A stretch of 64,000 nt of DNA, from assembly GCF_000949255.1 (NCBI RefSeq), contig NZ_JXUW01000004.1, forward strand, positions 1 through 64,000, written 5' to 3'. The position numbers and the translations under genes were made by a program. The notes under the pieces are model-generated. The model was not told the DNA's origin. It did not search any database and was given only the letters and a program-made list of their open reading frames with translations. Each line of letters opens with the position of its first letter. Position 1 is the first letter of the stretch. The DNA comes from Ferrimicrobium acidiphilum DSM 19497. Its GTDB lineage: Bacteria > Actinomycetota > Acidimicrobiia > Acidimicrobiales > Acidimicrobiaceae. Below, piece by piece: positions 1-64,000 of the stretch.

Positions 1-475
1 GCCAGCATCTTGGAGAACCTTCTCGAGGCGTTGGATCTCCCTCGCCCTGGCATCGACCTGGGTCTTGCGATATCGCGTCAACTCACGAAGTTCACGGATC
101 TCAGGTGGAGGCACAAGCTTGGTCGTACCATGCCATGGGCTGCGACATCTGCGAGCCACTCGGCATCCGAGAGATCCGTCTTTCTGCCAGGTACGTTCTT
201 CACATGTTGTGCGTTACAGAGCCAGAGTTCGGGGGAAGAGTCCCTCCAATGCGTAGTACACCGGCTTCCAATACACTCCGGTCGCCTCCATCACCACGGT
301 TGACACTCCAGCATCGACGAGGAACCGGGCCAAGTCCTCTAATCCTTTTGCGTGTCGTGTTGAACGTCTCCTTGGAAAGGGTAACCATGCCATCTGGCTC
401 TCGAACTCGCGTGCACGCAACGACGGTGTCACGGTGGACGTCAAGGCCACCCACTTTATCTGCTATCTCCTTCAA
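1..475 (-). pseudogene. IS110-family transposase remnant, frameshifted and cut by the window edge
   Basis: The minus strand encodes the N-terminal DEDD-type catalytic part of an IS110-family transposase, split over several reading frames. It begins at 475 with MKEIADKVGGLDVHRDTVVA (first Asp). It continues in another frame with DAGVSTVVMEATGVYWKPV (Glu motif), then in a third with KTDLSDAEWLADVAAHG (Asp-Asp motif). After a further shift comes IRELRELTRYRKTQVDA before the left edge. At least three frameshifts are needed to join these blocks, so the gene is dead. A GAAGGAG ribosome site precedes the start. The C-terminal Ser-containing transposase domain would lie outside the window. Family assignment rests on motif order and wording and is firm; the element ends were not located. 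Confidence 0.8.
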
Positions 476-740
476 CTAACAACCACCTCCTTGGTGTTTC
501 AAGGGGCCGTCTCGCCAGGGGGACTACAAGAAAGCGAAATCTAAAGTTCGTGCTCGAGGCGACAATAATTAGTCCTCCTGATTCCCCGCATCAGACTAAA
601 GGCGCGCAACCAAGGCTGCAAGAAACGTTCGATGACTCACGAGACGGTCCACTACAAGCATTACATGCATTTGTGGTGTTCGCTAGTTCATCAGGACTAA
701 AGTCGGATCGCCTCTCACTGCCAGAGAGAATCTACCTCAC

Positions 741-1157
741 CTAACTGTCGCTAACGGAGGTGCCAGGTGGATAGAGCCGGAAGCCCGACTCCGCCTTATG
801 GGACAGAGAGCGATAGAAGGCTTCGGCGGTATCGGTAATGAGATCGACTCTCGTAGCCCCAAGCAACGGGAACGCGTAGGATATGATCCCCTTGGCGGCA
901 CCGAGTCTGCGATAGGTCTGTTCGACGACGAGAAGTGACAGGTGTGCCTGTATTGCTCTATCCGTTTGGAAGTAAGCGAACCCAATGATATGGCTGGAGG
1001 TAGTGGCAACTACGGCCACAACTCCGGGCGCGGTGAAGACTTTTCGCGCTCGATCTCTGTCGTCGGCATAGGAGATCCAACCTTCTTGACGACACAAAGC
1101 AAGCACCCCATCGAGATCGCCTTCTTGGTATGCTCTGAACTCGATAGGACTCCGCAC
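741..1157 (-). CDS. GNAT-family N-acetyltransferase
   Basis: A 138-residue protein with the layout of a small GNAT acetyltransferase, which would move an acetyl group from acetyl-CoA to an amine. It starts with FRAYQEGDLDGVLALCRQ (beta1-alpha1), has a central strand GVVAVVATTSSHIIGFAYF, and then LSLLVVEQTYRRLGAAKGII, where RRLGAA is the weak equivalent of the acetyl-CoA loop Q/RxxGxG/A. The C-terminal half carries the late strand and tyrosine-helix region AEAFYRSL. It starts at GTG. It stands alone between the IS110 remnant and an empty stretch, with no operon partner. The substrate cannot be read from the sequence. Confidence 0.7.
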   Translation of the reverse strand: MRSPIEFRAYQEGDLDGVLALCRQEGWISYADDRDRARKVFTAPGVVAVVATTSSHIIGFAYFQTDRAIQAHLSLLVVEQTYRRLGAAKGIISYAFPLLGATRVDLITDTAEAFYRSLSHKAESGFRLYPPGTSVSDS

Positions 1158-1668
1158 GCAATCAGGCTAGCTGGCCATCCAAAATAGGTTGCATCCCAGC
1201 TATCGTTCTGCGGGTTTCGTCCGATTCAACCTGTTAGCTCCGGCTCTAAGTCTCATTGTACAGCATAAAGTGACAGGGATCGTTGTTTATATATGCCAGC
1301 TGTCCGATTGATTTGGATGTGCAATTGGAGAGGTATACACGGCTAGCTGGATCTTTATGTCTGTCAGCTTGGCCCGAGGTAAGTCAATACGACCGTGAAG
1401 CTGGTCGACGTTGTCAGATACCGGTGGCCGGATTCTCGCCGGGTGTCATCGCCCATGAACTGCGAGAGTAGACGTTCCAGTTGTTGCACGCGAGTGTTGC
1501 AACGCGCGTCGCTTTGCGGGGCGGCAATCAGGTCAGCCTTGAGCAACGATTGGCTGACTGTGGTCGCTTGGCGAGGGTGTGCAATTCGTTAAAGAAGATC
1601 GCGGTGACTGTTGCGGAAGTTGCATGTCCGACCCCACCTTTACAGACGGGGCTCGTACTCTAGTTTGG
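1158..1668. other. Gene-poor stretch with a possible decayed ORF
   Basis: About 510 bases with no convincing intact gene. The minus strand around 1372-1600 can be read as a short peptide containing LLKADLIAA and NTRVQQLERLLSQ, described separately. The right end (from about 1629) carries one copy of an imperfect direct repeat that recurs near 3486. Nothing else could be recognised. Confidence 0.4.
1372..1600 (-). pseudogene. Possible remnant of a DUF6262-like (recombinase-associated) protein
   Basis: The minus-strand translation gives VSQSLLKADLIAAPQSDAR followed by NTRVQQLERLLSQFMGDDTRRESG. From memory this resembles the coiled-coil C-terminal part of DUF6262-type proteins carried next to tyrosine recombinases in actinobacterial mobile elements, where RVQQLE...LGE..WRESG is typical. 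There is no start codon with a ribosome site, and the reading dissolves into low-information sequence afterwards, so if real it is a fragment. The similarity is recalled, not computed, and could be chance. Confidence 0.25.
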
Positions 1669-1674
1669 TCAAGA
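1629..1674 (+). repeat. Imperfect ~45-bp direct repeat, left copy
   Basis: The stretch beginning CGACCCCACCTTTACAGACG and ending GTTTGGTCAA recurs in the same orientation at 3485-3529 with about 35 of 45 positions identical by eye; most differences are transitions. The copies bracket the MFS gene and the truncated HNH gene. This copy also contains the stop codon of the MFS gene. Confidence 0.5.
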
Positions 1675-2901
1675 ACTCGTGAGCGGCGTGCGGGGGAGGT
1701 TCCAAACCGATCTCACCGACAGGATAACGATAGCTGAGAACACGGTATACACCGCTCCAATGGTAAAGAGCGCTAGCAGTGAGAGAAGGTGCGCGAGCGG
1801 CACGGCCAGCACGTAACCGACAGGCAAAAGACCAACTGACGCCAGGTAATCAAAACTCGAAACTCTAGAGATCACCTCCTTCGGAACGTGGGCCTGAACC
1901 GAGAACGAATACAGAGCGCCTGAATACTCCAGGCCAGCCCCAGCCAATAGCGATGCCAGCGCAACCCATTCCAGGCTGAGATGTAGTCCCAGTGTTGCAG
2001 GGAAGGGGGCCATGAGAACCAAGCTGCCAACGGCAACTCGTAAGGGATGCTTCGCTAAACTCCGGAAGGCCACGACCCCTCCAATCACTCCTCCAACAGC
2101 GAGTGCAGCGAGAATAGCTGCCCATCCTGGGGCCCCATGGTAGTACTCTTTGGCAAGGAGTGGGCCCAACACGATAATCGGCGCATAGGTCACCACATGC
2201 CAGATCGCGAACTGTAGATCGATGCTCCAGATCCACGGCCGTGATGAAAAGGCGGACCATCCTTCTTTCAGATCTCTGAACACCCCGGTTCTTGTGGGCT
2301 GCGACACGCTCGTGGACACGTCGGTTGATTTAGTAGCAGCAAAGATGTAGCTCGCGATTAGAGGAAGGAATCCAGCGATGAGGATGGCCAATGGAGGGGA
2401 GGTCAGTGCTACTAGCACTGCTGCAATCAGCGGACCCATAATGCTAGCAAGGTTCCGATAGATGCTCCGTGCAGCATTAACCGATTGGCGTAAGTCCCCG
2501 TAGACGTTTGCCTGCACCCAACCATCCATTGACACTCCGAAAAGTGCTGAACCAACGCCGATGATTCCACCGGCCCCTACGTAGGGCCAAATGTTGCGCA
2601 AACCAAAGTGGCCAAACAGGCCGAGCGCAATATAGGCAATCCCGGTCATTAGATCCGCCAACACTAGCAAACGTGCACGCGACACTCGGTCAGCGATTAT
2701 CCCGGCCCCTAGCAGTCCCGCTACCAAGGTGATCGCCTCGCCGCCGAGTACTAGTCCGAGATCGGCAGCCGAATGAAAGATGTCGAGCATCATGAAACTG
2801 AGCGCAACTGGGACCATTGCGAAGCCAAGGTTAGCCAGAGCACGAGCGATCAGAAATCTTCGCAGCAACGTGTTTTCAAATAGCTTGCGAATGGATTCCA
2901 T
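1669..2901 (-). CDS. MFS transporter (EntS/multidrug exporter-like)
   Basis: A roughly 410-residue, very hydrophobic protein with about twelve membrane spans. It resembles the MFS_3/EntS-type exporters often annotated as macrolide or enterobactin efflux proteins. The N-terminus LFENTLLRRFLIARALANLG followed by a first span is typical. Between spans 2 and 3 there is GIIADRVSRARLLVLADLM, matching the MFS loop motif GxxaDRxxRrr. A central loop near residue 200 (TKSTDVSTSVSQPTRTG) separates the halves. The ATG at 2901 was preferred to the TTG at 2946 because family members begin this close to the first span. The substrate is unknown. Its upstream end abuts the truncated HNH gene on the opposite strand. 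Confidence 0.8.
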   Translation of the reverse strand: MESIRKLFENTLLRRFLIARALANLGFAMVPVALSFMMLDIFHSAADLGLVLGGEAITLVAGLLGAGIIADRVSRARLLVLADLMTGIAYIALGLFGHFGLRNIWPYVGAGGIIGVGSALFGVSMDGWVQANVYGDLRQSVNAARSIYRNLASIMGPLIAAVLVALTSPPLAILIAGFLPLIASYIFAATKSTDVSTSVSQPTRTGVFRDLKEGWSAFSSRPWIWSIDLQFAIWHVVTYAPIIVLGPLLAKEYYHGAPGWAAILAALAVGGVIGGVVAFRSLAKHPLRVAVGSLVLMAPFPATLGLHLSLEWVALASLLAGAGLEYSGALYSFSVQAHVPKEVISRVSSFDYLASVGLLPVGYVLAVPLAHLLSLLALFTIGAVYTVFSAIVILSVRSVWNLPRTPLTSS

Positions 2902-2950
2902 CCCGATTAGCCTACTTTGTCGGGATTGCGGGGACTTAGGATTCAAGTGG

Positions 2951-3574
2951 GGAATCTACCTGCCCATCTACCCGGTCTATGTCGAAGCCGAAGACCGATC
3001 ACGTCATGAGTTCGCCATAGCGGTGGACGAAAACCTACATGGACTTGACCTTGGTTCGATTGATGACTTTCGACGTGAGTACCGTGTGAGTGTGACCAAG
3101 ATCCGATTGCACCAGCCATCCTTTCGATCACGAGTCCTACACGCCTATAACTCGACATGCGCAATTTGTAGACTCCATCACCCAGAACTACTCGATGCTG
3201 CTCATATTCTTCCAGATGTTCATCCGCGTGGAGCCCCGGTTGTACCCAACGGAATTACATTATGCAAACTCCATCATGCCGCCTTTGACCGCAACCTATT
3301 GGGGATTCGCCCCGACTTTGTTGTCGAGATAAGATCAGAACTCCTTCGCGAGATCGATGGCCCAATGCTCCAACACGACATCAAGGAGATGAACGGCACT
3401 CAGCTAGAGCTTCCCGGGGAGCGGGCTTCACGTCCGGACACGGCCCGTCTTGAAGAGCGATACCAGGAGCTTATAGAGGTCGCTCGACCCCGCCCTTACA
3501 GACAGGGCTTACGCTCCCGTTTGGTCAACGACAATACGACAGACGCATTAGGGCCAGCATGCTCTATGGGTTAG
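2951..3574 (+). pseudogene. 5'-truncated HNH endonuclease
   Basis: The C-terminal half of a putative restriction-type HNH endonuclease. Recognisable sequence starts near 2951 (LPIYPVYVEAEDRSRHEF) and holds a full HNH core: AYNSTCAICRLHHPELLDAAH, then HILPD, then NGITLCKLHHAAFDRNLLGI. The family tail GPMLQHDIKEMNG and RPDTARLEERYQEL follows. Family members normally have another 130 or so residues before this point. Here the open frame simply reads back through the antisense of the MFS start, so the 5' end has been lost. The Cys and His residues of the nuclease are intact, but no ribosome site or sensible start was seen. It probably reflects a deletion at an island boundary. Confidence 0.65.
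3485..3530 (+). repeat. Imperfect ~45-bp direct repeat, right copy
   Basis: Starts CGACCCCGCCCTTACAGACA and ends GTTTGGTCAA. It pairs with the copy at 1629-1674 in direct orientation and lies just past the end of recognisable HNH homology, so the last 30 or so codons of that open frame are read through the repeat. It may be an attachment-site-like scar or a leftover of a local duplication. Confidence 0.5.
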
Positions 3575-3592
3575 ATCGCTGTCTGACCCAAG

Positions 3593-4210
3593 TCAGGCAG
3601 ACGAGGTTCGCTGCCGACTAGCAGCATCCGAGGCTGGGTTAGAGTAGGTTACTCGATCATCGGTTAATTTCCATTCCAGCCTGATCAGCCCGTAAACCCA
3701 AGAGTCAGATACCTCGCCGTTCACAATGCAGTCTTCCCGGAGAGTTCCTTCAAGCACAAACCCGAGCTTCTCCAGTACACGGGCGGATGCCATATTGCGC
3801 GTATCGACCTCGGCCTGCACGCGATTCAGGTTCAGGGTGTCGAAGGCCCACAGCAACAGTTTGTGCGCAGCCTCGGTGGCATAACCGTGACCCCAAGCAG
3901 TATCGAAGTAACAGTAGCCGAGCGATGCACTCCGGAAGTCTGGATTCCATCCATGCAGACTGCACCAACCGATGAATGCGCCGTCAGAGGCGAGTTCCAC
4001 CGCCAGCCGCACTCCGGTGGCCTCTTCGGCCTTCTGGCGGGAGGCAGTGATGAACTTCTCAGCGCGGCTACGATCGTTCCACGCAGGTCCGTCCCAGAAG
4101 CGGAGAACCTTTGCGTTGCTGTGTAGTGCGAAGAGGTCGTCTGCATCAGCGTCGTCGAAGGGGCGGAGTCGCAGTCGCACAGTCTCCAATGTGGGGGTGA
4201 GTAGTGGCAT
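3593..4210 (-). CDS. RimJ/RimL-type GNAT acetyltransferase
   Basis: A roughly 205-residue GNAT protein of the RimJ/RimL ribosomal-protein or small-molecule acetyltransferase type. It opens with LETVRLRLRPFDDADADDLF, a hallmark of the group. It then has FIGWCSLHGWNPDFRSASLG and YCYFDTAWGHGYATEAAHKL, where WGHGYATEA is the acetyl-CoA loop, and ends with VEVDTRNMASARVLEKLGF-type sequence (here AEVDTRNMASARVLEKLGF) and EGTLREDCIVNG. An AAGGAG site sits before the ATGs at 4219 and 4210; 4210 has the better spacing (about 9 bases). The tail beyond LIRLEW is polar and family-variable. It stands alone, and the substrate cannot be inferred. Confidence 0.85.
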   Translation of the reverse strand: MPLLTPTLETVRLRLRPFDDADADDLFALHSNAKVLRFWDGPAWNDRSRAEKFITASRQKAEEATGVRLAVELASDGAFIGWCSLHGWNPDFRSASLGYCYFDTAWGHGYATEAAHKLLLWAFDTLNLNRVQAEVDTRNMASARVLEKLGFVLEGTLREDCIVNGEVSDSWVYGLIRLEWKLTDDRVTYSNPASDAASRQRTSSA

Positions 4211-4323
4211 CGGTGACATACTCCTTCTATAACTCTTTGACACCCAACAATTTTCGGAGTTTGTTCTTGTAAGACATTTATCCAGCTGCCGGAGGCAAAT
4301 CCTATTTACTCGAGGCAAAGTAG

Positions 4324-4509
4324 GTGAGTGCACCAACTTCAAATTCCAATGATACCAAGAACGCTGACCTGCGGCGGTTCATCGACAGCGTATTGCTACC
4401 GAGCGTCGCGCATGAGGAGGAGACCAGAGAGCGGATCGAATACAGCATTTCTATGGGAAACTTTCGGAGTGATTTCCATCAATCGTACAAATCGATACCG
4501 GCGAGATGA
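4324..4509 (+). CDS. Small hypothetical ORF
   Basis: A 61-residue frame starting at GTG with polar, codon-like composition (DLRRFIDSVLLPSVAHEEET). No domain was recognised and the ribosome site is weak (GAGGC about 10 bases upstream). It overlaps the next small ORF by four bases in an ATGA arrangement, which hints at coupled genes or one gene broken by a frameshift. It lies in a degraded region, so it may be only a fragment. Confidence 0.25.
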   Translation: MSAPTSNSNDTKNADLRRFIDSVLLPSVAHEEETRERIEYSISMGNFRSDFHQSYKSIPAR

Positions 4510-4802
4510 TGGGAGTGGAGATGCTCACCAGGTCTTGTGGTGACGTTGCCGAACCTCCTGATCGTTGGCTTGCAACTGCCCAATCGGTTGATATGGGGTC
4601 TACATTAGAAATCGTGATTACGGTTCATGCCTTGAAACAGGCCATCAACAACCCACAACTGTGGAACGCGGCCATGAACCTTGGGCCGCAAGCGCTCACC
4701 TACAAGTACACTGAAACCGTGATAGAGCGCAGTCAATTCTCAGCGGCTTTTCGTCGGGCTAATCAAGTGCCACAGCGCACACAGAATGCGCTCGGACGCT
4801 GA
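4506..4802 (+). CDS. Hypothetical ORF of unknown function
   Basis: A 98-residue frame overlapping the previous one by ATGA. The middle reads MGSTLEIVITVHALKQAINN and LWNAAMNLGPQALTYKYTET, with a plausible helix-rich pattern. The tail FRRANQVPQRTQNALGR is basic. I do not recognise it. It may be an isolated gene, the rear half of a gene with 4324-4509, or a pseudogene fragment. Confidence 0.3.
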   Translation: MMGVEMLTRSCGDVAEPPDRWLATAQSVDMGSTLEIVITVHALKQAINNPQLWNAAMNLGPQALTYKYTETVIERSQFSAAFRRANQVPQRTQNALGR

Positions 4803-4871
4803 AAATGCTGGACTGAATTGACCCCTTGTTGCATCATGCACGGTTCGTGATTACGAAATTGTCCGGAAGGA

Positions 4872-5012
4872 ATGGTATCGTTATACAAGGCATTCCAGGT
4901 GGACGAAAACGGCGTTGAATGGCAAATGGTGGATCTGGCTGTGGCATCTCCTCTTGACCTCGGACCGAACACCGTTCTAGCCATCTTTCAGTATTGGGTG
5001 TGCACCAATTAG
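4872..5012 (+). CDS. Possible 46-residue small protein
   Basis: ATG at 4872 opens MVSLYKAFQVDENGVEWQMV and continues to a TAG at 5010-5012. A GGAAGG run lies immediately upstream of the start, closer than usual. The product is acidic at first and hydrophobic at the end (VLAIFQYWVC). There is no known family. It could be a chance frame in a decaying region. Confidence 0.2.
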   Translation: MVSLYKAFQVDENGVEWQMVDLAVASPLDLGPNTVLAIFQYWVCTN

Positions 5013-5263
5013 CAGAGTGCTCCCGAGTCTGACCCAGCCATGTTATATCAGAAGTACCGCGGATGTTGAAACCCTAGCCGTTGGTGCAAGATCCATGACG
5101 ACTAGACCGCTGGTGTCGCCTTCAACAGGTGCTTCGACGACTTCCGCCTGAGCCAAACTGAGCAGATCTACCGCAACGGTAAAGGATGCGATCAAGAGCT
5201 GACCACATCGTTGGTTTTTCCCGGTTTGAGATTCATTTCAAGTTGCCAAAGGGAGGAGGAAGC

Positions 5264-5335
5264 ATGCTGCGCACATCAATTGACGTTGCCATTGTGGTCA
5301 TCTTGATCATCGTTATCATTTCGTTGGTCCACTAA
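5264..5335 (+). CDS. 24-residue small hydrophobic membrane peptide
   Basis: A GGGAGGAGGAAGC run, the strongest Shine-Dalgarno in this region, stands directly before an ATG at 5264. The encoded peptide MLRTSIDVAIVVILIIVIIS ends LVH and stops at TAA. It is a single transmembrane helix with a short charged N-terminus, like small regulatory or toxin-like membrane peptides (for example type I toxins). The family cannot be assigned. The strong ribosome site against an otherwise decayed background is why it is kept. No antisense RNA promoter was identified. Confidence 0.4.
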   Translation: MLRTSIDVAIVVILIIVIISLVH

Positions 5336-5525
5336 CTTTTCATTGTTATAAGACCGCCGATTTCATGGCTGATGGCAGTTTGAGCCAACCCGAATCGTCC
5401 CAAGTGATTAGCAGTGTCGCTGAGGATCGGGTGAAGGAGTGTCTTGGCATCACGCATAGCGCGGCAAGGAAGAATTATGACAACGGGGTACTCTTGCTCG
5501 GGCGTTCACGCATGCCTATTAAGTT

Positions 5526-5551
5526 GGGCTCTATTGACATTCATGTGGATA
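5526..5551 (+). repeat. ISL3 left terminal inverted repeat
   Basis: 26 bases starting GGGCTCTATTGACATTCATG, exactly the reverse complement of 6936-6961. The stop codon of the transposase lies inside it. Confidence 0.9.
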
Positions 5552-6801
5552 AACTCGCCCTTTCATAGGGTAACTTCAAGTCAATCGGTCCACAAGCTAG
5601 CATCACCAGTGCGAGGGTAGCCTTGGCGGAGTGAAACCCATACGAGCGGGCAATGATGGAGCGAACTTTGGTGTTGAGTCCCTCGACCCTTCCATTGGAT
5701 ACCCCAAGTCTGATGGAGGCAAGTATCCCGTCTCGATGAGTTCGGATGGTCTTTGAGAGTCGGATGAAACTCGATAGTCGTGAGCGTGAGGCTCGCTTGC
5801 ACCAGTGATCGAGCATCTCATTCACCTCGTCGATCTCGAGGTCACCAGCAAAGATCGCCCGTAAGGACTCCTTCATCTCATAAGCTCGCCATAGGGCTCC
5901 CCCTCGTTGTTTGATGGCTAAGAGGGCTAGTCCTTGACGCTTGGTTAGGGTTCCTGGATTCTTCAACAGTGCCCACCGTGCCCCGGCGAACTTACGGGCA
6001 AAGGTAGGAGAGGGAAGCTTTCTCATCGTCCCGCCAGAGATCCTTGCGTACCTCCTCTAGGGCCTCGGTTCCCAACTTAACCACATGAAATGGATCGAGA
6101 CAGATTTGGACGTTAGGTGCCTTCTCGCGGAAGGCCTTGGCAAAGGCTGGACCGAGATCCATGGTGGCTGCTTTGATCTTGGCAATCCGTTCTTCACCCA
6201 GGTCATCGAAGAATTCATCTAGGCTCTTGGCACTTTTCCCCTCTGCCCCGTAGACGATCTTGCCCGTCTCGTGATTGGTGACAAGCGTTAAGTAGTTGTG
6301 GTGTTTGCGATAACTGATCTCGTCAACCCCGAGAATGAAGAGGTCATCAAGACGGTTGGGATCGAGCTCTTCAGTGACGACTCGTTCACAGATCGTTCCT
6401 ACCGTACGCCAGGCGACTCTGAGCAGTTTTGTCACCGTGGTCTTATCCATCTTGGCACATGCCCAAGCTACCAGGTGTTCGAAGTCCCTCGTAAACCGCG
6501 ACTCCCCAACTGGTCGGGCAAATGGTACTGCCTCAGTGATCACCCCGTGGGTTGGACACCGGAGTCGTCTCAGCTGGCACGAGAGCCACGTCTGGTGAAT
6601 CCCGATGTCGAGGTGTCTCCATCGGGAGTCGAGCGTTCTCGTGTCATAACAGGACCGGGTCGTATAGGAGCACTTAGGGCATACCAACCGCGATCGGGTA
6701 AGCCTGAGCTTTACCAGCAGTTCGTGTGGACGAACTAAAACCTCGATGACGGTGACACTGCGAAGGCCCAGCATCTGCTTAACTAGAGAGGTAGCGCGCA
6801 C
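5541..6801 (-). pseudogene. ISL3-family transposase with one frameshift
   Basis: The N-terminal frame (GTG at 6801, AAGGAG site 9 bases upstream) gives about 269 residues. It has the ISL3 zinc-finger region CPKC...RLRCPTHG and the catalytic DDE_Tnp_ISL3 start LFILGVDEISYRKHHNYLTL, followed by ATMDLGPAFAKAFREKAPN and LDPFHVVKL. The remainder (KLPSPTFARKFAGARWALLK... NGRVEGLNTKVRSIIARSYG, with the final catalytic Glu in RVEGLN) is in a different frame that overlaps at 5992-6026. One base change near 6020 rejoins DLWRD to RKLPSPTF. No slippery heptamer is visible there, so a disabling mutation is likelier than programmed frameshifting. Confidence 0.85.
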
Positions 6802-6867
6802 GGTTCTGAACTCCTTTTTGATGGGTTTCCAACACCAAATTTAGAGCTCAGAAACCGTGTGCGTTTC

Positions 6868-9800
6868 TTATGTGGCTACTTCAGCCTCAAATACCCCCAC
6901 TGAACTGGGGCTATGGATCAGATCCAGGCCAAATCTATCCACATGAATGTCAATAGAGCCCTTTAATTCATCGACATCTAATAGGGCAACGTTGCTAAGC
7001 GATGCGTAACCAGTGCCAAAGTCGTCAACCGAGACTGCAACACCAACGGAGTGTAACATCGCGATCATGGCACGAGCCGAAGCTAAATCATCGAGAGCTA
7101 CATCCTCGGTGATCTCGATGGTGAAGTGCCATGGCGTCTCGGCCGCAAAGAGCGCCACGTCATCTGCGAAATGGGAGGACAGAAAGTGGGAAGGTGTCAC
7201 GTTCAGCGAGACGTTGATGTCGGGATGGCCATATGCGACGAGTCGATGATGAACCGCCAGTGCCGATTTGATGGCGTGATTTCCAAGCATTCTTGCTAAC
7301 TCCGGATCACTTTTTACCTCCTTGAGCACCGACTCAAGCGGCACGCCGTCCCAACGCATTAACAGCTCAACACCAACAATCATGCCCGTGGTACCGTTAA
7401 CCTTGGGCTGGAGTGCAAACCGGAGATCTCCACTCTCAATAGCAGCTGGCAAACGATCGCGAACCTGGCGACGCAACTCAATGGAGCGTGCCACCATGCC
7501 ACCAAAAAGATAGGAGCGTGCCTTGCCGGCCGCCTTCGCGGCATAGAGCGCCTCATCAGCATGAGCGAGAAGGCTGGGATAGTCACGTCCATCGGTCACC
7601 GACATTGCCCAACCTAATGAGCCGGTAATTCGATACTCCTCCCCGATCTCGTCAACGAGTCCCATCACCCGCTCTACGAGGTTGTCAACGGCACGGTAGT
7701 CGGCATCAGCGACGCAGAAGCCAAACTCATCACCCCCGAGACGAGAGACAAAGTCATCATCTTCCACCAGCGTCATCAAGCCCGAACCGAGTGACTCCAA
7801 AAACTTATCGCCCGCCCAGTGACCAGCCGTGTCGTTGAGCTCTTTGAATCCGTCCAAGTCCAGGATACCAATAGCCACTTCGCGGCCTGATATCAGCATA
7901 TGGCGAACCTTTTCTTCGAACGCCAACCGATTATCTAAGCCGGTAAGCATGTCGGTTCGAGCTGCAATGCGTTGGACATTCTTTTCTCGTTCGAGCGCTT
8001 GTTTTAGGTTCAAATCAGCGATCCCCTGTTCAACCATCTTTACCACCGTCTCCAACAGAGAGATGACCGCAGGGGTGACAGTGTTTGTTACCTGCGACAT
8101 GACGGTGAGGGCGGCAAAAACATGTCCGTTCTTATGGACCGGTAGGGCTACTCCGCAGTTCCAACCAAAGGTACGCAGAAAGTCAATCCAAGGACTCACT
8201 GCTGCGTCTCCGAGCTCGTCCTGATTCCAGGCGACAGAGTCCGAGCGAATTGCTCGCAACGCTAACGGTCCATCACCGACGTGGTCAAGTGGCACCAGAA
8301 GGGCTCCGACCTCCTGTGCCCCCCTACCCGCACTTGCCATCGGAACCAGTCGGTTCATGTCTGCATTCGGCACCGCTACCCAAGACGAAGTGAACACACT
8401 CTCGGTCACCAACACATCACAGAAGGACTGCAACAGCTCGGTCTCAGACTGAGCAGACACCATGATCGAGGCACTCTGGAGCACCGTCAGAGTAAGGTTA
8501 TTCAACCAACGGTTCTCCCACTCTGAGCGATTGTGTTCGACACGCGCGATCGCCTGCCTGATCAACTCATTCATCGAGTAGACAACATCCTCGCCAATGC
8601 CATGGTCGGCTTGGTCGTTGATGGCAAAAATCATCACGCCCTGGCTGATGCCACCAATCACGATCGGTAGACGCAGGACCGCGCTTCCGTCAGCCAATAG
8701 AGTTGCCACCTCGCCCAAGCTGGTGCGGTAGGGGCTGCCAATGAGACCGTTGGTTATTACCTCCCGCTGCAATCGGAAACATGTCGCCGATGGCCCGAGT
8801 GTGTCTAGTCTTCCGGATACCGAAATCTCGAGCTCGACGAGCTCCCTACGTGCCTCATCGCTTAAATCCCCCCACACACCAACGCAGCGCAATAGTTCTG
8901 TGCTGGCATCAAAACGTAACATGCAAGCCTGTCGTATTGAGACATCATGTGCAAGGTTTTCCGCGATATCTTCAAGAGCCGACGCCCATTCAGTAGTCAT
9001 CAAAGATTGGAGTGCGATCTTGGCCTCAACGATCTGATCGAGCAGCCGTCCGTGAGCAAAGGCGGTGCGAGCGTGGAATAGTCGACCCAGCTCCGAACCA
9101 AGCGCCCCCATCATATCTTCAATATCGACTGGAGTCGGATCTGACTCACGTCGGTACAGTGCCAACGCAGCGCTCCGATTGAGCGACAGCGGGAAGGGTA
9201 CGACAATGGCCGAACCGAGTTCAAAAAGCCTTAGTTGGTCAGTCCATATGCCAAAATGATCATCAGAGTTCCGCGGGCTCAAGGTCACATCTCCACTGCG
9301 CAATGCGATGCCAGTTGGTCCCTGACCACGTGGGTCGTTAGGGTCAGTTCGAAGATCGAGCGCATCTGCATATGCACGGCCCTCACCTGCCGCGGCCACG
9401 ATAGTGATCCGTTCGCCTAACCCTGTAGCTGGAGTGCCAAGTGCAGTCGCCATAAAGACAAGTGGGGCTTGCGTTGCTCGTTGAATCATCTCCACCAACT
9501 GCTCGATCAGCAACGACTCGGGCATCTGCACGTAGCGATCAAAGAGATTGGCGACCTCGACGATGGTCTGTTGCAGCGCCTCACGAGAGTTCCGGAGGCG
9601 TATGCTAGCCTCGCCAGTAGTCGCCAGAAGCTCCTTCTCATGGAGTAGGAGCAGCGCCAACTCATTCGCATTTAACACATCAGCTAACTCAGTGCGGTAG
9701 AGTTCATAGATCCTGTCGATCCAGGCTGGTCGAATCCCGACACGGAGATGGACATCAGAGACGCGGGCGATGACTCCATAGTCAACCCGTTGTTCGGAGA

Positions 9801-10029
9801 ACATGCGGATGAACTCGTCGGTTATCACCTGTGCAATACGGTCAGCCTCAGCGAGCTCGTCTTCGTGAAAGATGCCTATATCGGCGACCATGAGCTCACA
9901 GAGTTTGGGCTGGAGCCGCCTTAGTGCCTCGACCACACCTGCCGAGATGTGGTGAGTCGGGGCTGTAGGTCCTCCGGGGTTTCCACGTCTTGGAGTAGGA
10001 TTCGAGTCGAACTCTGAATTTAGCTCCAT
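6868..10029 (-). CDS. Globin-like/GAF sensor diguanylate cyclase with IS-truncated EAL domain
   Basis: A 1,053-residue cytoplasmic signalling protein. Residues ~25-175 look like a globin-coupled sensor domain: HLRVGIRPAWIDRIYELYRT resembles the proximal-His region of such globins. About three GAF-like domains follow (~180-665). A GGDEF domain has an intact LGGDEFGF site near residue 764, so c-di-GMP synthesis is likely. The EAL domain begins near residue 870 (FALQPKV, ELLMRW near 887, SLNVTPSHF, IEITEDVAL, SVDDFGTGYASLSNV) but stops after DVDELK at about 1022. The last ~31 residues are encoded by the inserted ISL3 end, and the final EAL motifs (ID, EGVE, Q) are missing, so phosphodiesterase activity is unlikely. 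It starts at ATG 10029 with a GAGGAG site. Confidence 0.85.
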   Translation of the reverse strand: MELNSEFDSNPTPRRGNPGGPTAPTHHISAGVVEALRRLQPKLCELMVADIGIFHEDELAEADRIAQVITDEFIRMFSEQRVDYGVIARVSDVHLRVGIRPAWIDRIYELYRTELADVLNANELALLLLHEKELLATTGEASIRLRNSREALQQTIVEVANLFDRYVQMPESLLIEQLVEMIQRATQAPLVFMATALGTPATGLGERITIVAAAGEGRAYADALDLRTDPNDPRGQGPTGIALRSGDVTLSPRNSDDHFGIWTDQLRLFELGSAIVVPFPLSLNRSAALALYRRESDPTPVDIEDMMGALGSELGRLFHARTAFAHGRLLDQIVEAKIALQSLMTTEWASALEDIAENLAHDVSIRQACMLRFDASTELLRCVGVWGDLSDEARRELVELEISVSGRLDTLGPSATCFRLQREVITNGLIGSPYRTSLGEVATLLADGSAVLRLPIVIGGISQGVMIFAINDQADHGIGEDVVYSMNELIRQAIARVEHNRSEWENRWLNNLTLTVLQSASIMVSAQSETELLQSFCDVLVTESVFTSSWVAVPNADMNRLVPMASAGRGAQEVGALLVPLDHVGDGPLALRAIRSDSVAWNQDELGDAAVSPWIDFLRTFGWNCGVALPVHKNGHVFAALTVMSQVTNTVTPAVISLLETVVKMVEQGIADLNLKQALEREKNVQRIAARTDMLTGLDNRLAFEEKVRHMLISGREVAIGILDLDGFKELNDTAGHWAGDKFLESLGSGLMTLVEDDDFVSRLGGDEFGFCVADADYRAVDNLVERVMGLVDEIGEEYRITGSLGWAMSVTDGRDYPSLLAHADEALYAAKAAGKARSYLFGGMVARSIELRRQVRDRLPAAIESGDLRFALQPKVNGTTGMIVGVELLMRWDGVPLESVLKEVKSDPELARMLGNHAIKSALAVHHRLVAYGHPDINVSLNVTPSHFLSSHFADDVALFAAETPWHFTIEITEDVALDDLASARAMIAMLHSVGVAVSVDDFGTGYASLSNVALLDVDELKGSIDIHVDRFGLDLIHSPSSVGVFEAEVAT
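6936..6961 (-). repeat. ISL3 right terminal inverted repeat
   Basis: Perfect partner of 5526-5551. Read on the minus strand it is translated as GSIDIHVD within the hijacked C-terminus of the GGDEF/EAL protein. Confidence 0.9.
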
Positions 10030-10176
10030 ACCTCAGCTCCTCAGTGGCGCACACCAACACTTACACCATAGAACATACGAATCCAACTTATCCCTTTTTT
10101 TATCGGCGGGCGGTGCGTGAACCTAAGGCTGTGTCGAAAACTGGCAGAAGTTGGCGCGAAGGTGCACAATGGAGGA

Positions 10177-11325
10177 ATGACAAACTTTGCACTCAATGAG
10201 GAGCACAAGCAGTTTCGCGCGGTACTTCGGTCCTTCGCAGAGAGCCGAATAGCACCCTTCGCGCAAGAGGTCGACGAGAGTGAGAGCTTCCCGTGGAAGA
10301 GTTTTGAGGCCTGCAGGGAGATGGAGCTTCCTGCATTGGCGATTCCAGAGGCATACGGAGGGGCGGGGGCGGACAGCATCACCAACGCTATCATGGTCGA
10401 GGAGCTTGCTCGCGTCTGTGCGTCAACCTCGCTCACCATGCTGATCTCGAAACTCGGGATGACACCGGTGATTTACTGGGGTTCAGAGGAGCTCAAAAAC
10501 AAATATCTTCCACGTGTGGCCTCCGGCGAGGCACAGGCATCCTATTGCCTCTCAGAGCCCGACGCCGGAAGTGATGTAGCCGCGATGACAACCAAGGCCG
10601 TACGCGACGGCGACCACTACGTCCTTAGTGGGACGAAGTACTGGATTACCAACGCCGGTATCTCGGATACATATACGGTTTTCGCAAAGACCGATCCCCA
10701 AGCCGGACACCGCGGCATAACCGCTTTCCTAGTTGAGGCCGATTGGGGAGTCAAGGTTGCCAAACTCGAGAAGAAGCTAGGAGTTAGGGGGTCGCCCACC
10801 GGAGAGGTTACCTTCGACGAGGTTAGGGTGCCGATCGCAAACCGAATCGGTGAAGAGGGTCAGGGCTTCTATATCGCCATGGGTACCCTTGATCGATCGC
10901 GACCGACCATCGGCGCCCAAGCCGTTGGGATCGCTACCGGTGCCATCGACTATGCAGCAAACTACATCAAGAACCGGCATCAGTTCGGACGCCCAATCGC
11001 TGACAACCAAGGAATTCAATTCATGCTCGCCGATATGGCTACCCGGGTTGAGGCAGCCCGCGGTCTGGTCTATCAAGCTTGCCAACTCATCGATGATGAT
11101 CCCGACGGCCAACTGACCAAGTACGGCGCCATGGCGAAGATGTTCGCCTCGGATGTTGGTATGTCGACTACCGTCGATGCGCTCCAGCTACTCGGTGGTT
11201 ATGGCTACACCAAAGACTTCCCACTAGAGCGCATGATGCGTGATGCGAAGATCACCCAGATCTACGAAGGAACAAACCAGGTTCAACGTATTGTGATATC
11301 CCGTCAAGTGTTAGGGGGCAAGTAA
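10177..11325 (+). CDS. Acyl-CoA dehydrogenase
   Basis: A 382-residue FAD enzyme introducing a trans-2 double bond into acyl-CoA, passing electrons to ETF. It has the family motifs CLSEPDAGSDVAAM (acyl-CoA/FAD contact), YWITNAG, QLLGGYGYTKDFPLERMMRD and IYEGTNQVQRIVISR, where the Glu of YEGTNQ is the catalytic base of short-/medium-chain enzymes. The length fits the family when started at ATG 10177 (MTNFALNEEH). A frame extension to 10117 exists but carries no family sequence. GGAGG lies very close to this start; AAGGTG is at a more normal distance. The next gene overlaps its stop codon (TAATG), and the pair suggests butyryl-/short-chain acyl-CoA metabolism. Confidence 0.9.
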   Translation: MTNFALNEEHKQFRAVLRSFAESRIAPFAQEVDESESFPWKSFEACREMELPALAIPEAYGGAGADSITNAIMVEELARVCASTSLTMLISKLGMTPVIYWGSEELKNKYLPRVASGEAQASYCLSEPDAGSDVAAMTTKAVRDGDHYVLSGTKYWITNAGISDTYTVFAKTDPQAGHRGITAFLVEADWGVKVAKLEKKLGVRGSPTGEVTFDEVRVPIANRIGEEGQGFYIAMGTLDRSRPTIGAQAVGIATGAIDYAANYIKNRHQFGRPIADNQGIQFMLADMATRVEAARGLVYQACQLIDDDPDGQLTKYGAMAKMFASDVGMSTTVDALQLLGGYGYTKDFPLERMMRDAKITQIYEGTNQVQRIVISRQVLGGK

Positions 11326-12179
11326 TGATTCAGCGTCTCGGGGTCATCGGAGCTGGACTAATGGGATCTGGCATCGCAGAGGTCGCCTCACGGCAAGGTC
11401 TTGACGTCATCGTCATCGAGGCAACTGAAGCTACTGCGCAAGCTGGCTCCAACCGGATCACAAGATCCCTCGACCGTGGTGTTCGCTCTGGCAAACTCTC
11501 CGAGGAGGCGAGAGCCGATGCATTGAGCCACATCGAGATTACGACCGCGTTCGAAAAGCTGAGCGATCGCGAGCTGGTGGTTGAGGCGGTCATCGAAGAC
11601 GAAGCCGCGAAACTAGACGTATTTCGACGATTGGATACCATCATCGAGGATCCCACAGCAGTCCTAGCCTCCAATACCTCCTCGATTCCGATCATGAAAC
11701 TCGCGATGGCGACACAAAGACCGGAGCAGGTGGTTGGCATCCACTTCTTCAATCCAGTGCCGGTCATGCCACTGGTAGAGGTGGTCACTTCTCTAATGAC
11801 GAACTCCAAAGTCGAGCAGCAGGCTCACGAATTTGCAGGCGGGCAACTTGGGAAGCACGTCATCAAGTCCAAGGATCGCGCAGGTTTCATCGTGAACGCG
11901 CTGTTGATTCCGTATCTGCTCTCGGCCGTGCGCATGTTTGAATCAGGTTTCGCCACCGCCGAAGACATCGACACCGGCATGGTGGACGGATGTGCTCACC
12001 CCATGGGCCCACTGGCGCTTGCCGACCTAATCGGACTCGATACGACGATGGCGGTTGCTCAATCACTCTATGAAGAGTTTAAGGAACCACTCTATGCGCC
12101 ACCACCACTCCTATCTCGGATGTGCGAAGCAGGATTACTAGGGCGCAAGACAGGAAGAGGGTTCTACCAGTACAGCTAG
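11325..12179 (+). CDS. 3-hydroxybutyryl-CoA / 3-hydroxyacyl-CoA dehydrogenase
   Basis: A 284-residue NAD-dependent dehydrogenase oxidising 3-hydroxyacyl-CoA to 3-ketoacyl-CoA. The N-terminal Rossmann motif GVIGAGLMGSGIAEVASRQG is intact, followed by EAVIEDEAAK, ASNTSSIPI and the catalytic region VGIHFFNPVPVMPLVEVV with its His. The C-terminal part has the family GFIVNALLIPYL and MVDGCAHPMGPLALADLIGL (catalytic Asn replaced in context as usual for the domain). It is translationally coupled to the preceding acyl-CoA dehydrogenase. Length and motifs match Hbd/PaaH/FadB2-type enzymes; the chain-length preference is not readable. Confidence 0.9.
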   Translation: MIQRLGVIGAGLMGSGIAEVASRQGLDVIVIEATEATAQAGSNRITRSLDRGVRSGKLSEEARADALSHIEITTAFEKLSDRELVVEAVIEDEAAKLDVFRRLDTIIEDPTAVLASNTSSIPIMKLAMATQRPEQVVGIHFFNPVPVMPLVEVVTSLMTNSKVEQQAHEFAGGQLGKHVIKSKDRAGFIVNALLIPYLLSAVRMFESGFATAEDIDTGMVDGCAHPMGPLALADLIGLDTTMAVAQSLYEEFKEPLYAPPPLLSRMCEAGLLGRKTGRGFYQYS

Positions 12180-12251
12180 CGCTCGCGAGCACCCCACTGC
12201 AAGGGTCATAGCTAGGATGGATCTGCAACTGAATGCCCAAAGGAGAAGCTG

Positions 12252-13658
12252 TTGAGTCCGTCGAATCCAGAGAAGGTCCGCTTTGCTCCGTCTCCTACCG
12301 GGTTTTTTCACGTTGGAAGTGCTCGGACCATCCTCTATAACTGGCTGATCGCCAGAAAATCCGGAGGATCGTTGATGCTCAGGATCGACGACACTGATGA
12401 GGAGCGAAATCGCGAGGAGTGGGTTGATGGCATCTACCGTGCCATCGAATGGCTTGGTCTCGGTTGGGATGATGGACCAATTCGACAATCCACCAGGATC
12501 AGTCACTATCAAGAGATCGCCTTCGACCTCCTCAGGCAGGGCCGTGCCTACTGGTGTGATTGCACCCGTGAAGCTGTTGAGGCGCGCAAATCACCGGGGA
12601 CACCGCCAGGTTATGATGGCTTCTGCCGAGACCGAGGGCTCTCGCAAGGACCGGGGCGAGCGTTGCGCTTCCGAGTCCCAGATGGCGACGTCGTGGTCAA
12701 CGACCTTATCCGCGGAGAGGTCGTCTTCCCCCATGGCTCCATAGAAGATTTTGTAATACTAAAATCCTCGCTTGCGCCGCTCTATGTGCTGGCGAATGTG
12801 GTTGATGACATTGACTTTGCCATCACCACTGTTCTACGTGCTGAGGAACATCTACCCACCACGCCGAAGGCGGTCTTGATTCACCAAGCGTTGCAGAGCC
12901 CTCTGCCACAATTCGGTCACCTCCCGGTACTAGTCAACGAGCAACGGCGTAAACTCTCCAAACGCCGTGACCGCGTGGCCGTCGAGGACTATCGTCAACT
13001 AGGTTATCTCCCCGAGCCGATGGTGAACTACCTCGCCCTCCTTGGCTGGAACCCTGGAGACGATCGAGAGTTCTTCAACCTTGATGAACTCATAGAGGCC
13101 TTCTCGCTCGAGCGCGTCGGCCACTCGCCGGCCTTCTTCGATGAGCAACGCCTACTTCACTTCAACAAGTCCTACCTCGCAAACCTCTCCCCGCAGGCCT
13201 TCCAGGAAGTAGCCCGACCTTTCGTAACCTCTCTAATCACCCTGAACGACGATGGAGAGGAGCGCTTCATCCAAATCGCCGCTGAGGTCCAGACACGAAT
13301 TGGCACCCTGTCGGAATTGCCGGAAATGATAGGCTTCCTTTTTGAGTTCTCACCCGACTATGGTCAGCTCATCACCAAGCTTCGAACGGATGATGTCAAC
13401 TATCTGACCCACACCCAGCGGGCGATAGACGACCTGAGCGAGTTCAATGAGGCAGAGGTGGAGGGGTGTCTGCGGACTCTTGCAGTTACCCTCGATACCA
13501 GCCTTCGCAAGCTTCAGGCCCCCGTTCGACTCGCCATCACCGGTGCTCCGGTTGGCCCTCCGCTGTTCACCTCCATGGCCATCCTAGGCAGAGATGAGTG
13601 TAGCAATCGACTGAAGGCTCTGCTGGATGCAGCGGCAAAGGCCGCACCTGAGAGCTAG
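12252..13658 (+). CDS. gltX: Glutamyl-tRNA synthetase
   Basis: A 468-residue class I synthetase charging tRNA-Glu. Where tRNA-Gln is handled by GatCAB, the enzyme usually also mischarges tRNA-Gln. The HIGH-type motif is SPTGFFHVGSARTILYNWLI (HVGS). The KMSKS-type loop is RRKLSKRRD. LRIDDTDEERN and TTVLRAEEHLPTTPKAVLIH are characteristic. It starts at TTG 12252, with an AGGAGA site 6 bases upstream. A tRNA-Gln(CUG) gene lies 80 bases downstream, and gatCAB is in the same window, which supports a non-discriminating role. Confidence 0.95.
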   Translation: MSPSNPEKVRFAPSPTGFFHVGSARTILYNWLIARKSGGSLMLRIDDTDEERNREEWVDGIYRAIEWLGLGWDDGPIRQSTRISHYQEIAFDLLRQGRAYWCDCTREAVEARKSPGTPPGYDGFCRDRGLSQGPGRALRFRVPDGDVVVNDLIRGEVVFPHGSIEDFVILKSSLAPLYVLANVVDDIDFAITTVLRAEEHLPTTPKAVLIHQALQSPLPQFGHLPVLVNEQRRKLSKRRDRVAVEDYRQLGYLPEPMVNYLALLGWNPGDDREFFNLDELIEAFSLERVGHSPAFFDEQRLLHFNKSYLANLSPQAFQEVARPFVTSLITLNDDGEERFIQIAAEVQTRIGTLSELPEMIGFLFEFSPDYGQLITKLRTDDVNYLTHTQRAIDDLSEFNEAEVEGCLRTLAVTLDTSLRKLQAPVRLAITGAPVGPPLFTSMAILGRDECSNRLKALLDAAAKAAPES

Positions 13659-13740
13659 CGAGTACGAAAGATTTTCTCGGTCCGAACCCGTCATAGATGG
13701 ACGGCCCCCTGGGTGTCGACTGCTAGGATCAGAAGGACCT

Positions 13741-13812
13741 TCGGGGGTGGTGTAATTGGCAACACTGCAGATTCTGGCTCTGCCATTGGGGGTTCGAGTC
13801 CTCCCCCCCGAG
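13741..13812 (+). tRNA. tRNA-Gln (CUG anticodon)
   Basis: A 72-base cloverleaf. The acceptor stem TCGGGGG pairs with CCCCCGA, with discriminator G. The D-arm holds GGTGTAATTGGCA. The anticodon stem GCAGA/TCTGC encloses loop TTCTGGC, giving anticodon CTG. The T-arm is GGGGG TTCGAGT CCTCC with one G-T pair. CCA is not encoded. It lies just after gltX on the same strand. Confidence 0.93.
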
Positions 13813-13843
13813 CTCTCAAGCAGCTTTCGTTACTCCTCCGACT

Positions 13844-13863
13844 GCTTCGGGTAATCCCGAAGC
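13844..13863. terminator. Possible weak terminator hairpin
   Basis: A perfect 8-bp stem GCTTCGGG/CCCGAAGC with loop TAAT lies between the tRNA gene and the end of leuA, which converge here. No U-run follows on either strand, so termination is inferred only from position and stem strength. Confidence 0.35.
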
Positions 13864-13966
13864 CTAAGCGAATCAAGCGCAGGCACCTAAAGCCTCGACT
13901 CTCTCATGCCATCGATCGACGACGTTCGTGCCTCTCGAATCCCTCTGGCTCCTAAGCATGAGCCGC

Positions 13967-15502
13967 TCAAGGGGTCTCCGTATTCGAGGCCTTCTCGCCA
14001 GCGCGTAGGAGCCTATTGAGTCCGTTGAGGTATGCTCTTGCAGAGGCCTCGACGATGTCAGTCGATATGCCTCGACCAGAGACCTCTGCCTCTGGGGTTT
14101 GCAACGTGACCACCACATCTCCGAGCGCATCTACACCGCCGGTAACCGATGCGACCGTGAAGCCGGTCAACTGTGCACTAATACCAGTCGCTTCAGAGAG
14201 TGCTTTGCCAATAGCATCAACCATTCCATTACCATTAGCGTCAGCAGTTACCTCTTTGCCATCGATCTTGACTATCACGCTCGCCTTAGCGGACTCCCCC
14301 GACACCGATGCGACCGAGAGGCTCACCAACTCGAAACGATCCGCTATCGCGACCCCAAGCTCGTCAGTGACGATCGCCTCTAGATCGGCCTCGGTTATCT
14401 CACTCTTGCGATCCGCCATCTCCTTAAAGCGCTCGAAAGCTGCATTCAAGGCATCGCCGGCGAGGTCGAACCCCATGTCATGGAGCGTCGAGGTAAACGC
14501 GTGACGTCCTGAGTGCTTCCCGAGGATAATCTGCGATCCCTGCTGTCCGACAGCACTCGCATCGATGACCTCGTAGGTGCTCCGTTCTGCCAGCACACCG
14601 TGTTGATGAATTCCCGATTCGTGGGCGAAGGCATTCCGACCAACCACTGATTTGTTGTACTGCACAGGGTAGCCAGTGAGACGAGAGACGAGTCTCGAGG
14701 CCTTTGCCAACTCCTCAGTATGGACCTGGGTCCCAAGCCCATCGAAGAGATCAGAGCGTACTCGCAAAGCCATTACCACCTCCTCGAGGGCCGCATTTCC
14801 TGCTCGCTCGCCAATACCATTTACGCAGCACTCCACCTGTCGCGCTCCCGCAGCTACGGCTGCGAGCGAATTCGCAGTAGCCAACCCCAAGTCGTTATGG
14901 CAATGACTAGAGATGACGTATTCCCCGTGCACATTTCGACGCACCTCCTCTACCATATGACCAAAGTCCGCCGGAATGCCGTACCCGACGGTATCCGGTA
15001 TATTGATAGTGCCAGCCCCATTATCAACTGCCACCTGCAGCACCTCATAGAGGAACTCCAGTGGAGTACGCGTTGCGTCTTGAGGAGAGAACTCAACATC
15101 GTCGGTGTAGCTGCGAGCATGCGCCACTGACGCCTTAACCTCGTTTATAACCGTCTCGTTGGTCATCTTTAGCATGTGGGTAAGATGCGAGGGTGAGGTC
15201 GAGATGAAGATATGAATTCGAGCACGCTCGGCATCGCGTAGCGCCTCCCAACAGCGATCAACGTCACGAAGCTGAGTCCGCGAAAGCGCTGCAATTGAAG
15301 GACCTTCAACTCTTCGCGCAATAGCTTGAACCGCCTCAAAGTCACCTTGTGACGCTACTGGGAAGCCCGCCTCGATATAGTCCACGTTTAGCCGAGCAAG
15401 CTGCTCTGCAATCTCCAGCTTCTCGAGTACGTCGAGCGATATTCCTGGAGACTGCTCTCCATCTCGAAGCGTCGTATCAAAGATAATCACCTGCTCGTTC
15501 AT
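13967..15502 (-). CDS. leuA: 2-isopropylmalate synthase
   Basis: A 511-residue enzyme condensing acetyl-CoA with 2-oxoisovalerate, the first committed step to leucine. It starts with [20 protein letters not shown] (metal and substrate site). Further on it has [23 protein letters not shown], holding the HxH metal ligands, and [21 protein letters not shown] central [10 protein letters not shown] follows, and the C-terminal ~120 residues form the leucine-binding regulatory (LeuA dimer) domain ending in [13 protein letters not shown]. An AGGAGG site precedes ATG 15502. It is preceded by a leucine leader peptide and terminator (15617-15714), directly after serA. This is the bacterial short form; the paralogue cimA lies at 24704. 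Confidence 0.96.
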
Positions 15503-15616
15503 CGTTCCTCCTATCTTTCCGATGATGGCCCTTGGAATCTATAATCCTCGTAGCTCATACCTGCTCTTGCCTATTGATCTCTGCTGGCCTCCTTCGAGGA
15601 GACTTCCCAGGGAAAT

Positions 15617-15650
15617 AAAAAGACCCCCTGATCAAAGATCAAGAGGGTCT
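15617..15650 (-). terminator. leuA attenuator terminator hairpin
   Basis: On the minus strand AGACCCTCTTGATC, a TTT loop and GATCAGGGGGTCT form a strong stem directly followed by TTTTTA. This is an intrinsic terminator placed 114 bases before leuA and only one base after hairpin 15651-15677, so it would stop transcription of leuA unless relieved. Confidence 0.85.
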
Positions 15651-15677
15651 AGGGCGATCACCGTCGGTGATCGCCCT
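15651..15677 (-). promoter_or_regulatory. leuA leader hairpin (12-bp perfect stem)
   Basis: AGGGCGATCACC and GGTGATCGCCCT pair perfectly around a 3-base loop. The 5' arm overlaps the last two bases of the stop codon of the leucine leader peptide, so a ribosome finishing the peptide would block it while one stalled at the Leu codons would not. It abuts, but does not share a strand with, the terminator stem. Confidence 0.75.
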
Positions 15678-15714
15678 ATGTAAGAAGAAGTCCTGCAGTC
15701 GTCAGAATACTCAT
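15676..15714 (-). CDS. Leucine-rich leader peptide of leuA
   Basis: ATG at 15714 encodes MSILTTAGLLLT and stops at TAG. Four of twelve codons are leucine, three of them consecutive CTT codons near the end, which is the arrangement of amino-acid-sensing leader peptides. It begins 12 bases after the serA stop codon. No good Shine-Dalgarno is visible, so translation may be coupled to serA termination or start on a short or leaderless transcript. Two hairpins follow at once (15651-15677 and terminator 15617-15650) before leuA. Confidence 0.8.
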   Translation of the reverse strand: MSILTTAGLLLT

Positions 15715-15726
15715 GTTGGCTAGAAC

Positions 15727-17310
15727 TTAATCGACATCCGGAGTAGATCCGACCGACTTTGCATAAATGATCCCTGCATTGCTCTCCAACACCTGGATGA
15801 CTTCGGTGGAAACAGGACGTGAGACGCTGAGCAACATCAATGCGGTACCATCATCAACTCGTGGAGAGACGGCCATAGAGTCGATGGAGTATCCTCCGTC
15901 GCCCAGAACCTTGCCCACCACTCCGATCATGCCAGGCTGATCAAAATTGCGAACCGCGAGCATCGACGCCGAAGGCGGAACCTCAACCCAGTGCCCGTCG
16001 ACAAGCACGATTCTCGGCTCTGCACCCGTAGCTCCCGCAAGTGTCCCGCCCACAACATGCTCTGGGGTGCGTAGGATCACTAGGTTGCGAAAGTTAAGAC
16101 TATTTGCGACGGTGGTCTCTCGAATCTCCAATCCACGCTCAGTGGCGAGTTGGGGTGCGTTCACATAGGAGACCGGCTCGTTGAGACCGACAGAGAAGAT
16201 GCCCTTCAAGACCGAAAGCGTTAGCAGCCGAGTATCTTCATGAGCGAGCTCACCTTGATACTCGATCTCGAGCGATGCTGGTAGGCCGCCGGTTAGCGAA
16301 GAGATAAATTGTCCGAGAAACTCTACCAACCCGAGGTATGGACGGACCTGCGGAGAGGCCTCAGCCGCATTGACGTTCACGGCAAACGGAACGAACTCGT
16401 TGGCCAGCGCGAGTTGCACCTGTTCAGCGATGGTTATACCAGCCTTATTCTGTGCCTCCTCAGTACTCGCACCCAGGTGCGGAGTGACGACCACAGAATC
16501 GAGCGTCAGCAAAGGCGATCCAGTTGGTGGCTCAGTTTCAAACACGTCGAGTGCGGCGCCAGCCACTGTTCCTTCGACAATCGCCGCGTAAAGAGCATCC
16601 TCGTCGATTATGCCACCCCTCGCAGCATTCACGAACCGGATTCCGGGCTTCACCTGCGCGAGCAACTCCTTCCCAATAAGTCCTTTGGTTTCTTTAGACT
16701 TCGGGAGATGAATCGTAACGAAATCTGCGGACCCGACAAGCTCCGCCAACGAGGTGAGCTCGACACCCATTTTCTTGGCTCGCTCTTGAGAGATGTAAGG
16801 ATCGTACGCAATAAGGGTCATGCCAAAGGCGAGAGCTCGCTGTGCTACAAGTGCTCCAATCCTCCCAAGGCCAACAATGCCTAGGGTCTTGCCGTATAGC
16901 TCCACACCTTCAAACTTGGATCGCGCCCATGTGCCTGATGTTAGGCTCGCATGTGCCTGCGGAATCTGTCGAGACAGCGACAGCAACAGGGCCATAGTGT
17001 GTTCGGCTGCTGAGATGATATTGGACTGAGGTGCGTTGACCACCATGACGCCTGCCTTTGTGGCAGCCTCCACATCAACGTTGTCGAGGCCAATGCCAGC
17101 CCGGCCTACAACGATAAGGTGAGGTGCATTGGCGATCACCTCGGCAGTCACCTTGGTCGCCGAGCGAATGATGATCGCATGAACATCCTGCACAGCTTGC
17201 AAGAGCTCCTCCGGGGATAGATCGAGAGATACACGCACCTCATGTCCTGCCCCTCGAAGGATATCAAGCCCTCGGTCTGCTATAACCTCGCTCACCAAGA
17301 TGGTAGCCAC
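15727..17310 (-). CDS. serA: D-3-phosphoglycerate dehydrogenase
   Basis: A 527-residue NAD enzyme oxidising 3-phosphoglycerate, the first step of serine synthesis. The start was set at GTG 17310 (V-ATILVSEVIADRGLDIL) because AGGGAG lies 5 bases upstream and the length then equals the actinobacterial long form. Visible parts: catalytic-domain start, GRAGIGLDNVDVEAATKAGV, the NAD motif TLGIVGLGRIGALVAQRALAF, RGGIIDEDALYAAIVEGTVA, and the Glu/His pair with PHLGASTEEAQ. The rear half has the intervening (ASB) domain and a C-terminal ACT domain (LAVRNFDQPGMIGVVGKVLG) for serine feedback. It is followed directly by the leuA leader peptide, and aspC is upstream on the same strand. Confidence 0.95.
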   Translation of the reverse strand: MATILVSEVIADRGLDILRGAGHEVRVSLDLSPEELLQAVQDVHAIIIRSATKVTAEVIANAPHLIVVGRAGIGLDNVDVEAATKAGVMVVNAPQSNIISAAEHTMALLLSLSRQIPQAHASLTSGTWARSKFEGVELYGKTLGIVGLGRIGALVAQRALAFGMTLIAYDPYISQERAKKMGVELTSLAELVGSADFVTIHLPKSKETKGLIGKELLAQVKPGIRFVNAARGGIIDEDALYAAIVEGTVAGAALDVFETEPPTGSPLLTLDSVVVTPHLGASTEEAQNKAGITIAEQVQLALANEFVPFAVNVNAAEASPQVRPYLGLVEFLGQFISSLTGGLPASLEIEYQGELAHEDTRLLTLSVLKGIFSVGLNEPVSYVNAPQLATERGLEIRETTVANSLNFRNLVILRTPEHVVGGTLAGATGAEPRIVLVDGHWVEVPPSASMLAVRNFDQPGMIGVVGKVLGDGGYSIDSMAVSPRVDDGTALMLLSVSRPVSTEVIQVLESNAGIIYAKSVGSTPDVD

Positions 17311-17445
17311 GTTCACTCCCTGTTGTATAGTTGTAGACCTGCACTTGAGCACCACGCTCAAGCTATCGCCGCATCGGATAACTCGCCCGATCCTCGCCCT
17401 TCAAGCCGACAAACACGACTCGGTGTTCTGAGGAAGGAGCTTGTG

Positions 17446-18651
17446 CTAGAGTCTAGTGACGAAGTCGGCGATCCGGCCAACTCCGTCGACGATACCCTCG
17501 TCGGACAGGGCGTAAGAAAGCCGCAAATATCCTGGGGCATCGAAGGCCTCCCCCGGAATCACCGCTACCTTAGCGTGCTCAAGGAGTAGTTCTGCTAGAC
17601 GGTAGCTAGAACCGATGGCGGCGCCTTCGAACTCCTTATGCAGTATCGCCTCCACAGAGGGAAACGCATAAAACGCCCCTTGTGGCCACATCACCTCAAC
17701 CCCATCGATCGCGGCGAGCAAGGTGATGATGCTCTGACGCCGGCGAGCAAAGGCATCACGCATATAGCGAGTCGCCTCAGCGTCGGCTGCTAGCGCCGCG
17801 ATGGAGGCTCGCTGTGAGATGTTTGCCACGTTTGAGCAGAGTTGAGATTGAAGCTTGACGACCCCCTTGGCGATATCGCTCGGTGCAACCACCCACCCAA
17901 CGCGCCAACCGGTCATGGCAAACGTCTTTGCAACGCCGTTGACCAAGATCAGACGTTGACTTAGCTCCTTGCTGGCTACACTCCCGATTGCAGGGGCACA
18001 CTCCATCCCGTAGGTCAACTGCTGGTAGATCTCATCACTTACCACGTAGAGGCCCTTTCGATCCGCAAATTCCGCGATCGCTGCCGTCTCCACCTCCGAG
18101 TAAACCGCACCCGTCGGGTTAGACGGCGACACGTGAATCAACATCTTTGTCCGTGGGGTGCAGTAACGCTCGAGCAGCTCAGGGGTGACTTTAAAGGCCG
18201 TAGAAAGATCGGTTGGAACCGCAACGGGAACCCCGCCAGCTAGACGAACAACCTCTGGGTAGGTAACCCAATAGGGCGCAGGTATCAAAACCTCATCACC
18301 CTCGTCTAACAGCGTCATCATCGCCGAGTAGACCGCATGCTTGCCGCCATTGGTGACGATGACTTGGCTGGGCTCAACCGCAAGTCCACTCAGCACTCCG
18401 GTGCGCTCCGCAATTAGTTCGCGCAACTCGGGCAGACCTGCAGCCGCCGTGTAATGATGGTTACGCGGATCCCGCGCCGCCTCTAACGCTGCATCAACGA
18501 TAAAATCAGGGGTTTCAAAGTCAGGTTCTCCAGCCGCGAAGCTTATCAGATCGACTCCACGGGCTAGCATCGACTTTGCAGTCGCATCGATCGCAAGTGT
18601 CGCAGATTCGTTAAGCTGTTCGATTCGTGCCGAGATGCGGCCAGTAGCCAT
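17446..18651 (-). CDS. aspC: Aspartate aminotransferase (class Ib)
   Basis: A 401-residue PLP transaminase of fold type I, exchanging the amino group between aspartate and 2-oxoglutarate. Class Ib motifs are clear: FAAGEPDFETPDFI, YTAAAGLPELRELIAE, PAPYWVTYPEVV, HVSPSNPTGAVYS, DEIYQQLTYG and NGVAKTFAMTGWRVGWVVAP, where the Lys of AKTFAMTGWR binds PLP. The terminal arginine motif is YLRLSYALSDE. The start ATG 18651 has AAAGGTGAT upstream and lies only 29 bases from the divergent serC start. It is followed after 135 bases by serA on the same strand. Substrate range among class Ib enzymes can be broader than aspartate. Confidence 0.9.
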   Translation of the reverse strand: MATGRISARIEQLNESATLAIDATAKSMLARGVDLISFAAGEPDFETPDFIVDAALEAARDPRNHHYTAAAGLPELRELIAERTGVLSGLAVEPSQVIVTNGGKHAVYSAMMTLLDEGDEVLIPAPYWVTYPEVVRLAGGVPVAVPTDLSTAFKVTPELLERYCTPRTKMLIHVSPSNPTGAVYSEVETAAIAEFADRKGLYVVSDEIYQQLTYGMECAPAIGSVASKELSQRLILVNGVAKTFAMTGWRVGWVVAPSDIAKGVVKLQSQLCSNVANISQRASIAALAADAEATRYMRDAFARRRQSIITLLAAIDGVEVMWPQGAFYAFPSVEAILHKEFEGAAIGSSYRLAELLLEHAKVAVIPGEAFDAPGYLRLSYALSDEGIVDGVGRIADFVTRL

Positions 18652-18680
18652 GACGTATCACCTTTCGAATTGGAGAAACA

Positions 18681-19802
18681 ATGAGCGCGAGTTCCCGTAT
18701 CACCCTACCTCCAGACATGCTTCCCTCCGACGGTCGCTTCGGTTCCGGGCCGTCGAAAATTCCAACCTTTTTCCTCGATGGTCTCGCTGAGACCCAAGAC
18801 ACCCTACTTGGAACCTCCCATCGCAGGCCGGCAGTGAAAGATCTCGTCCGAGTCATCAGAGAACGGATGACTGAGCTGTTCGGTCTCCCAGAGGGCTACG
18901 AGGTCGCACTTGGGAACGGCGGTGCTACCCTCTTTTGGGACATGGCGGTTCATTCGCTGATCAAGAGCTCGAGCGAACACCTTGTGTTTGGCGAATTTTC
19001 ATCCAAATTTGCTGCAGCGGCCCGCCAAGCACCGTTCATCGACTCGGTTAAAGAGATCAGCGCCGACTACGGCTCCTGCCCCACTCTCGAAGAGATAGAT
19101 GGTGTCGACACCTACGCACTTACTCACAATGAGACATCGACCGGCGTTCTTGCTCCACTGGCACGGCCACAGTCGGAGGATGCCATCGTCTTGGTCGATG
19201 CCACTTCAGCCGCCGGAGCAGTAGCGGTCGATCCACTAGCATTCGATGCCTATTACTTCTCCCCACAGAAGGCCTTCGCCTCAGAAGGGGGCCTCTGGGT
19301 AGCGCTACTCTCCCCTCGTGCCATCTCGCGCTCCGTCGAGACTGTGGCACTTGGTCGTTATATCCCCACCATGCTGGATCTCTCAGTGGCGATCGAGAAC
19401 TCACGGGAAAATCAGACCTACAACACCCCGGCGATTGCAACCCTCTACTTGATGAACGCGCAGCTCGAGTGGCTACTTTCTCACGGTGGATTGACATACG
19501 CCTCCAAGCGTTCAGCTGAATCAGCCGCCATTATCTATCAATGGGCCGAAAAGGCATCCTATGCCCAGCCCTTTGTTGCCGATCCGAGCCTTCGCTCTCC
19601 AGTCATCGCTACCATCGACTTTGACGAAAATGTCGATGCGAAAGAGGTCGCAGCCACCCTGCGAGCCAACGGCATTGTGGACACGGAACCCTATCGCAAG
19701 CTCGGTCGCAACCAGCTCCGCATAGCGCTCTTCCCGTCGATCATCCCGGACGATGTAGAGGCACTCACCCAGTGCATCGACTTTATCGTCGGCCAACTCT
19801 AG
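18681..19802 (+). CDS. serC: Phosphoserine aminotransferase
   Basis: A 373-residue PLP enzyme converting 3-phosphohydroxypyruvate to phosphoserine, the second step of serine synthesis. Typical actinobacterial start LPSDGRFGSGPSKI, then LGTSHRRPAVKDLV, ALGNGGATLFWDMA, LTHNETSTGVLAP, DATSAAGAVAVDPLAFDAYY and FSPQKAFASEGGLWVA, with the PLP-binding Lys in SPQKAF. It ends with RKLGRNQLRIALFPSI. Start ATG 18681 follows GGAG at 6 bases. It is divergent from aspC-serA with a 29-base gap, so the serine genes are arranged back to back. A 13-bp inverted repeat follows the stop. Confidence 0.95.
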   Translation: MSASSRITLPPDMLPSDGRFGSGPSKIPTFFLDGLAETQDTLLGTSHRRPAVKDLVRVIRERMTELFGLPEGYEVALGNGGATLFWDMAVHSLIKSSSEHLVFGEFSSKFAAAARQAPFIDSVKEISADYGSCPTLEEIDGVDTYALTHNETSTGVLAPLARPQSEDAIVLVDATSAAGAVAVDPLAFDAYYFSPQKAFASEGGLWVALLSPRAISRSVETVALGRYIPTMLDLSVAIENSRENQTYNTPAIATLYLMNAQLEWLLSHGGLTYASKRSAESAAIIYQWAEKASYAQPFVADPSLRSPVIATIDFDENVDAKEVAATLRANGIVDTEPYRKLGRNQLRIALFPSIIPDDVEALTQCIDFIVGQL

Positions 19803-19822
19803 GTGGTGCTAACTCCCTGCGC

Positions 19823-19860
19823 ATGACGAGCTGGGCCGATCACTCGCCCCAGCTCGTCAT
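19823..19860. terminator. Strong hairpin between convergent serC and leuD
   Basis: ATGACGAGCTGGG and CCCAGCTCGTCAT form a perfect 13-bp stem with a 12-base loop, 20 bases after serC and 30 bases after leuD read from the other side. There is no clear U-tail, but the symmetric position between convergent genes suits a bidirectional terminator. Confidence 0.55.
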
Positions 19861-19890
19861 CGAGTTGATGCAAGTCCTTACTGGGAGTCC

Positions 19891-20490
19891 TTAGCGAGCT
19901 AACACTCGTGGCGCCCATACGGGTCGCCGTCGCTCGAACTCGATAATCTTGGACTCCTTGGTCAAGCTAATACCGATCTCGTCCAGACCTGCGAGGAGCC
20001 GGGCCTTGGCGGTCGGATCGATAGCGAACCGATACTCGATCGAGCGACTTGGAACGCTCACGCGTTGGCTCTCTAGGTCCACCAAGATCTCGGTAGCAGG
20101 ATGTTCTGTCACCAGGTCTAGAAGTTGGGACACCTCGTCGGCGCTCAACTGCACGGGCAACAGTCCAACCTTCAAGGAGTTATTGCGGAAGATATCACCA
20201 AAGCGAGGGGAGATGACGACTCTGAAACCGTAATCCATCAACGACCACACCGCATGTTCACGCGACGACCCAACTCCAAAATTCTCACGAGCGATGAGGA
20301 TTGTTGATCCCGCAAACTGGCGGGAATTTAGAACAAAATTGGGATCTTGGCGCCACTCGGAGAACAACCCCTCACCAAAGCCTGTGCGCTCCACTCGTTT
20401 AAGCCAGTCACTTGGGATAATCTGGTCTGTGTCCACATCTGAGATCGCCAATGGCAGCGCGTGTCCTCGTAGCTCAGTGATCGGTTCCAT
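19891..20490 (-). CDS. leuD: 3-isopropylmalate dehydratase small subunit
   Basis: A 199-residue small subunit of isopropylmalate isomerase, which swaps the hydroxyl of 2-isopropylmalate to the 3 position. Motifs: DVDTDQIIPSDWLKRVERTG near residue 20, LIARENFGVGSSREHAVWSL near 65 (substrate loop), DYGFRVVISPRFGDIFRNNS and GLLPVQLSADEVSQL. It starts 33 bases after the leuC stop codon and works as a heterodimer with LeuC. With leuB in the window the leucine pathway is complete, and CimA products would use the same enzyme. Confidence 0.95.
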   Translation of the reverse strand: MEPITELRGHALPLAISDVDTDQIIPSDWLKRVERTGFGEGLFSEWRQDPNFVLNSRQFAGSTILIARENFGVGSSREHAVWSLMDYGFRVVISPRFGDIFRNNSLKVGLLPVQLSADEVSQLLDLVTEHPATEILVDLESQRVSVPSRSIEYRFAIDPTAKARLLAGLDEIGISLTKESKIIEFERRRPVWAPRVLAR

Positions 20491-20523
20491 TGCTTCCTTC
20501 CTTCCTCTCAGGCAAACGTATAC

Positions 20524-21933
20524 TTACGCCAGGTCGCTCGGTGAACTAAAACTCCCTCGAACCGCCGTTGCGGCGGCAACCGCAGGCGAGACCAGGTGGG
20601 TTCGCCCTCCTCGCCCTTGACGACCCTCGAAATTACGGTTCGAGGTCGACGCCGCTCGTTGGCCAGGCTGGAGCTGATCAGGGTTCATCCCCAAGCACAT
20701 CGAGCATCCAGGCTCACGCCATTCAGCGCCAGCAGCGCGAAAAATACGGTCAAGGCCCTCAGCCTCTGCCTGCTCTAGCACTCGCCGGGAGCCCGGCACC
20801 ACCAGCGTACGCACACTAGACGCCACCCTACGTCCGTCAAGCACTGCTGCAGCAATTCTCAGATCCTCTATTCGCGAGTTCGTGCATGAACCGATGAACA
20901 CAACGTCGACAGGGATACTTCGCACCGAAGTTCCTGGTGTCAATGCCATGTATCGCAACGCACGACTGGCAGCCTCTCGTTGTGGGGCCAGCTTGTACTG
21001 GTCCGGATCGGGGATGGCGCCATCTATCGACACCACCTGTGACGGGTTGGTTCCCCAACTGACCTGAGGCTTTAGCGCCGACGCTTGGATATGAACCTCT
21101 TGGTCGAAGACGGCATCAGAATCGGTGGCAAGAGCCGCCCATGCCTGTGTCGCTTGCGAGAACAACTCGCCGTCAGGAGCAAACTCACGACCCTTCAGAA
21201 AAGAGAAGGTGGTCTCATCAGGCGCGATCATTCCGGCTCGCGCTCCCGCCTCGATACTCATGTTACAGATCGTCATCCGAGCCTCCATGGAGAGGTTGCG
21301 AATCGCCTCACCACGATATTCGATCACATGGCCGATGCCCCCACCTGTGCCAATCTGTCCGATAATGGCGAGGATGAGGTCCTTCGCAAACGTCCCTTCC
21401 GAGAGGGCACCATCGACGGTAACCGCCATAGTCTTCGGCCTGACCTGAGCGAGCGTCTGGGTAGCAAGGACGTGCTCCACCTCAGAGGTTCCAATGCCAA
21501 AGGCGAGCGCTCCAAATGCCCCATGCGTAGCGGTGTGGGAATCGCCACACACGATGGTCATGCCAGGCTGTGTCAATCCCTGCTCAGGTCCGATAACGTG
21601 GACAATGCCTTGTCCTTTGGACCCCATCGGGTAGTACGTGATCCCGAACTCTTCGCAGTTCTTCGCCAAGACCTCGAGTTGCTTTGCGCTTATAGGATCA
21701 GCTATAGGGCGATCGATGTGCTCAGTCGGGACGTTATGATCGGCGGTAGCGACCGTAAGGTCCGGTCGTCGTACGCCACGATTCGCCATACGCAGCCCAT
21801 CGAAAGCTTGTGGAGAGGTCACCTCGTGCACAAGGTGCAGATCGATGTAGATAAGATCTGATTCGCCAGGTCCTCCCTGGTCTACCAGGTGCGACTCCCA
21901 AACCTTCTCAGCAAGTGTGCGTCCGACACCCAT
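20524..21933 (-). CDS. leuC: 3-isopropylmalate dehydratase large subunit
   Basis: A 469-residue aconitase-family large subunit carrying the [4Fe-4S] cluster. Seen are [12 protein letters not shown] at the start, [50 protein letters not shown] (first cluster Cys) and [17 protein letters not shown] (the other two Cys), ending [20 protein letters not shown]. Length and motif order match bacterial LeuC. It heads a leuC-leuD pair, with an upstream gap of 114 bases to greA. No leader peptide rich in Leu was seen upstream, unlike leuA. Confidence 0.95.
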
Positions 21934-22047
21934 CGCCTACCCTCCCCTTCTCTCAAAAAACTCGAGATCTCAACTAGGTACGTTGTGCCAGTAGCCTAGA
22001 CCTGTAGATCTATATTGGTCGCCGTTGCTCTAACTACGTTGCTCGAC

Positions 22048-22521
22048 CTAGGCTCGTCGTATCGAGACGACCTCCACCTTTAGCACGCCGCCAGGAGCCC
22101 GATATTCGACCCAATCTCCACTCTTGGCGCCAACGAGCGCTTGGCCAAGCGGCGATGTTGGCGAGACGACCTCGACTCCAGAGCGACGCTCCTCGATCGA
22201 GCCTAGAAAGTACTCACCGATATCGTCGTCATCCTCATAGCGCAGTGCCACAATCAGTCCTGGTCGAACGCTATCGGCACTCGAATTCTCGTCAGAGACG
22301 ACTACAGCATTTTCGAGCAGTGCCTGGAGCTGGCGAACTCTCGCCTCCATTTTCCCTTGAGCATCCTTCGCAGCATGGTAGTCTCCGTTCTCACTGAGAT
22401 CACCAAGTGCGCGCGCCGATTCAATAGCGTTGGCGATCTCAATTCGGCCAGTCGTAGTGAGTTCGTGCAACTCAGCAACCAAGGCATCATAGGTTGCTTG
22501 TGAGATCGTGGTTTCCGTCAT
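22048..22521 (-). CDS. greA: Transcript cleavage factor GreA
   Basis: A 157-residue RNA polymerase-binding factor that rescues backtracked complexes by stimulating cleavage. The N-terminal coiled-coil reads TISQATYDALVAELHELTTT followed by IEIANAIESARALGDLSENG and DYHAAKDAQGKMEARVRQLQ; the acidic tip residues Asp and Glu of GDLSENGDY are present. The C-terminal FKBP-like part ends SPLGQALVGAKSGDWVEYRA. The ATG at 22521 gives the usual length; a GTG three codons earlier adds only MFF. It stands between leuC and the leuB operon, transcribed away from leuB. Confidence 0.93.
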   Translation of the reverse strand: MTETTISQATYDALVAELHELTTTGRIEIANAIESARALGDLSENGDYHAAKDAQGKMEARVRQLQALLENAVVVSDENSSADSVRPGLIVALRYEDDDDIGEYFLGSIEERRSGVEVVSPTSPLGQALVGAKSGDWVEYRAPGGVLKVEVVSIRRA

Positions 22522-22753
22522 GAAAAACACTCTAGCGCCTCGCTATAGTCGTCGCTGGCCCACTTAGGCGTTACCGAACAAAGATAGCCAGTCGCGATTG
22601 GCCCTAACCGCCCTTCTCGATGCTACTCTCTGGATAATGGCAAGGCATGACCCGTCGGCTTAGTTGATTTCAGATTTCGGACCGAGCAGCCTACAATTGT
22701 CGGATACGGAGAAAATTAAGTAAGGCGGTAGCAGTATCAATGAGGAGACAAGG

Positions 22754-23773
22754 ATGACACATCGCATCGCCGTTATTGGGGGCGACGGTATCGGACCAGA
22801 GGTCACCAAAGAGGCGATAAAGGTAGCTCGCGCTGCCGGTGCCAGCTTAGAGACCCAAGATTTTCAACTCGGTGCTGCCCATTACGAACGTACCGCCGAG
22901 GTGCTCAAAGACGAGACCCTCGCGGAACTCATGAGCTTCGATGCCATTTTACTCGGAGCTATAGGCCCAGCAATTGGTTCAACCACAGTCCCGTCTGGCA
23001 TTCTCGAACGAGGCCTGCTCCTCAAGCTCCGTTTTGCTCTTGATCTTTACATCAATCAACGCCCGTTTCTGACACTCGATCCAACACTGACCACTACACA
23101 CAAACCAGTCGATATGATCGTAATTCGAGAGAACACCGAAGGGGCCTATGTAGGAGAGGGTGGCCTCCTGCGCAAAGGGACTCCCTACGAGGTGGCGACG
23201 CAGGGATCGGTGAATACTCGCAACGGCGTCGAACGAGCAATTCGCTTTGCCTTCGATCTTGCCCAATCCAGAGAACGCAAACTACTAACGCTGGTACACA
23301 AAACCAATGTTCTCACCTACTCCGGTGATCTTTGGTATCGCACTTTTCTAGAGGTTGCCTCTGAATATCCAGCCGTCATAACGAGCTACAACCACGTCGA
23401 CGCCGCCTGTATCTACCTCGTCGAGGCTCCCGAGCGCTACGACGTCATCGTCACTGACAACTTATTCGGGGACATTATCACTGATCTGGCTGCCGCCGTC
23501 TCCCAGGGTATCGGCTATGCCGCCTCAGCCAACATCAACCCAGAACGCACCGGACCATCTCTCTTCGAACCGGTTCACGGAGCTGCTCATGACCGTGTTG
23601 GCACTGGCGAGGCCAACCCTTATGCGGCCATCCGTTCAGCCGCAATGATGCTCGACTTCCTTGGTGACACAGCAATCGCAGCAAAAATTGAACACGCATT
23701 GGCAGTCCTGCCTCCGGCAGGGGCAACCACCACTGAAATTGGTGACTTCTATGTAGAAAGGGTGACACACTGA
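22754..23773 (+). CDS. leuB: 3-isopropylmalate dehydrogenase
   Basis: A 339-residue NAD-dependent oxidative decarboxylase giving 2-oxoisocaproate (leucine) and able to act on citramalate-derived 3-methylmalate (isoleucine). Motifs: IAVIGGDGIGPEVTKEAIKV, IVIRENTEGAYVGEGG, TRNGVERAIRFAFDLAQSRE, LTLVHKTNVLTYSGDLWY (catalytic Lys region) and VTDNLFGDIITDLAAAVSQG (metal Asp residues). The C-terminal cofactor loop is EPVHGAAHDRVGTGEANPYA. It follows a 230-base gap and starts an operon with ilvE and cimA; its stop overlaps the ilvE start as TGATG. ATG 22754 has GAGGAGA upstream. Confidence 0.94.
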   Translation: MTHRIAVIGGDGIGPEVTKEAIKVARAAGASLETQDFQLGAAHYERTAEVLKDETLAELMSFDAILLGAIGPAIGSTTVPSGILERGLLLKLRFALDLYINQRPFLTLDPTLTTTHKPVDMIVIRENTEGAYVGEGGLLRKGTPYEVATQGSVNTRNGVERAIRFAFDLAQSRERKLLTLVHKTNVLTYSGDLWYRTFLEVASEYPAVITSYNHVDAACIYLVEAPERYDVIVTDNLFGDIITDLAAAVSQGIGYAASANINPERTGPSLFEPVHGAAHDRVGTGEANPYAAIRSAAMMLDFLGDTAIAAKIEHALAVLPPAGATTTEIGDFYVERVTH

Positions 23774-24699
23774 TGCCGATACAAGCAATGAAATACGTCT
23801 GGATGAATGGCAGACAGGTTCCAGACGAGGACGCCAAGGTTCACGTTCTTACGCATGCGCTCCACTATGGTTACGGAGTCTTCGAAGGCATCCGCGCCTA
23901 CGACACTCCACGTGGCTCTGCCGTCTTTCGTCTGACCGATCACATCAACCGCTTCTACGAGTCCGCCAAGATTCTCATGCTGGATATCCCGTACGCGCCT
24001 TCGGAGCTCATAGAAGCGACCAAACGACTTGTTGAGGTTAACGGACAAGCCTCGTGCTATATCCGGCCTATCGCCTACCTTGGTTATGGCGAGATGGGGC
24101 TCAACCCACTCACCGGGTCCACGGACGTCGCGATCGCAAACTGGCCATGGGGTGCCTACCTTGGTGACGAAGGACTGTCAAAAGGAATTCGAGCTAAGAT
24201 CTCTTCCTTCAAACGCCACGACCCCAACATTATCCCACCCGCTGCAAAGACTACTGGTGGATACATAAACTCGGCGCTTGCCAAAGCAGAGGCGATTAAG
24301 GCCGGCTATGACGAGGCGATTATGCTCTCCGGTCAAGGGTTCGTAAGTGAGTGTACGGGCGAGAACATCTTCATAGTCAAAGATAACGTCCTCCTTACCC
24401 CTTCGGATGCATCTGGAGCCTTATCGGGAATCACCCGAAAGACTATCGCTCAGGTCGCAAGTGACATGGGTATCGAGACTCGCTACACCCAGTTGCTACG
24501 GACAGACCTCTACCTTGCTGATGAGATGTTTATCACCGGTACCGCCGCCGAGGTGGTTCCTGTGAGTTCGGTCGACGATCGAGCAATCGGCAGTGGTGAG
24601 CCCGGCAAGATCTCCAAGGAGCTCCAGCGTCGCTACTTCCAAATCGTCACCGGCAATGAGCCCTCCTATGACCATTGGCTCGAATACGTGAAGGACTGA
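23773..24699 (+). CDS. ilvE: Branched-chain amino acid aminotransferase
   Basis: A 308-residue fold-type IV PLP enzyme making the final transamination to Leu, Ile and Val. It shows MKYVWMNGRQVPDEDAKVHV, HALHYGYGVFEGIRAYDT, RLTDHINRFYESAKIL, SCYIRPIAYLGYGEMG and PPAAKTTGGYINSALAKAEA, with the PLP Lys expected in the AK of AALAK/INSALAKAEA region of the family. It also has VSECTGENIFIVKDNVLLTP and FITGTAAEVVPVSSVDDRAI. It is translationally coupled to leuB and followed within five bases by the CTG-initiated cimA. The C-terminus ends VTGNEPSYDHWLEYV, as usual for the I-type enzymes. Confidence 0.94.
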   Translation: MPIQAMKYVWMNGRQVPDEDAKVHVLTHALHYGYGVFEGIRAYDTPRGSAVFRLTDHINRFYESAKILMLDIPYAPSELIEATKRLVEVNGQASCYIRPIAYLGYGEMGLNPLTGSTDVAIANWPWGAYLGDEGLSKGIRAKISSFKRHDPNIIPPAAKTTGGYINSALAKAEAIKAGYDEAIMLSGQGFVSECTGENIFIVKDNVLLTPSDASGALSGITRKTIAQVASDMGIETRYTQLLRTDLYLADEMFITGTAAEVVPVSSVDDRAIGSGEPGKISKELQRRYFQIVTGNEPSYDHWLEYVKD

Positions 24700-24703
24700 C
24701 ACT

Positions 24704-26284
24704 CTGCGAACGGTTGACATCTACGATACGACCCTAAGAGATGGGTCTCAGCAAGAGGGGATCTCGCTCACAGTCGAGGATAAGCTTCGCGTCGCCCGCC
24801 AGCTCGACAGCTTAGGGGTGCAGTTCATCGAGGGTGGCTGGCCAGGTGCCAATCCAAAGGATGCTGCATTCTTTGCGAGAGCGACCAGTGAACTTAAGCT
24901 TCATAGCTCCAGGCTGGTAGCGTTTGGATCCACACGCAGGGCCAACGGAGATGTCGAGAACGACCCGAACCTGCGGGCTCTGGTAGCGAGTGGTGTAGCC
25001 GATGTTTGCATCGTAGCAAAGGCCTGGGACTATCACGTAGTCCATGCCCTTCGAACCTCGCTAGAGGAGGCACTGGCGATGGTCCGAGACTCCGTAGCCT
25101 TTCTTGTCGGCCACGGGTGCAATGTATTCCTTGACGCTGAGCACTTCTTCGACGGCTTCAAGGGCAACCCGGACTTCGCCATCGCAGTACTCAGTGCTGC
25201 AGCAGAGGGCGGAGCATCTACCCTCGTCCTCTGTGACACCAACGGAGGAACTCTCCCGTCAGAGATCCCGTCTATCATCTCCAAGGTCAACGACCAAATT
25301 GCACTTCCGTTCGGGGTTCACTTTCACAACGACTCTGGCTGCGCAGTGGCGAACTCGCTCATCGCCGTAGATCTGGGTGCCACCCAAGTCCAAGGGTGCC
25401 TCAATGGCTATGGAGAGAGGACCGGCAATGCAAATCTGGTGCCCATCATTGCGGCCCTCTCGCTCAAACAGGCGATCTCCACCATTCCCCCACAGAATCT
25501 TCAACTCCTCACCACTACGGCACGCCATATTGCAGAGATCACCAACCTGCCCCTCTCCCCACAGACCCCCTATGTCGGATCCTCAGCCTTCACCCACAAG
25601 GCAGGACTGCACGTAAGTGCCATCGCGAGGCGTAGCGACGCCTACGAGCATATCAACCCTGACCTGGTCGGGAACCATAGCCGCTTCGTGGTATCGGAGA
25701 TGGCTGGACGCCAAACGCTCCTGATAAAGGCTGGTGAACTCGGTCTTGAGCTGACCGATGATGCCACAACATCATTGCTGCAGCGACTCAAGGACCTTGA
25801 GCACCAGGGGTACCACTTCGAGGTAGCCGATGGATCGCTTGAGCTGCTTATGCGTCATGCGCTTGGTTGGGTGCAGCCGTACTTCGAGGTCGAGTCGTAC
25901 CGCGTCGCCACCGATGGTTACCATGGTCCAGAGCTCCTAACCGAGGCGACCGTGAAGGTGAGGGTCAACGACAACCGAATTATCGCCACCGCCGAGGGAA
26001 ACGGACCCGTACACGCGCTAGATCAGGCACTCAGGCAGGCACTCCAGACGACCTACCCATCGCTAAAGACGATGGGGCTCGATGACTACAAGGTCCGGGT
26101 ACTCGACACCTCAAGTGGCACCGACGCCGTAGTGAGGGTTCTCATCGACTTCTCCGACTCCGAGACCCAATGGACAACCACCGGAGTCTCGACAAATATC
26201 ATCGAGGCATCGTTCTCGGCGCTCACCGAGGGCTTTGTGCTCGCACTTGTCAAGACAACATCCAGCGAAGGGAGTGCGCAATGA
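24704..26284 (+). CDS. cimA: Citramalate synthase (LeuA-like), probable CTG start
   Basis: A 526-residue acyltransferase expected to join pyruvate and acetyl-CoA into (R)-citramalate, entering isoleucine synthesis without threonine. The N-terminal block VDIYDTTLRDGSQQEGISLT starts at about 24713 and is essential, yet no ATG, GTG or TTG precedes it in frame after the stop at 24689. The only fitting initiator is CTG at 24704, which has AAGGA 8 bases upstream and gives M-R-T-V, the usual family start. Other motifs: FIEGGWPGANPKDAAFF, GVHFHNDSGCAVANSLIAVD (HxH), GYGERTGNANLVPIIAALSL and HKAGLHVSAI. A C-terminal regulatory domain ends WTTTGVSTNIIEAS. It lies between ilvE and a coupled hypothetical gene. 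An alternative is a related 2-isopropylmalate-synthase-like function. Confidence 0.88.
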   Translation: MRTVDIYDTTLRDGSQQEGISLTVEDKLRVARQLDSLGVQFIEGGWPGANPKDAAFFARATSELKLHSSRLVAFGSTRRANGDVENDPNLRALVASGVADVCIVAKAWDYHVVHALRTSLEEALAMVRDSVAFLVGHGCNVFLDAEHFFDGFKGNPDFAIAVLSAAAEGGASTLVLCDTNGGTLPSEIPSIISKVNDQIALPFGVHFHNDSGCAVANSLIAVDLGATQVQGCLNGYGERTGNANLVPIIAALSLKQAISTIPPQNLQLLTTTARHIAEITNLPLSPQTPYVGSSAFTHKAGLHVSAIARRSDAYEHINPDLVGNHSRFVVSEMAGRQTLLIKAGELGLELTDDATTSLLQRLKDLEHQGYHFEVADGSLELLMRHALGWVQPYFEVESYRVATDGYHGPELLTEATVKVRVNDNRIIATAEGNGPVHALDQALRQALQTTYPSLKTMGLDDYKVRVLDTSSGTDAVVRVLIDFSDSETQWTTTGVSTNIIEASFSALTEGFVLALVKTTSSEGSAQ

Positions 26285-26742
26285 GCCAACCAGATATGGT
26301 CGAGATCAACCAAGGCGAACATGTTCCACGCTACTGGGCCGAACCAGTCAACCCAGTAGAGCTCGCCTTGCATCGACCAGCAGAGCTAACAGGCAGGAAA
26401 CTAGCGCAAGGTCAGTTGAATGGACGCCCTGGTCCAGATCAAGGTTATGCGCTCTCGCTGTATGAACATCTAGCTGGCACGATCCAAACCATACCTGGTG
26501 AACAACTCGCCGATATCCAAGCAGGGGTGGTGGCATGCGCGATGGCTCACGCCGCTGAGCTCGGGCGTGCCCCTATTCTGGCGGACCTGAAACGAGTGCT
26601 TGATCACTTTGGTTTCTTTGGAGGTGCAACCTCTGAACAGATCCGCACTCGTCAAGATCGCTTCCAGGGAATTAGCCACAACTACCAGGCACTCCGGCGT
26701 ATGGTCGCCTTCACCCAGATGGAGATCAACCTCCAAGAATGA
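26281..26742 (+). CDS. Conserved-looking hypothetical protein in the leuB operon
   Basis: A 153-residue soluble protein starting at ATG 26281, overlapping the cimA stop by ATGA. The N-terminus is proline-rich and extended (NQGEHVPRYWAEPVNPVELA). The rest is helical, with MAHAAELGRAPILADLKRVL and HFGFFGGATSEQIRTRQDRF. No catalytic or membrane signature is seen and I do not recognise the family. Coupling to cimA suggests a role linked to the branched-chain pathway, but that is guesswork. Its end overlaps the convergent NADH dehydrogenase gene by 17 bases. Confidence 0.7.
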   Translation: MSQPDMVEINQGEHVPRYWAEPVNPVELALHRPAELTGRKLAQGQLNGRPGPDQGYALSLYEHLAGTIQTIPGEQLADIQAGVVACAMAHAAELGRAPILADLKRVLDHFGFFGGATSEQIRTRQDRFQGISHNYQALRRMVAFTQMEINLQE

Positions 26743-28021
26743 CTCTTGGACCCTTGCCCCAAGATATGTAGTGCCAAGTCCAGTTAATCATGACCGAGGC
26801 CTTGTTGCGCGAACCCAAGAGGGTAACAACGTGGAGCCCCAACCATGCGAGCCAGGCAGGAGTTCCACTAAGCCGTATCCCATGCCCCACCTCTGCAACG
26901 GCGGCGCGGCGCCCGATCGTCGCCATCGTTCCCTTGTCGCGATAACGAAATGGGTACGTTGTCTCTCCCTTGGCGAGGGCACAGATCTGTAGAGCTGCAT
27001 GGCGCCCACCTTGGATGGCAGGTTGCGCGAGCTGTGGAAGTGGGTTGCCACTCAGGTCCGACGCCAAGGCAGTGTCACCAACGGCAAATATATGTTCAGA
27101 GCCGATTACTCGCAGATCACCACCGACCATCAGGCGCCCACCCCTACCAGTGGGAAGTCCTAGACGCCCGACGACCGCGGGAACAGCTACTCCGGCCGCC
27201 CAAAGGACGAGCCCATTTTGAATCTCACGTCCACTATGGAGCAGAATAACACCAGGCTCGAGTGCCTCAACCGTCTCCTCCAAAAGAACGGTTACACCTC
27301 GGGTGCGCAACTCCCGGCGGGCATACTCTGATAGCTCCTCATGGAACGCCTCCAAAAGTCGAGATTGCTGCTCGATGAGGATGACCTTGACATCGTCCGG
27401 ATTTAGACTGGTGTAATCGGTATAGAGAGCCTTATGGGCAAGTTCAGCGATCGCACCTGCTAGCTCCACCCCTGTCGCACCGCCTCCAACGACTACAAAA
27501 GTGAGTGCACCGTCACGTACGCCATGGGCGACCGCCTGCTCGAACTGGCGAAAGAGATGGTTTCTCACATCGAGCGCCTCGTCAAGGGTGTAGATAGCGT
27601 GCGAATATTCACGGGCGCCAGCTATGCCGAAGTAATTGGCGGTCGCTCCAACCCCGAGAATGAGGTAGTCATAATCAAGGGTTCGACCATCCTCTAGCAC
27701 TATGAACTTGCGCTCAGCATCGACCGAGGCCAACTCACCCTGTTCGAACTTCGTCCTAGCCATACTCCGGATCACGGTTCGAATGGGAAACGCGACGTCG
27801 CCAGGGTTCAGCCCCGCTGTCGCCACCTGATACAGTAGTGGTTGAAAGGTAGCAAAGTTGTGACGATCCACCAGGGTCACATCCGCAGTAAACTTTGCAA
27901 GCTCTTCGACTGCTGCAAGTCCAGCAAAACCCGCACCTACGACCACCACCTTGGGACGGCTCGGAGTACCTTGCACAGGAGCTGTTGTCGCTCTGCGCTG
28001 ACGGAGTCTTGTCGCTATCAT
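26726..28021 (-). CDS. ndh: Type II NADH dehydrogenase (NDH-2-like)
   Basis: A 431-residue FAD oxidoreductase passing electrons from NADH to quinone at the membrane surface without pumping protons. It has two dinucleotide motifs: VVVGAGFAGLAAVEELAKF near residue 25 (FAD) and FVVVGGGATGVELAGAIAEL near 165 (NADH). LVDRHNFATFQPLLYQVATA and IFAVGDTALASDLSGNPLPQ are typical of NDH-2, including the YQVAT quinone-side segment. The C-terminus has YRDKGTMATIGRRAAVAEVG and a hydrophobic anchor-like stretch AWLAWLGLHVVTLLGSRNK. Start ATG 28021 follows GGAGG at 6 bases and was preferred to an upstream start at 28060. It follows the ilv-linked ABC-like gene by 70 bases. Confidence 0.88.
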   Translation of the reverse strand: MIATRLRQRRATTAPVQGTPSRPKVVVVGAGFAGLAAVEELAKFTADVTLVDRHNFATFQPLLYQVATAGLNPGDVAFPIRTVIRSMARTKFEQGELASVDAERKFIVLEDGRTLDYDYLILGVGATANYFGIAGAREYSHAIYTLDEALDVRNHLFRQFEQAVAHGVRDGALTFVVVGGGATGVELAGAIAELAHKALYTDYTSLNPDDVKVILIEQQSRLLEAFHEELSEYARRELRTRGVTVLLEETVEALEPGVILLHSGREIQNGLVLWAAGVAVPAVVGRLGLPTGRGGRLMVGGDLRVIGSEHIFAVGDTALASDLSGNPLPQLAQPAIQGGRHAALQICALAKGETTYPFRYRDKGTMATIGRRAAVAEVGHGIRLSGTPAWLAWLGLHVVTLLGSRNKASVMINWTWHYISWGKGPRVILGG

Positions 28022-28091
28022 GCCTACCTCCTCGTACTTTGGATCGAGCATAGCTGGCACGCCGGATGCAAGGGCTGTCCTTCACAGTCTC

Positions 28092-28703
28092 TTAATCTTG
28101 CGTCAACCTCATATCCAAGCGGCGTGATTGACGGCTGAGAGCCTGACCCAGCTCAGAATCGGAGAGAAAGACGATCGCGACGCCCGCATCGAGAGCCTGT
28201 CTCATTCGCTCAACCACTCCAGTCGAGGCCCGATAGGGTATCGGCGGCGCCACCACCCACACCGGTAGCAATCGAACTAACATCATGGCCAATGAGAGCT
28301 GGAATCGCCCATCTGCGTCCAGACTTGCTGCCGCTTCGTTAGCCGAGGAGAGCAGCCCTACCTCATCCAGGACCTCTCGAAAGGACGGTACCCTCCCGAG
28401 CCTAGGAGGACCTATCCTTACCGCCAACGCGAGATGTTCGAGCACCTTGAGCGACGGCATCGGTGTAAAACCTGCAAACGCTAGCGCTAATACTGAACGC
28501 GCCTCCCGGCTCCCGGCTTTAGCGCCCAACACCGTAATCTGTGCACTCGACTCGAGGCCGAGGAAGGCGCGAACGACAAGGTCCTGTGATCCACCGGTCA
28601 GCAACATCGATTCACCTTCGGCAAGGCTCCAGGTCCCGAGACGGACCGAGGCACCCTCGCGGGACACCGATCCACGCACCTCAAGTACCGTTCTAGGAGT
28701 CAC
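28092..28703 (-). CDS. Degenerate ABC-type ATP-binding protein without Walker motifs
   Basis: A 203-residue protein with the shape of an ABC ATPase but lost active-site motifs. The fold order is visible: beta-strand LTGGSQDLVVRAFLGLES stands where Walker A GxxGxGKS/T should be. LALAFAGFTPMPSLKVLEHL matches the Q-loop/helical region. FQLSLAMMLVRLLPVWVV stands where LSGGQ and Walker B should be, but with no GGQ and APPIP instead of DEP. It therefore probably does not hydrolyse ATP. It starts inside the end of the membrane gene (28693-29943), so the two are co-translated and may form a transporter-like or regulatory pair. Family assignment is by pattern only. Confidence 0.6.
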   Translation of the reverse strand: MTPRTVLEVRGSVSREGASVRLGTWSLAEGESMLLTGGSQDLVVRAFLGLESSAQITVLGAKAGSREARSVLALAFAGFTPMPSLKVLEHLALAVRIGPPRLGRVPSFREVLDEVGLLSSANEAAASLDADGRFQLSLAMMLVRLLPVWVVAPPIPYRASTGVVERMRQALDAGVAIVFLSDSELGQALSRQSRRLDMRLTQD

Positions 28704-29943
28704 GGATCTCTCCTTGCCACCAGCTAGTCAACGAGATACCGACTACACCCATGATGACCGAGAAGCTCGTTCCCGTGATCACATACTCGAGAAACAGGCC
28801 GTGAACAGCAAATGCATTGTTCAGCTGGACTAGCGGTGCTAGTGCACAACCAGCAAACGCGACCGCGAGCACCCCACTTACCCAGCGTGATTGAACAATC
28901 TCCTGATCAGATGCCATCACCCGAAGAGCGACACCGGCGCCTACAAATCCGACTCCGCAACCCAAAGCTAATACCAGCACAGTACCAAAACCAATGAGAT
29001 AACTCTGCCGCCACGCCAAGCCAACAGCCGTCACGAGCAACAGACTTGCAAGCAAAGCAGGCGCCACGGCGGCACGACGACCATAGGATCCCCGAGTTCG
29101 CGGAAGGATGCCGAGAATCCCGGTCGGCTGCACCAGCGACGAGGCGACTGGACTCAGCTCCCAACCCAGCCAGCAACCTAGCCCAGCTACCAGGGGGCCA
29201 AGAACCAACATGCCCTCGGAAAGGCCTATACCTAATGGAACGAGCGCCAACGCAGCTAGGACAGCCCTTAACCACGTCAGTCGACCGACGCGAGCTGTAC
29301 TCAAGGCACCCAAGGATAGCCCTGGGTACCTCAACATCAACGAAAGGCTGAGGGAGTGATCGAGAAAACGACCGTCTGGCGCTGCGGATCGGCGAAGATT
29401 AGGCGCCCAGCGCGAGCCAACAAGAACTAACACGGAGGCCAAGAGAGCAATCGCCGAGTACGTCACAGCGTCCTTACCTCGGACCAGGTCAGCCGCTGTG
29501 TTCTGGAGACCGAGTGATGCCCCGCTAGCCAAGATCGCAACCGACACAAGTACAAAGACCGCGAGCACAAGATCTGCTAGTCCACTGACCCTAGACCATT
29601 GGTGGCACCCCTCCATCCAAATGGCGAGTGCACATCCAACCAGCAACCACGGGGCCGCACTCTGATGGAGGAGGCCCTGATGACTGAGCGAATACCAAAC
29701 CACTAGCGCGTATACAACAGTCATGCCCGCTACCAGACCCGCGAAAAGTCGGCCCCATCGCGCCCCTAGACTCACAGCACCAGCCGCGAGAAAAACAGCC
29801 AACAGACCACCGCCGAGCGCGGAACTCGGCAACGAGTGTACGACCTTATCTAGATCACGATCGAGCACGGCAACCAGAGCCCCCAGACTCAGCGCCCCCC
29901 ATAGCACCGGTTTACGCCAGGTACGCAGGGTGGAAGCGATCAC
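28693..29943 (-). CDS. Polytopic membrane protein of unknown function
   Basis: A 416-residue protein with about eleven to twelve hydrophobic spans (for example LWGALSLGALVAVL, FAGLVAGMTVVYALVVWYSL, LLLVTAVGLAW near the middle of the last third) and few soluble loops; the longest is near residues 180-210 (LRRSAAPDGRFLDHSLSLSL). No known permease signature was recognised. It begins one base after the ilvC stop codon and overlaps the degenerate ABC gene by 11 bases, so it seems to be the fifth gene of the ilv transcription unit. It could be an amino-acid exporter subunit, but the sequence itself does not show this. Confidence 0.7.
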   Translation of the reverse strand: MIASTLRTWRKPVLWGALSLGALVAVLDRDLDKVVHSLPSSALGGGLLAVFLAAGAVSLGARWGRLFAGLVAGMTVVYALVVWYSLSHQGLLHQSAAPWLLVGCALAIWMEGCHQWSRVSGLADLVLAVFVLVSVAILASGASLGLQNTAADLVRGKDAVTYSAIALLASVLVLVGSRWAPNLRRSAAPDGRFLDHSLSLSLMLRYPGLSLGALSTARVGRLTWLRAVLAALALVPLGIGLSEGMLVLGPLVAGLGCWLGWELSPVASSLVQPTGILGILPRTRGSYGRRAAVAPALLASLLLVTAVGLAWRQSYLIGFGTVLVLALGCGVGFVGAGVALRVMASDQEIVQSRWVSGVLAVAFAGCALAPLVQLNNAFAVHGLFLEYVITGTSFSVIMGVVGISLTSWWQGEIRDS

Positions 29944-29944
29944 G

Positions 29945-30967
29945 CTATCCCCCAGACACCTCGGTCAGTTTTGACTTCGTAGACAGGAACGGCATCATTG
30001 TACGCAGAGTCGCCCCCACCTGCTCGACTGATTGATCTTTGGCCTGTTGGCGTAGTTGATTAAATCGAGGTCGACCGGCTGCCATCTCATCGATTAACTC
30101 TCGCGCGAAGCTTCCATCCTGAATCTCAGCTAGAATACGCCGCATCTCTGCGCGTGTAGCCTCATTGACTATACGTGGCCCGCGTGTAAGGCCCCCGTAC
30201 TCAGCCGTCTCTGAGACCGAGAACCACATGCCCGCTAGACCATTTTCGTAAAGGAGGTCAACGATGAGTTTCATCTCGTGCAGGCACTCAAAATAGGCCG
30301 ACTCCGGCTGGTAACCAGCCTCTACCAGGGTCGTGAAGCCAGCGACAATCAGCTCACTCAAGCCACCGCAGAGCACCACCTGCTCGCCAAAGAGATCGGT
30401 CTCAGTCTCCTCAGCAAAGGTGGTATCAAGCACGCCAGCCTTCGTGGAGCCGATACCCCAGGCGTAAGAGAGCGCCAATGCATGACCGTTTCCTTGAGGG
30501 TCGTTGGCGACGGCCACCAACGAAGGCACGCCTCCGCCCTCTTCGTAAGTCCTCCGAACGAGATGGCCAGGACCTTTAGGCGCGATCATGATCACCGCAA
30601 CGTCCTCTGGCGGCACGATCTCACCGAATCGAATATTGAAGCCATGAGCGAACCCAAGCGTCTGGCCAGGACGAAGGTGTGGGGCTACCTCGTTCTCATA
30701 GATCTCCTTCTGCACGGTGTCGGGCGCGAGAAACATGATGAGATCCGCCCACTTGACAGCTTCCGGCACTGACAACACCTCGAGCCCACTAGCCCAAGCC
30801 TTATCACCAGAGGAGGAGCCTGGTCGAAGCGCAACTCGCACCTTAACCCCTGAGTCAGAGAGGTTGAGTGCATGAGCGTGGCCTTGGGAACCGTAACCAA
30901 TGATAGCGACACGCGTGCCGCTGATAATCGACGGATCTGCGTCGTTGTCGTAATACATCTGAGCCAT
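29945..30967 (-). CDS. ilvC: Ketol-acid reductoisomerase (class I)
   Basis: A 340-residue NADPH- and Mg-dependent enzyme turning acetolactate or acetohydroxybutyrate into dihydroxy acids. The Rossmann motif is [20 protein letters not shown]. Catalytic-domain motifs are [40 protein letters not shown] (metal-binding Asp/Glu) and [20 protein letters not shown]. The length matches the short class I form. It is third after ilvB and ilvN and followed directly by a membrane gene. NADPH is the family default; the loop between the second strand and helix ([12 protein letters not shown]) carries the usual Arg/Ser pattern. Confidence 0.96.
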
Positions 30968-31543
30968 TTATGATACTCTTCCCTTCTTAGATCTGCGTGT
31001 GGGTTTTGGCAGCTTACTGAGAGCAATCCTACCGGTTCGCTGTAGCTCGATCAGACCAAACTCAGCAAGGAACGCCTCTACATCATCTAGCTTCTCGGGT
31101 GACAACGCAAAGACGACTGTAAGTCTGTCCATCGAAACGTCGATAATCTCACCATGAAAGATCTCGACTAGCTCCATCACCTTGGAACGAGCACCAACCT
31201 CAGCGTTGATAGTGGCGAGCATGCACTCGTACTCGAGCGCGTCAGCCGGGTCGATCTCGGTGATCTTGATAACGTTGATCAACTTATGCAGCTGCTTGGT
31301 TATCTGTTCTAGTGGAACCGTCTCCACATCAACAACTATGGTGAGCCTCGAAAATCGCTCGTCATCGGTTGGAGCCACCGCGAGAGAATAGATGTTGTAC
31401 CCACGTCGAGAGAACAACAACGCCACTCTTGCAAGCACACCGGCACGGTTCTCGACTAGCACGCTCAGGATATGATGCCTACCCTCAACCGGCGGACGAA
31501 TAGAGCCAATTGGGACAAGGTTCGAAGATCGATCAACCATCAT
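30968..31543 (-). CDS. ilvN: Acetolactate synthase regulatory subunit
   Basis: A 191-residue small subunit that activates IlvB and gives valine feedback. The N-terminal ACT domain is clear: HILSVLVENRAGVLARVALLF followed by SRRGYNIYSLAVAPTDDERFS. The second domain reads VMELVEIFHGEIIDVSMDRL. The start codons ATG ATG overlap the ilvB stop (TGATG), so translation is coupled. The C-terminus is unusually basic (PKPTRRSKKGR). ilvC follows with no gap. Confidence 0.94.
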   Translation of the reverse strand: MMVDRSSNLVPIGSIRPPVEGRHHILSVLVENRAGVLARVALLFSRRGYNIYSLAVAPTDDERFSRLTIVVDVETVPLEQITKQLHKLINVIKITEIDPADALEYECMLATINAEVGARSKVMELVEIFHGEIIDVSMDRLTVVFALSPEKLDDVEAFLAEFGLIELQRTGRIALSKLPKPTRRSKKGRVS

Positions 31544-33246
31544 CGTCCTCTCTGCTGATGCGGAGGCAACACGATGTCATCATTCGGTGCTCCGGCGGGT
31601 ACCATCGGAAAGACCTTTTCAAAGGTGTCAACACGAAAGTCAATCACAACCGGTCGATCGTCAATCTGATTCGCCTTCTCGATAACTGGGTCCACCTCAC
31701 TCACCTGATCGACACGAAAACCAACGGCACCCATCGCCTCGGCCCACTTCACATAGTCTGGAAGATCGGGCGAGAGGAACACCTCCGAATAACGCTCCTC
31801 GTAAAACATCTCTTGCCACTGGCGCACCATACCAAGATAACCGTTATTCAAGATAGCAACTTTGATAGGGATACGTTCTGCCGTCGCGGTCACCAGCTCC
31901 TGCGCAGTCATCTGGAAGCACCCATCGCCATCAATGGCCCAGACCGTACTTTGCGGGCGACCAGTCTTTGCTCCAATAGCAGCTGGCACCGCAAAGCCCA
32001 TCGTCCCAAGACCCCCTGAGTTAATCCACGAGTTTGGTCGTTCGAATTTAAAGTATTGAGAAGCCCACATCTGGTGCTGCCCCACACCCGAGACCACCAC
32101 CGTATCGGCTGGCGCCAGAGCTGAGATGCGTTCGACGACATACTGAGGCTTTATGGCTGCACCCGGAAGTGAGGGTTCGTACGAGTACGGGTACTGCTCT
32201 TTCCAGGCACGCAACTGGGCGATCCACTCCGATAGATCGGGTGCCTCAGCTGGGAGGTGCCGAGTGATCTCAGGGATCACCGACTTCACATCACCAACGA
32301 TAGGAACATCAGGCCGACGCACCTTCCCAAGTTCGGCTGGGTCGATATCGACATGTATGATGCGCGCCTTGGCGGCAAAGGCATCGACCTTGCCGGTCAC
32401 GCGATCATCGAAGCGACTGCCGAGTGCAATAACCAGATCTGCCTGCTGAAGCGAGGTCACGGCAGTGAAGTTACCATGCATTCCTGGCATCCCTAGACAC
32501 AGTGGGTGCGAGTCTGCGATGACGCCTCTCGCCATTAGAGTTGTCACCACCGGGATGCCAGAGCGATCCACTAACGCCTGTAACTCCGCGGATGCGTTAC
32601 CTCTAATCAGCCCACCGCCGGCATAGATCACAGGCCTCTTCGAGCTCGCGATCATCGCCGCCGCCTGCTCTATCATCTTCGCGTGCCCCTTGACCGTTGG
32701 TTGATAGCCTGGCAGATCCAGCCGGCGAGGCCAGTACCACTCCATGGTGTCATTGGCAACGTCCTTAGGGAGGTCAACAACGACGGGTCCCGGCCGACCG
32801 GTGGTGGCAACGTGAAAGGCCTCGGCTATCACCCTTGGTATGTCACTTGCCCGTGTGATAAGCCAATTGTGTTTGGTGACCGACATCGTGATGCCTGTGG
32901 TGTCGGTCTCTTGAAACGCATCAGTTCCTATCGAGGTCGTAGCGACCTGACCGGTGATCACCACGATAGGTATGGAGTCAACGTAGGCGTCTGCAACCGC
33001 AGTTACGATATTAGTGGCCGCAGGACCACTAGTCACGATGGCAACTCCCGGACGTCCTGTGGCCTGCGCGAAGCCTTCGGCTGCATGGCCAGCACCCTGT
33101 TCATGGCGCACAAGGATGTGGCGGATTGGTGACTCCAACAACGGGTCATAGACGGGGAGAATGGCTCCGCCTGGAAGGCCAAACACCGTCTCGACCCCCT
33201 GCATCTCAAGCGACTTTATCAGTGCTTGTGCTCCGGTTAACTTCAT
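31540..33246 (-). CDS. ilvB: Acetolactate synthase large subunit
   Basis: A 568-residue TPP/FAD enzyme making acetolactate (Val, Leu) and acetohydroxybutyrate (Ile). Start ATG 33246 (MKLTGAQALIKSLEMQGVET) follows GGAGG at 6 bases, in preference to the upstream in-frame start at 33273. Motifs: VFGLPGGAILPVYDPL, LVRHEQGAGHAAEGFAQATG with the catalytic Glu, PGVAIVTSGPAATNIVTAVA, GSRFDDRVTGKVDAFAAKAR and the TPP-Mg motif AIDGDGCFQMTAQELVTATA ... NNGYLGMVRQWQ. It is preceded by an Ile/Leu/Val leader peptide and terminator after ilvD. Confidence 0.96.
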   Translation of the reverse strand: MKLTGAQALIKSLEMQGVETVFGLPGGAILPVYDPLLESPIRHILVRHEQGAGHAAEGFAQATGRPGVAIVTSGPAATNIVTAVADAYVDSIPIVVITGQVATTSIGTDAFQETDTTGITMSVTKHNWLITRASDIPRVIAEAFHVATTGRPGPVVVDLPKDVANDTMEWYWPRRLDLPGYQPTVKGHAKMIEQAAAMIASSKRPVIYAGGGLIRGNASAELQALVDRSGIPVVTTLMARGVIADSHPLCLGMPGMHGNFTAVTSLQQADLVIALGSRFDDRVTGKVDAFAAKARIIHVDIDPAELGKVRRPDVPIVGDVKSVIPEITRHLPAEAPDLSEWIAQLRAWKEQYPYSYEPSLPGAAIKPQYVVERISALAPADTVVVSGVGQHQMWASQYFKFERPNSWINSGGLGTMGFAVPAAIGAKTGRPQSTVWAIDGDGCFQMTAQELVTATAERIPIKVAILNNGYLGMVRQWQEMFYEERYSEVFLSPDLPDYVKWAEAMGAVGFRVDQVSEVDPVIEKANQIDDRPVVIDFRVDTFEKVFPMVPAGAPNDDIVLPPHQQRGR

Positions 33247-33328
33247 GGCCGCCTCCTTCATGCATACGCGCAAGCGACACCCAGCGACTAGTTCCTTGTC
33301 TTAGAAGGCTCCCTTGAGCGTAGATACG

Positions 33329-33355
33329 AAAAGACCTCCCGGTAGGGGAGGTCTT
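33329..33355 (-). terminator. ilvB attenuator terminator hairpin
   Basis: On the minus strand AGACCTCCCC, a short loop and GGGAGGTCT form a roughly 9-bp GC-rich stem followed by TTTTCG. It lies about 80 bases before the ilvB start and immediately after hairpin 33356-33383, within the ilvD-ilvB gap. Confidence 0.85.
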
Positions 33356-33383
33356 GGGCACGACGCTACGAGGAGCCGTGCCC
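33356..33383 (-). promoter_or_regulatory. ilvB leader hairpin
   Basis: GGGCACG and CGTGCCC pair, with an inner GCT/AGC extension and loop CCTCGT. The 5' arm touches the last base of the leader peptide stop codon, so a ribosome at the stop would cover it. It directly abuts the terminator stem without sharing bases, as at leuA. Confidence 0.7.
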
Positions 33384-33433
33384 TAACGAAGGAGTACTAC
33401 CAACGAGCGTCGAATGATCATGTGAAGAAGCAT
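33383..33433 (-). CDS. Ile/Leu/Val-rich leader peptide of ilvB
   Basis: ATG at 33433 encodes MLLHMIIRRSLVVLLR and stops at TAG. Nine of sixteen residues are Leu, Ile or Val, in runs LL, II, LVVLL, so translation speed would report all three branched-chain amino acids. GAGG lies 7 bases upstream. The peptide starts 15 bases after the ilvD stop codon and is followed by two adjacent hairpins, the second with a U-tail, before ilvB. This matches multivalent ilv attenuation known in enterics and corynebacteria, but placed inside an operon. Confidence 0.88.
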   Translation of the reverse strand: MLLHMIIRRSLVVLLR

Positions 33434-33448
33434 ACCCAACCTCATCGA

Positions 33449-35134
33449 CTATCCGCCAGTTACTGCCCCAATTTCTGCTCCCTTTACCAAAAGCGCGTAC
33501 TTGCCGAGCGCTCCTTCGGTATAGCGGGCGGGCGCAGGAACGAAAGACTGGCGTCGACGAGCAAGTTCAGCCTCGTCAACCAGAAGGTCGATAGCGTGAG
33601 TAGGCACATCGATAACGATCCTATCGCCGTCTCGGATAAGACCAATCGGTCCCGCATCTGCCGCCTCTGGTGCTACATGGCCGATACAGAATCCGTGAGT
33701 GCCGCCGGAGAAGCGTCCGTCGGTGATCAACGCAGCATCATGCCCACGACCCGCACCCTTCATCGCGCCAGTAACCGCCAGCATCTCTCGCATACCAGGG
33801 CCGCCCTTTGGCCCCTCATATCGAATCACTACAACGTCGCCGGCACGAATCTGACCTGCAAATATTGCGTCAAGTGCCGCCTCTTCGCGATCGAATACTC
33901 GGGCGATGCCGTCAAAGTGTTCCTGATCGAGCCCGGCCACCTTCACAACCGATCCAGATGGAGCAAGAGATCCGCGCAGGACTGCAATCCCACCAACCTC
34001 ATGGATCGGGGTATCGATGTTATGCACTACCTCACCATCTGGACGGGGTGGATCATAGACCCGGAGCTCCTCGGCTAGAGTGCGGCCAGTTACGGTGAGG
34101 CAATCGCCATTCAACAGACCAGCGTCCAAGAGCTCAGCAAGTACCACCGGGATGCCACCGATGCGATCGAGATCAGTCATATGATATTTTCCGTGCGGCT
34201 TCGTGTCGGCGAGGTGAGGAACTCGACTACCAATCCGGTTGAAGTCATCCAGAGTGAGTTCAACCTTCGCCTCGTAGGCGATGGCCAGCAGATGGAGCAC
34301 TGCATTCGTAGAGCCCCCAAGGGCCATCACGACGGCTATCGCGTTTTCGAACGCAGCTTTGGTCATGATCTGACGAGGAGTAATTCCCAACTCCAAGAGC
34401 CTCATCACCGAACGTCCAGCCTCAAAGGCGATATCCTCGCGTCGACGGTCGACGGCTGGCGCAGAGGCAGAGCCGACCTGGGCCATTCCCAATGCCTCAG
34501 CAACCGAGGCCATCGTATTGGCGGTGTACATGCCTGCACACGATCCCTTGGTTGGACATGCATTGCGTTCAACGTCGAGAAGTCGTTGGTCGTCGATGCT
34601 GCCGGTCGCATAAGCCCCGACCGCCTCAAAGACACTTACAAGGTCAAGGGTCTCGCCACGAAAACGCCCCGGCAATATGCTACCGCCATAGACAAAAACC
34701 GATGGTAAATCGAGGCGCGCCGCCGCCATCATCATTCCTGGTAGCGATTTGTCACAACCCGCCAGTGTCACCATCGCATCAAAGCGCTCGGCGTGCATCA
34801 TCAACTCTACCGAATCGGCGATGACCTCACGGGAGACGAGTGATGAATGCATGCCCTCATGCCCCATGGAGATACCGTCCGAGACGGCAATGGTGCCGAA
34901 CTCCAACGCCACACCGCCAGCGGCCCGTACACCCGCCTTCGCGCGCTGCGCCAGGTCGGAGAGCACGAGGTTGCAGGGCGTAACCTCGTTCCACGAAGAT
35001 GCGATCCCAATCTGTGGCTTGGAAAAATCCTCATCATTGAGACCAACCGCTCGGAGCATCGCTCGCGCCGGGGCTCGCCTCGGCCCCTCCGTGACCTCCT
35101 GGCTCCGAATCCTGATTGACTTCGTCTCGCTCAT
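33449..35134 (-). CDS. ilvD: Dihydroxy-acid dehydratase
   Basis: A 561-residue Fe-S enzyme converting dihydroxy acids to 2-oxo acids, the third common step for Val and Ile. Motifs: [20 protein letters not shown] (Cys), [20 protein letters not shown] (cluster Cys and catalytic Asp-Lys), [20 protein letters not shown] (third Cys), [20 protein letters not shown] and [14 protein letters not shown]. Ends with a short [12 protein letters not shown] tail. Start ATG 35134 has AGGGGG upstream. It is first in an ilvD-[leader/terminator]-ilvB-ilvN-ilvC unit, so it would be expressed even when attenuation stops ilvBNC. Confidence 0.95.
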
Positions 35135-35274
35135 AATGTGCTACCCCCTGGTTGTGTGTAATATTGCCGTAACTGTATGCCAATGTAGCGCCATCCGTGC
35201 GCCTCTAGTGCTGATCATCCATGGTATGTAGACCAGTATCTCGCGCCGATAGCACCCAAGACGACCAGCTATTG

Positions 35275-36738
35275 CTAGTCAGTGCTCTTGCGTGCCTCAT
35301 CACCAAGCTCAACCAAGGCTTGGCGAGCATCGGCACCGGAGATCTGCCTTCCGTATTTACGCATGACCTGTCCAACTAGAAAACCGGCTATCTTCTCATC
35401 GCCATCTAGATAGCGCTCCCACTCATCAGCGAAGGGTGCAATAACCTCAGCTACCATCGATTTAATCGCCCGCTGATCACGAGCGCTAAGACCAAGCTTG
35501 GCGATCAAATCGGGTACTGTAGCCGCGTCTACACACGCCTCGCGCAAGAGGATTTTCACCTGCGACGCTCCCAGCTCGCCTCTATCTTCAAGAGTCAACA
35601 CCTCCACAAATCGAGTCGGGGTCAGCTCACCGATCTCGGCGAGCAGTGCGGTTAACTCATTCGCGCAACGGGCTGCTGCTCTGGCTGGAGTGATGTTCGC
35701 GTCGATGGCGGCTCGAAAGTAGGGCCAACACGCATCGGCGATCACCGTCTCACGCAGATCACCACTCAAATCAGGCAGCAGACTAGCAAGGTAACCACGA
35801 CGCGCGCTCGGGAGTTCGGGGAGCTGTGCCCTGCGCTCCTCGATCAGATCGGAGTCCGGTGCCACCGGTGGCAGATCCGGCTCTGGGAAGTACCGATAGT
35901 CATTCGCCTCCTCCTTCAGACGTAGGGCACCGGTGACCGAGCGCGCCTCGTCCCAGAACCGTGTCTGCTGAATCATCGCCTCCCCGTCTTCATAGAGGTG
36001 CACCTGACGGAGACCCTCAAACTCAAGGGCACGAACCAGCGATCGCAATGAGTTGAGATTCTTGATCTCTACTCGTGTACGAAACCCCGTCTCGCCAATC
36101 GGCCGAACCGAGACATTCGCATCGACACGGAGTGACCCCTCCTCCATGCGTCCGTCGCTCGCACCGACAGTCACGAGGATGGCACGAAGTTCGGTTACGT
36201 ACTCCTTGGCCTCCTCTGGATCGCGAATGTCAGGTGCAGAGACGATCTCGAGGAGCGGAACTCCTGAGCGGTTGTAGTCGATGAGCGAGTACTCAGCCGA
36301 CTCAATCCGACCGTGACCCCCTCGATGAATCAACTTTCCAGTGTCCTCCTCTAGGTGGGCTCTCTCGATACCTATTACCCGACCTGAAGGCAGTTCAAGG
36401 TGCCCTCTGGCGTTGATAGGAACGTCATATTGAGAGATCTGATAGTCTTTGGGCATATCAGGGTAGAAGTAATTCTTTCGGTGGAATTGGCTTCGCTGGA
36501 TGGTTGCATCGAGTGCCAAGCCAACACGTATAGCAAAGTCGACCGCCTGCTCGTTCATCACCGGCAAGCTCCCAGGCAGCCCGAGACACACCGGGCAGAC
36601 GGAGGTGTTTGGTTCCTCGCCAAAAGCGTTTGGACATCCACAAAAGAGCTTGGTGGCGGTCTTTAGTTCCGTATGGACCTCCAGACCGATGACGTACTCC
36701 CACCCCTCTGCTGGCCCAGTGGTTGTTCGAGTCTTCAA
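35275..36738 (-). CDS. gatB: Asp/Glu-tRNA amidotransferase subunit B
   Basis: A 487-residue kinase and tRNA-binding subunit of GatCAB, which phosphorylates Glu on Glu-tRNA-Gln (or Asp on Asp-tRNA-Asn) before amidation. Motifs: YVIGLEVHTELKTATKLFC with Cys pairs CGCPNAFGEEPNTSVCPVCL (zinc-like), GLPGSLPVMNEQAVDFAIRV, RKNYFYPDMPKDYQISQYD, LEEDTGKLIHRGG and DYNRSGVPLLEIVSAPDIRD. The C-terminal YqeY-like tail ends VGQVMRKYGRQISGADARQA. It overlaps gatA by four bases. It is required here because no glutaminyl-tRNA synthetase is seen and tRNA-Gln sits beside gltX. Confidence 0.95.
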   Translation of the reverse strand: MKTRTTTGPAEGWEYVIGLEVHTELKTATKLFCGCPNAFGEEPNTSVCPVCLGLPGSLPVMNEQAVDFAIRVGLALDATIQRSQFHRKNYFYPDMPKDYQISQYDVPINARGHLELPSGRVIGIERAHLEEDTGKLIHRGGHGRIESAEYSLIDYNRSGVPLLEIVSAPDIRDPEEAKEYVTELRAILVTVGASDGRMEEGSLRVDANVSVRPIGETGFRTRVEIKNLNSLRSLVRALEFEGLRQVHLYEDGEAMIQQTRFWDEARSVTGALRLKEEANDYRYFPEPDLPPVAPDSDLIEERRAQLPELPSARRGYLASLLPDLSGDLRETVIADACWPYFRAAIDANITPARAAARCANELTALLAEIGELTPTRFVEVLTLEDRGELGASQVKILLREACVDAATVPDLIAKLGLSARDQRAIKSMVAEVIAPFADEWERYLDGDEKIAGFLVGQVMRKYGRQISGADARQALVELGDEARKSTD

Positions 36739-38171
36739 CGTAGCCCCCTCTCAACTGCATAAGCTCCTCTAAACAGAAGCTGTTCTGATAGCGCTGGACC
36801 GAGAAGTTGCACTCCTATCGGTAGGCCATCAGCGTCGACGCCTGCCGGGATTGAGATGGCTGGGTCACCCGAAAGATTCGACGGTATCGTACAGACATCA
36901 GAACGATACATCTCGACTGGATCACTGGAACGTTCGCCTATCCTGAACGCCGTAGTAGGGGATGTAGGACATAGAAGCAGATCAAAGTCTGCATACGCTC
37001 GTGCGAACGCTGTGCGCACCAGAGTCCGAACTCGCTGAGCGGTGACATAAAAGGCGTCGTAGTAGCCGGCAGAAAGGGCGTAGGTTCCAAGCATTATCCG
37101 TCGCTTCACTTCAGGTCCAAAGCCCTTTGTTCGAGTGGCGATCATCATCTCCTCAACAGTGGAGCCAGCCTCCCTAAGGCCGTAACGAACGCCGTCATAT
37201 CGAGCTAGGTTCGACGACGCCTCCGCAGGAGCCACGACATAGTACGCCGCCAGCCCGAAGGCAAGTTCATCCAAGCTAATCTCGGCCACGCTAGCTCCCG
37301 ATTGAGTTAGCACTTCAGCGGCGCGCAAGACCGAAGCCTGTACCTGTGGAGTCGCGGTCTCGACAAGGTTCGTTAATATTCCAACGCGGATACCGCGTAC
37401 GCCCTCGGCCAATGAAGCCACTAGCGAGGGTGCCACCTCCTGCAGAGAGGTCGCGTCCCTGGGATCATGACCCATAATCGCCTCGGCTACGAGCGCAGCA
37501 TCCTCAACCGAAGCAGTCAACGGACCGATCTGATCAAGCGAGGAGGCGAAGGCGAGGAGACCGTAACGCGAAACCCTGCCATAGGTCGGCTTAAAGCCCA
37601 CAACGCCGGTCAAGGATGCTGGTTGGCGAATCGATCCACCAGTATCTGATCCAAGGCTCACCAGCGCCATCCTGGATGCTACCGCCGCCGCAGAACCGCC
37701 AGAAGAACCGCCAGGAACTCGCTCCAGATCGTAAGGGTTCTTGGTGATCTTGTAGGCCGAGTTCTCCGTTGAGGATCCCATCGCAAACTCGTCGAGATTC
37801 GTCTTGCCGACGACTATGCCATCCTGGTCGAGAATGCGATCAACAACCGTCGCGTTATAGGGAGGGGTCCAGCCCTCTAGGATCTTCGATGCCGCAGTGG
37901 TCGGGAACTCCATCGTACATAGATTGTCCTTCAGGGCGACGGGAACTCCCGCCAACCGCCCAAGGGTCTCACCGCGCGACCGTCGATCGTCCTGATCCAT
38001 CGCCCGCCGATGCGCTGCGTCGAGGTCAAGTGAGAGGAAGGCGTCAACCTCGGGCTCTTGGATAGCGATCTGCTCCTGGTAGGCGTCGATCACCTCGACC
38101 GTCGTCACGTCGCGACTCTCTAGTCGGCGCGCCAGTTCGGCGATCCCCCAATCGAGAATCTCATCGTTCAT
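36735..38171 (-). CDS. gatA: Asp/Glu-tRNA amidotransferase subunit A
   Basis: A 478-residue amidase-signature subunit releasing ammonia from glutamine. The Ser-cisSer-Lys triad is visible: GVPVALKDNLCT (Lys), VPGGSSGGSAAAVASRMALV and LGSDTGGSIRQPASLTGVVG (the serines). Also typical are FKPTYGRVSRYGLLAFASSL and FGPEVKRRIMLGTYALSAGY. Its start overlaps the gatC stop and its stop overlaps the gatB start, each by four bases (ATGA), so the three subunits are translated together in C-A-B order. Confidence 0.95.
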   Translation of the reverse strand: MNDEILDWGIAELARRLESRDVTTVEVIDAYQEQIAIQEPEVDAFLSLDLDAAHRRAMDQDDRRSRGETLGRLAGVPVALKDNLCTMEFPTTAASKILEGWTPPYNATVVDRILDQDGIVVGKTNLDEFAMGSSTENSAYKITKNPYDLERVPGGSSGGSAAAVASRMALVSLGSDTGGSIRQPASLTGVVGFKPTYGRVSRYGLLAFASSLDQIGPLTASVEDAALVAEAIMGHDPRDATSLQEVAPSLVASLAEGVRGIRVGILTNLVETATPQVQASVLRAAEVLTQSGASVAEISLDELAFGLAAYYVVAPAEASSNLARYDGVRYGLREAGSTVEEMMIATRTKGFGPEVKRRIMLGTYALSAGYYDAFYVTAQRVRTLVRTAFARAYADFDLLLCPTSPTTAFRIGERSSDPVEMYRSDVCTIPSNLSGDPAISIPAGVDADGLPIGVQLLGPALSEQLLFRGAYAVERGLR

Positions 38172-38467
38172 GGCGCTCCTAAAATTCTGGGTACCCGGAA
38201 GTACTCATCCTCGGAGCTTGGAGCCATCGCCAAAACGACCTCTCGGTCGAGTCCTGGATGTACAACGTCGTCGCGCAAGAGGTTCACGGTCTCCAAAGGA
38301 TGATCCATTGGAGGGTAGCTAGAGAGGTCCTCTGAGTTCATCACCTCGATCACCTCAAGAATTCGCGAAAGCGTGCTCTGGTATTCAATAAGTTCTTCAC
38401 CACTCAATGACAGCCGCGCGAGCTGCGCGATATGAGCGACATCCGCCTGGTCGATCCGATTCGTCAT
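38168..38467 (-). CDS. gatC: Asp/Glu-tRNA amidotransferase subunit C
   Basis: A 99-residue linker subunit that stabilises GatA-GatB. The usual start is MTNRIDQADVAHIAQLARLS with LSGEELIEYQSTLSRILEVI; the tail LRDDVVHPGLDREVVLAMAP and YFRVPRILGAP is typical. An in-frame extension to 38512 adds 15 residues with no family match, and ATG 38467 gives the normal length, though the ribosome site is weak (CAGGGG directly before it). It heads the gatCAB operon. Confidence 0.9.
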   Translation of the reverse strand: MTNRIDQADVAHIAQLARLSLSGEELIEYQSTLSRILEVIEVMNSEDLSSYPPMDHPLETVNLLRDDVVHPGLDREVVLAMAPSSEDEYFRVPRILGAP

Positions 38468-38528
38468 CCCCCTGAGCCTAGACCTCACCTCGACCGAGTC
38501 AGCCAGTGTCACGAAGGGAGATAGGACT

Positions 38529-38972
38529 CTAGCTTGTAATCGCCCTCAACAAGGAGGACATCGGGTCACCTTCAGGCCGACCCGCAAAAACCTGGGTGAG
38601 GCCAAGAAGCTTAGTCATATCACCGGTGACCAATATCTTTCCGGCGATAAAGGACTCGATCGCTCGCTGAGGATTGAAATCAACAAAAAGCGCCTTCGCT
38701 GTCTCGTAATCGAGCGCCACCGTAAGATCGGCGTTCTCCAACTCTCCAAGATCGAGGTTCATGACACCTGAGGAGGTATCAATGAACGCCTTCAGTGGCT
38801 CCTCCTGAAAGGGGCAGCCCGAGATAATCTGGTTCATTTTCAGAGCAACATCCACCCGCATCGGCTCGATGTTGAGTCGATCGGTGATAGCACGAAACTC
38901 GTCTAGCCAAGCTGGACTCAAGAATTCATGCTGGCTAAGCCCATCGAGCATCGAAGCATCGAAATCAGTCAT
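38529..38972 (-). CDS. SCP2-like sterol-carrier domain protein
   Basis: A 147-residue soluble protein resembling the SCP-2 sterol transfer fold. It has ADLTVALDYETAKALFVDFN, where a beta strand leads into the helix, followed by AIESFIAGKILVTGDMTKLL, the hallmark G-K-I-x-V-x-G-D-M-x-K segment of the domain. The N-terminal half (LSPAWLDEFRAITDRLNIEP) is a strand-helix unit. Bacterial SCP2-like proteins are thought to bind lipids or acyl-CoA, but the ligand here is unknown. It sits between gatC and the PASTA kinase on the same strand. Confidence 0.75.
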   Translation of the reverse strand: MTDFDASMLDGLSQHEFLSPAWLDEFRAITDRLNIEPMRVDVALKMNQIISGCPFQEEPLKAFIDTSSGVMNLDLGELENADLTVALDYETAKALFVDFNPQRAIESFIAGKILVTGDMTKLLGLTQVFAGRPEGDPMSSLLRAITS

Positions 38973-39052
38973 CTACTAAACCGCCTCTTTCTCTCGGTCA
39001 CACTCTACAAGCGACGGAGCATCAACAACATTCCAACGACAGTATTCAGAGA

Positions 39053-41026
39053 TCATGGAATCACCAGAAGGTTTACGCTGGCACCATAGAGTGCGGTCTG
39101 GCCTGCACCAGGACTCTCATACTGTACGATGGAACCCCCAAACGGAGCCGACACGGTTCCGACGACAAATCCCTGGCTCTGTAGCGTAGATTCCGCCGTA
39201 CCGAGAGCATCACCAACCACATTCGGAACACGCACATAGTGGGGTCCAAGCGACTCGACCAAAGTCACGCTTGTCCCCACCGCACTGACTGTACCGGCAC
39301 TGACCGACTGTGAGATCACATCCCCATTTGAGACCGAATTGGAGTACTGCTTTTGGACGCTATAGGTAAAGCCTTGATTCGTTAGGTCACCCTCCGCAGT
39401 CGTAAGCGAGACGCCAACCACGTTCGGCACCGGTCTTGGAGCTGGACCCTTAGATACAATGAACTTGACGACAGAGTGGTATGGTACCTTTTGGTTCACC
39501 GGACTCTCACTCATCACGACACCAGCAGGAACGTCAGGTGAGTACTCATAGGTGGGGCGAACAAGAAATCCCTTGGCAGTCAGGGCATGTTGGGCAGTCG
39601 TGAACTGAGCCGACTGAAAGGACGCCACGTACACCGGTGCATGACCCTTGGACACGTACAACACTACGCTGCTATCTGGATGGATACTCTGGCCACCGCT
39701 AGGGCTTGATCCGATCACGCGACCTGATGGTACCTTGGATGAGTATCGACTCTCGAGAGCAATATGGGCAATCCCTTCGCCTCGTAACCGCTGTGATGCC
39801 GATGAAGCTGTCAAGTTGGCGACATCATCCACCTTTATAGTTCGAAGGCGCTGATAGAGGACAGCACCGCCGAGCGCGGCAGCCACGAGGATCGGGAGTA
39901 AGAAGAAGAGAAGCCACCACGGACGCCGACTTCCTACCTCCTCCATGTCTTGGGGCGCTGGGGTTAGGCGTGGCGTGTTGCTAATGTCTAGCGCCGACGT
40001 ATGGTCCGTGTTCTCTCTGGTCTGATCGGCGAGCACAGCCGTACTGTTCTCGTCGCGAGCCAGCGCGAGATGGTCAGTGAGATCGACCGCGACCGTACTG
40101 CCGTCGGCAATCCACTGCAAACTATCGTCCATGACCACCTCAGGTGTGGAGGCCAACGTTCCTGCTCCGGGGGCGAACAGCGGCTCCGGATTCGTGAGAT
40201 CGCGAGCAAAACCGTTCCACTCATGCTCGATCTCGGCCGCACTCGGACGGCTATCGGGGTCACGTGCGAGCATCGAGACGATTGAGCGTGCGACTGGATC
40301 GTCAGGAAGAGGGTTTACGACTGGATCCCGCAGTCTTGCAAACGCCAGTGCCAGTTGCGTATCGCCCTGGAAAGGGATCGCACCGAAAAGTGCCTCATAG
40401 AGCACAAGTCCAAGCGAATATACGTCACTACCAGGGACCGAGCGTTTCCCTTCGACCTGTTCGGGTGCCATGTATCTCGGCGTGCCGAGAATGCCGCCTC
40501 CAGTCTCAGTCACCGTGGTCTCCGAAAGGGCGCGCACGAGCCCAAAGTCAGCGATCCTCACTCGACCACCATCATCAAAGAGCAAGTTGGCAGGCTTAAT
40601 ATCGCGATGTAGAAAATTGCGGTGATGCGAATACGCGAGTGCTGACGCAGTAGCGGCTCCGATCTGAACAACCTGCGAGGTCGACAACGAGCTACCACGA
40701 GCATGGAGCTCGCGCAGGGAGCCATTGGAGAGATACTCCATGACAAGGTAGGGCTCACCTTCGTCTGATCCCCAATCGAAGACCTTCATAATGTTAGGAT
40801 GGTTCAGCTGCGCCGCAGCCTGTGCCTCATCGCGGAAACGCCTCAGAAAGATAGGATCGTCCGCCAGCCCACGCTGCAGAAGTTTTATAGCAACAGTTCG
40901 CCCAAGTCGGTCGTCGATCGCGCGGTAGACAATGCCTGCGCCTCCCGAACCTCGTCGGGCCACCACTCTATACCGGTTACTGAGGACCCGGCCAATGTTC
41001 TCGTCCGTACCAGTAGCCTTCGCCAG
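39053..41026 (-). CDS. PASTA-domain serine/threonine protein kinase, possible CTG start
   Basis: A PknB-like membrane kinase of about 657 residues sensing peptidoglycan or muropeptides. The kinase part has VARRGSGGAGIVYRAIDDRL (Gly loop), TVAIKLL (Lys), FLHRDIKPANLLFDDGG (HRD), IADFGLVRALSE (DFG) and GTPRYMAPEQVEGKR. A single span LFFLLPILVAAALGGAVLY near residue 370 is followed by four PASTA repeats (DVANLTASSASQRLRGEGI; FQSAQFTTAQHALTAKGF; VPNVVGVSLTTAEGDLTNQGF; VPNVVGDALGTAESTLQSQGF). The first kinase strand IGRVLSNRYRVV lies upstream of the first GTG (40966-40969) and is needed by the fold. The only earlier candidate is CTG 41026, with AGGTAGG about 8 bases upstream. Confidence 0.85.
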   Translation of the reverse strand: MAKATGTDENIGRVLSNRYRVVARRGSGGAGIVYRAIDDRLGRTVAIKLLQRGLADDPIFLRRFRDEAQAAAQLNHPNIMKVFDWGSDEGEPYLVMEYLSNGSLRELHARGSSLSTSQVVQIGAATASALAYSHHRNFLHRDIKPANLLFDDGGRVRIADFGLVRALSETTVTETGGGILGTPRYMAPEQVEGKRSVPGSDVYSLGLVLYEALFGAIPFQGDTQLALAFARLRDPVVNPLPDDPVARSIVSMLARDPDSRPSAAEIEHEWNGFARDLTNPEPLFAPGAGTLASTPEVVMDDSLQWIADGSTVAVDLTDHLALARDENSTAVLADQTRENTDHTSALDISNTPRLTPAPQDMEEVGSRRPWWLLFFLLPILVAAALGGAVLYQRLRTIKVDDVANLTASSASQRLRGEGIAHIALESRYSSKVPSGRVIGSSPSGGQSIHPDSSVVLYVSKGHAPVYVASFQSAQFTTAQHALTAKGFLVRPTYEYSPDVPAGVVMSESPVNQKVPYHSVVKFIVSKGPAPRPVPNVVGVSLTTAEGDLTNQGFTYSVQKQYSNSVSNGDVISQSVSAGTVSAVGTSVTLVESLGPHYVRVPNVVGDALGTAESTLQSQGFVVGTVSAPFGGSIVQYESPGAGQTALYGASVNLLVIP

Positions 41027-41238
41027 CTCGTTACCTACCTTACGATTACCGCCCGACCTGGCGGTCAGCTCCTTTAATCCAGATATAGCCTACACTGAGA
41101 CGTTCTGAAGCAATCGCACCAGCCGCACCCAACCTCAGTAAGACCGAAAGCAGCATTTGAGCTAAGAGGCGGATAGACGCCTAAAGATCATATCCTCTAC
41201 TCTTGCATTCGATCTCTATTCTTGCACTCGCTGGCCGT

Positions 41239-44246
<3,008 letters not shown>

Positions 44247-44254
<8 letters not shown>

Positions 44255-45011
44255 CGTAAACCTCCAATGCACGCGTTGGGTAGTCGGTCACCACCACATC
44301 GAACCCCATACACTGAACTCGTCGTAGGTCCTCCGGCTCATTGACCGTCCACACCCAGACTGCTAATCCCTGACGGTGCGCCCAATCGACTAGATCTTTA
44401 GTTAGATACTCACTGCCCATGAGCGTCAATGGCAGCGAAAGAACCTGATAGGGTGGGGATGACACCTCCTGATTCTGATAGTCCTGATACCAACGGATCG
44501 ACTCTGCACTCGATGCCGCGGTAGCAGTCCCTGAGTAGAGCTGACGAAAGCGACTCAAGGGTGGATCGAGAAACGAAGCGACTACCGCACGCTCGGTCAT
44601 CGCATACTCTGCCAAGCAGCTTCCAACACGCGCTTCGATCCAAGAATCCTTGCCTAGATCCTCCTTGATATCGATAGAGACCTGGGCGGTACCACTCACG
44701 GCGAGGACCTCTTCAAGGGTGGCGATCCCAACCCGCTCTGACGCAACTCCATTGCTGAGGTCGAGATCAGCACGTAGAACTTCAAGTGGGTAATCATGTA
44801 CCCAACCCTCCATATTCGTGGTAGCGTCGAGACGATCATCATGAAAGACCACCAGTTCGCCGTCCTTGGTTGGGTGGATATCGAGTTCGAGATCGACATT
44901 TAGATCAATAGCCGCGCGACGGAACGCCTCGATGGAGGAGGCGACAGCCTCACCCATCCCGCCACGATGCGCCGCAATACGCGGAACCTGAACGCTACTG
45001 GCCTTGGTCAT
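44247..45011 (-). CDS. Glycerophosphodiester phosphodiesterase
   Basis: A 254-residue GDPD enzyme hydrolysing glycerophosphodiesters to glycerol-3-phosphate and an alcohol. The active-site motif PRIAAHRGGMGEAVASSIEA and DLELDIHPTKDGELVVFHDD (HRG...ExDxxxTkDg...HD) are intact. The C-terminal GLAVWVWTVNEPEDLRRVQCMGF and DVVVTDYPTRALEV complete the barrel. Start ATG 45011 has GGGGAG upstream. No signal peptide is seen, so it is cytoplasmic. It is transcribed with mnmA and ligA and lies 35 bases from the divergent hypothetical gene. Confidence 0.9.
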
Positions 45012-45046
45012 GGCAACTCTCCCCAAGCGACTAGAATCTCAGGCGA

Positions 45047-45640
45047 ATGCTCGATCATCTCTTTCTTCGCTTCATAGCTTCGCTCAAAACCTCCCTCAGC
45101 TCTTCGATGCTTGAGCGCGCAGGTTTAGAAGAGCAGCTCCACAACGACATGATGCTCGGAGACTTAACCTTCGAGACCTCCTACAGCCTACCGGGCGAGG
45201 CCTCGCCGCCTCACGTCCGCGCAGACCTCACAGTAGAGTGGCCGACCTGGAGTCAAGGATCCTACCGAAGTTGGTCGCTCGGCGACGGAATTGAAGATCC
45301 GATTGAGATCGTCGTCGAAGTGGCACTCCGTTTCACAGGTCTTAGCGAGCTACCCATGACACCTCAGCAACTTCTTACCCACCTACCGCGCCACTCATCT
45401 CAAACCATCATGAATGCACCGATGGAGCTGCAGCGAGTAACGGTTGAGACCAGCTATGACATCACTACTGATGGTTCAGAATTAAGTGCCGAGGTCGTCT
45501 ATGAGACCACTTGTGTCTTTGATGAGCAGATCATCGAGGACGACGATCGGGTACAAGCAGCGATTGCACAGCTCACTGGATGGATATCCTCGGTTCTCGT
45601 TCAGGCGAGCGATATCCCTCTGACCTACTTGCAACTGTGA
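45047..45640 (+). CDS. Hypothetical protein beside the Lgt-like gene
   Basis: A 197-residue acidic protein. The N-terminus MLDHLFLRFIASLKTSLSSS is amphipathic. The middle carries alternating beta-like segments such as VRADLTVEWPTWSQGS and IVVEVALRFTGLSELP, and the C-terminus has ITTDGSELSAEVVYETTCVF. No family was recognised, and there is no clear signal peptide or membrane helix. It is divergent from the glycerophosphodiesterase and 75 bases upstream of the Lgt-like gene, with which it may be co-transcribed. Codon composition resembles its neighbours, supporting a real gene. Confidence 0.65.
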   Translation: MLDHLFLRFIASLKTSLSSSMLERAGLEEQLHNDMMLGDLTFETSYSLPGEASPPHVRADLTVEWPTWSQGSYRSWSLGDGIEDPIEIVVEVALRFTGLSELPMTPQQLLTHLPRHSSQTIMNAPMELQRVTVETSYDITTDGSELSAEVVYETTCVFDEQIIEDDDRVQAAIAQLTGWISSVLVQASDIPLTYLQL

Positions 45641-45715
45641 CAGCCCATGATTCCGAATACTGTGTGCGTGGGTTTAGACTGGTCACAACGGAACGGCGAC
45701 AGGAGCTGAGGTGGT

Positions 45716-46528
45716 ATGAGACCGATACCTATTGATTTTCACATCGGACCGCTCGTGCTCCACACCTACGGTTTCGGTCTAGGCATCACATTTTGGTTCG
45801 CCTACTGGTATCTAAGCAGACGATTTCATCACTACGGGCTCTCAACAAAGTGGCTCGAGAAATCCTTCATTTGGATCATCGTTATGGCGGTGGTCGGCGC
45901 CCGTATCGTCCACTGCGTAGCCAACATCAGCTACTACCTAGCGCATCCCATCCTGGTCTTTGCAGTCTGGCAAGGAGGGTTGTCATCCTACGGGGGTATC
46001 GCCGGCGGGTTGATTGTCGCACTCTATGCGCTTCACAAGTACAACCCAGAGATCTCATTTCGAACAGCAGCAGATGTGACGGCTCCTGTCTTACTCGCAG
46101 CGTGGGCAATGGGTCGCCTGCTTGGTCCTCAGCTCATGTTCGCCGGTGGCGGCCATCCAACCACCGCATGGTATGGCATGAAGTACGCTGGCGAGGTTGG
46201 CTACCGGATACCGGTGCCCATCTTCCAGTCGATCGAGACCGTCGTCACCTATCTCATCGTGCTCGAGCTATCTCGGGTCTACCCGAGGTGGAAGATGCCA
46301 GCACTCTCCGTCGCTGTCTCTGCCTATGGGATCTGGTCGATCGGTCGTTTCTTCGACGAGTATCTGTGGCTCGCCGTCCCAAGAGTGTGGGATGCGGTAG
46401 AGGTCTTCGCCCTCATCAGCTTGGCGGCCTCCATCGTGATTATGGTCTTACTCGTGCGAAGGCGAGGAAAAGATGACAACCTCGTCACCCTCCCGAAACC
46501 ACTTGAGGTTGCCGATTCGCATGGCTAG
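45716..46528 (+). CDS. lgt: Divergent prolipoprotein diacylglyceryl transferase-like protein
   Basis: A 270-residue membrane protein with seven or so spans and the Lgt fold, which in the family transfers diacylglycerol to lipobox cysteines. Seen: FHIGPLVLHTYGFGLGITFW, WIIVMAVVGARIVHCVANIS, VWQGGLSSYGGIAGGLIVAL (matching the conserved YGG...GG with its preceding residues) and IPVPIFQSIETVVTYLIVLE. The signature GRxGNFxNxExFG is changed to AMGRLLGPQLMFAGGGHP, losing the Asn and Glu. It may therefore be a diverged or altered-function member. An ATG with AGGAGC upstream is used, and its stop overlaps the pncB start. Confidence 0.75.
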   Translation: MRPIPIDFHIGPLVLHTYGFGLGITFWFAYWYLSRRFHHYGLSTKWLEKSFIWIIVMAVVGARIVHCVANISYYLAHPILVFAVWQGGLSSYGGIAGGLIVALYALHKYNPEISFRTAADVTAPVLLAAWAMGRLLGPQLMFAGGGHPTTAWYGMKYAGEVGYRIPVPIFQSIETVVTYLIVLELSRVYPRWKMPALSVAVSAYGIWSIGRFFDEYLWLAVPRVWDAVEVFALISLAASIVIMVLLVRRRGKDDNLVTLPKPLEVADSHG

Positions 46529-47831
46529 CGAGACTGCCCTCTTCACGGACAGGTACGAACTCACCATGCTGGAAGCCGCGCTCCATAGCGGGATCGCCAG
46601 CAGGCATGCGACCTTCGAGATCTTCGGCAGAGGATTGGCGGGACGTGCCTATGGCGTGATAGCGGGTACAGCACGAATTGCCAGTCTGCTCAATCGATTC
46701 ACCTTCTCCGACGAAGATCTCGACTATCTAGGTCATAACTCGATCTGCTCTGCGGACACGCTCGCATACCTCGCGAAATTCAGATTCTCGGGGTCCATCT
46801 ACGCCTACCCCGATGGAGAGCTTTACTTCCCATTCTCGCCTGTTCTGCGACTTGAAGCAACTTTTGCCGAGGGGCTCATCTTGGAGACACTCCTGCTATC
46901 GGCACTCAACTTCGACTCCGCGATCGCCACCGCCGCTTCGCGCATGGTTCTCGCCGCGCGCGGCCGAAGTTTGATCGAGATGGGAACTCGACGCACAAAT
47001 GAGGACGCTGCAGTGGCCGCGGCTAGGGCATCCTATATCGCTGGCTTCCAAGCGACGTCAAATCTCGCTGCTGGGCAACGGCACGCCATCCCAACAGCCG
47101 GAACCATGGGACATGCCATCATTCTGGCACACGAGAGTGAGGCGGCCGCCTTCCGAGCACAGAGGGCGGTTGCAGGAGACGCCACTACAGCCCTGGTTGA
47201 TACCTACGACACGATGAACGGCATACGTACTGCGATTGCCACTTTTGGACCTTCACTGGCCGCGATCCGCATCGACTCCGGTGACCCAGGAGAGACATCA
47301 AGGGCCGCTCGAGAGCTGCTCGACTCGCTCGCGGCCACTAAAACCCAGATTATCGTCTCGGGCGATCTCGATGAGGCGGCGATTCTGTCATTAAAAGATG
47401 CCCCTATCGACGGCTTTGGCATCGGGACCAAGCTCGTCACAGGATCAGGCGTGCCCACAGCAGGTTTCGTATACAAGCTCGTCGCCATCGAACGAGGTGG
47501 AGAAAGGATCCCAGTCGCTAAGCAGTCAGAGGACAAGACCTCTGACGGAGGAGCAAAGACCGCGTATCGACGCACTCGTAACAGGCGTGCAATCGACGAA
47601 TTCTCGCTCGACCCAGGAGCGTCTATCACATCTACCTCGGCCGACGAGCTACGGCAACTGCAACTCCCTGTAATTGTTCAAGGGGAGGTCGTCATCGACG
47701 ACGACCTAGAACGTTGGCGGCGATTGCATCAGGAGTCACTCCTCGAACTTGGATCGAGCGAGGATCTTCTGTCAACGAAGACACCGTTGTTGCAGTGTCA
47801 TTACATCGGACCGGGGACCCTGCGAAGCTAG
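46521..47831 (+). CDS. pncB: Nicotinate phosphoribosyltransferase
   Basis: A 436-residue enzyme joining nicotinate to PRPP for NAD salvage. Motifs: LFTDRYELTMLEAALHSG, FSGSIYAYPDGELYFPFSPV, TPGTMGH-type loop here AIPTAGTMGHAIILAHESEA, LVDTYDTMNGIRTAIATFG, IRIDSGDPGETSRAAREL, VSGDLDEAAILSL and GFGIGTKLVTGSGVPTAGFV. The ATG at 46521 (MASETALFTDRYELTM) was preferred to 46473 because the family starts near ALFTDRY. It overlaps the end of the Lgt-like gene by eight bases. Confidence 0.9.
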   Translation: MASETALFTDRYELTMLEAALHSGIASRHATFEIFGRGLAGRAYGVIAGTARIASLLNRFTFSDEDLDYLGHNSICSADTLAYLAKFRFSGSIYAYPDGELYFPFSPVLRLEATFAEGLILETLLLSALNFDSAIATAASRMVLAARGRSLIEMGTRRTNEDAAVAAARASYIAGFQATSNLAAGQRHAIPTAGTMGHAIILAHESEAAAFRAQRAVAGDATTALVDTYDTMNGIRTAIATFGPSLAAIRIDSGDPGETSRAARELLDSLAATKTQIIVSGDLDEAAILSLKDAPIDGFGIGTKLVTGSGVPTAGFVYKLVAIERGGERIPVAKQSEDKTSDGGAKTAYRRTRNRRAIDEFSLDPGASITSTSADELRQLQLPVIVQGEVVIDDDLERWRRLHQESLLELGSSEDLLSTKTPLLQCHYIGPGTLRS

Positions 47832-47866
47832 TACTCCCCTCATCAAAACGTCCCGGAAGGAGCGCT

Positions 47867-49090
47867 ATGACCATTGAGATGACCTCACTCGAAGAAGCTG
47901 GCCTTCATCGTCCTCAGGTTGATCGGCTGCTGCGGCACCTCGAGAGTTACGTCGACGCTGGAAAAATACCAGGATTCGCGATCCTTGTCGCTCGAGACGA
48001 TGCCGTAGCCCTCCGTCACCACTACGGAATGGCTGACCTCGCCACCCAAACTCCAGTTAGCGACTCCACTATCTACCGAATCTACTCGATGACCAAGCCC
48101 ATCACATCAACCGCGCTATTGATGCTAGCTGAGGCTGGCATGGTGGACCTCAACGACGAGGTTGGCGACTACATCCCCTCCTTTAAGGCTATAAATGTGC
48201 TCAAGGGTGGATCAACACTCGAGCCGATGTATCGTCCAGCTACTGAGCCCGTTCGAGTATGGCATCTGCTCACCCATACCGCTGGCTTGACCTACGGTTT
48301 TCACAATCAAACCATCCTCGATACGCTCTATCGTCAACATGCGTCAGAGCTAAATCTTCCCGACGACCTCACCCTTGAGGAACTCGTAGATCGCTACGCA
48401 CAACTCGGACTCCTCTTCGACCCAGGGCATGGATGGAACTACTCAGTGGCCACCGATGTTCTCGGAAGGCTCATCGAGGTGATCAGTGGCGAGCCACTGT
48501 CTGCCGCTCTCGAAACGATGGTCCTTCAACCCCTTGAGATGACTGATACGACCTTCGAACTCAATGTCGACCAGCTAGAAAGGGTCGGCGCTCTTTACCT
48601 CAGAACCGAGGAGGACGGCATGCATCACCTCGGCGGCGCCGTCCCGGAACGGAGGGTGTTCCCAGTTGACATGGGTGGAGGTGGGCTCTTCTCAACACTC
48701 GACGATTACCTCCGTTTTACCCTCATGTTGATGCATAGAGGATCGTTCGGCGGGGTTAGGCTGCTTGGACCGCGCACCGTCGACCTCATGACGGCCAACC
48801 ACCTACCCGGAGGTGCCGATGTAGTGGACCTCTGTAGATATCGCCCACAACCCATCGACGAACCGGGTGTAGGCTTCGGTCTTGGCGTCTCGGTTGTGAA
48901 CAACCCTGCAGCTGCCAAGAACTTCACAATCGCTGGCGAATTCGGTTGGGGCGGCATGGCGAGCACCAACTTCTTCATCTCTCCGAAAGACCAACTCAGC
49001 GTGATCTTTATGACACAGTTAATCCCGTCAAGCGCCTACTCCTTTGGGCACGAAATTCATCGACTGTTGATACCTGCGCTGACGAGCTAG
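47867..49090 (+). CDS. Serine hydrolase (beta-lactamase class C/esterase EstB family)
   Basis: A 407-residue protein of the beta-lactamase/PBP-fold esterase family. The SxxK motif is YSMTKPITSTALLMLAEAG near residue 80, with Ser and Lys intact. The tyrosine motif is in HGWNYSVATDVLGRLIEVIS. WGGMASTNFFISPKDQLSVI fits the C-terminal strand (HxG-equivalent). No signal peptide is seen, so it is probably cytoplasmic and more likely an esterase than a resistance enzyme. ATG 47867 follows GGAAGGAG at 5 bases. It lies just after pncB. Confidence 0.85.
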   Translation: MTIEMTSLEEAGLHRPQVDRLLRHLESYVDAGKIPGFAILVARDDAVALRHHYGMADLATQTPVSDSTIYRIYSMTKPITSTALLMLAEAGMVDLNDEVGDYIPSFKAINVLKGGSTLEPMYRPATEPVRVWHLLTHTAGLTYGFHNQTILDTLYRQHASELNLPDDLTLEELVDRYAQLGLLFDPGHGWNYSVATDVLGRLIEVISGEPLSAALETMVLQPLEMTDTTFELNVDQLERVGALYLRTEEDGMHHLGGAVPERRVFPVDMGGGGLFSTLDDYLRFTLMLMHRGSFGGVRLLGPRTVDLMTANHLPGGADVVDLCRYRPQPIDEPGVGFGLGVSVVNNPAAAKNFTIAGEFGWGGMASTNFFISPKDQLSVIFMTQLIPSSAYSFGHEIHRLLIPALTS

Positions 49091-49092
49091 TA

Positions 49093-49746
49093 TCATCCTC
49101 GGTCAGGAGGGTCGAGTGGTGAGACGAACTTGGCGATGTCAACGCGACGCGCACCCTCTGGAATCTCCTCATAGCCATGCGTGCGAGCTGCCGCCAATGA
49201 GGCAAAGAAGTCGAACGAAGTATCGAGTTCGCGCAGCTCGCTGATGGTTAGCCACCCGATCCCCTCGTGTAGACCACTGACTTCGCGCCAGTCAGCACTC
49301 AGTTGACTCACAAAACGCCTGTAGGCGCGGAAACGCTCCACGATAGTATTGACCATCTGTTCGGCGAGCGCATTAAATCCAGCCGTCGTCTCGCCAACCT
49401 CATCGGCGATGGTGATCCCTAGGTATTTGAGCCTCCAAGGACGCTCACGCCGACTCGGGACCTCAACCGGCTCCACGAAATCATACTTGGCAAGTTGTCT
49501 CAGATGGAAGGAGCACTTAGCGGCAGTACTATCCAACATGCGAGCCGCCTCGGCAGCGGTGATGCTCTCATACTGACCCAATAGGTCTATAAGCCCCAGA
49601 CGCAGTGGATGAGTAAGCGCCTTGATGGCGCCGACATCAGCCAACGCCCTTGTGGGGATCGACTCTGTAGGGATCGACTCTGTAGGGATCGACTCTGTAG
49701 GGATCGACTCATGGCAACTTGCCCACGCGTCGTCATAGCTTTGCAT
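49093..49746 (-). CDS. ArsR-like winged-helix transcription regulator
   Basis: A 217-residue regulator. The winged helix near residues 30-110 reads ALADVGAIKALTHPLRLGLI, SITAAEAARMLDSTAAKCSF (recognition helix) and HLRQLAKYDFVEPVEVPSRR. The rest is a helical domain with NALAEQMVNTIVERFRAYRR, common in ArsR-type regulators of esterase or MFS genes. The N-terminus contains ESIPT repeated four times from a tandem DNA repeat. ATG 49746 (MQSYDDAW) follows GGAGGAG; an extension to 49848 is possible. It converges with the serine hydrolase and stands ahead of gadB, but its target is unknown. Confidence 0.75.
   Translation of the reverse strand: MQSYDDAWASCHESIPTESIPTESIPTESIPTRALADVGAIKALTHPLRLGLIDLLGQYESITAAEAARMLDSTAAKCSFHLRQLAKYDFVEPVEVPSRRERPWRLKYLGITIADEVGETTAGFNALAEQMVNTIVERFRAYRRFVSQLSADWREVSGLHEGIGWLTISELRELDTSFDFFASLAAARTHGYEEIPEGARRVDIAKFVSPLDPPDRG
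49655..49710. repeat. 15-bp tandem repeat, 3.7 copies
   Basis: The unit GGGATCGACTCTGTA occurs at 49655, 49670 and 49685 with a partial copy at 49700-49710, all identical. It is in frame in the regulator gene and encodes E-S-I-P-T units on the minus strand. Perfect identity suggests recent slippage. Confidence 0.9.
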
Positions 49747-49874
49747 ATCTCCTCCACGGGCTGTCACAAGGGGGATTGGTCCATGCAACCCAAAACAACC
49801 GAACCTGTGACGCTCGCCCATGCTAGCAGCGAAATCCTGATGGCTCAACGCCCTAGAGGATCGATAGCGCCACC

Positions 49875-51275
49875 TTAATGGTGAAAGCCAGCAGCCCTTT
49901 GGGAGGTCGGCATCGGCGCATCGAGATCCTCTAGTTCCTCAACTGCTCGCTTTAAATCATCAACGAATAGCGCTGCAAGATCGCTACGAAAACCGTTGCG
50001 CAAAACAGCTCGCATAATTAGCTCATCGGAGAGGTTGTCCGGCATCGGGTAGACCGGAACCTGCCAGCCGCGTTCACGCAGTTTAGAGGAGAGGTGGTGA
50101 AGATTCCAGTTTGGATTCGAATCGGCAGTCTTTGTCCATGCGACAACCGGCAGTGCATCACCACGCGCGATCACCTCCATCGATGGCAGCTCATCCAGAC
50201 CAGCTGCGATCAGAGATGCGGTCTGCTGGGTCTCTCGCTGAACCCTTGTGTAACCCTCGAAACCCAATCGTATCAAGTTGTAGTACTGAAGCAAGACTTG
50301 CGCACCAGGGCGTGAGAAGTTGAGACCAAACGTTGGCATCTCACCACCCAGGTAGGAGACCTTAAAGATCAACTCCTCGGGGAGTAGATCCTTCGCTCGC
50401 CAGAGCACCCACCCGAGGCCAGGATACACTAGTCCATACTTGTGGCCCGAGGTATTGATCGAGTGCACCCGGTCGAGTGAGAAATCCCAGACCAGCTCGG
50501 GCTGGAGAAAGGGGGCAACGAACCCACCAGAGGCTGCATCTACGTGGACCGGAATATCGAGATCTGTGTGGGAAGCGAGATCGTCGAGTGCACGACATAT
50601 ATCAGCAATTGGCTCGTAGATACCTGTGTATGTAACCCCAAGGATAGGAACTACACCGATCGTCCGTTCATCGACCACATCTAGAACTCCACCAGGGGTG
50701 AGGTAGGGAGCATCGTGACTGATAGGAACATAACGCGGCTCTACCTCGAAGTAATTAGCGAACTTCTCCCACACCACCTGGACGGATGAGCTAAAGACTA
50801 TATTGGGACGTTCAAGATCCTTGCCCTCAGCACGCCGCTTAGCCATCCACCTCCGCTTCAGCGCCAATCCCGCCAACATACACGCCTCTGATGAGCCGGT
50901 CGTCGAGGTTCCAATCACATTCGACGGGTCCGGCGCATGCCATAGATCACCAATCATGGCGATACAACGATCCTCGATAGCGGCAGTCTGGGGATACTCG
51001 TCTTTATCCACGATGTTCTTATCGGCCGCCTCCAAGTAGAGCTGGTCCGCCTCCGGCTCCATCCAGGTGGTGACGAAGGTCGCTAGATTCAGGCGTGCCG
51101 AACCGTCAAGATCGATCTCGTCGCTGATCATCTGGTAGGCTGTTGCAGCGCTCATCCCTACCGCCGGAATCTGGTATTTCGGTATCTCGTGATCAGCTCC
51201 GTCGGCATAGACGGGATTTATCCGTATTCCTTCGGACATCTCCTCAACATCATGGTCGCCGCTTAGTCGGGTCAT
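49875..51275 (-). CDS. gadB: Glutamate decarboxylase
   Basis: A 466-residue PLP enzyme decarboxylating glutamate to GABA, consuming a cytoplasmic proton. This suits an acid-living organism. Motifs: FVTTWMEPEADQLYLEAADK, IGTSTTGSSEACMLAGLALK, PVHVDAASGGFVAPFLQPEL, INTSGHKYGLVYPGLGWVLW with the PLP Lys near residue 279, and NFSRPGAQVLLQYYNLIRLG. The length matches bacterial GadB. No glutamate/GABA antiporter is in the window, so whether it works as a full acid-resistance system is open. It stands alone, upstream of the ArsR-like gene. Confidence 0.94.
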   Translation of the reverse strand: MTRLSGDHDVEEMSEGIRINPVYADGADHEIPKYQIPAVGMSAATAYQMISDEIDLDGSARLNLATFVTTWMEPEADQLYLEAADKNIVDKDEYPQTAAIEDRCIAMIGDLWHAPDPSNVIGTSTTGSSEACMLAGLALKRRWMAKRRAEGKDLERPNIVFSSSVQVVWEKFANYFEVEPRYVPISHDAPYLTPGGVLDVVDERTIGVVPILGVTYTGIYEPIADICRALDDLASHTDLDIPVHVDAASGGFVAPFLQPELVWDFSLDRVHSINTSGHKYGLVYPGLGWVLWRAKDLLPEELIFKVSYLGGEMPTFGLNFSRPGAQVLLQYYNLIRLGFEGYTRVQRETQQTASLIAAGLDELPSMEVIARGDALPVVAWTKTADSNPNWNLHHLSSKLRERGWQVPVYPMPDNLSDELIMRAVLRNGFRSDLAALFVDDLKRAVEELEDLDAPMPTSQRAAGFHH

Positions 51276-51344
51276 CTATCATCCTCCTCGTGACCAGACT
51301 AGCAGATGCCTATTTGCGCTGGCTGAACGATGATTGCGGCCGGT

Positions 51345-52232
51345 TTACGATCTGAGCTCGCGAACGATGGCATCATTTAAGTTCGGCCACCGCTCCTTTG
51401 CCCACGCTCCGAAGGGCTTCAATCCTGCAAAGACCGCGAAACACTGCTGAATCGGGTCAATCCACAGAAACGATCCACTCTGTCCAAAATGGCCAAAGCT
51501 TTCAGCCGACACCAGTGCCCCCATCCAGTGTGCAGACTTGTGGTCGCGCACCTCTGCTCCGAGACCCCAAGAGTTTGGGCTCTGGTGTCCAAAGCCCGGA
51601 AGGACACCCGACAACTCCGGCAGGAAAACGGTCCTGATAGCGACCAGTGACTCCAAAGAGACCACCACCTCGAAACACAACGCCGCAGCCAAACCAATGA
51701 GATCAGCTAACGTCCCTTGGAGTCCAAACGCGGCTCCGGTCACCTCCTGCGCAGTGATCGTGACTCCAGTTGACCTCGATACGAAACCTGCTCCGGTCAT
51801 CCCAGCTGGCTGCAGCACCGCCTCTATCGCGTAGTCTTGATACCGGATTCCAGACGATCCCTCAAGGCTACGTCCCAACAGTTCGTAGCCTATATTGGAA
51901 TAGATCCTTCTCTCATGCGGAGGACGGGATGGTTCAACATGTTGCGGGGCAAGAAGTCTCGGCTCCCCGACCGCACCGGTTTCGAGCCCAGAGGCATGCG
52001 AAAGCAGATCCTCTACCGATAGCTCGAAGTCACCGACTCGTGATGTCCGTTGCAAGGAGCCATCTTCAATAGCCACGTGTACCGCGAGTGCAGCTACCAG
52101 TTTCGACACTGAAGCCCACGGGTAAACCTCTGACCCTGGGCTACGATACACTACATCCAAGCCTCGAGACCCAAAAACGCCGTAGGATAGCACCTCATCT
52201 GGCCCAAGGTATTGCTCAACTGCTTTGCCCAT
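51345..52232 (-). CDS. Serine hydrolase (beta-lactamase/penicillin-binding fold)
   Basis: A 295-residue family member shorter than the one at 47867. The SxxK motif is YPWASVSKLVAALAVHVAIE near residue 42, and the YxN motif is RRIYSNIGYELLGRSLEGSS near residue 113. HFGQSGSFLWIDPIQQCFAV is the final strand (H-x-G equivalent HFGQSG). No signal peptide or lipobox is seen. The product is probably an esterase, amidase or transpeptidase-like enzyme in the cytoplasm. It lies between gadB and trxA on the same strand. Confidence 0.82.
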   Translation of the reverse strand: MGKAVEQYLGPDEVLSYGVFGSRGLDVVYRSPGSEVYPWASVSKLVAALAVHVAIEDGSLQRTSRVGDFELSVEDLLSHASGLETGAVGEPRLLAPQHVEPSRPPHERRIYSNIGYELLGRSLEGSSGIRYQDYAIEAVLQPAGMTGAGFVSRSTGVTITAQEVTGAAFGLQGTLADLIGLAAALCFEVVVSLESLVAIRTVFLPELSGVLPGFGHQSPNSWGLGAEVRDHKSAHWMGALVSAESFGHFGQSGSFLWIDPIQQCFAVFAGLKPFGAWAKERWPNLNDAIVRELRS

Positions 52233-52252
52233 AAAAGCGGTCCTAGGTCCCG

Positions 52253-52624
52253 CTACTTGACCGCCGCCTCTTGTTCTGCAATTTGACGACGAACCTCATC
52301 CATGTCAAGTGCCTCGACTTGCGAGATGATCTCCGCTAGCGCCTGCCGCGGCAGCGCACCTGGCTGTGCATACAGGAGCACCTGATCGCGAAAGGCCATC
52401 AGGGTGGGAATCGACATAATCTGGAACGCCTGCGCTAGCTCAGGTTGTGCTTCAGTATCGACCTTCCCAAAGACAATATCAGGATGCTCCGCAGACAGCT
52501 CATCGTAAATTGGCGCAAAGGCCCTACATGGTCCACACCATGCTGCCCAGAAGTCGACTAGGACGATTCCATTGCCTTCGATAGTCTCGTTGAAGTCCAG
52601 TGCTGTTAAGTTTCGAGTTGTCAT
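52253..52624 (-). CDS. trxA: Thioredoxin
   Basis: A 123-residue thioredoxin reducing protein disulfides. The active site is VLVDFWAAWCGPCRAFAPIY (WCGPC), followed by VDTEAQPELAQAFQIMSIPT with the cis-Pro, and TLMAFRDQVLLYAQPGALPR. It has a slightly longer charged C-terminus (DEVRRQIAEQEAAVK) than usual. No signal peptide. It is isolated between a serine hydrolase and tRNA-Leu. Confidence 0.93.
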   Translation of the reverse strand: MTTRNLTALDFNETIEGNGIVLVDFWAAWCGPCRAFAPIYDELSAEHPDIVFGKVDTEAQPELAQAFQIMSIPTLMAFRDQVLLYAQPGALPRQALAEIISQVEALDMDEVRRQIAEQEAAVK

Positions 52625-52698
52625 CTACTTCCCTTCTCTCTGTAACCTACAACAACTATACCCCCACTGGTATTCCAGCAGTGCAGCAACGGCTAACG

Positions 52699-52781
52699 TA
52701 CCCGGAGCGGGAGTCGAACCCGCATGACCCAAAGGTCCGGGGGGTTTAAGCCCCCTGCGTCTACCATTCCGCCATCCGGGC
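52699..52781 (-). tRNA. tRNA-Leu (UAA anticodon)
   Basis: An 83-base class II tRNA on the minus strand. GCCCGGA pairs with TCCGGGT through one G-T pair, with discriminator A. The D-arm holds GGCGGAATGGTAGACGC. The anticodon stem GGGGG/CCCCC encloses CTTAAAC, giving TAA. A long variable arm GGACCTTTGGGTC is present, as expected for leucine, and the T-arm has GGGTTCGACTCCC. CCA is not encoded. Confidence 0.95.
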
Positions 52782-52783
52782 GC

Positions 52784-53290
52784 TCATGACTCGCATAGCG
52801 TCTCTCCAACCAGAGCCTCCAAGAGTGGTCGATCTGACCAATATAGCCTCGCGATAGCCCAAACTCCTACCGGAGTAAAGCCACCAGCCAGGTAGAAGGC
52901 GACATGCGCATGGAGACACTTTACACCAGCTCGAGCACCACCTACGCCTCTGCCCTGCATGTGGGCCAACTCGGGGCGCCCGCTACGATAGCTCCGATTT
53001 GCAAGATCTAATGCTGCGGCATCAACAGCCGATGCGGCGAGACGTACACCACCAACGGATTCGAGTCGAGAGACCGCCGCCACGAGCTGTCGGTCAACTA
53101 GCCAAAACCAATTTGACTGGGGGGTACCCTCTTGGTCGAACGCCGCCAGTTCGATAACAATCGGACGACCATCCGACGACCTCCGTGCGGCGCGAAATGG
53201 AATCTTCGCCCCACGACCAAGTTGCTGCTCTACCCAGCTACGGTCATCTGCGCTTGGCGTCCAGCTTCCCTCAGGCGCTCCGGCGTCCAC
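52784..53290 (-). CDS. DUF501 family protein
   Basis: A 168-residue protein of unknown function common in actinobacteria. Family segments: DRSWVEQQLGRGAKIPFRAA, PIVIELAAFDQEGTPQSNWF, FWLVDRQLVAAVSRLESVGG and the conserved centre HMQGRGVGGARAGVKCLHAH followed by VAFYLAGG. No catalytic role is known. In other actinobacteria DUF501 genes often sit near cell-division or ppGpp-linked genes; here it overlaps the end of coxG by 20 bases and starts at GTG, so it may simply be co-transcribed. Confidence 0.8.
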   Translation of the reverse strand: MDAGAPEGSWTPSADDRSWVEQQLGRGAKIPFRAARRSSDGRPIVIELAAFDQEGTPQSNWFWLVDRQLVAAVSRLESVGGVRLAASAVDAAALDLANRSYRSGRPELAHMQGRGVGGARAGVKCLHAHVAFYLAGGFTPVGVWAIARLYWSDRPLLEALVGETLCES

Positions 53291-53915
53291 GCCTACGAAC
53301 CAAGACTGCTACGACGATCAAAACAGCAGCGACAGGTGCAAGCCGTTTTGCTATCGGCTTGGCCAGTACGCGCATGGCATTGAGCTCTGCCGGTTCCTCT
53401 GCACGAGACTCCGTCGCCTCCGCAGCAGCACTGGGTTCAGAAGTCTCTGATTCGGCAGGCTCAGAGGATCCACTCTGTCCGATCAGTTCTGCCAACCTAG
53501 TGGCGAACTCGCCCATCAGCTTTTCAGATACCTCACCAAGGACTCCACGACCAAATTGCGCCACGCGCCCAGCGATCGTCAGGTCCACGTCGACTGTGAC
53601 TCGTGTACTGTCGCCATCAGGAATAAGGCGTGCCGTAACGACAGCGCTCGCGTTACCTTGGCCCTTGGTCTCACGCCCTTCAGCCCTCAGGACCGCAATC
53701 CGTTTGTCAACGTCCTTCGACTCAAAGCGCGCAACACCTGCATAGTTTGCCGTGATAGGACCGACCTTAATCTTGACGGATCCCTTGTGCTCATCGCCTT
53801 CGACCGAGGAGAGTGATGCCCCTGGAAGACACGGAGCGATACGCTCGAGATCAGTCAAGATCTCCCAGGCTTGATCGACACCAACCGGCACTGTGAATTC
53901 GTTTACAATCTCCAT
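53271..53915 (-). CDS. coxG: CoxG-like SRPBCC lipid/quinone-binding protein
   Basis: A 214-residue protein of the carbon-monoxide-dehydrogenase subunit G family. The START-like domain begins MEIVNEFTVPVGVDQAWEIL and includes RIAPCLPGASLSSVEG, KVGPITANYAGVARFESKDV and VDVDLTIAGRVAQFGRGVLG, all hallmark. After an acidic, low-complexity linker (ETSEPSAAAEATESRAEE) comes a C-terminal hydrophobic anchor APVAAVLIVVAVLVRRRG, so it would be membrane-tethered. CoxG homologues link CO dehydrogenases to the membrane quinone pool. It ends the cox operon. Confidence 0.88.
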   Translation of the reverse strand: MEIVNEFTVPVGVDQAWEILTDLERIAPCLPGASLSSVEGDEHKGSVKIKVGPITANYAGVARFESKDVDKRIAVLRAEGRETKGQGNASAVVTARLIPDGDSTRVTVDVDLTIAGRVAQFGRGVLGEVSEKLMGEFATRLAELIGQSGSSEPAESETSEPSAAAEATESRAEEPAELNAMRVLAKPIAKRLAPVAAVLIVVAVLVRRRGRRSA

Positions 53916-53916
53916 C

Positions 53917-54501
53917 TCAATTCCTCTCTATGGCTCGCAGCTGCTCAAGATCCTCACGAGTATCAACATCAAAGGGATCTCCCGAACAAGGGACCTCTAC
54001 CGCCTCGACTCGGTGGAAAATCGCTCTGGCACCGACATCACCACGACGCTCTAACAGCCCGAAGACCGATGATGCTATCTTAACAGGGTTCCCCCTGACG
54101 CCAGCATAGGTAGCAATTGCTACCCCACCGGTCTTAGTGCTCGTCACCGCGTTCCATGCTTCAGCCGGCACCAGTGGCTGATCTCCGAGGCCAACCGTAA
54201 CCGCCCAAAGACCCATGGCACTTGCCGCATCCACGGCGAGTGCCAATGAGCTTGCAAGACCGTCTTGGGGGCTCGGATTTCGGAGTTCGATGAATTTAGC
54301 CGGCAACAGCGAGCTAAGGTTCGAGTCTTGAGTGACGACAAAGTGCGCTCCTGCTTCGACGCTGGCTGCGGCTTCCAGCACCCAGCTAACTATGGGGCGA
54401 CCGTTCAAATTTTCCAACAGCTTATGCGTCGACGAATCAAACCGACTCCCGAAGCCGGCAGCCAGCACTACCAGGCCGGTGGAGGCGAGTTCTTCATCCA
54501 T
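53917..54501 (-). CDS. MobA-like nucleotidyltransferase (MoCo cytidylyl/guanylyl transfer)
   Basis: A 194-residue NTP-transferase in the molybdenum-cofactor branch. It starts GLVVLAAGFGSRFDSSTHKL, the glycine-rich nucleotide loop with LVVLAAGFGSRFD...HKLLE, then NGRPIVSWVLEAAASVEAGA, DGLASSLALAVDAASAMG and GLGDQPLVPAEAWNAVTSTK (metal Asp). Its place beside XdhC/CoxF and CoxL suggests it adds CMP to the molybdenum cofactor, as MocA-type enzymes do for xanthine-oxidase-family proteins. It is followed directly by coxG. Confidence 0.85.
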   Translation of the reverse strand: MDEELASTGLVVLAAGFGSRFDSSTHKLLENLNGRPIVSWVLEAAASVEAGAHFVVTQDSNLSSLLPAKFIELRNPSPQDGLASSLALAVDAASAMGLWAVTVGLGDQPLVPAEAWNAVTSTKTGGVAIATYAGVRGNPVKIASSVFGLLERRGDVGARAIFHRVEAVEVPCSGDPFDVDTREDLEQLRAIERN

Positions 54502-54513
54502 ATCGATTCACGC

Positions 54514-55725
54514 TCACCAGGTCATCACTCCTTCAGTATGGATTGGTCCCTGGGTCTCTGAAAGCGGACCAGCCATACGACGCTCCCGTCGTGCGATGAT
54601 CTCCGCCAAAATCGAGATTGCCGTCTCCTGAGGCGTTCTCGCCCCAAGATCGAGTCCAATCGGACCTGAGACTCGGTTTCGTACCTCCTCGATCGAGACG
54701 CCATCAGCCGCAAGTCGCATCATCCTATCCTCCTGGGTGCGCCTCGAGCCCATAACACCGATATAGCCAGCCTTAGTCGCCAACGAGGCCTCGATAGCTG
54801 GAACATCGAACTTTGGGTCGTGAGTGAGGATGCAGATCGAATCACGCTCATCAAGGGTCGCGCCACACTCGAATAGGTAGTCGTTTGGCCATGAAACCAC
54901 GACCTCGTCAGCCTTTGGGAATCGCTCCTTCGTGGCGAAGACTGATCGGGCATCGACCACGACCACATGGTAGCCAAGCAGTTTTGCTGCTTGGGCAAGC
55001 GCATCGCTAAAGTCCACTGCACCAAAGATCAACATCTTCGGAGGCTCAACAGAGACCGCCATCACGACCGCTACCTCGCGCGAGCGCGACTGTCCCTTCC
55101 TGCCATACTCGCGTCTCGTACCCTGCCCCTGCCTAAGAACCCCCACCGCATCTCTGGCGACGACACGATCGAGGTCGGGATTGCCAAGACTCCCCACAAC
55201 CTCTCCATCTCCGAGAACAAGAAGCGAGGAGCCGACAGCTGGAACCGGCACATCGCTGTTCTCATCGGCGAAATACGAACCCGGATCCTCATTGACCGCA
55301 TAAACAGTGGCGATAGCAAATGGAGTCTCCTCTCGAAGCGCCTCAGCCAGTCGATCAAGGTAGTTTGGCAACTCCGGCTGCACCAGAATGTGAAAGGTGC
55401 CACCGCAGGTCAGGCCGACCGCTACAGCTTGGTCATCTGAGAAGCCGAAGGCCAAGGTCGTGGCCTCCCTGGGCGTTGTGCTACCAAGTATTCCAAAGGT
55501 TCGCAACACCGGCTCAGGAGCGTCAAGCCTCTGCAGCGCCTCAGCAACAACCGCTCCTTCCACGCACCCACCGGAGACGGATCCTGCGACCTCACCGTCT
55601 TCGCTCACTGCCATCAGGGCGCCTGGTTCACGGGGGCCAGACCCTTCGACTGCGACCACGGTCGCTAGCGCGCATCGCTTCCCTTGCGCCCTCCACGCTA
55701 ACACTCGCTCGATTACATCGATCAT
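54514..55725 (-). CDS. coxF: XdhC/CoxF-type MoCo chaperone
   Basis: A 403-residue protein that carries and sulfurates molybdenum cofactor before insertion into hydroxylases. The N-terminal XdhC domain has ALATVVAVEGSGPREPGALM and GEVAGSVSGGCVEGAVVAEA. The C-terminal Rossmann part has MLIFGAVDFSDALAQAAKLL and GYIGVMGSRRTQEDRMMRLA with SGPIGLDLGARTPQETAISI. Its start overlaps coxE by four bases. Confidence 0.9.
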   Translation of the reverse strand: MIDVIERVLAWRAQGKRCALATVVAVEGSGPREPGALMAVSEDGEVAGSVSGGCVEGAVVAEALQRLDAPEPVLRTFGILGSTTPREATTLAFGFSDDQAVAVGLTCGGTFHILVQPELPNYLDRLAEALREETPFAIATVYAVNEDPGSYFADENSDVPVPAVGSSLLVLGDGEVVGSLGNPDLDRVVARDAVGVLRQGQGTRREYGRKGQSRSREVAVVMAVSVEPPKMLIFGAVDFSDALAQAAKLLGYHVVVVDARSVFATKERFPKADEVVVSWPNDYLFECGATLDERDSICILTHDPKFDVPAIEASLATKAGYIGVMGSRRTQEDRMMRLAADGVSIEEVRNRVSGPIGLDLGARTPQETAISILAEIIARRERRMAGPLSETQGPIHTEGVMTW

Positions 55726-56819
55726 TGAAGCTCTCCTTCACTACAGATTACCCTCGCGAGATGTTCAAAGGATCGCACGCTCTCTCCGGGCAGAAACGCG
55801 TCGATATAGGGCAGCGCGGTAGCCATGCCACGAGCCAAGGGTGCATAGTCGGTGGCGGCGGCCAACGGATTCACCCACAGAATGCTCTTGGCCAAGCGCG
55901 ACAGTCGCCCCATCGCCTCCTCCATAACCTGCGGATCGCCACGATCCCAACCATCGGAGAACACTACCACGATCGCACCACGCGCCACCCCCCGGGCCCC
56001 ATGTTCAATGTTGAACGTCTCCAAGGAAGCTCCCAGTCGGGTGCCGCCAGCGAAATCGTCAATCAGTGACGAAACCTGTGCCATCGCTCGATCAGGATCA
56101 CTCACATCAAGTGCTCTCGAGACGTTATGAAGACGCGTTCCAAGCGTGAAGACATGAACATCGCCTAAAGCTCGTCGGGCTGCCCACGCAAAGTGCAGGA
56201 GTCCCTCAGCGTAAGCGTGCATGGAGCCTGAAATATCAACCAGAAAGAGCAACCGACGAGAGCGCAGACCTTTGCTTAGAAACCGTCTCCGGATCGGCTC
56301 TCCACTAGTAGCAACCGAAAGCCGCAGGGTATGCGATAGGTCTAACCGCTGCACGCTGCGGCTCTTCACGAAGCGGTAGCTCCTCCGGAGTGGAGGCGAG
56401 AATCGAAAACGCTCAATCAAGCGAAGGGCTTCACGTCGTTCAGCAGCCTCCAGCGAGCGCAAGTCAGCCGACCGTAGACGTTCAACGGCCGAATAGCGAA
56501 CCACACGCTGCATCTGACCATCATCATCCTGTTCAGCCTCAGGTGCATCTTGGGAGTCAAAACCCACGGTAACCTGCCGAGGAACCTCCTCATCAGGATG
56601 TTGGCCAAAGAAATACTCACGGAACACGTTGTCAAAGAGTTCGTTGTCTTTCTGGGATTTCACCAGGGTCGCCCGAGCACACTCGCGCACTCGCTCCTGG
56701 TCGTCGATACCAACGACAGCCAGTGCACCGAGGAGATCTTGAGAGCTAGAGACCGGTACGCGGAGCCCACGCACCCTCAAGAGCTCGACAAAACCGGTTA
56801 TCAACTCCTCAGGCTTCAT
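55722..56819 (-). CDS. coxE: CoxE-type von Willebrand A protein
   Basis: A 365-residue protein with a C-terminal VWA domain. The MIDAS motif is LLFLVDISGSMHAYAEGLLH (DxSxS), with a downstream TRL-like GGTRLGASLETFNIEHG and FSDGWDRGDPQVMEEAMGRL. The N-terminal part is the family-specific helical domain FVELLRVRGLRVPVSSSQDL. CoxE with the MoxR-type CoxD helps mature the Mo/Cu active site. It starts and ends in four-base overlaps with coxD and coxF. Confidence 0.92.
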   Translation of the reverse strand: MKPEELITGFVELLRVRGLRVPVSSSQDLLGALAVVGIDDQERVRECARATLVKSQKDNELFDNVFREYFFGQHPDEEVPRQVTVGFDSQDAPEAEQDDDGQMQRVVRYSAVERLRSADLRSLEAAERREALRLIERFRFSPPLRRSYRFVKSRSVQRLDLSHTLRLSVATSGEPIRRRFLSKGLRSRRLLFLVDISGSMHAYAEGLLHFAWAARRALGDVHVFTLGTRLHNVSRALDVSDPDRAMAQVSSLIDDFAGGTRLGASLETFNIEHGARGVARGAIVVVFSDGWDRGDPQVMEEAMGRLSRLAKSILWVNPLAAATDYAPLARGMATALPYIDAFLPGESVRSFEHLARVICSEGELQ

Positions 56820-57748
56820 GCACCAAACCGAGCAAAGGCCTGTTTGATCAGCGTTCCAACGCCGATGGAGGCAAGCCGCTCCTCATCCTCACGATACTTG
56901 ATCACAGCCCCTAACGTCATCTCGAGCCACTCCGGAGTGACCTCGACCGCCGAGAGGCTTGTCAACGCGCTCGCCCAGTCGATCGCCTCCGCGATCCCTG
57001 GTGGTTTAACTAGACCTTGCCGACGGAACTCTTGCACGATGGCGCCAATCTGAGCAGACAACACCTCGCTCGCATCCGGTACATGAAGTCGTATGATCTC
57101 GACCTCGCGTTCAAAGGCTGGGTGGTCGACCCATAGATACAGACATCGGCGTTTCAGAGCATCGTGAAGATCTCGAGTACGGTTCGACGTGAGAATCACT
57201 ATCGGCTTCACCAGCGCTCGTCGAGTACCAAGTTCTGGGATCGTGATCTCAAACGTAGAGAGCAGTTCCAGCAAGAAGGCCTCAAACTCATCGTCTGCAC
57301 GGTCTAGCTCATCGATAAGCAGGACTGGCGGCCGAGACGGGTCGCTGTAACCCAGCGATCGCAGCAGTGGGCGCTCGACGAGGTAACGGTCCTCATAGAG
57401 TTCAGCCTCTAGTGAGGTACGGTCGGTCTGCACACCCACGGCCTCGGTAGCGCGTAGGTGCAGGAGCTGTTTTGCATAGTCCCAGTCATAGACGGCCTGG
57501 GTGGAATCGATCCCCTCGTAGCATTGCAACCGGATAAGGTCACTCCCGAAGAGCCTCGACAACGCCAGAGCAAGCTCGGTTTTCCCAACACCAGCATCAC
57601 CCTCTAGCAACAATGGCTTTTCTAGCGAGAGAGCTAGAAAAGCCACCGTTGCAATTTTTAGATCGGCCAGGTACTCCACCTGTCTCAAACCTCCCGCTAA
57701 ATCATCGGGGGTCAGAAAACCGAGTTGACTGCTTCGAGACTCAACCAA
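56816..57748 (-). CDS. coxD: CoxD-type MoxR AAA+ ATPase
   Basis: A 310-residue AAA+ ATPase needed for maturation of CO-dehydrogenase-like hydroxylases. Walker A is LLLEGDAGVGKTELALALS, Walker B is PPVLLIDELDRADDEFEAFL, and sensor/arg parts appear as LTSNRTRDLHDALKRRCLYL. The family YEGIDSTQAVYDWDYAKQLL segment is present, typical of the MoxR/CoxD subgroup. It overlaps coxM by eight bases and coxE by four. Confidence 0.93.
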   Translation of the reverse strand: MVESRSSQLGFLTPDDLAGGLRQVEYLADLKIATVAFLALSLEKPLLLEGDAGVGKTELALALSRLFGSDLIRLQCYEGIDSTQAVYDWDYAKQLLHLRATEAVGVQTDRTSLEAELYEDRYLVERPLLRSLGYSDPSRPPVLLIDELDRADDEFEAFLLELLSTFEITIPELGTRRALVKPIVILTSNRTRDLHDALKRRCLYLWVDHPAFEREVEIIRLHVPDASEVLSAQIGAIVQEFRRQGLVKPPGIAEAIDWASALTSLSAVEVTPEWLEMTLGAVIKYREDEERLASIGVGTLIKQAFARFGA

Positions 57749-58553
57749 GTTCGCTCAAAGCCCGTTGCACGAGGACACGTGCCAAGTGGCGTCGGTAATC
57801 AACACTCGCATTTATATCAGCCGAAGGTGAGGTTCCCTCGTCAGCGACTGCGGCAGCCTCCTCAACACTAGCGCCAGCGGCCAAACGCTCTTCGACTGCG
57901 GTCGCTCGCAATGGAGTTGCCCCCATGTTGATAAAGCTCACATTGGTACGATCACTGCGGACAGCAACCACACCGACTATCGCCCAGTCCTGAGCGCGCC
58001 GATTGAACTTTTGGAACGCATACTTAGAAAATCCAGTTGGCACACGAATCTCCGTCAAAATTTCATCAGGCGCGAGTGCCGTCTCCAAGAAACCTTTGAA
58101 GAACTCAGCGGCCGGTATAGTGCGACTCCCAGAGGGCCCCTGCACTACCATGGTTGCGCCGAGGGCCAGCAACGCCGCAGGCAAATCAGCTGCACCGTCA
58201 CCGTGGGCAGTCGACCCACCAATCGTACCCGCATGACGCACCGACGGATCACCTATTTGGCCTGCAACCCTGGTGAGGACCGGGACTTCACGCGCAAGAA
58301 GCTCCGAAGTCTCAAGATCTCGATGGCGAGTCAACGCACCGATGGCTATTTGATCACCATCCTTGCGGACATAGGATAGATCGGAGATGCGTCCGATATC
58401 AACGAGCATCGAAGGAGATGCAAGTCGTAGCTTCATGAGCGGTATCAGAGAATGCCCTCCAGCCAGTACCTTGGCGTCCTCGTCACTGGAGAGCATCGAG
58501 ATCGCCTCCGCGACTGTAGCCGCCCTGGCATAATCAAAACTTGATGGATACAT
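57741..58553 (-). CDS. coxM: CoxM-type FAD-binding subunit
   Basis: A 270-residue medium subunit of a molybdenum hydroxylase, passing electrons from the Fe-S subunit through FAD. Motifs: YARAATVAEAISMLSSDEDA, VLAGGHSLIPLMKLRLASPS (FAD pyrophosphate), DIGRISDLSYVRKDGDQIAI and RHAGTIGGSTAHGDGAADLP (second FAD motif). The C-terminal CO dehydrogenase flavoprotein domain is FNRRAQDWAIVGVVAVRSDR. It follows coxL by 27 bases. Confidence 0.93.
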   Translation of the reverse strand: MYPSSFDYARAATVAEAISMLSSDEDAKVLAGGHSLIPLMKLRLASPSMLVDIGRISDLSYVRKDGDQIAIGALTRHRDLETSELLAREVPVLTRVAGQIGDPSVRHAGTIGGSTAHGDGAADLPAALLALGATMVVQGPSGSRTIPAAEFFKGFLETALAPDEILTEIRVPTGFSKYAFQKFNRRAQDWAIVGVVAVRSDRTNVSFINMGATPLRATAVEERLAAGASVEEAAAVADEGTSPSADINASVDYRRHLARVLVQRALSELG

Positions 58554-58580
58554 ACCTTTCCCTTCTGTTGGTTTGCGTCG

Positions 58581-60959
58581 CTACTTCGAACTTGCCTGTT
58601 TAATCAACTGGTAGACCCGTTCCGGTGTCGCCGGCATCGGACAATCAGTCACACCGAGATCCGATAGTGCATCCACGACCGCATTGATGACTGCCGGCGC
58701 TGAGCCAATGGTACCCGCCTCTCCAACTCCTTTAACTCCAAGTGGATTGGTGGGTGATGGTGTCACCGTCGAATCGAGCTCAAAACTCGGCATCTCGCAC
58801 GCTGATGGCACCAGATAATCGGCCAATGAGGCGTTTAGCAGTTGGCCGGAGCTGTCATAAAGCGCCTCCTCGTAGAGCGCCTGCGCAACACCCTGGGTGA
58901 TGCCACCATGCACCTGACCCTCCACGATGAGTGGATTTATCTGGTTACCACAGTCGTCGACGGCAATGTAGCGAACGAGCTGCACATGACCAGTCTCTTC
59001 GTCAACCTCCACCACGGCAATGTGGGTGCCGTTCGGGAAGGTGAAGTTCGGTGGATCCCAGCTAATCGAAGCCTCTAGATTGGGCTCTAGTCCATCCGGT
59101 AGGTTATGAGCGGTGAAAGCCTCGAACGCGATCGCGGCCAACGGCAGCTGCTGTTCTGGGGATCCCTTAACGCGGAAGCTGGCTCCAACGTACTCGAGAT
59201 CCTCCTCTGCAACCTCCATCTGGTGTGCTGCTATCTTCATCGCCTTCTCTATCACCCGCTCTGTTGCCAAGTAGACGGCGGTACCTCCGACAGAGAGTGA
59301 TCGGCTGCCATAGGTATCCATCCCATATGGAGCGATGGCGGTGTCAGAATGCAGAACCTCCACATCGTCAGGGGAGATTCCCAACTTATCCGCAACTATC
59401 ATCGACCAACTCGTCTCGTGGCCCTGGCCGTGGGGTGCGGTGCCGGTCACCACCTGCACCTTCGACGTTGGCAAAATGCGGACTGTTGCTGCCTCCCAAC
59501 CTCCCGCTCCATAGTTCAAACTCGCCAAGACACGAGATGGAGCTAGGCCACACATCTCAACGTAGCAAGAGACTCCAATGCCAAGCCTGCGTGGGTTTCC
59601 CGCTGCACGTCGCTGTTCTTGCTCACGACGCAGGTCTGAGTAGCCCGCCTTGTCGAGGGCTTTTTCGAGATTTGCATGATAGGACCCTGAGTCGAACACC
59701 AATCCAGCGACAGACTGATAAGGAAACTTCTCTGCGGCGATGAAGTTACGCCGCCGAATCTCCGCCGGATCTAGCTCCAATCTCCGGGCCAACGAGTCCA
59801 TAGCTCTCTCAATCGCATAGGTTGCCTCGGGTCGCCCAGCTCCCCGATAGGCGTCGGTAGGAGTCTTATTCGTGAACAAGCCTGTGCATGTAAACGAGTA
59901 GGCACCAACGTCATAGACCCCGTGATAGAGAAACGCACCGAGAAGGGGTACGCCGGGGGTAACCAACTGCAGGTAGGCCCCCATATCGGCAAGCAACTTC
60001 ACCCTGACCGCAGTTACCTTGCCATCGGCGTTGGCGGCCAACTCTATATGTTGGACCTGACCACGACCATGGATGGTGGCCATCGTACCCTCACCACGTT
60101 CTTCGGTGAAGCGAACGGGTTGCCGCATACGACGCGCAAGCGCTAGGCATAGCAACTCTTCCGCATACACATCAAGCTTGGAGCCAAACCCACCCCCGAC
60201 CGATGGAGCTATGACTCGAAGCTTGGTCTCAGATATACCGGCCGTGAGCGCTAGCATCACCCTCAAGACGTGAGGTATCTGGGTTGAGGAGTAGACGGTG
60301 TAGTCACCCCCCATGGGAGAGGGCACTACCACCATAGCTCGCGGCTCCATGGCCGCTGGAATGAGTCGCTGCTGAACAAATCGTTCACTCACCGTGACAG
60401 CTGCATCCCTGAACGCCGCATCAACCGCATCAGGATTCGGCTCTAGTGCCCACACAAAGCTGGTATTGCTCTCAAGCTCTTCATGCGCAAGCGTGGTGTC
60501 ATTAACCGCCTCTTCTAGTTCAAGGACAGGTGGCAACTCTTCGTAATCTACGATCACGGCACCAGCCGCATCAACCGCTTCCACCTGGGATCGAGCGACG
60601 ACAGCTACCACTCCCTCGCCTGCGTAGTGCACGTATTCGACTGCGAGTGGATAATGAGCAGGGTTCTTCATCTCCGCAGTCACCGGCCATGCGCAAGGCA
60701 TAGGCCCAGCCCATTCGGACTCAAGATCCTTGCCAGTAAAAACCCCAACCACCCCAGGCATCGATTTGGCGGCATTCACATCGATACGCTGAATTCGAGC
60801 GTGTGCATGCGGAGAGCGGACAACCACTAGATGGAGCGCGCCCGGCACCACAAGGTCATCCGCAAAACGATTTTCTCCTGAAAGAAGTTTTGGATCCTCA
60901 CGGCGAATACGTCGCTTTCCAATAATCTGTTCCTGTTGGGCAGGATCGGTCATGGTCAT
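58581..60959 (-). CDS. coxL: CoxL-type molybdenum hydroxylase large subunit (form II-like)
   Basis: A 792-residue catalytic subunit of the xanthine oxidase family with molybdopterin cytosine dinucleotide. It shows [60 protein letters not shown] and [20 protein letters not shown], ending [20 protein letters not shown] with its catalytic Glu. The active-site loop near residue 370 is [20 protein letters not shown]. That is the form II signature, not the AYXCSFR loop of genuine CO dehydrogenase, so CO may not be the substrate. It overlaps coxS by four bases. Confidence 0.92.
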
Positions 60960-61429
60960 AGCTCAGCCCCCATCTCTTCTTTTGCGGCCAACACTGCCTT
61001 CACGATATTGTGATAGCCAGTGCAGCGGCAAAGATTTCCCTCAAGACCCTCGCGCACCGTTGCCTCGTCAAGGGTATCATTCTCTGCCAAAATTGACATC
61101 GAGACCATAACCATCCCCGGGGTGCAGTAGCCGCACTGTAGCGCATGGTTCTCCTGGAAGGCCCGCTGGAGTGGGTGCAAGGTACCGTCAGCTGAGGCGA
61201 GTCCCTCGATCGTGGTCACCTCCCTTCCATCAGCTTGAGCCGCCAAGACAGTGCAAGACTTCACCGATTCTCCATCGAGCAACACCGTACATGCTCCACA
61301 CGACGAGGTATCGCAACCGACATTCGTTCCCGTCATCCCAAAATCTTCCCTTAGCAGGTGCACCAAGAGCGTTCTCGGTTCAACGTCTGCCGCCTTCTTC
61401 TGCCCATTCACCGTCAGTTCAACGCGCAC
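60956..61429 (-). CDS. coxS: CoxS-type [2Fe-2S] subunit
   Basis: A 157-residue small subunit with two [2Fe-2S] clusters. The first (plant-ferredoxin type) is [20 protein letters not shown]. The second is [20 protein letters not shown] with [20 protein letters not shown], and all cysteines are present. GTG 61429 follows AGGAGG at 5 bases. It is first in the operon coxS-L-M-D-E-F-mobA-like-coxG-DUF501, which reads away from the NfeD/SPFH pair. Confidence 0.95.
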
Positions 61430-61779
61430 TCATCCTCCTTCATCGGGATCTCATCGTGCAGCCAGGGAGGGCAAACGTGCCCCCACTCGACATTGCCTAC
61501 CAAATCGAAGCTAGCACGAAACAGTCGCTTTTGCCTTGCTAGCTCAAAAAAGACTCAGGGAAAGATTCAATCCATCCAGCGCCAGGCCGCTAACTCAACA
61601 GTCGAAAAGCACCGTGGACGACTCCTCCTGTTTGGAGTCGGCACCTCAAATAGCCTTCTCCAGCTGCGCTGGCAACTTAACACCGCGGCTACTTCGAAAT
61701 CACTGAACTCCGCTTTCGTGCTCCGCTATCTTTAAAACAACGTGTGTGCTAGAATGGTGACTAAGCGGATAGAGGTTCT
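61430..61779. promoter_or_regulatory. Divergent control region between cox operon and nfeD/SPFH pair
   Basis: A 350-base intergenic stretch without a convincing gene. It must hold the promoters of the cox operon (-) and the NfeD gene (+). The only recognisable element is the extended -10 listed at 61747-61755. A short inverted repeat GACTCC/GGAGTC lies near 61620. Short open frames in it look like chance. Confidence 0.45.
61747..61755 (+). promoter_or_regulatory. Possible extended -10 promoter of the nfeD gene
   Basis: TGC TAGAAT lies 25 bases before the ATG at 61780, fitting an extended -10 (TGn TAnAAT) with a start point near 61762. No convincing -35 is seen at the usual distance. AGAGG follows as the ribosome site. 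Confidence 0.35.
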
Positions 61780-62265
61780 ATGGTCGTGATCGTCATCGTA
61801 GTGGTCGTCGTGGTAGCGGCACTGATACTGGTTGGCATGCACGTTGGCCCGCACGGTTCGATCGTGACAGCATCGATTGGGATGGCAGCTGGCATCGTCC
61901 TTACTTTGATGTTGAGTCACTCACACTCCTCGCTGGCGGCGATCCTGTGGAGCCTGGTGGCGTTGTTGTTTATCTCCGTTCTAGCCGTGTTCTTTTTGGG
62001 GGTTCGTGGCCTGAGATCTACCCAGTACCATTCCAAGGAGGCCATGCCCGGCCTGGCCAAGCTATTCGATTCGGCAGGAGTGGCGACGTCAAGACTCGAC
62101 CCAATCGGGACTGTCCAAATCGCTGGTAAAGGCTGGTCAGCCCTGAACGACACCGATGATCCAATTGAGATCGGTACCACCGTCTTTGTCACTCGAGTCG
62201 ATGGGCTAAAGCTCCATGTCATCCCAGAGGCCCCACGCGGGTCCAACCGAAAGGAAACGCTATGA
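61780..62265 (+). CDS. NfeD-like membrane protein
   Basis: A 161-residue membrane protein. Two or three spans at the N-terminus (IVIVVVVVVAALILVGMHVG, ASIGMAAGIVLTLM, AAILWSLVALLFISVLAVFF) precede a soluble C-terminal OB-fold: LDPIGTVQIAGKGWSALNDT and IEIGTTVFVTRVDGLKLHVI, the core of the NfeD domain. NfeD proteins pair with SPFH proteins in membrane microdomains. Its stop overlaps the next start by four bases, and the N-terminal protease domain found in long NfeD proteins is absent. Confidence 0.85.
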   Translation: MVVIVIVVVVVVAALILVGMHVGPHGSIVTASIGMAAGIVLTLMLSHSHSSLAAILWSLVALLFISVLAVFFLGVRGLRSTQYHSKEAMPGLAKLFDSAGVATSRLDPIGTVQIAGKGWSALNDTDDPIEIGTTVFVTRVDGLKLHVIPEAPRGSNRKETL

Positions 62266-63242
62266 TTGCCGCAGGCATTATCATACTTATAGTCCTAATT
62301 ATTCTGCTTCTCGTCTTGACACGAACAATCAAGATTTTGAAGGAGTATCAACGTGTCGTGGTTTTTCGCCTCGGTCGCTCGATCGGCTCAAAAGGACCTG
62401 GGCTTCTGCTTATCAACCCCATCATCGATCGCTTAAATCTGGTCGATCTCCGCGAGCAGTACTTCGAGATCCCCCATCAGACCGCGATCACGAAGGACAA
62501 TGCCCCGATCTCAATCGACTTCATCATGTTCTACCAGGTGATCGATCCGGTACAATCGGTGGTCGCTGTTCAAAACTTCTCCGGAGCAGCCTTGAACGTC
62601 GCCGCAACTACGCTCCGCAGCGTCGTTGGCGACATGTCGCTCGACGATGTGCTCTCCCGCCGCGAGGACATGAACTCCCTCCTGCGCCTGCGCCTTGATG
62701 AGGTAACTGAACGTTGGGGAGTAAAAGTATCGAATGTCGAGGTACGCGAGATCAATCCACCCCCTGCTGTGCAGGATGCGATGACCCGCCAGATGTCAGC
62801 GGAACGCACGCGGCGAGCTGTTGTCACCGAATCCGAGGGGCAAAAACAAGCGGCTATCACCGTAGCTGAAGGTCAAAAACAGGCCTCCGTTCTCGCCGCT
62901 GAAGGTCAAAAACAGGCGACGATCTTGGCGGCAGAGGCTGAGCGCGAGTCGGCAAAACTGAGAGCCCAAGGTCTCTCTGACGCACTAGAAGCGGTGAACA
63001 CCAATGCATCACGCTCCGATGCAAATGTGCTTACCTTGCAGTACCCAGAGACGCTTCGTCAGCTCGCCCAGTCGCCATCTACCAAGTTTGTGATTCCAGC
63101 AGAGCTCACTGGCTTGCTAGCAACGATGGGGCAGGCGACACGCACCGCCATGGAGATTACCCAACCTCCAAGTGGCGACAAGGGCTTCGTGAAGAATGGA
63201 GCTAATGGAAAGCTCGACTCCGGGAAAAGTACGGTCGGCTAA
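62262..63242 (+). CDS. SPFH/stomatin-like (slipin) protein
   Basis: A 326-residue membrane scaffold. An N-terminal span IAAGIIILIVLIILLLVLTR is followed by the SPFH core KEYQRVVVFRLGRSIGSKGP, GLLLINPIIDRLNLVDLREQ and ALNVAATTLRSVVGDMSLDD with REINPPPAVQDAMTRQMSAE. The C-terminal coiled coil contains three near-identical units EGQKQA (residues ~188-220) spaced by about 13 residues. It is coupled to NfeD by an ATGA overlap, the usual pairing for membrane microdomain organisation. Confidence 0.93.
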   Translation: MIAAGIIILIVLIILLLVLTRTIKILKEYQRVVVFRLGRSIGSKGPGLLLINPIIDRLNLVDLREQYFEIPHQTAITKDNAPISIDFIMFYQVIDPVQSVVAVQNFSGAALNVAATTLRSVVGDMSLDDVLSRREDMNSLLRLRLDEVTERWGVKVSNVEVREINPPPAVQDAMTRQMSAERTRRAVVTESEGQKQAAITVAEGQKQASVLAAEGQKQATILAAEAERESAKLRAQGLSDALEAVNTNASRSDANVLTLQYPETLRQLAQSPSTKFVIPAELTGLLATMGQATRTAMEITQPPSGDKGFVKNGANGKLDSGKSTVG

Positions 63243-63438
63243 CTCGAGCGGCTTCATACAGTCGTGTGAGGTTACTCAAGGAGAATCCAGGGTCGACGCA
63301 GCTATGTAAGCCGCATCGACCACATGTCATGTCGTTGCACCAGGTCGCATGCTGCTCGCTAGGCGAATAGACGGCTGGCTAATTGTCGGTTCATGATCCC
63401 ACACCCGACCCAGCGTGCCTCGACCTACAATTAGTTGG

Positions 63439-64000
63439 GTGGGCACTGAAGGATATCCTCGATCTATAGCTGTCGTTGCTGAAGGCGACGTGCTTGGTCG
63501 AAGCACTCAAGCGCTGATTCAACAGTCACTCGCGGCCCGGATGGGATCACAAAGACTAGATAATTGGCTGGCCACCCACGCCGAGTTCAGTGGACCCAGC
63601 CGACCTAGACTCAGGGCTATCATCGACGAGCTCGACCGGTTCGAAGTCGCTCCCGAAGCACTACAGCTGGCTGGCTATCATGGCAAAAGGCTGGCTAACC
63701 TCCTAATGAGCTACCACAATGACACCGCAGCCGCTAACGTCACACTCGCCATGGACCCAGCTCCAGGATGGCAACACGCACGGCTAGATTTTGATCTCGC
63801 ATCGTCTCGAGAACTGGCAGCGCTTGCCGCAACCGCAAACGACGACGCAGTCATCACGATCGCCAACTGGCGTTCACCCGACCTGGACCCAACAACTAAG
63901 CGAGCCATTGAACAACTCACTGGCCAAGGCTTTCACCTCCGTGGCCACTTCCAGCAAAGATCACAACCTACAGTCGATCCACGGATCTACCACTTTACAG
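63439..64000 (+). CDS. Hypothetical protein, open at the right edge
   Basis: A long open frame from a possible GTG at 63439 to the window end, about 187 codons, with no stop. It starts VGTEGYPRSIAVVAEGDVLG and continues ALIQQSLAARMGSQRLDNWL, RPRLRAIIDELDRFEVAPEA, ANVTLAMDPAPGWQHARLDF and ELAALAATANDDAVITIANW. Codon pattern and length make it look real, but no ribosome site stands at the start and no family was recognised. Its C-terminus lies outside the window. Confidence 0.55.
   Translation, partial: MGTEGYPRSIAVVAEGDVLGRSTQALIQQSLAARMGSQRLDNWLATHAEFSGPSRPRLRAIIDELDRFEVAPEALQLAGYHGKRLANLLMSYHNDTAAANVTLAMDPAPGWQHARLDFDLASSRELAALAATANDDAVITIANWRSPDLDPTTKRAIEQLTGQGFHLRGHFQQRSQPTVDPRIYHFT

Follow-up and report, generated by a model that had tools for sequence, protein, structure and literature searches.

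The ilvBNC genes of Ferrimicrobium acidiphilum DSM 19497 are very probably controlled by a ribosome-mediated transcription attenuator, whose leader peptide MIIRRSLVVLLR is predicted to be leaderless and to be expressed from its own promoter overlapping the end of ilvD. The site lies in a window of 64,000 nucleotides, the whole stretch of DNA that we analysed, and occurs once in the genome. Four genes with NCBIfam equivalog matches define the locus, all on the minus strand: ilvD, encoding dihydroxy-acid dehydratase (33449..35134; TIGR00110 / NF002068, above cut-off), which is the upstream neighbour; ilvB, encoding the large subunit of acetolactate synthase (31540..33246; NF005860, TIGR00118), which is the first gene controlled; ilvN, encoding the small subunit (30968..31543; TIGR00119); and ilvC, encoding ketol-acid reductoisomerase (29945..30967; TIGR00465). 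Between the end of ilvD at 33449 and the ilvB ATG at 33246 is a gap of 202 nt, and it contains the leader ORF, a first hairpin (H1) and an intrinsic terminator, all on the same minus strand. Immediately 3' of ilvC, we also observe a hydrophobic ORF of 416 amino acids (28693-29943, minus strand) that is without an NCBIfam match and that could be a member of the attenuated unit.

A first-pass annotation of this DNA had placed a 16-residue leader rich in Ile, Leu and Val between ilvD and ilvB, preceded by a GAGG ribosome site. The short ORF is indeed present: MLLHMIIRRSLVVLLR runs from ATG 33433 to the stop codon TAG at 33385-33383, in a frame that is open back to ATG 33445. Its proposed start and ribosome site do not survive comparison within the genus, for which we used a gap-free alignment of seven species. 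ATG 33433 sits within TATGCT (33429..33434, minus strand), which is 98% conserved while its flanks drift and which we predict to be the -10 box of an ilvBNC promoter. The seven bases after this hexamer, in the codons for MLLH, are 61% conserved, and the region of the GAGG is 67% conserved compared with 98% for TATGCT. The span ATGATC...TAG, which encodes MIIRRSLVVLLR (33383..33421, minus strand), is 94% conserved in the same species, is enriched in Ile, Leu and Val, and carries the control codons TTG GTA GTA CTC CTT. No Shine-Dalgarno sequence is conserved before this leader in the seven congeners.

The position of the predicted promoter is informative for the start of the transcript. TATGCT is spaced 7 nt from ATG 33421, and this geometry recurs widely. 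Among 111 ilvB loci from relatives, with the leader start taken as the nearest ATG or GTG that yields at least 10 residues, a hexamer with A2 and T6 precedes the leader start by 6-9 nt in 100, against 6-23 of 111 at other distances, and TTG peaks 33-36 nt upstream of the start. A pattern common among the relatives is TTGCCA-N17-CACACT-N8-ATG; in this genus, the -35 position coincides with the last ilvD codons and the match is poor. Because the -10 spacing and the TTG at -35 distance fit a promoter whose transcript begins at the start codon, we predict that MIIRRSLVVLLR is a leaderless leader. To judge by sequence, the ilvBNC transcript would open with the start codon of the leader, which would be translated with no ribosome site, and most likely a promoter overlapping the end of ilvD produces a separate ilvBNC transcript that begins near ATG 33421. 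The leaders also have an unusual codon preference: GTA makes up 199 of the 292 Val codons (68%) in ilvB leaders versus 12.7% in a reference set of only ten genes from the window.

Downstream of the leader, the GC-rich hairpin and U-tailed terminator that had been read ahead of ilvB were both recovered by folding. H1 (33356..33383, minus strand) is GC-rich, and its 5' end coincides with the final base of the stop codon. Next comes the terminator, AAGACCTCCC-CTACC-GGGAGGTCTT plus a U-tract (33329..33355, minus strand), with its stem at 33355-33331 and a U-tract that continues to 33329. The 211-nt stretch as a whole folds with z = -3.6 relative to shuffles. Covariation in relatives had been suggested as a check on the two hairpins, and both covary in 20 diverse sequences with the structure set by hand: 6 of 8 pairs in H1 and 3 of 9 pairs in the terminator (97% of cells paired) are changed on both sides. 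Taken jointly, 9 of 17 pairs are changed on both sides with 96% of cells paired, a result as high as which was found in 0 of 500 shuffles. When 81 loci were aligned with MAFFT, RNAalifold returned the terminator alone, since the loops of H1 differ in length and sequence across loci, which is why the hand-set structure was used. A simple terminator scan reported nothing at 33355-33329, probably because the stem is prolonged through A/U pairs and too few T residues are then counted.

The element is widespread among related bacteria. Relatives with whole genomes, together with 80 GTDB records, supplied the ilvB loci, which gave 126 distinct upstream regions. Leader, H1 and terminator are present upstream of ilvB in 111 of these (81 non-redundant), and the leader, on whose conservation the first-pass annotation had staked the attenuator, is kept in frame in these 111 loci. 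Over the last seven codons ahead of the stop, Ile, Leu and Val account for 69% of residues in frame versus 10% and 4% in the other two frames, the first figure being biased upward because the stop was selected partly on Ile/Leu/Val content. The conservation within the genus and the evidence from sister copies given below are independent of that choice. A covariance model built from the aligned ilvB loci (R1) finds one copy in this genome, before ilvB, and hits 73 of the 296 Actinomycetota genomes and 124 of the 159 Acidimicrobiia genomes searched. Three regions found with R1 or by protein guidance (L166, L186 and L216) had no recognisable gene for branched-chain amino acids (BCAA) and were excluded as probable false matches. 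Of the Rfam families searched against this DNA (ilvB-OMG, Leu_leader, Phe_leader and others), only tRNAs reach gathering scores; the best weak match is Phe_leader, with 21.2 of 55 bits and E 0.24.

Some individual loci depart from the common picture. The element is absent from locus L081. Upstream of ilvB in a member of the same family (L094), a terminator with the arms GACCTCCC/GGGAGGTC is retained between ilvD and ilvB, no Ile/Leu/Val leader is recognisable there, and this terminator is possibly a decayed attenuator. One genome outside the class has two R1 copies (L168:1687-1968 and L188:2807-3079) with the BCAA leaders TLVLIT and SVLLIT. Both copies are close to a small conserved ORF (MKIEIYNGEHVGTAEWQ...), of which the one tested is without an NCBIfam match, and an ilvB sequence is also near the L168 copy.

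The genomic context bears directly on whether the attenuator sits within an ilvD-ilvBNC operon, as had been claimed. On such a reading, a single ilvD-ilvBNC transcript contains an internal attenuator, and the leader is MLLHMIIRRSLVVLLR, or a longer form from ATG 33445, translated with the help of the GAGG site after the ilvD stop. The ORF and the GAGG are present where they were placed, 59 of the 126 loci have ilvD immediately upstream, there is no terminator between ilvD and the leader, and both kinds of transcript could coexist. We nevertheless consider this arrangement unlikely, given that the GAGG and the MLLH codons are unconserved in congeners, that the ATG is part of the conserved TATGCT, and that the element stands without an adjoining ilvD in many relatives. 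Moreover, the start geometry in 100 of 111 loci suits a leaderless transcript and indicates that ilvBNC is transcribed separately. The attenuator would head the ilvBNC transcript and does not have to lie within an ilvD operon; many loci carry it with no ilvD alongside. It was also stated that ilvD would be expressed regardless of the attenuator; this may be so, but as a separate transcription unit. If ilvD transcripts do enter the element, the leader would go untranslated and the terminator would end them.

What was claimed of the element itself, a branched-chain leader-peptide attenuator before ilvBNC, is borne out by the Leu and Val (plus Ile) codons and the two covarying hairpins, and the copies of the element elsewhere address what it senses. 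We examined 56 R1 regions, mostly second copies that are not before ilvB along with some ilvB matches in families further removed. The downstream genes were named by comparison with NCBIfam-identified proteins. Leaders before cimA, which encodes citramalate synthase, end in runs of Ile (for example, ...VAIIIIR and ...STIIIIA), those before leuA end in runs of Leu (...GLLLR and ...TLLLLS), and those before leuB are mixtures of Val and Ile; in L177, cimA follows the leuB copy. Over the five positions that precede the final residue, Ile makes up 66% in the 17 cimA leaders versus 8% in 81 ilvB leaders (P = 2e-12), and Val 4% versus 47%. The second copies resemble the ilvB elements in their starts as well, since in 34 of 46 a -10-like hexamer precedes the start by 6-9 nt, compared with 3 of 46 at control distances. 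Since the codons of the leader change with the downstream pathway, the sensor would be the translating ribosome, and these changes are the best evidence for it.

A different possibility is that H1 is a structured regulatory RNA, either a riboswitch or a protein site, and that the short ORF is a minor feature, with regulation independent of leader translation. This would accommodate the fact that no antiterminator was found, as well as the report, in a study cited in PMC1262725, that the control codons of S. coelicolor ilvB can be exchanged without effect. We regard it as very unlikely in the present case: leader residues track the pathway (Ile with cimA, Leu with leuA) while the two-hairpin layout stays constant, the frame, the stop codon and the rare GTA codons are retained, and the H1 loops differ between loci in both length and sequence, as those of an aptamer would not. 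That the hairpins merely terminate ilvD in the usual way and the ORF is a product of chance is extremely improbable, and as a sole explanation it is refuted by the comparative data, for although intergenic terminators are common and read-through ilvD transcripts may end at this one, the leader is conserved in frame across a bacterial class, also where ilvD is not upstream, and the element is found again ahead of cimA, leuB and leuA, with codons that match.

The window holds a second attenuator, located before leuA, with the same layout as the one before ilvB. The leuA gene (15502-13967, minus strand; TIGR00973) has serA upstream of it. The element as a whole spans 15617-15729 on the minus strand and folds with z = -5.65. 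It consists of a -10-like TAAGTT (15729-15724) that overlaps the serA stop codon, a leaderless-looking leader peptide MSILTTAGLLLT (15676..15714) that includes LLL, a 13-bp hairpin (15678-15650) that takes in the stop codon, and a terminator (15649-15622) with a U-tract (15621-15617). A Leu-rich leader, a stop-codon hairpin and a terminator are found before leuA in 16 of 16 relatives, with LLL in 14 of them. This element was found by eye and had been missed by R1, so the R1 counts are lower bounds for genes other than ilvB. The window also contains a leuB-ilvE-cimA cluster (22754-26257, plus strand), before which we saw no attenuator element. In other Acidimicrobiia, leuB or cimA have such attenuators, with leaders of Val and Ile.

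We infer the transcription start, the termination and the starvation response of the ilvBNC attenuator as follows. RNA polymerase would start at the promoter overlapping the end of ilvD, giving a transcript with its 5' end at or near ATG 33421, and MIIRRSLVVLLR would be translated without a Shine-Dalgarno site. With ample charged Val, Leu and Ile tRNA, the ribosome would reach the stop codon and cover the 5' arm of H1, and with H1 blocked the terminator at 33355-33329 would end the transcript. Under limitation, a ribosome stalled on the Leu and Val codons, among them GTA GTA, which precede the stop by five and four codons, would allow H1 to form ahead of it, and polymerase would then read through into ilvBNC. 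The footprint of a ribosome extends about 12 nt past its A site. A stalled ribosome and one at the stop codon expose different RNA, with GTA four to five codons upstream and H1 on the stop codon; as the ribosome at the stop covers the 5' arm and the one stalled at GTA leaves the hairpin free, H1 would report stalling. As a guess, H1 may affect termination sterically or kinetically, as a hairpin that is a few nt from the base of the terminator.

The step from H1 to the terminator is where this element departs from the classical scheme. H1 and the terminator share no bases, and the predicted probability that the terminator forms has a mean of 0.96-0.98 whether the ribosome is stalled, at the stop codon or absent. 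In the folds, the 5' arm of the terminator has no alternative partner and is 12% paired when the 3' arm is removed. Neither folds, nor duplex tests against shuffles, nor boundary overlap revealed an antiterminator that excludes the terminator, and the duplex tests gave a strong signal for H1 and the terminator themselves only. Three candidate pairings were rejected. An H1 that runs into the base of the terminator, as proposed for C. glutamicum, scored at or below shuffled and swapped flanks. Pairing of the leader with the 3' arm of H1 (CGACGCU with AGCGUCG), seen by eye in the genus, was not significant over 81 loci. Pairing of the leader with the 3' arm of the terminator was weak, with a mean z of -0.39 in one of 11 tests, and is not relied on. 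Without an excluding antiterminator, a defining feature of the classical trp-type attenuator, the ilvB element would work like attenuation, though not demonstrably through the classical switch. The switch may be kinetic or steric; alternatively, our model lacks a tertiary contact or a factor. A broader proposal, which we put forward tentatively and think somewhat doubtful, is that leaderless attenuators across the class (before ilvB, leuA, cimA and leuB) use a stop-codon hairpin that reports the position of the ribosome to control a base-disjoint terminator. No base-pairing antiterminator would be involved, and closure of the terminator would perhaps be hindered sterically or kinetically.

In the enterobacterial attenuators of trp, leu, ilvGMEDA and E. 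coli ilvB, leaders have ribosome sites and a 2:3 antiterminator excludes the 3:4 terminator. The element described here shares with them control codons, a hairpin that depends on ribosome position, and a terminator; however, we found neither a ribosome site for the leader nor an excluding antiterminator. It belongs instead with the actinobacterial leader-peptide attenuators of ilvB known in Corynebacterium, Mycobacterium and Streptomyces, and its mechanism is not new. The leaderless attenuator of C. glutamicum ilvBNC has experimental support (PMC11857589), and its transcript starts one nt from the leader ATG (PMC11857589, PMC10272879). With that system and the ilvB-II motif (PMC11857589, PMC10272879), our element has in common a leaderless peptide (predicted here), Ile, Val and Leu codons including GUA, and hairpins and a terminator ahead of ilvBNC. 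In C. glutamicum the proposed antiterminator shares GCC with the base of the terminator, whereas here there is no such overlap beyond chance. The M. tuberculosis ilvB1NC leader (PMC13236596) is similar in its BCAA-rich uORF, its LVVI control codons (GUA), its terminator, and an "off" state with the ribosome on the stop codon. It differs in having a 166-nt leader with a predicted, mutually exclusive antiterminator and terminator, where our hairpins are independent, and wild-type and Ala-codon reporters exist for it (PMC13236596). Seliverstov et al. 2005 (PMC1262725) described ilvB leaders of Corynebacterium, Mycobacterium and Streptomyces with an ORF carrying runs of Ile, Val and Leu, a terminator and no clear antiterminator, as here. 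That study did not cover Acidimicrobiia and left the mode of ilvB regulation undecided, and its leuA element is the LEU pseudoknot, in contrast to the two-hairpin layout before leuA here. Among the open-access papers searched, we found none on ilvB attenuators in Acidimicrobiia or cimA attenuators in actinobacteria, which is weak evidence of absence.

Taken together, the main interest of these findings is in a class-wide family, in its codon swaps and in the missing antiterminator, and the idea of an intra-operon attenuator is probably wrong. The old puzzle of actinobacterial ilvB control is sharpened, as a stalled ribosome appears to control a terminator seemingly without an antiterminator. 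Attenuation of ilvB is extended to Acidimicrobiia, with the same layout before leuA, cimA and leuB, and the natural codon swap between these genes is good evidence, in advance of experiment, for the ribosome as the sensor.
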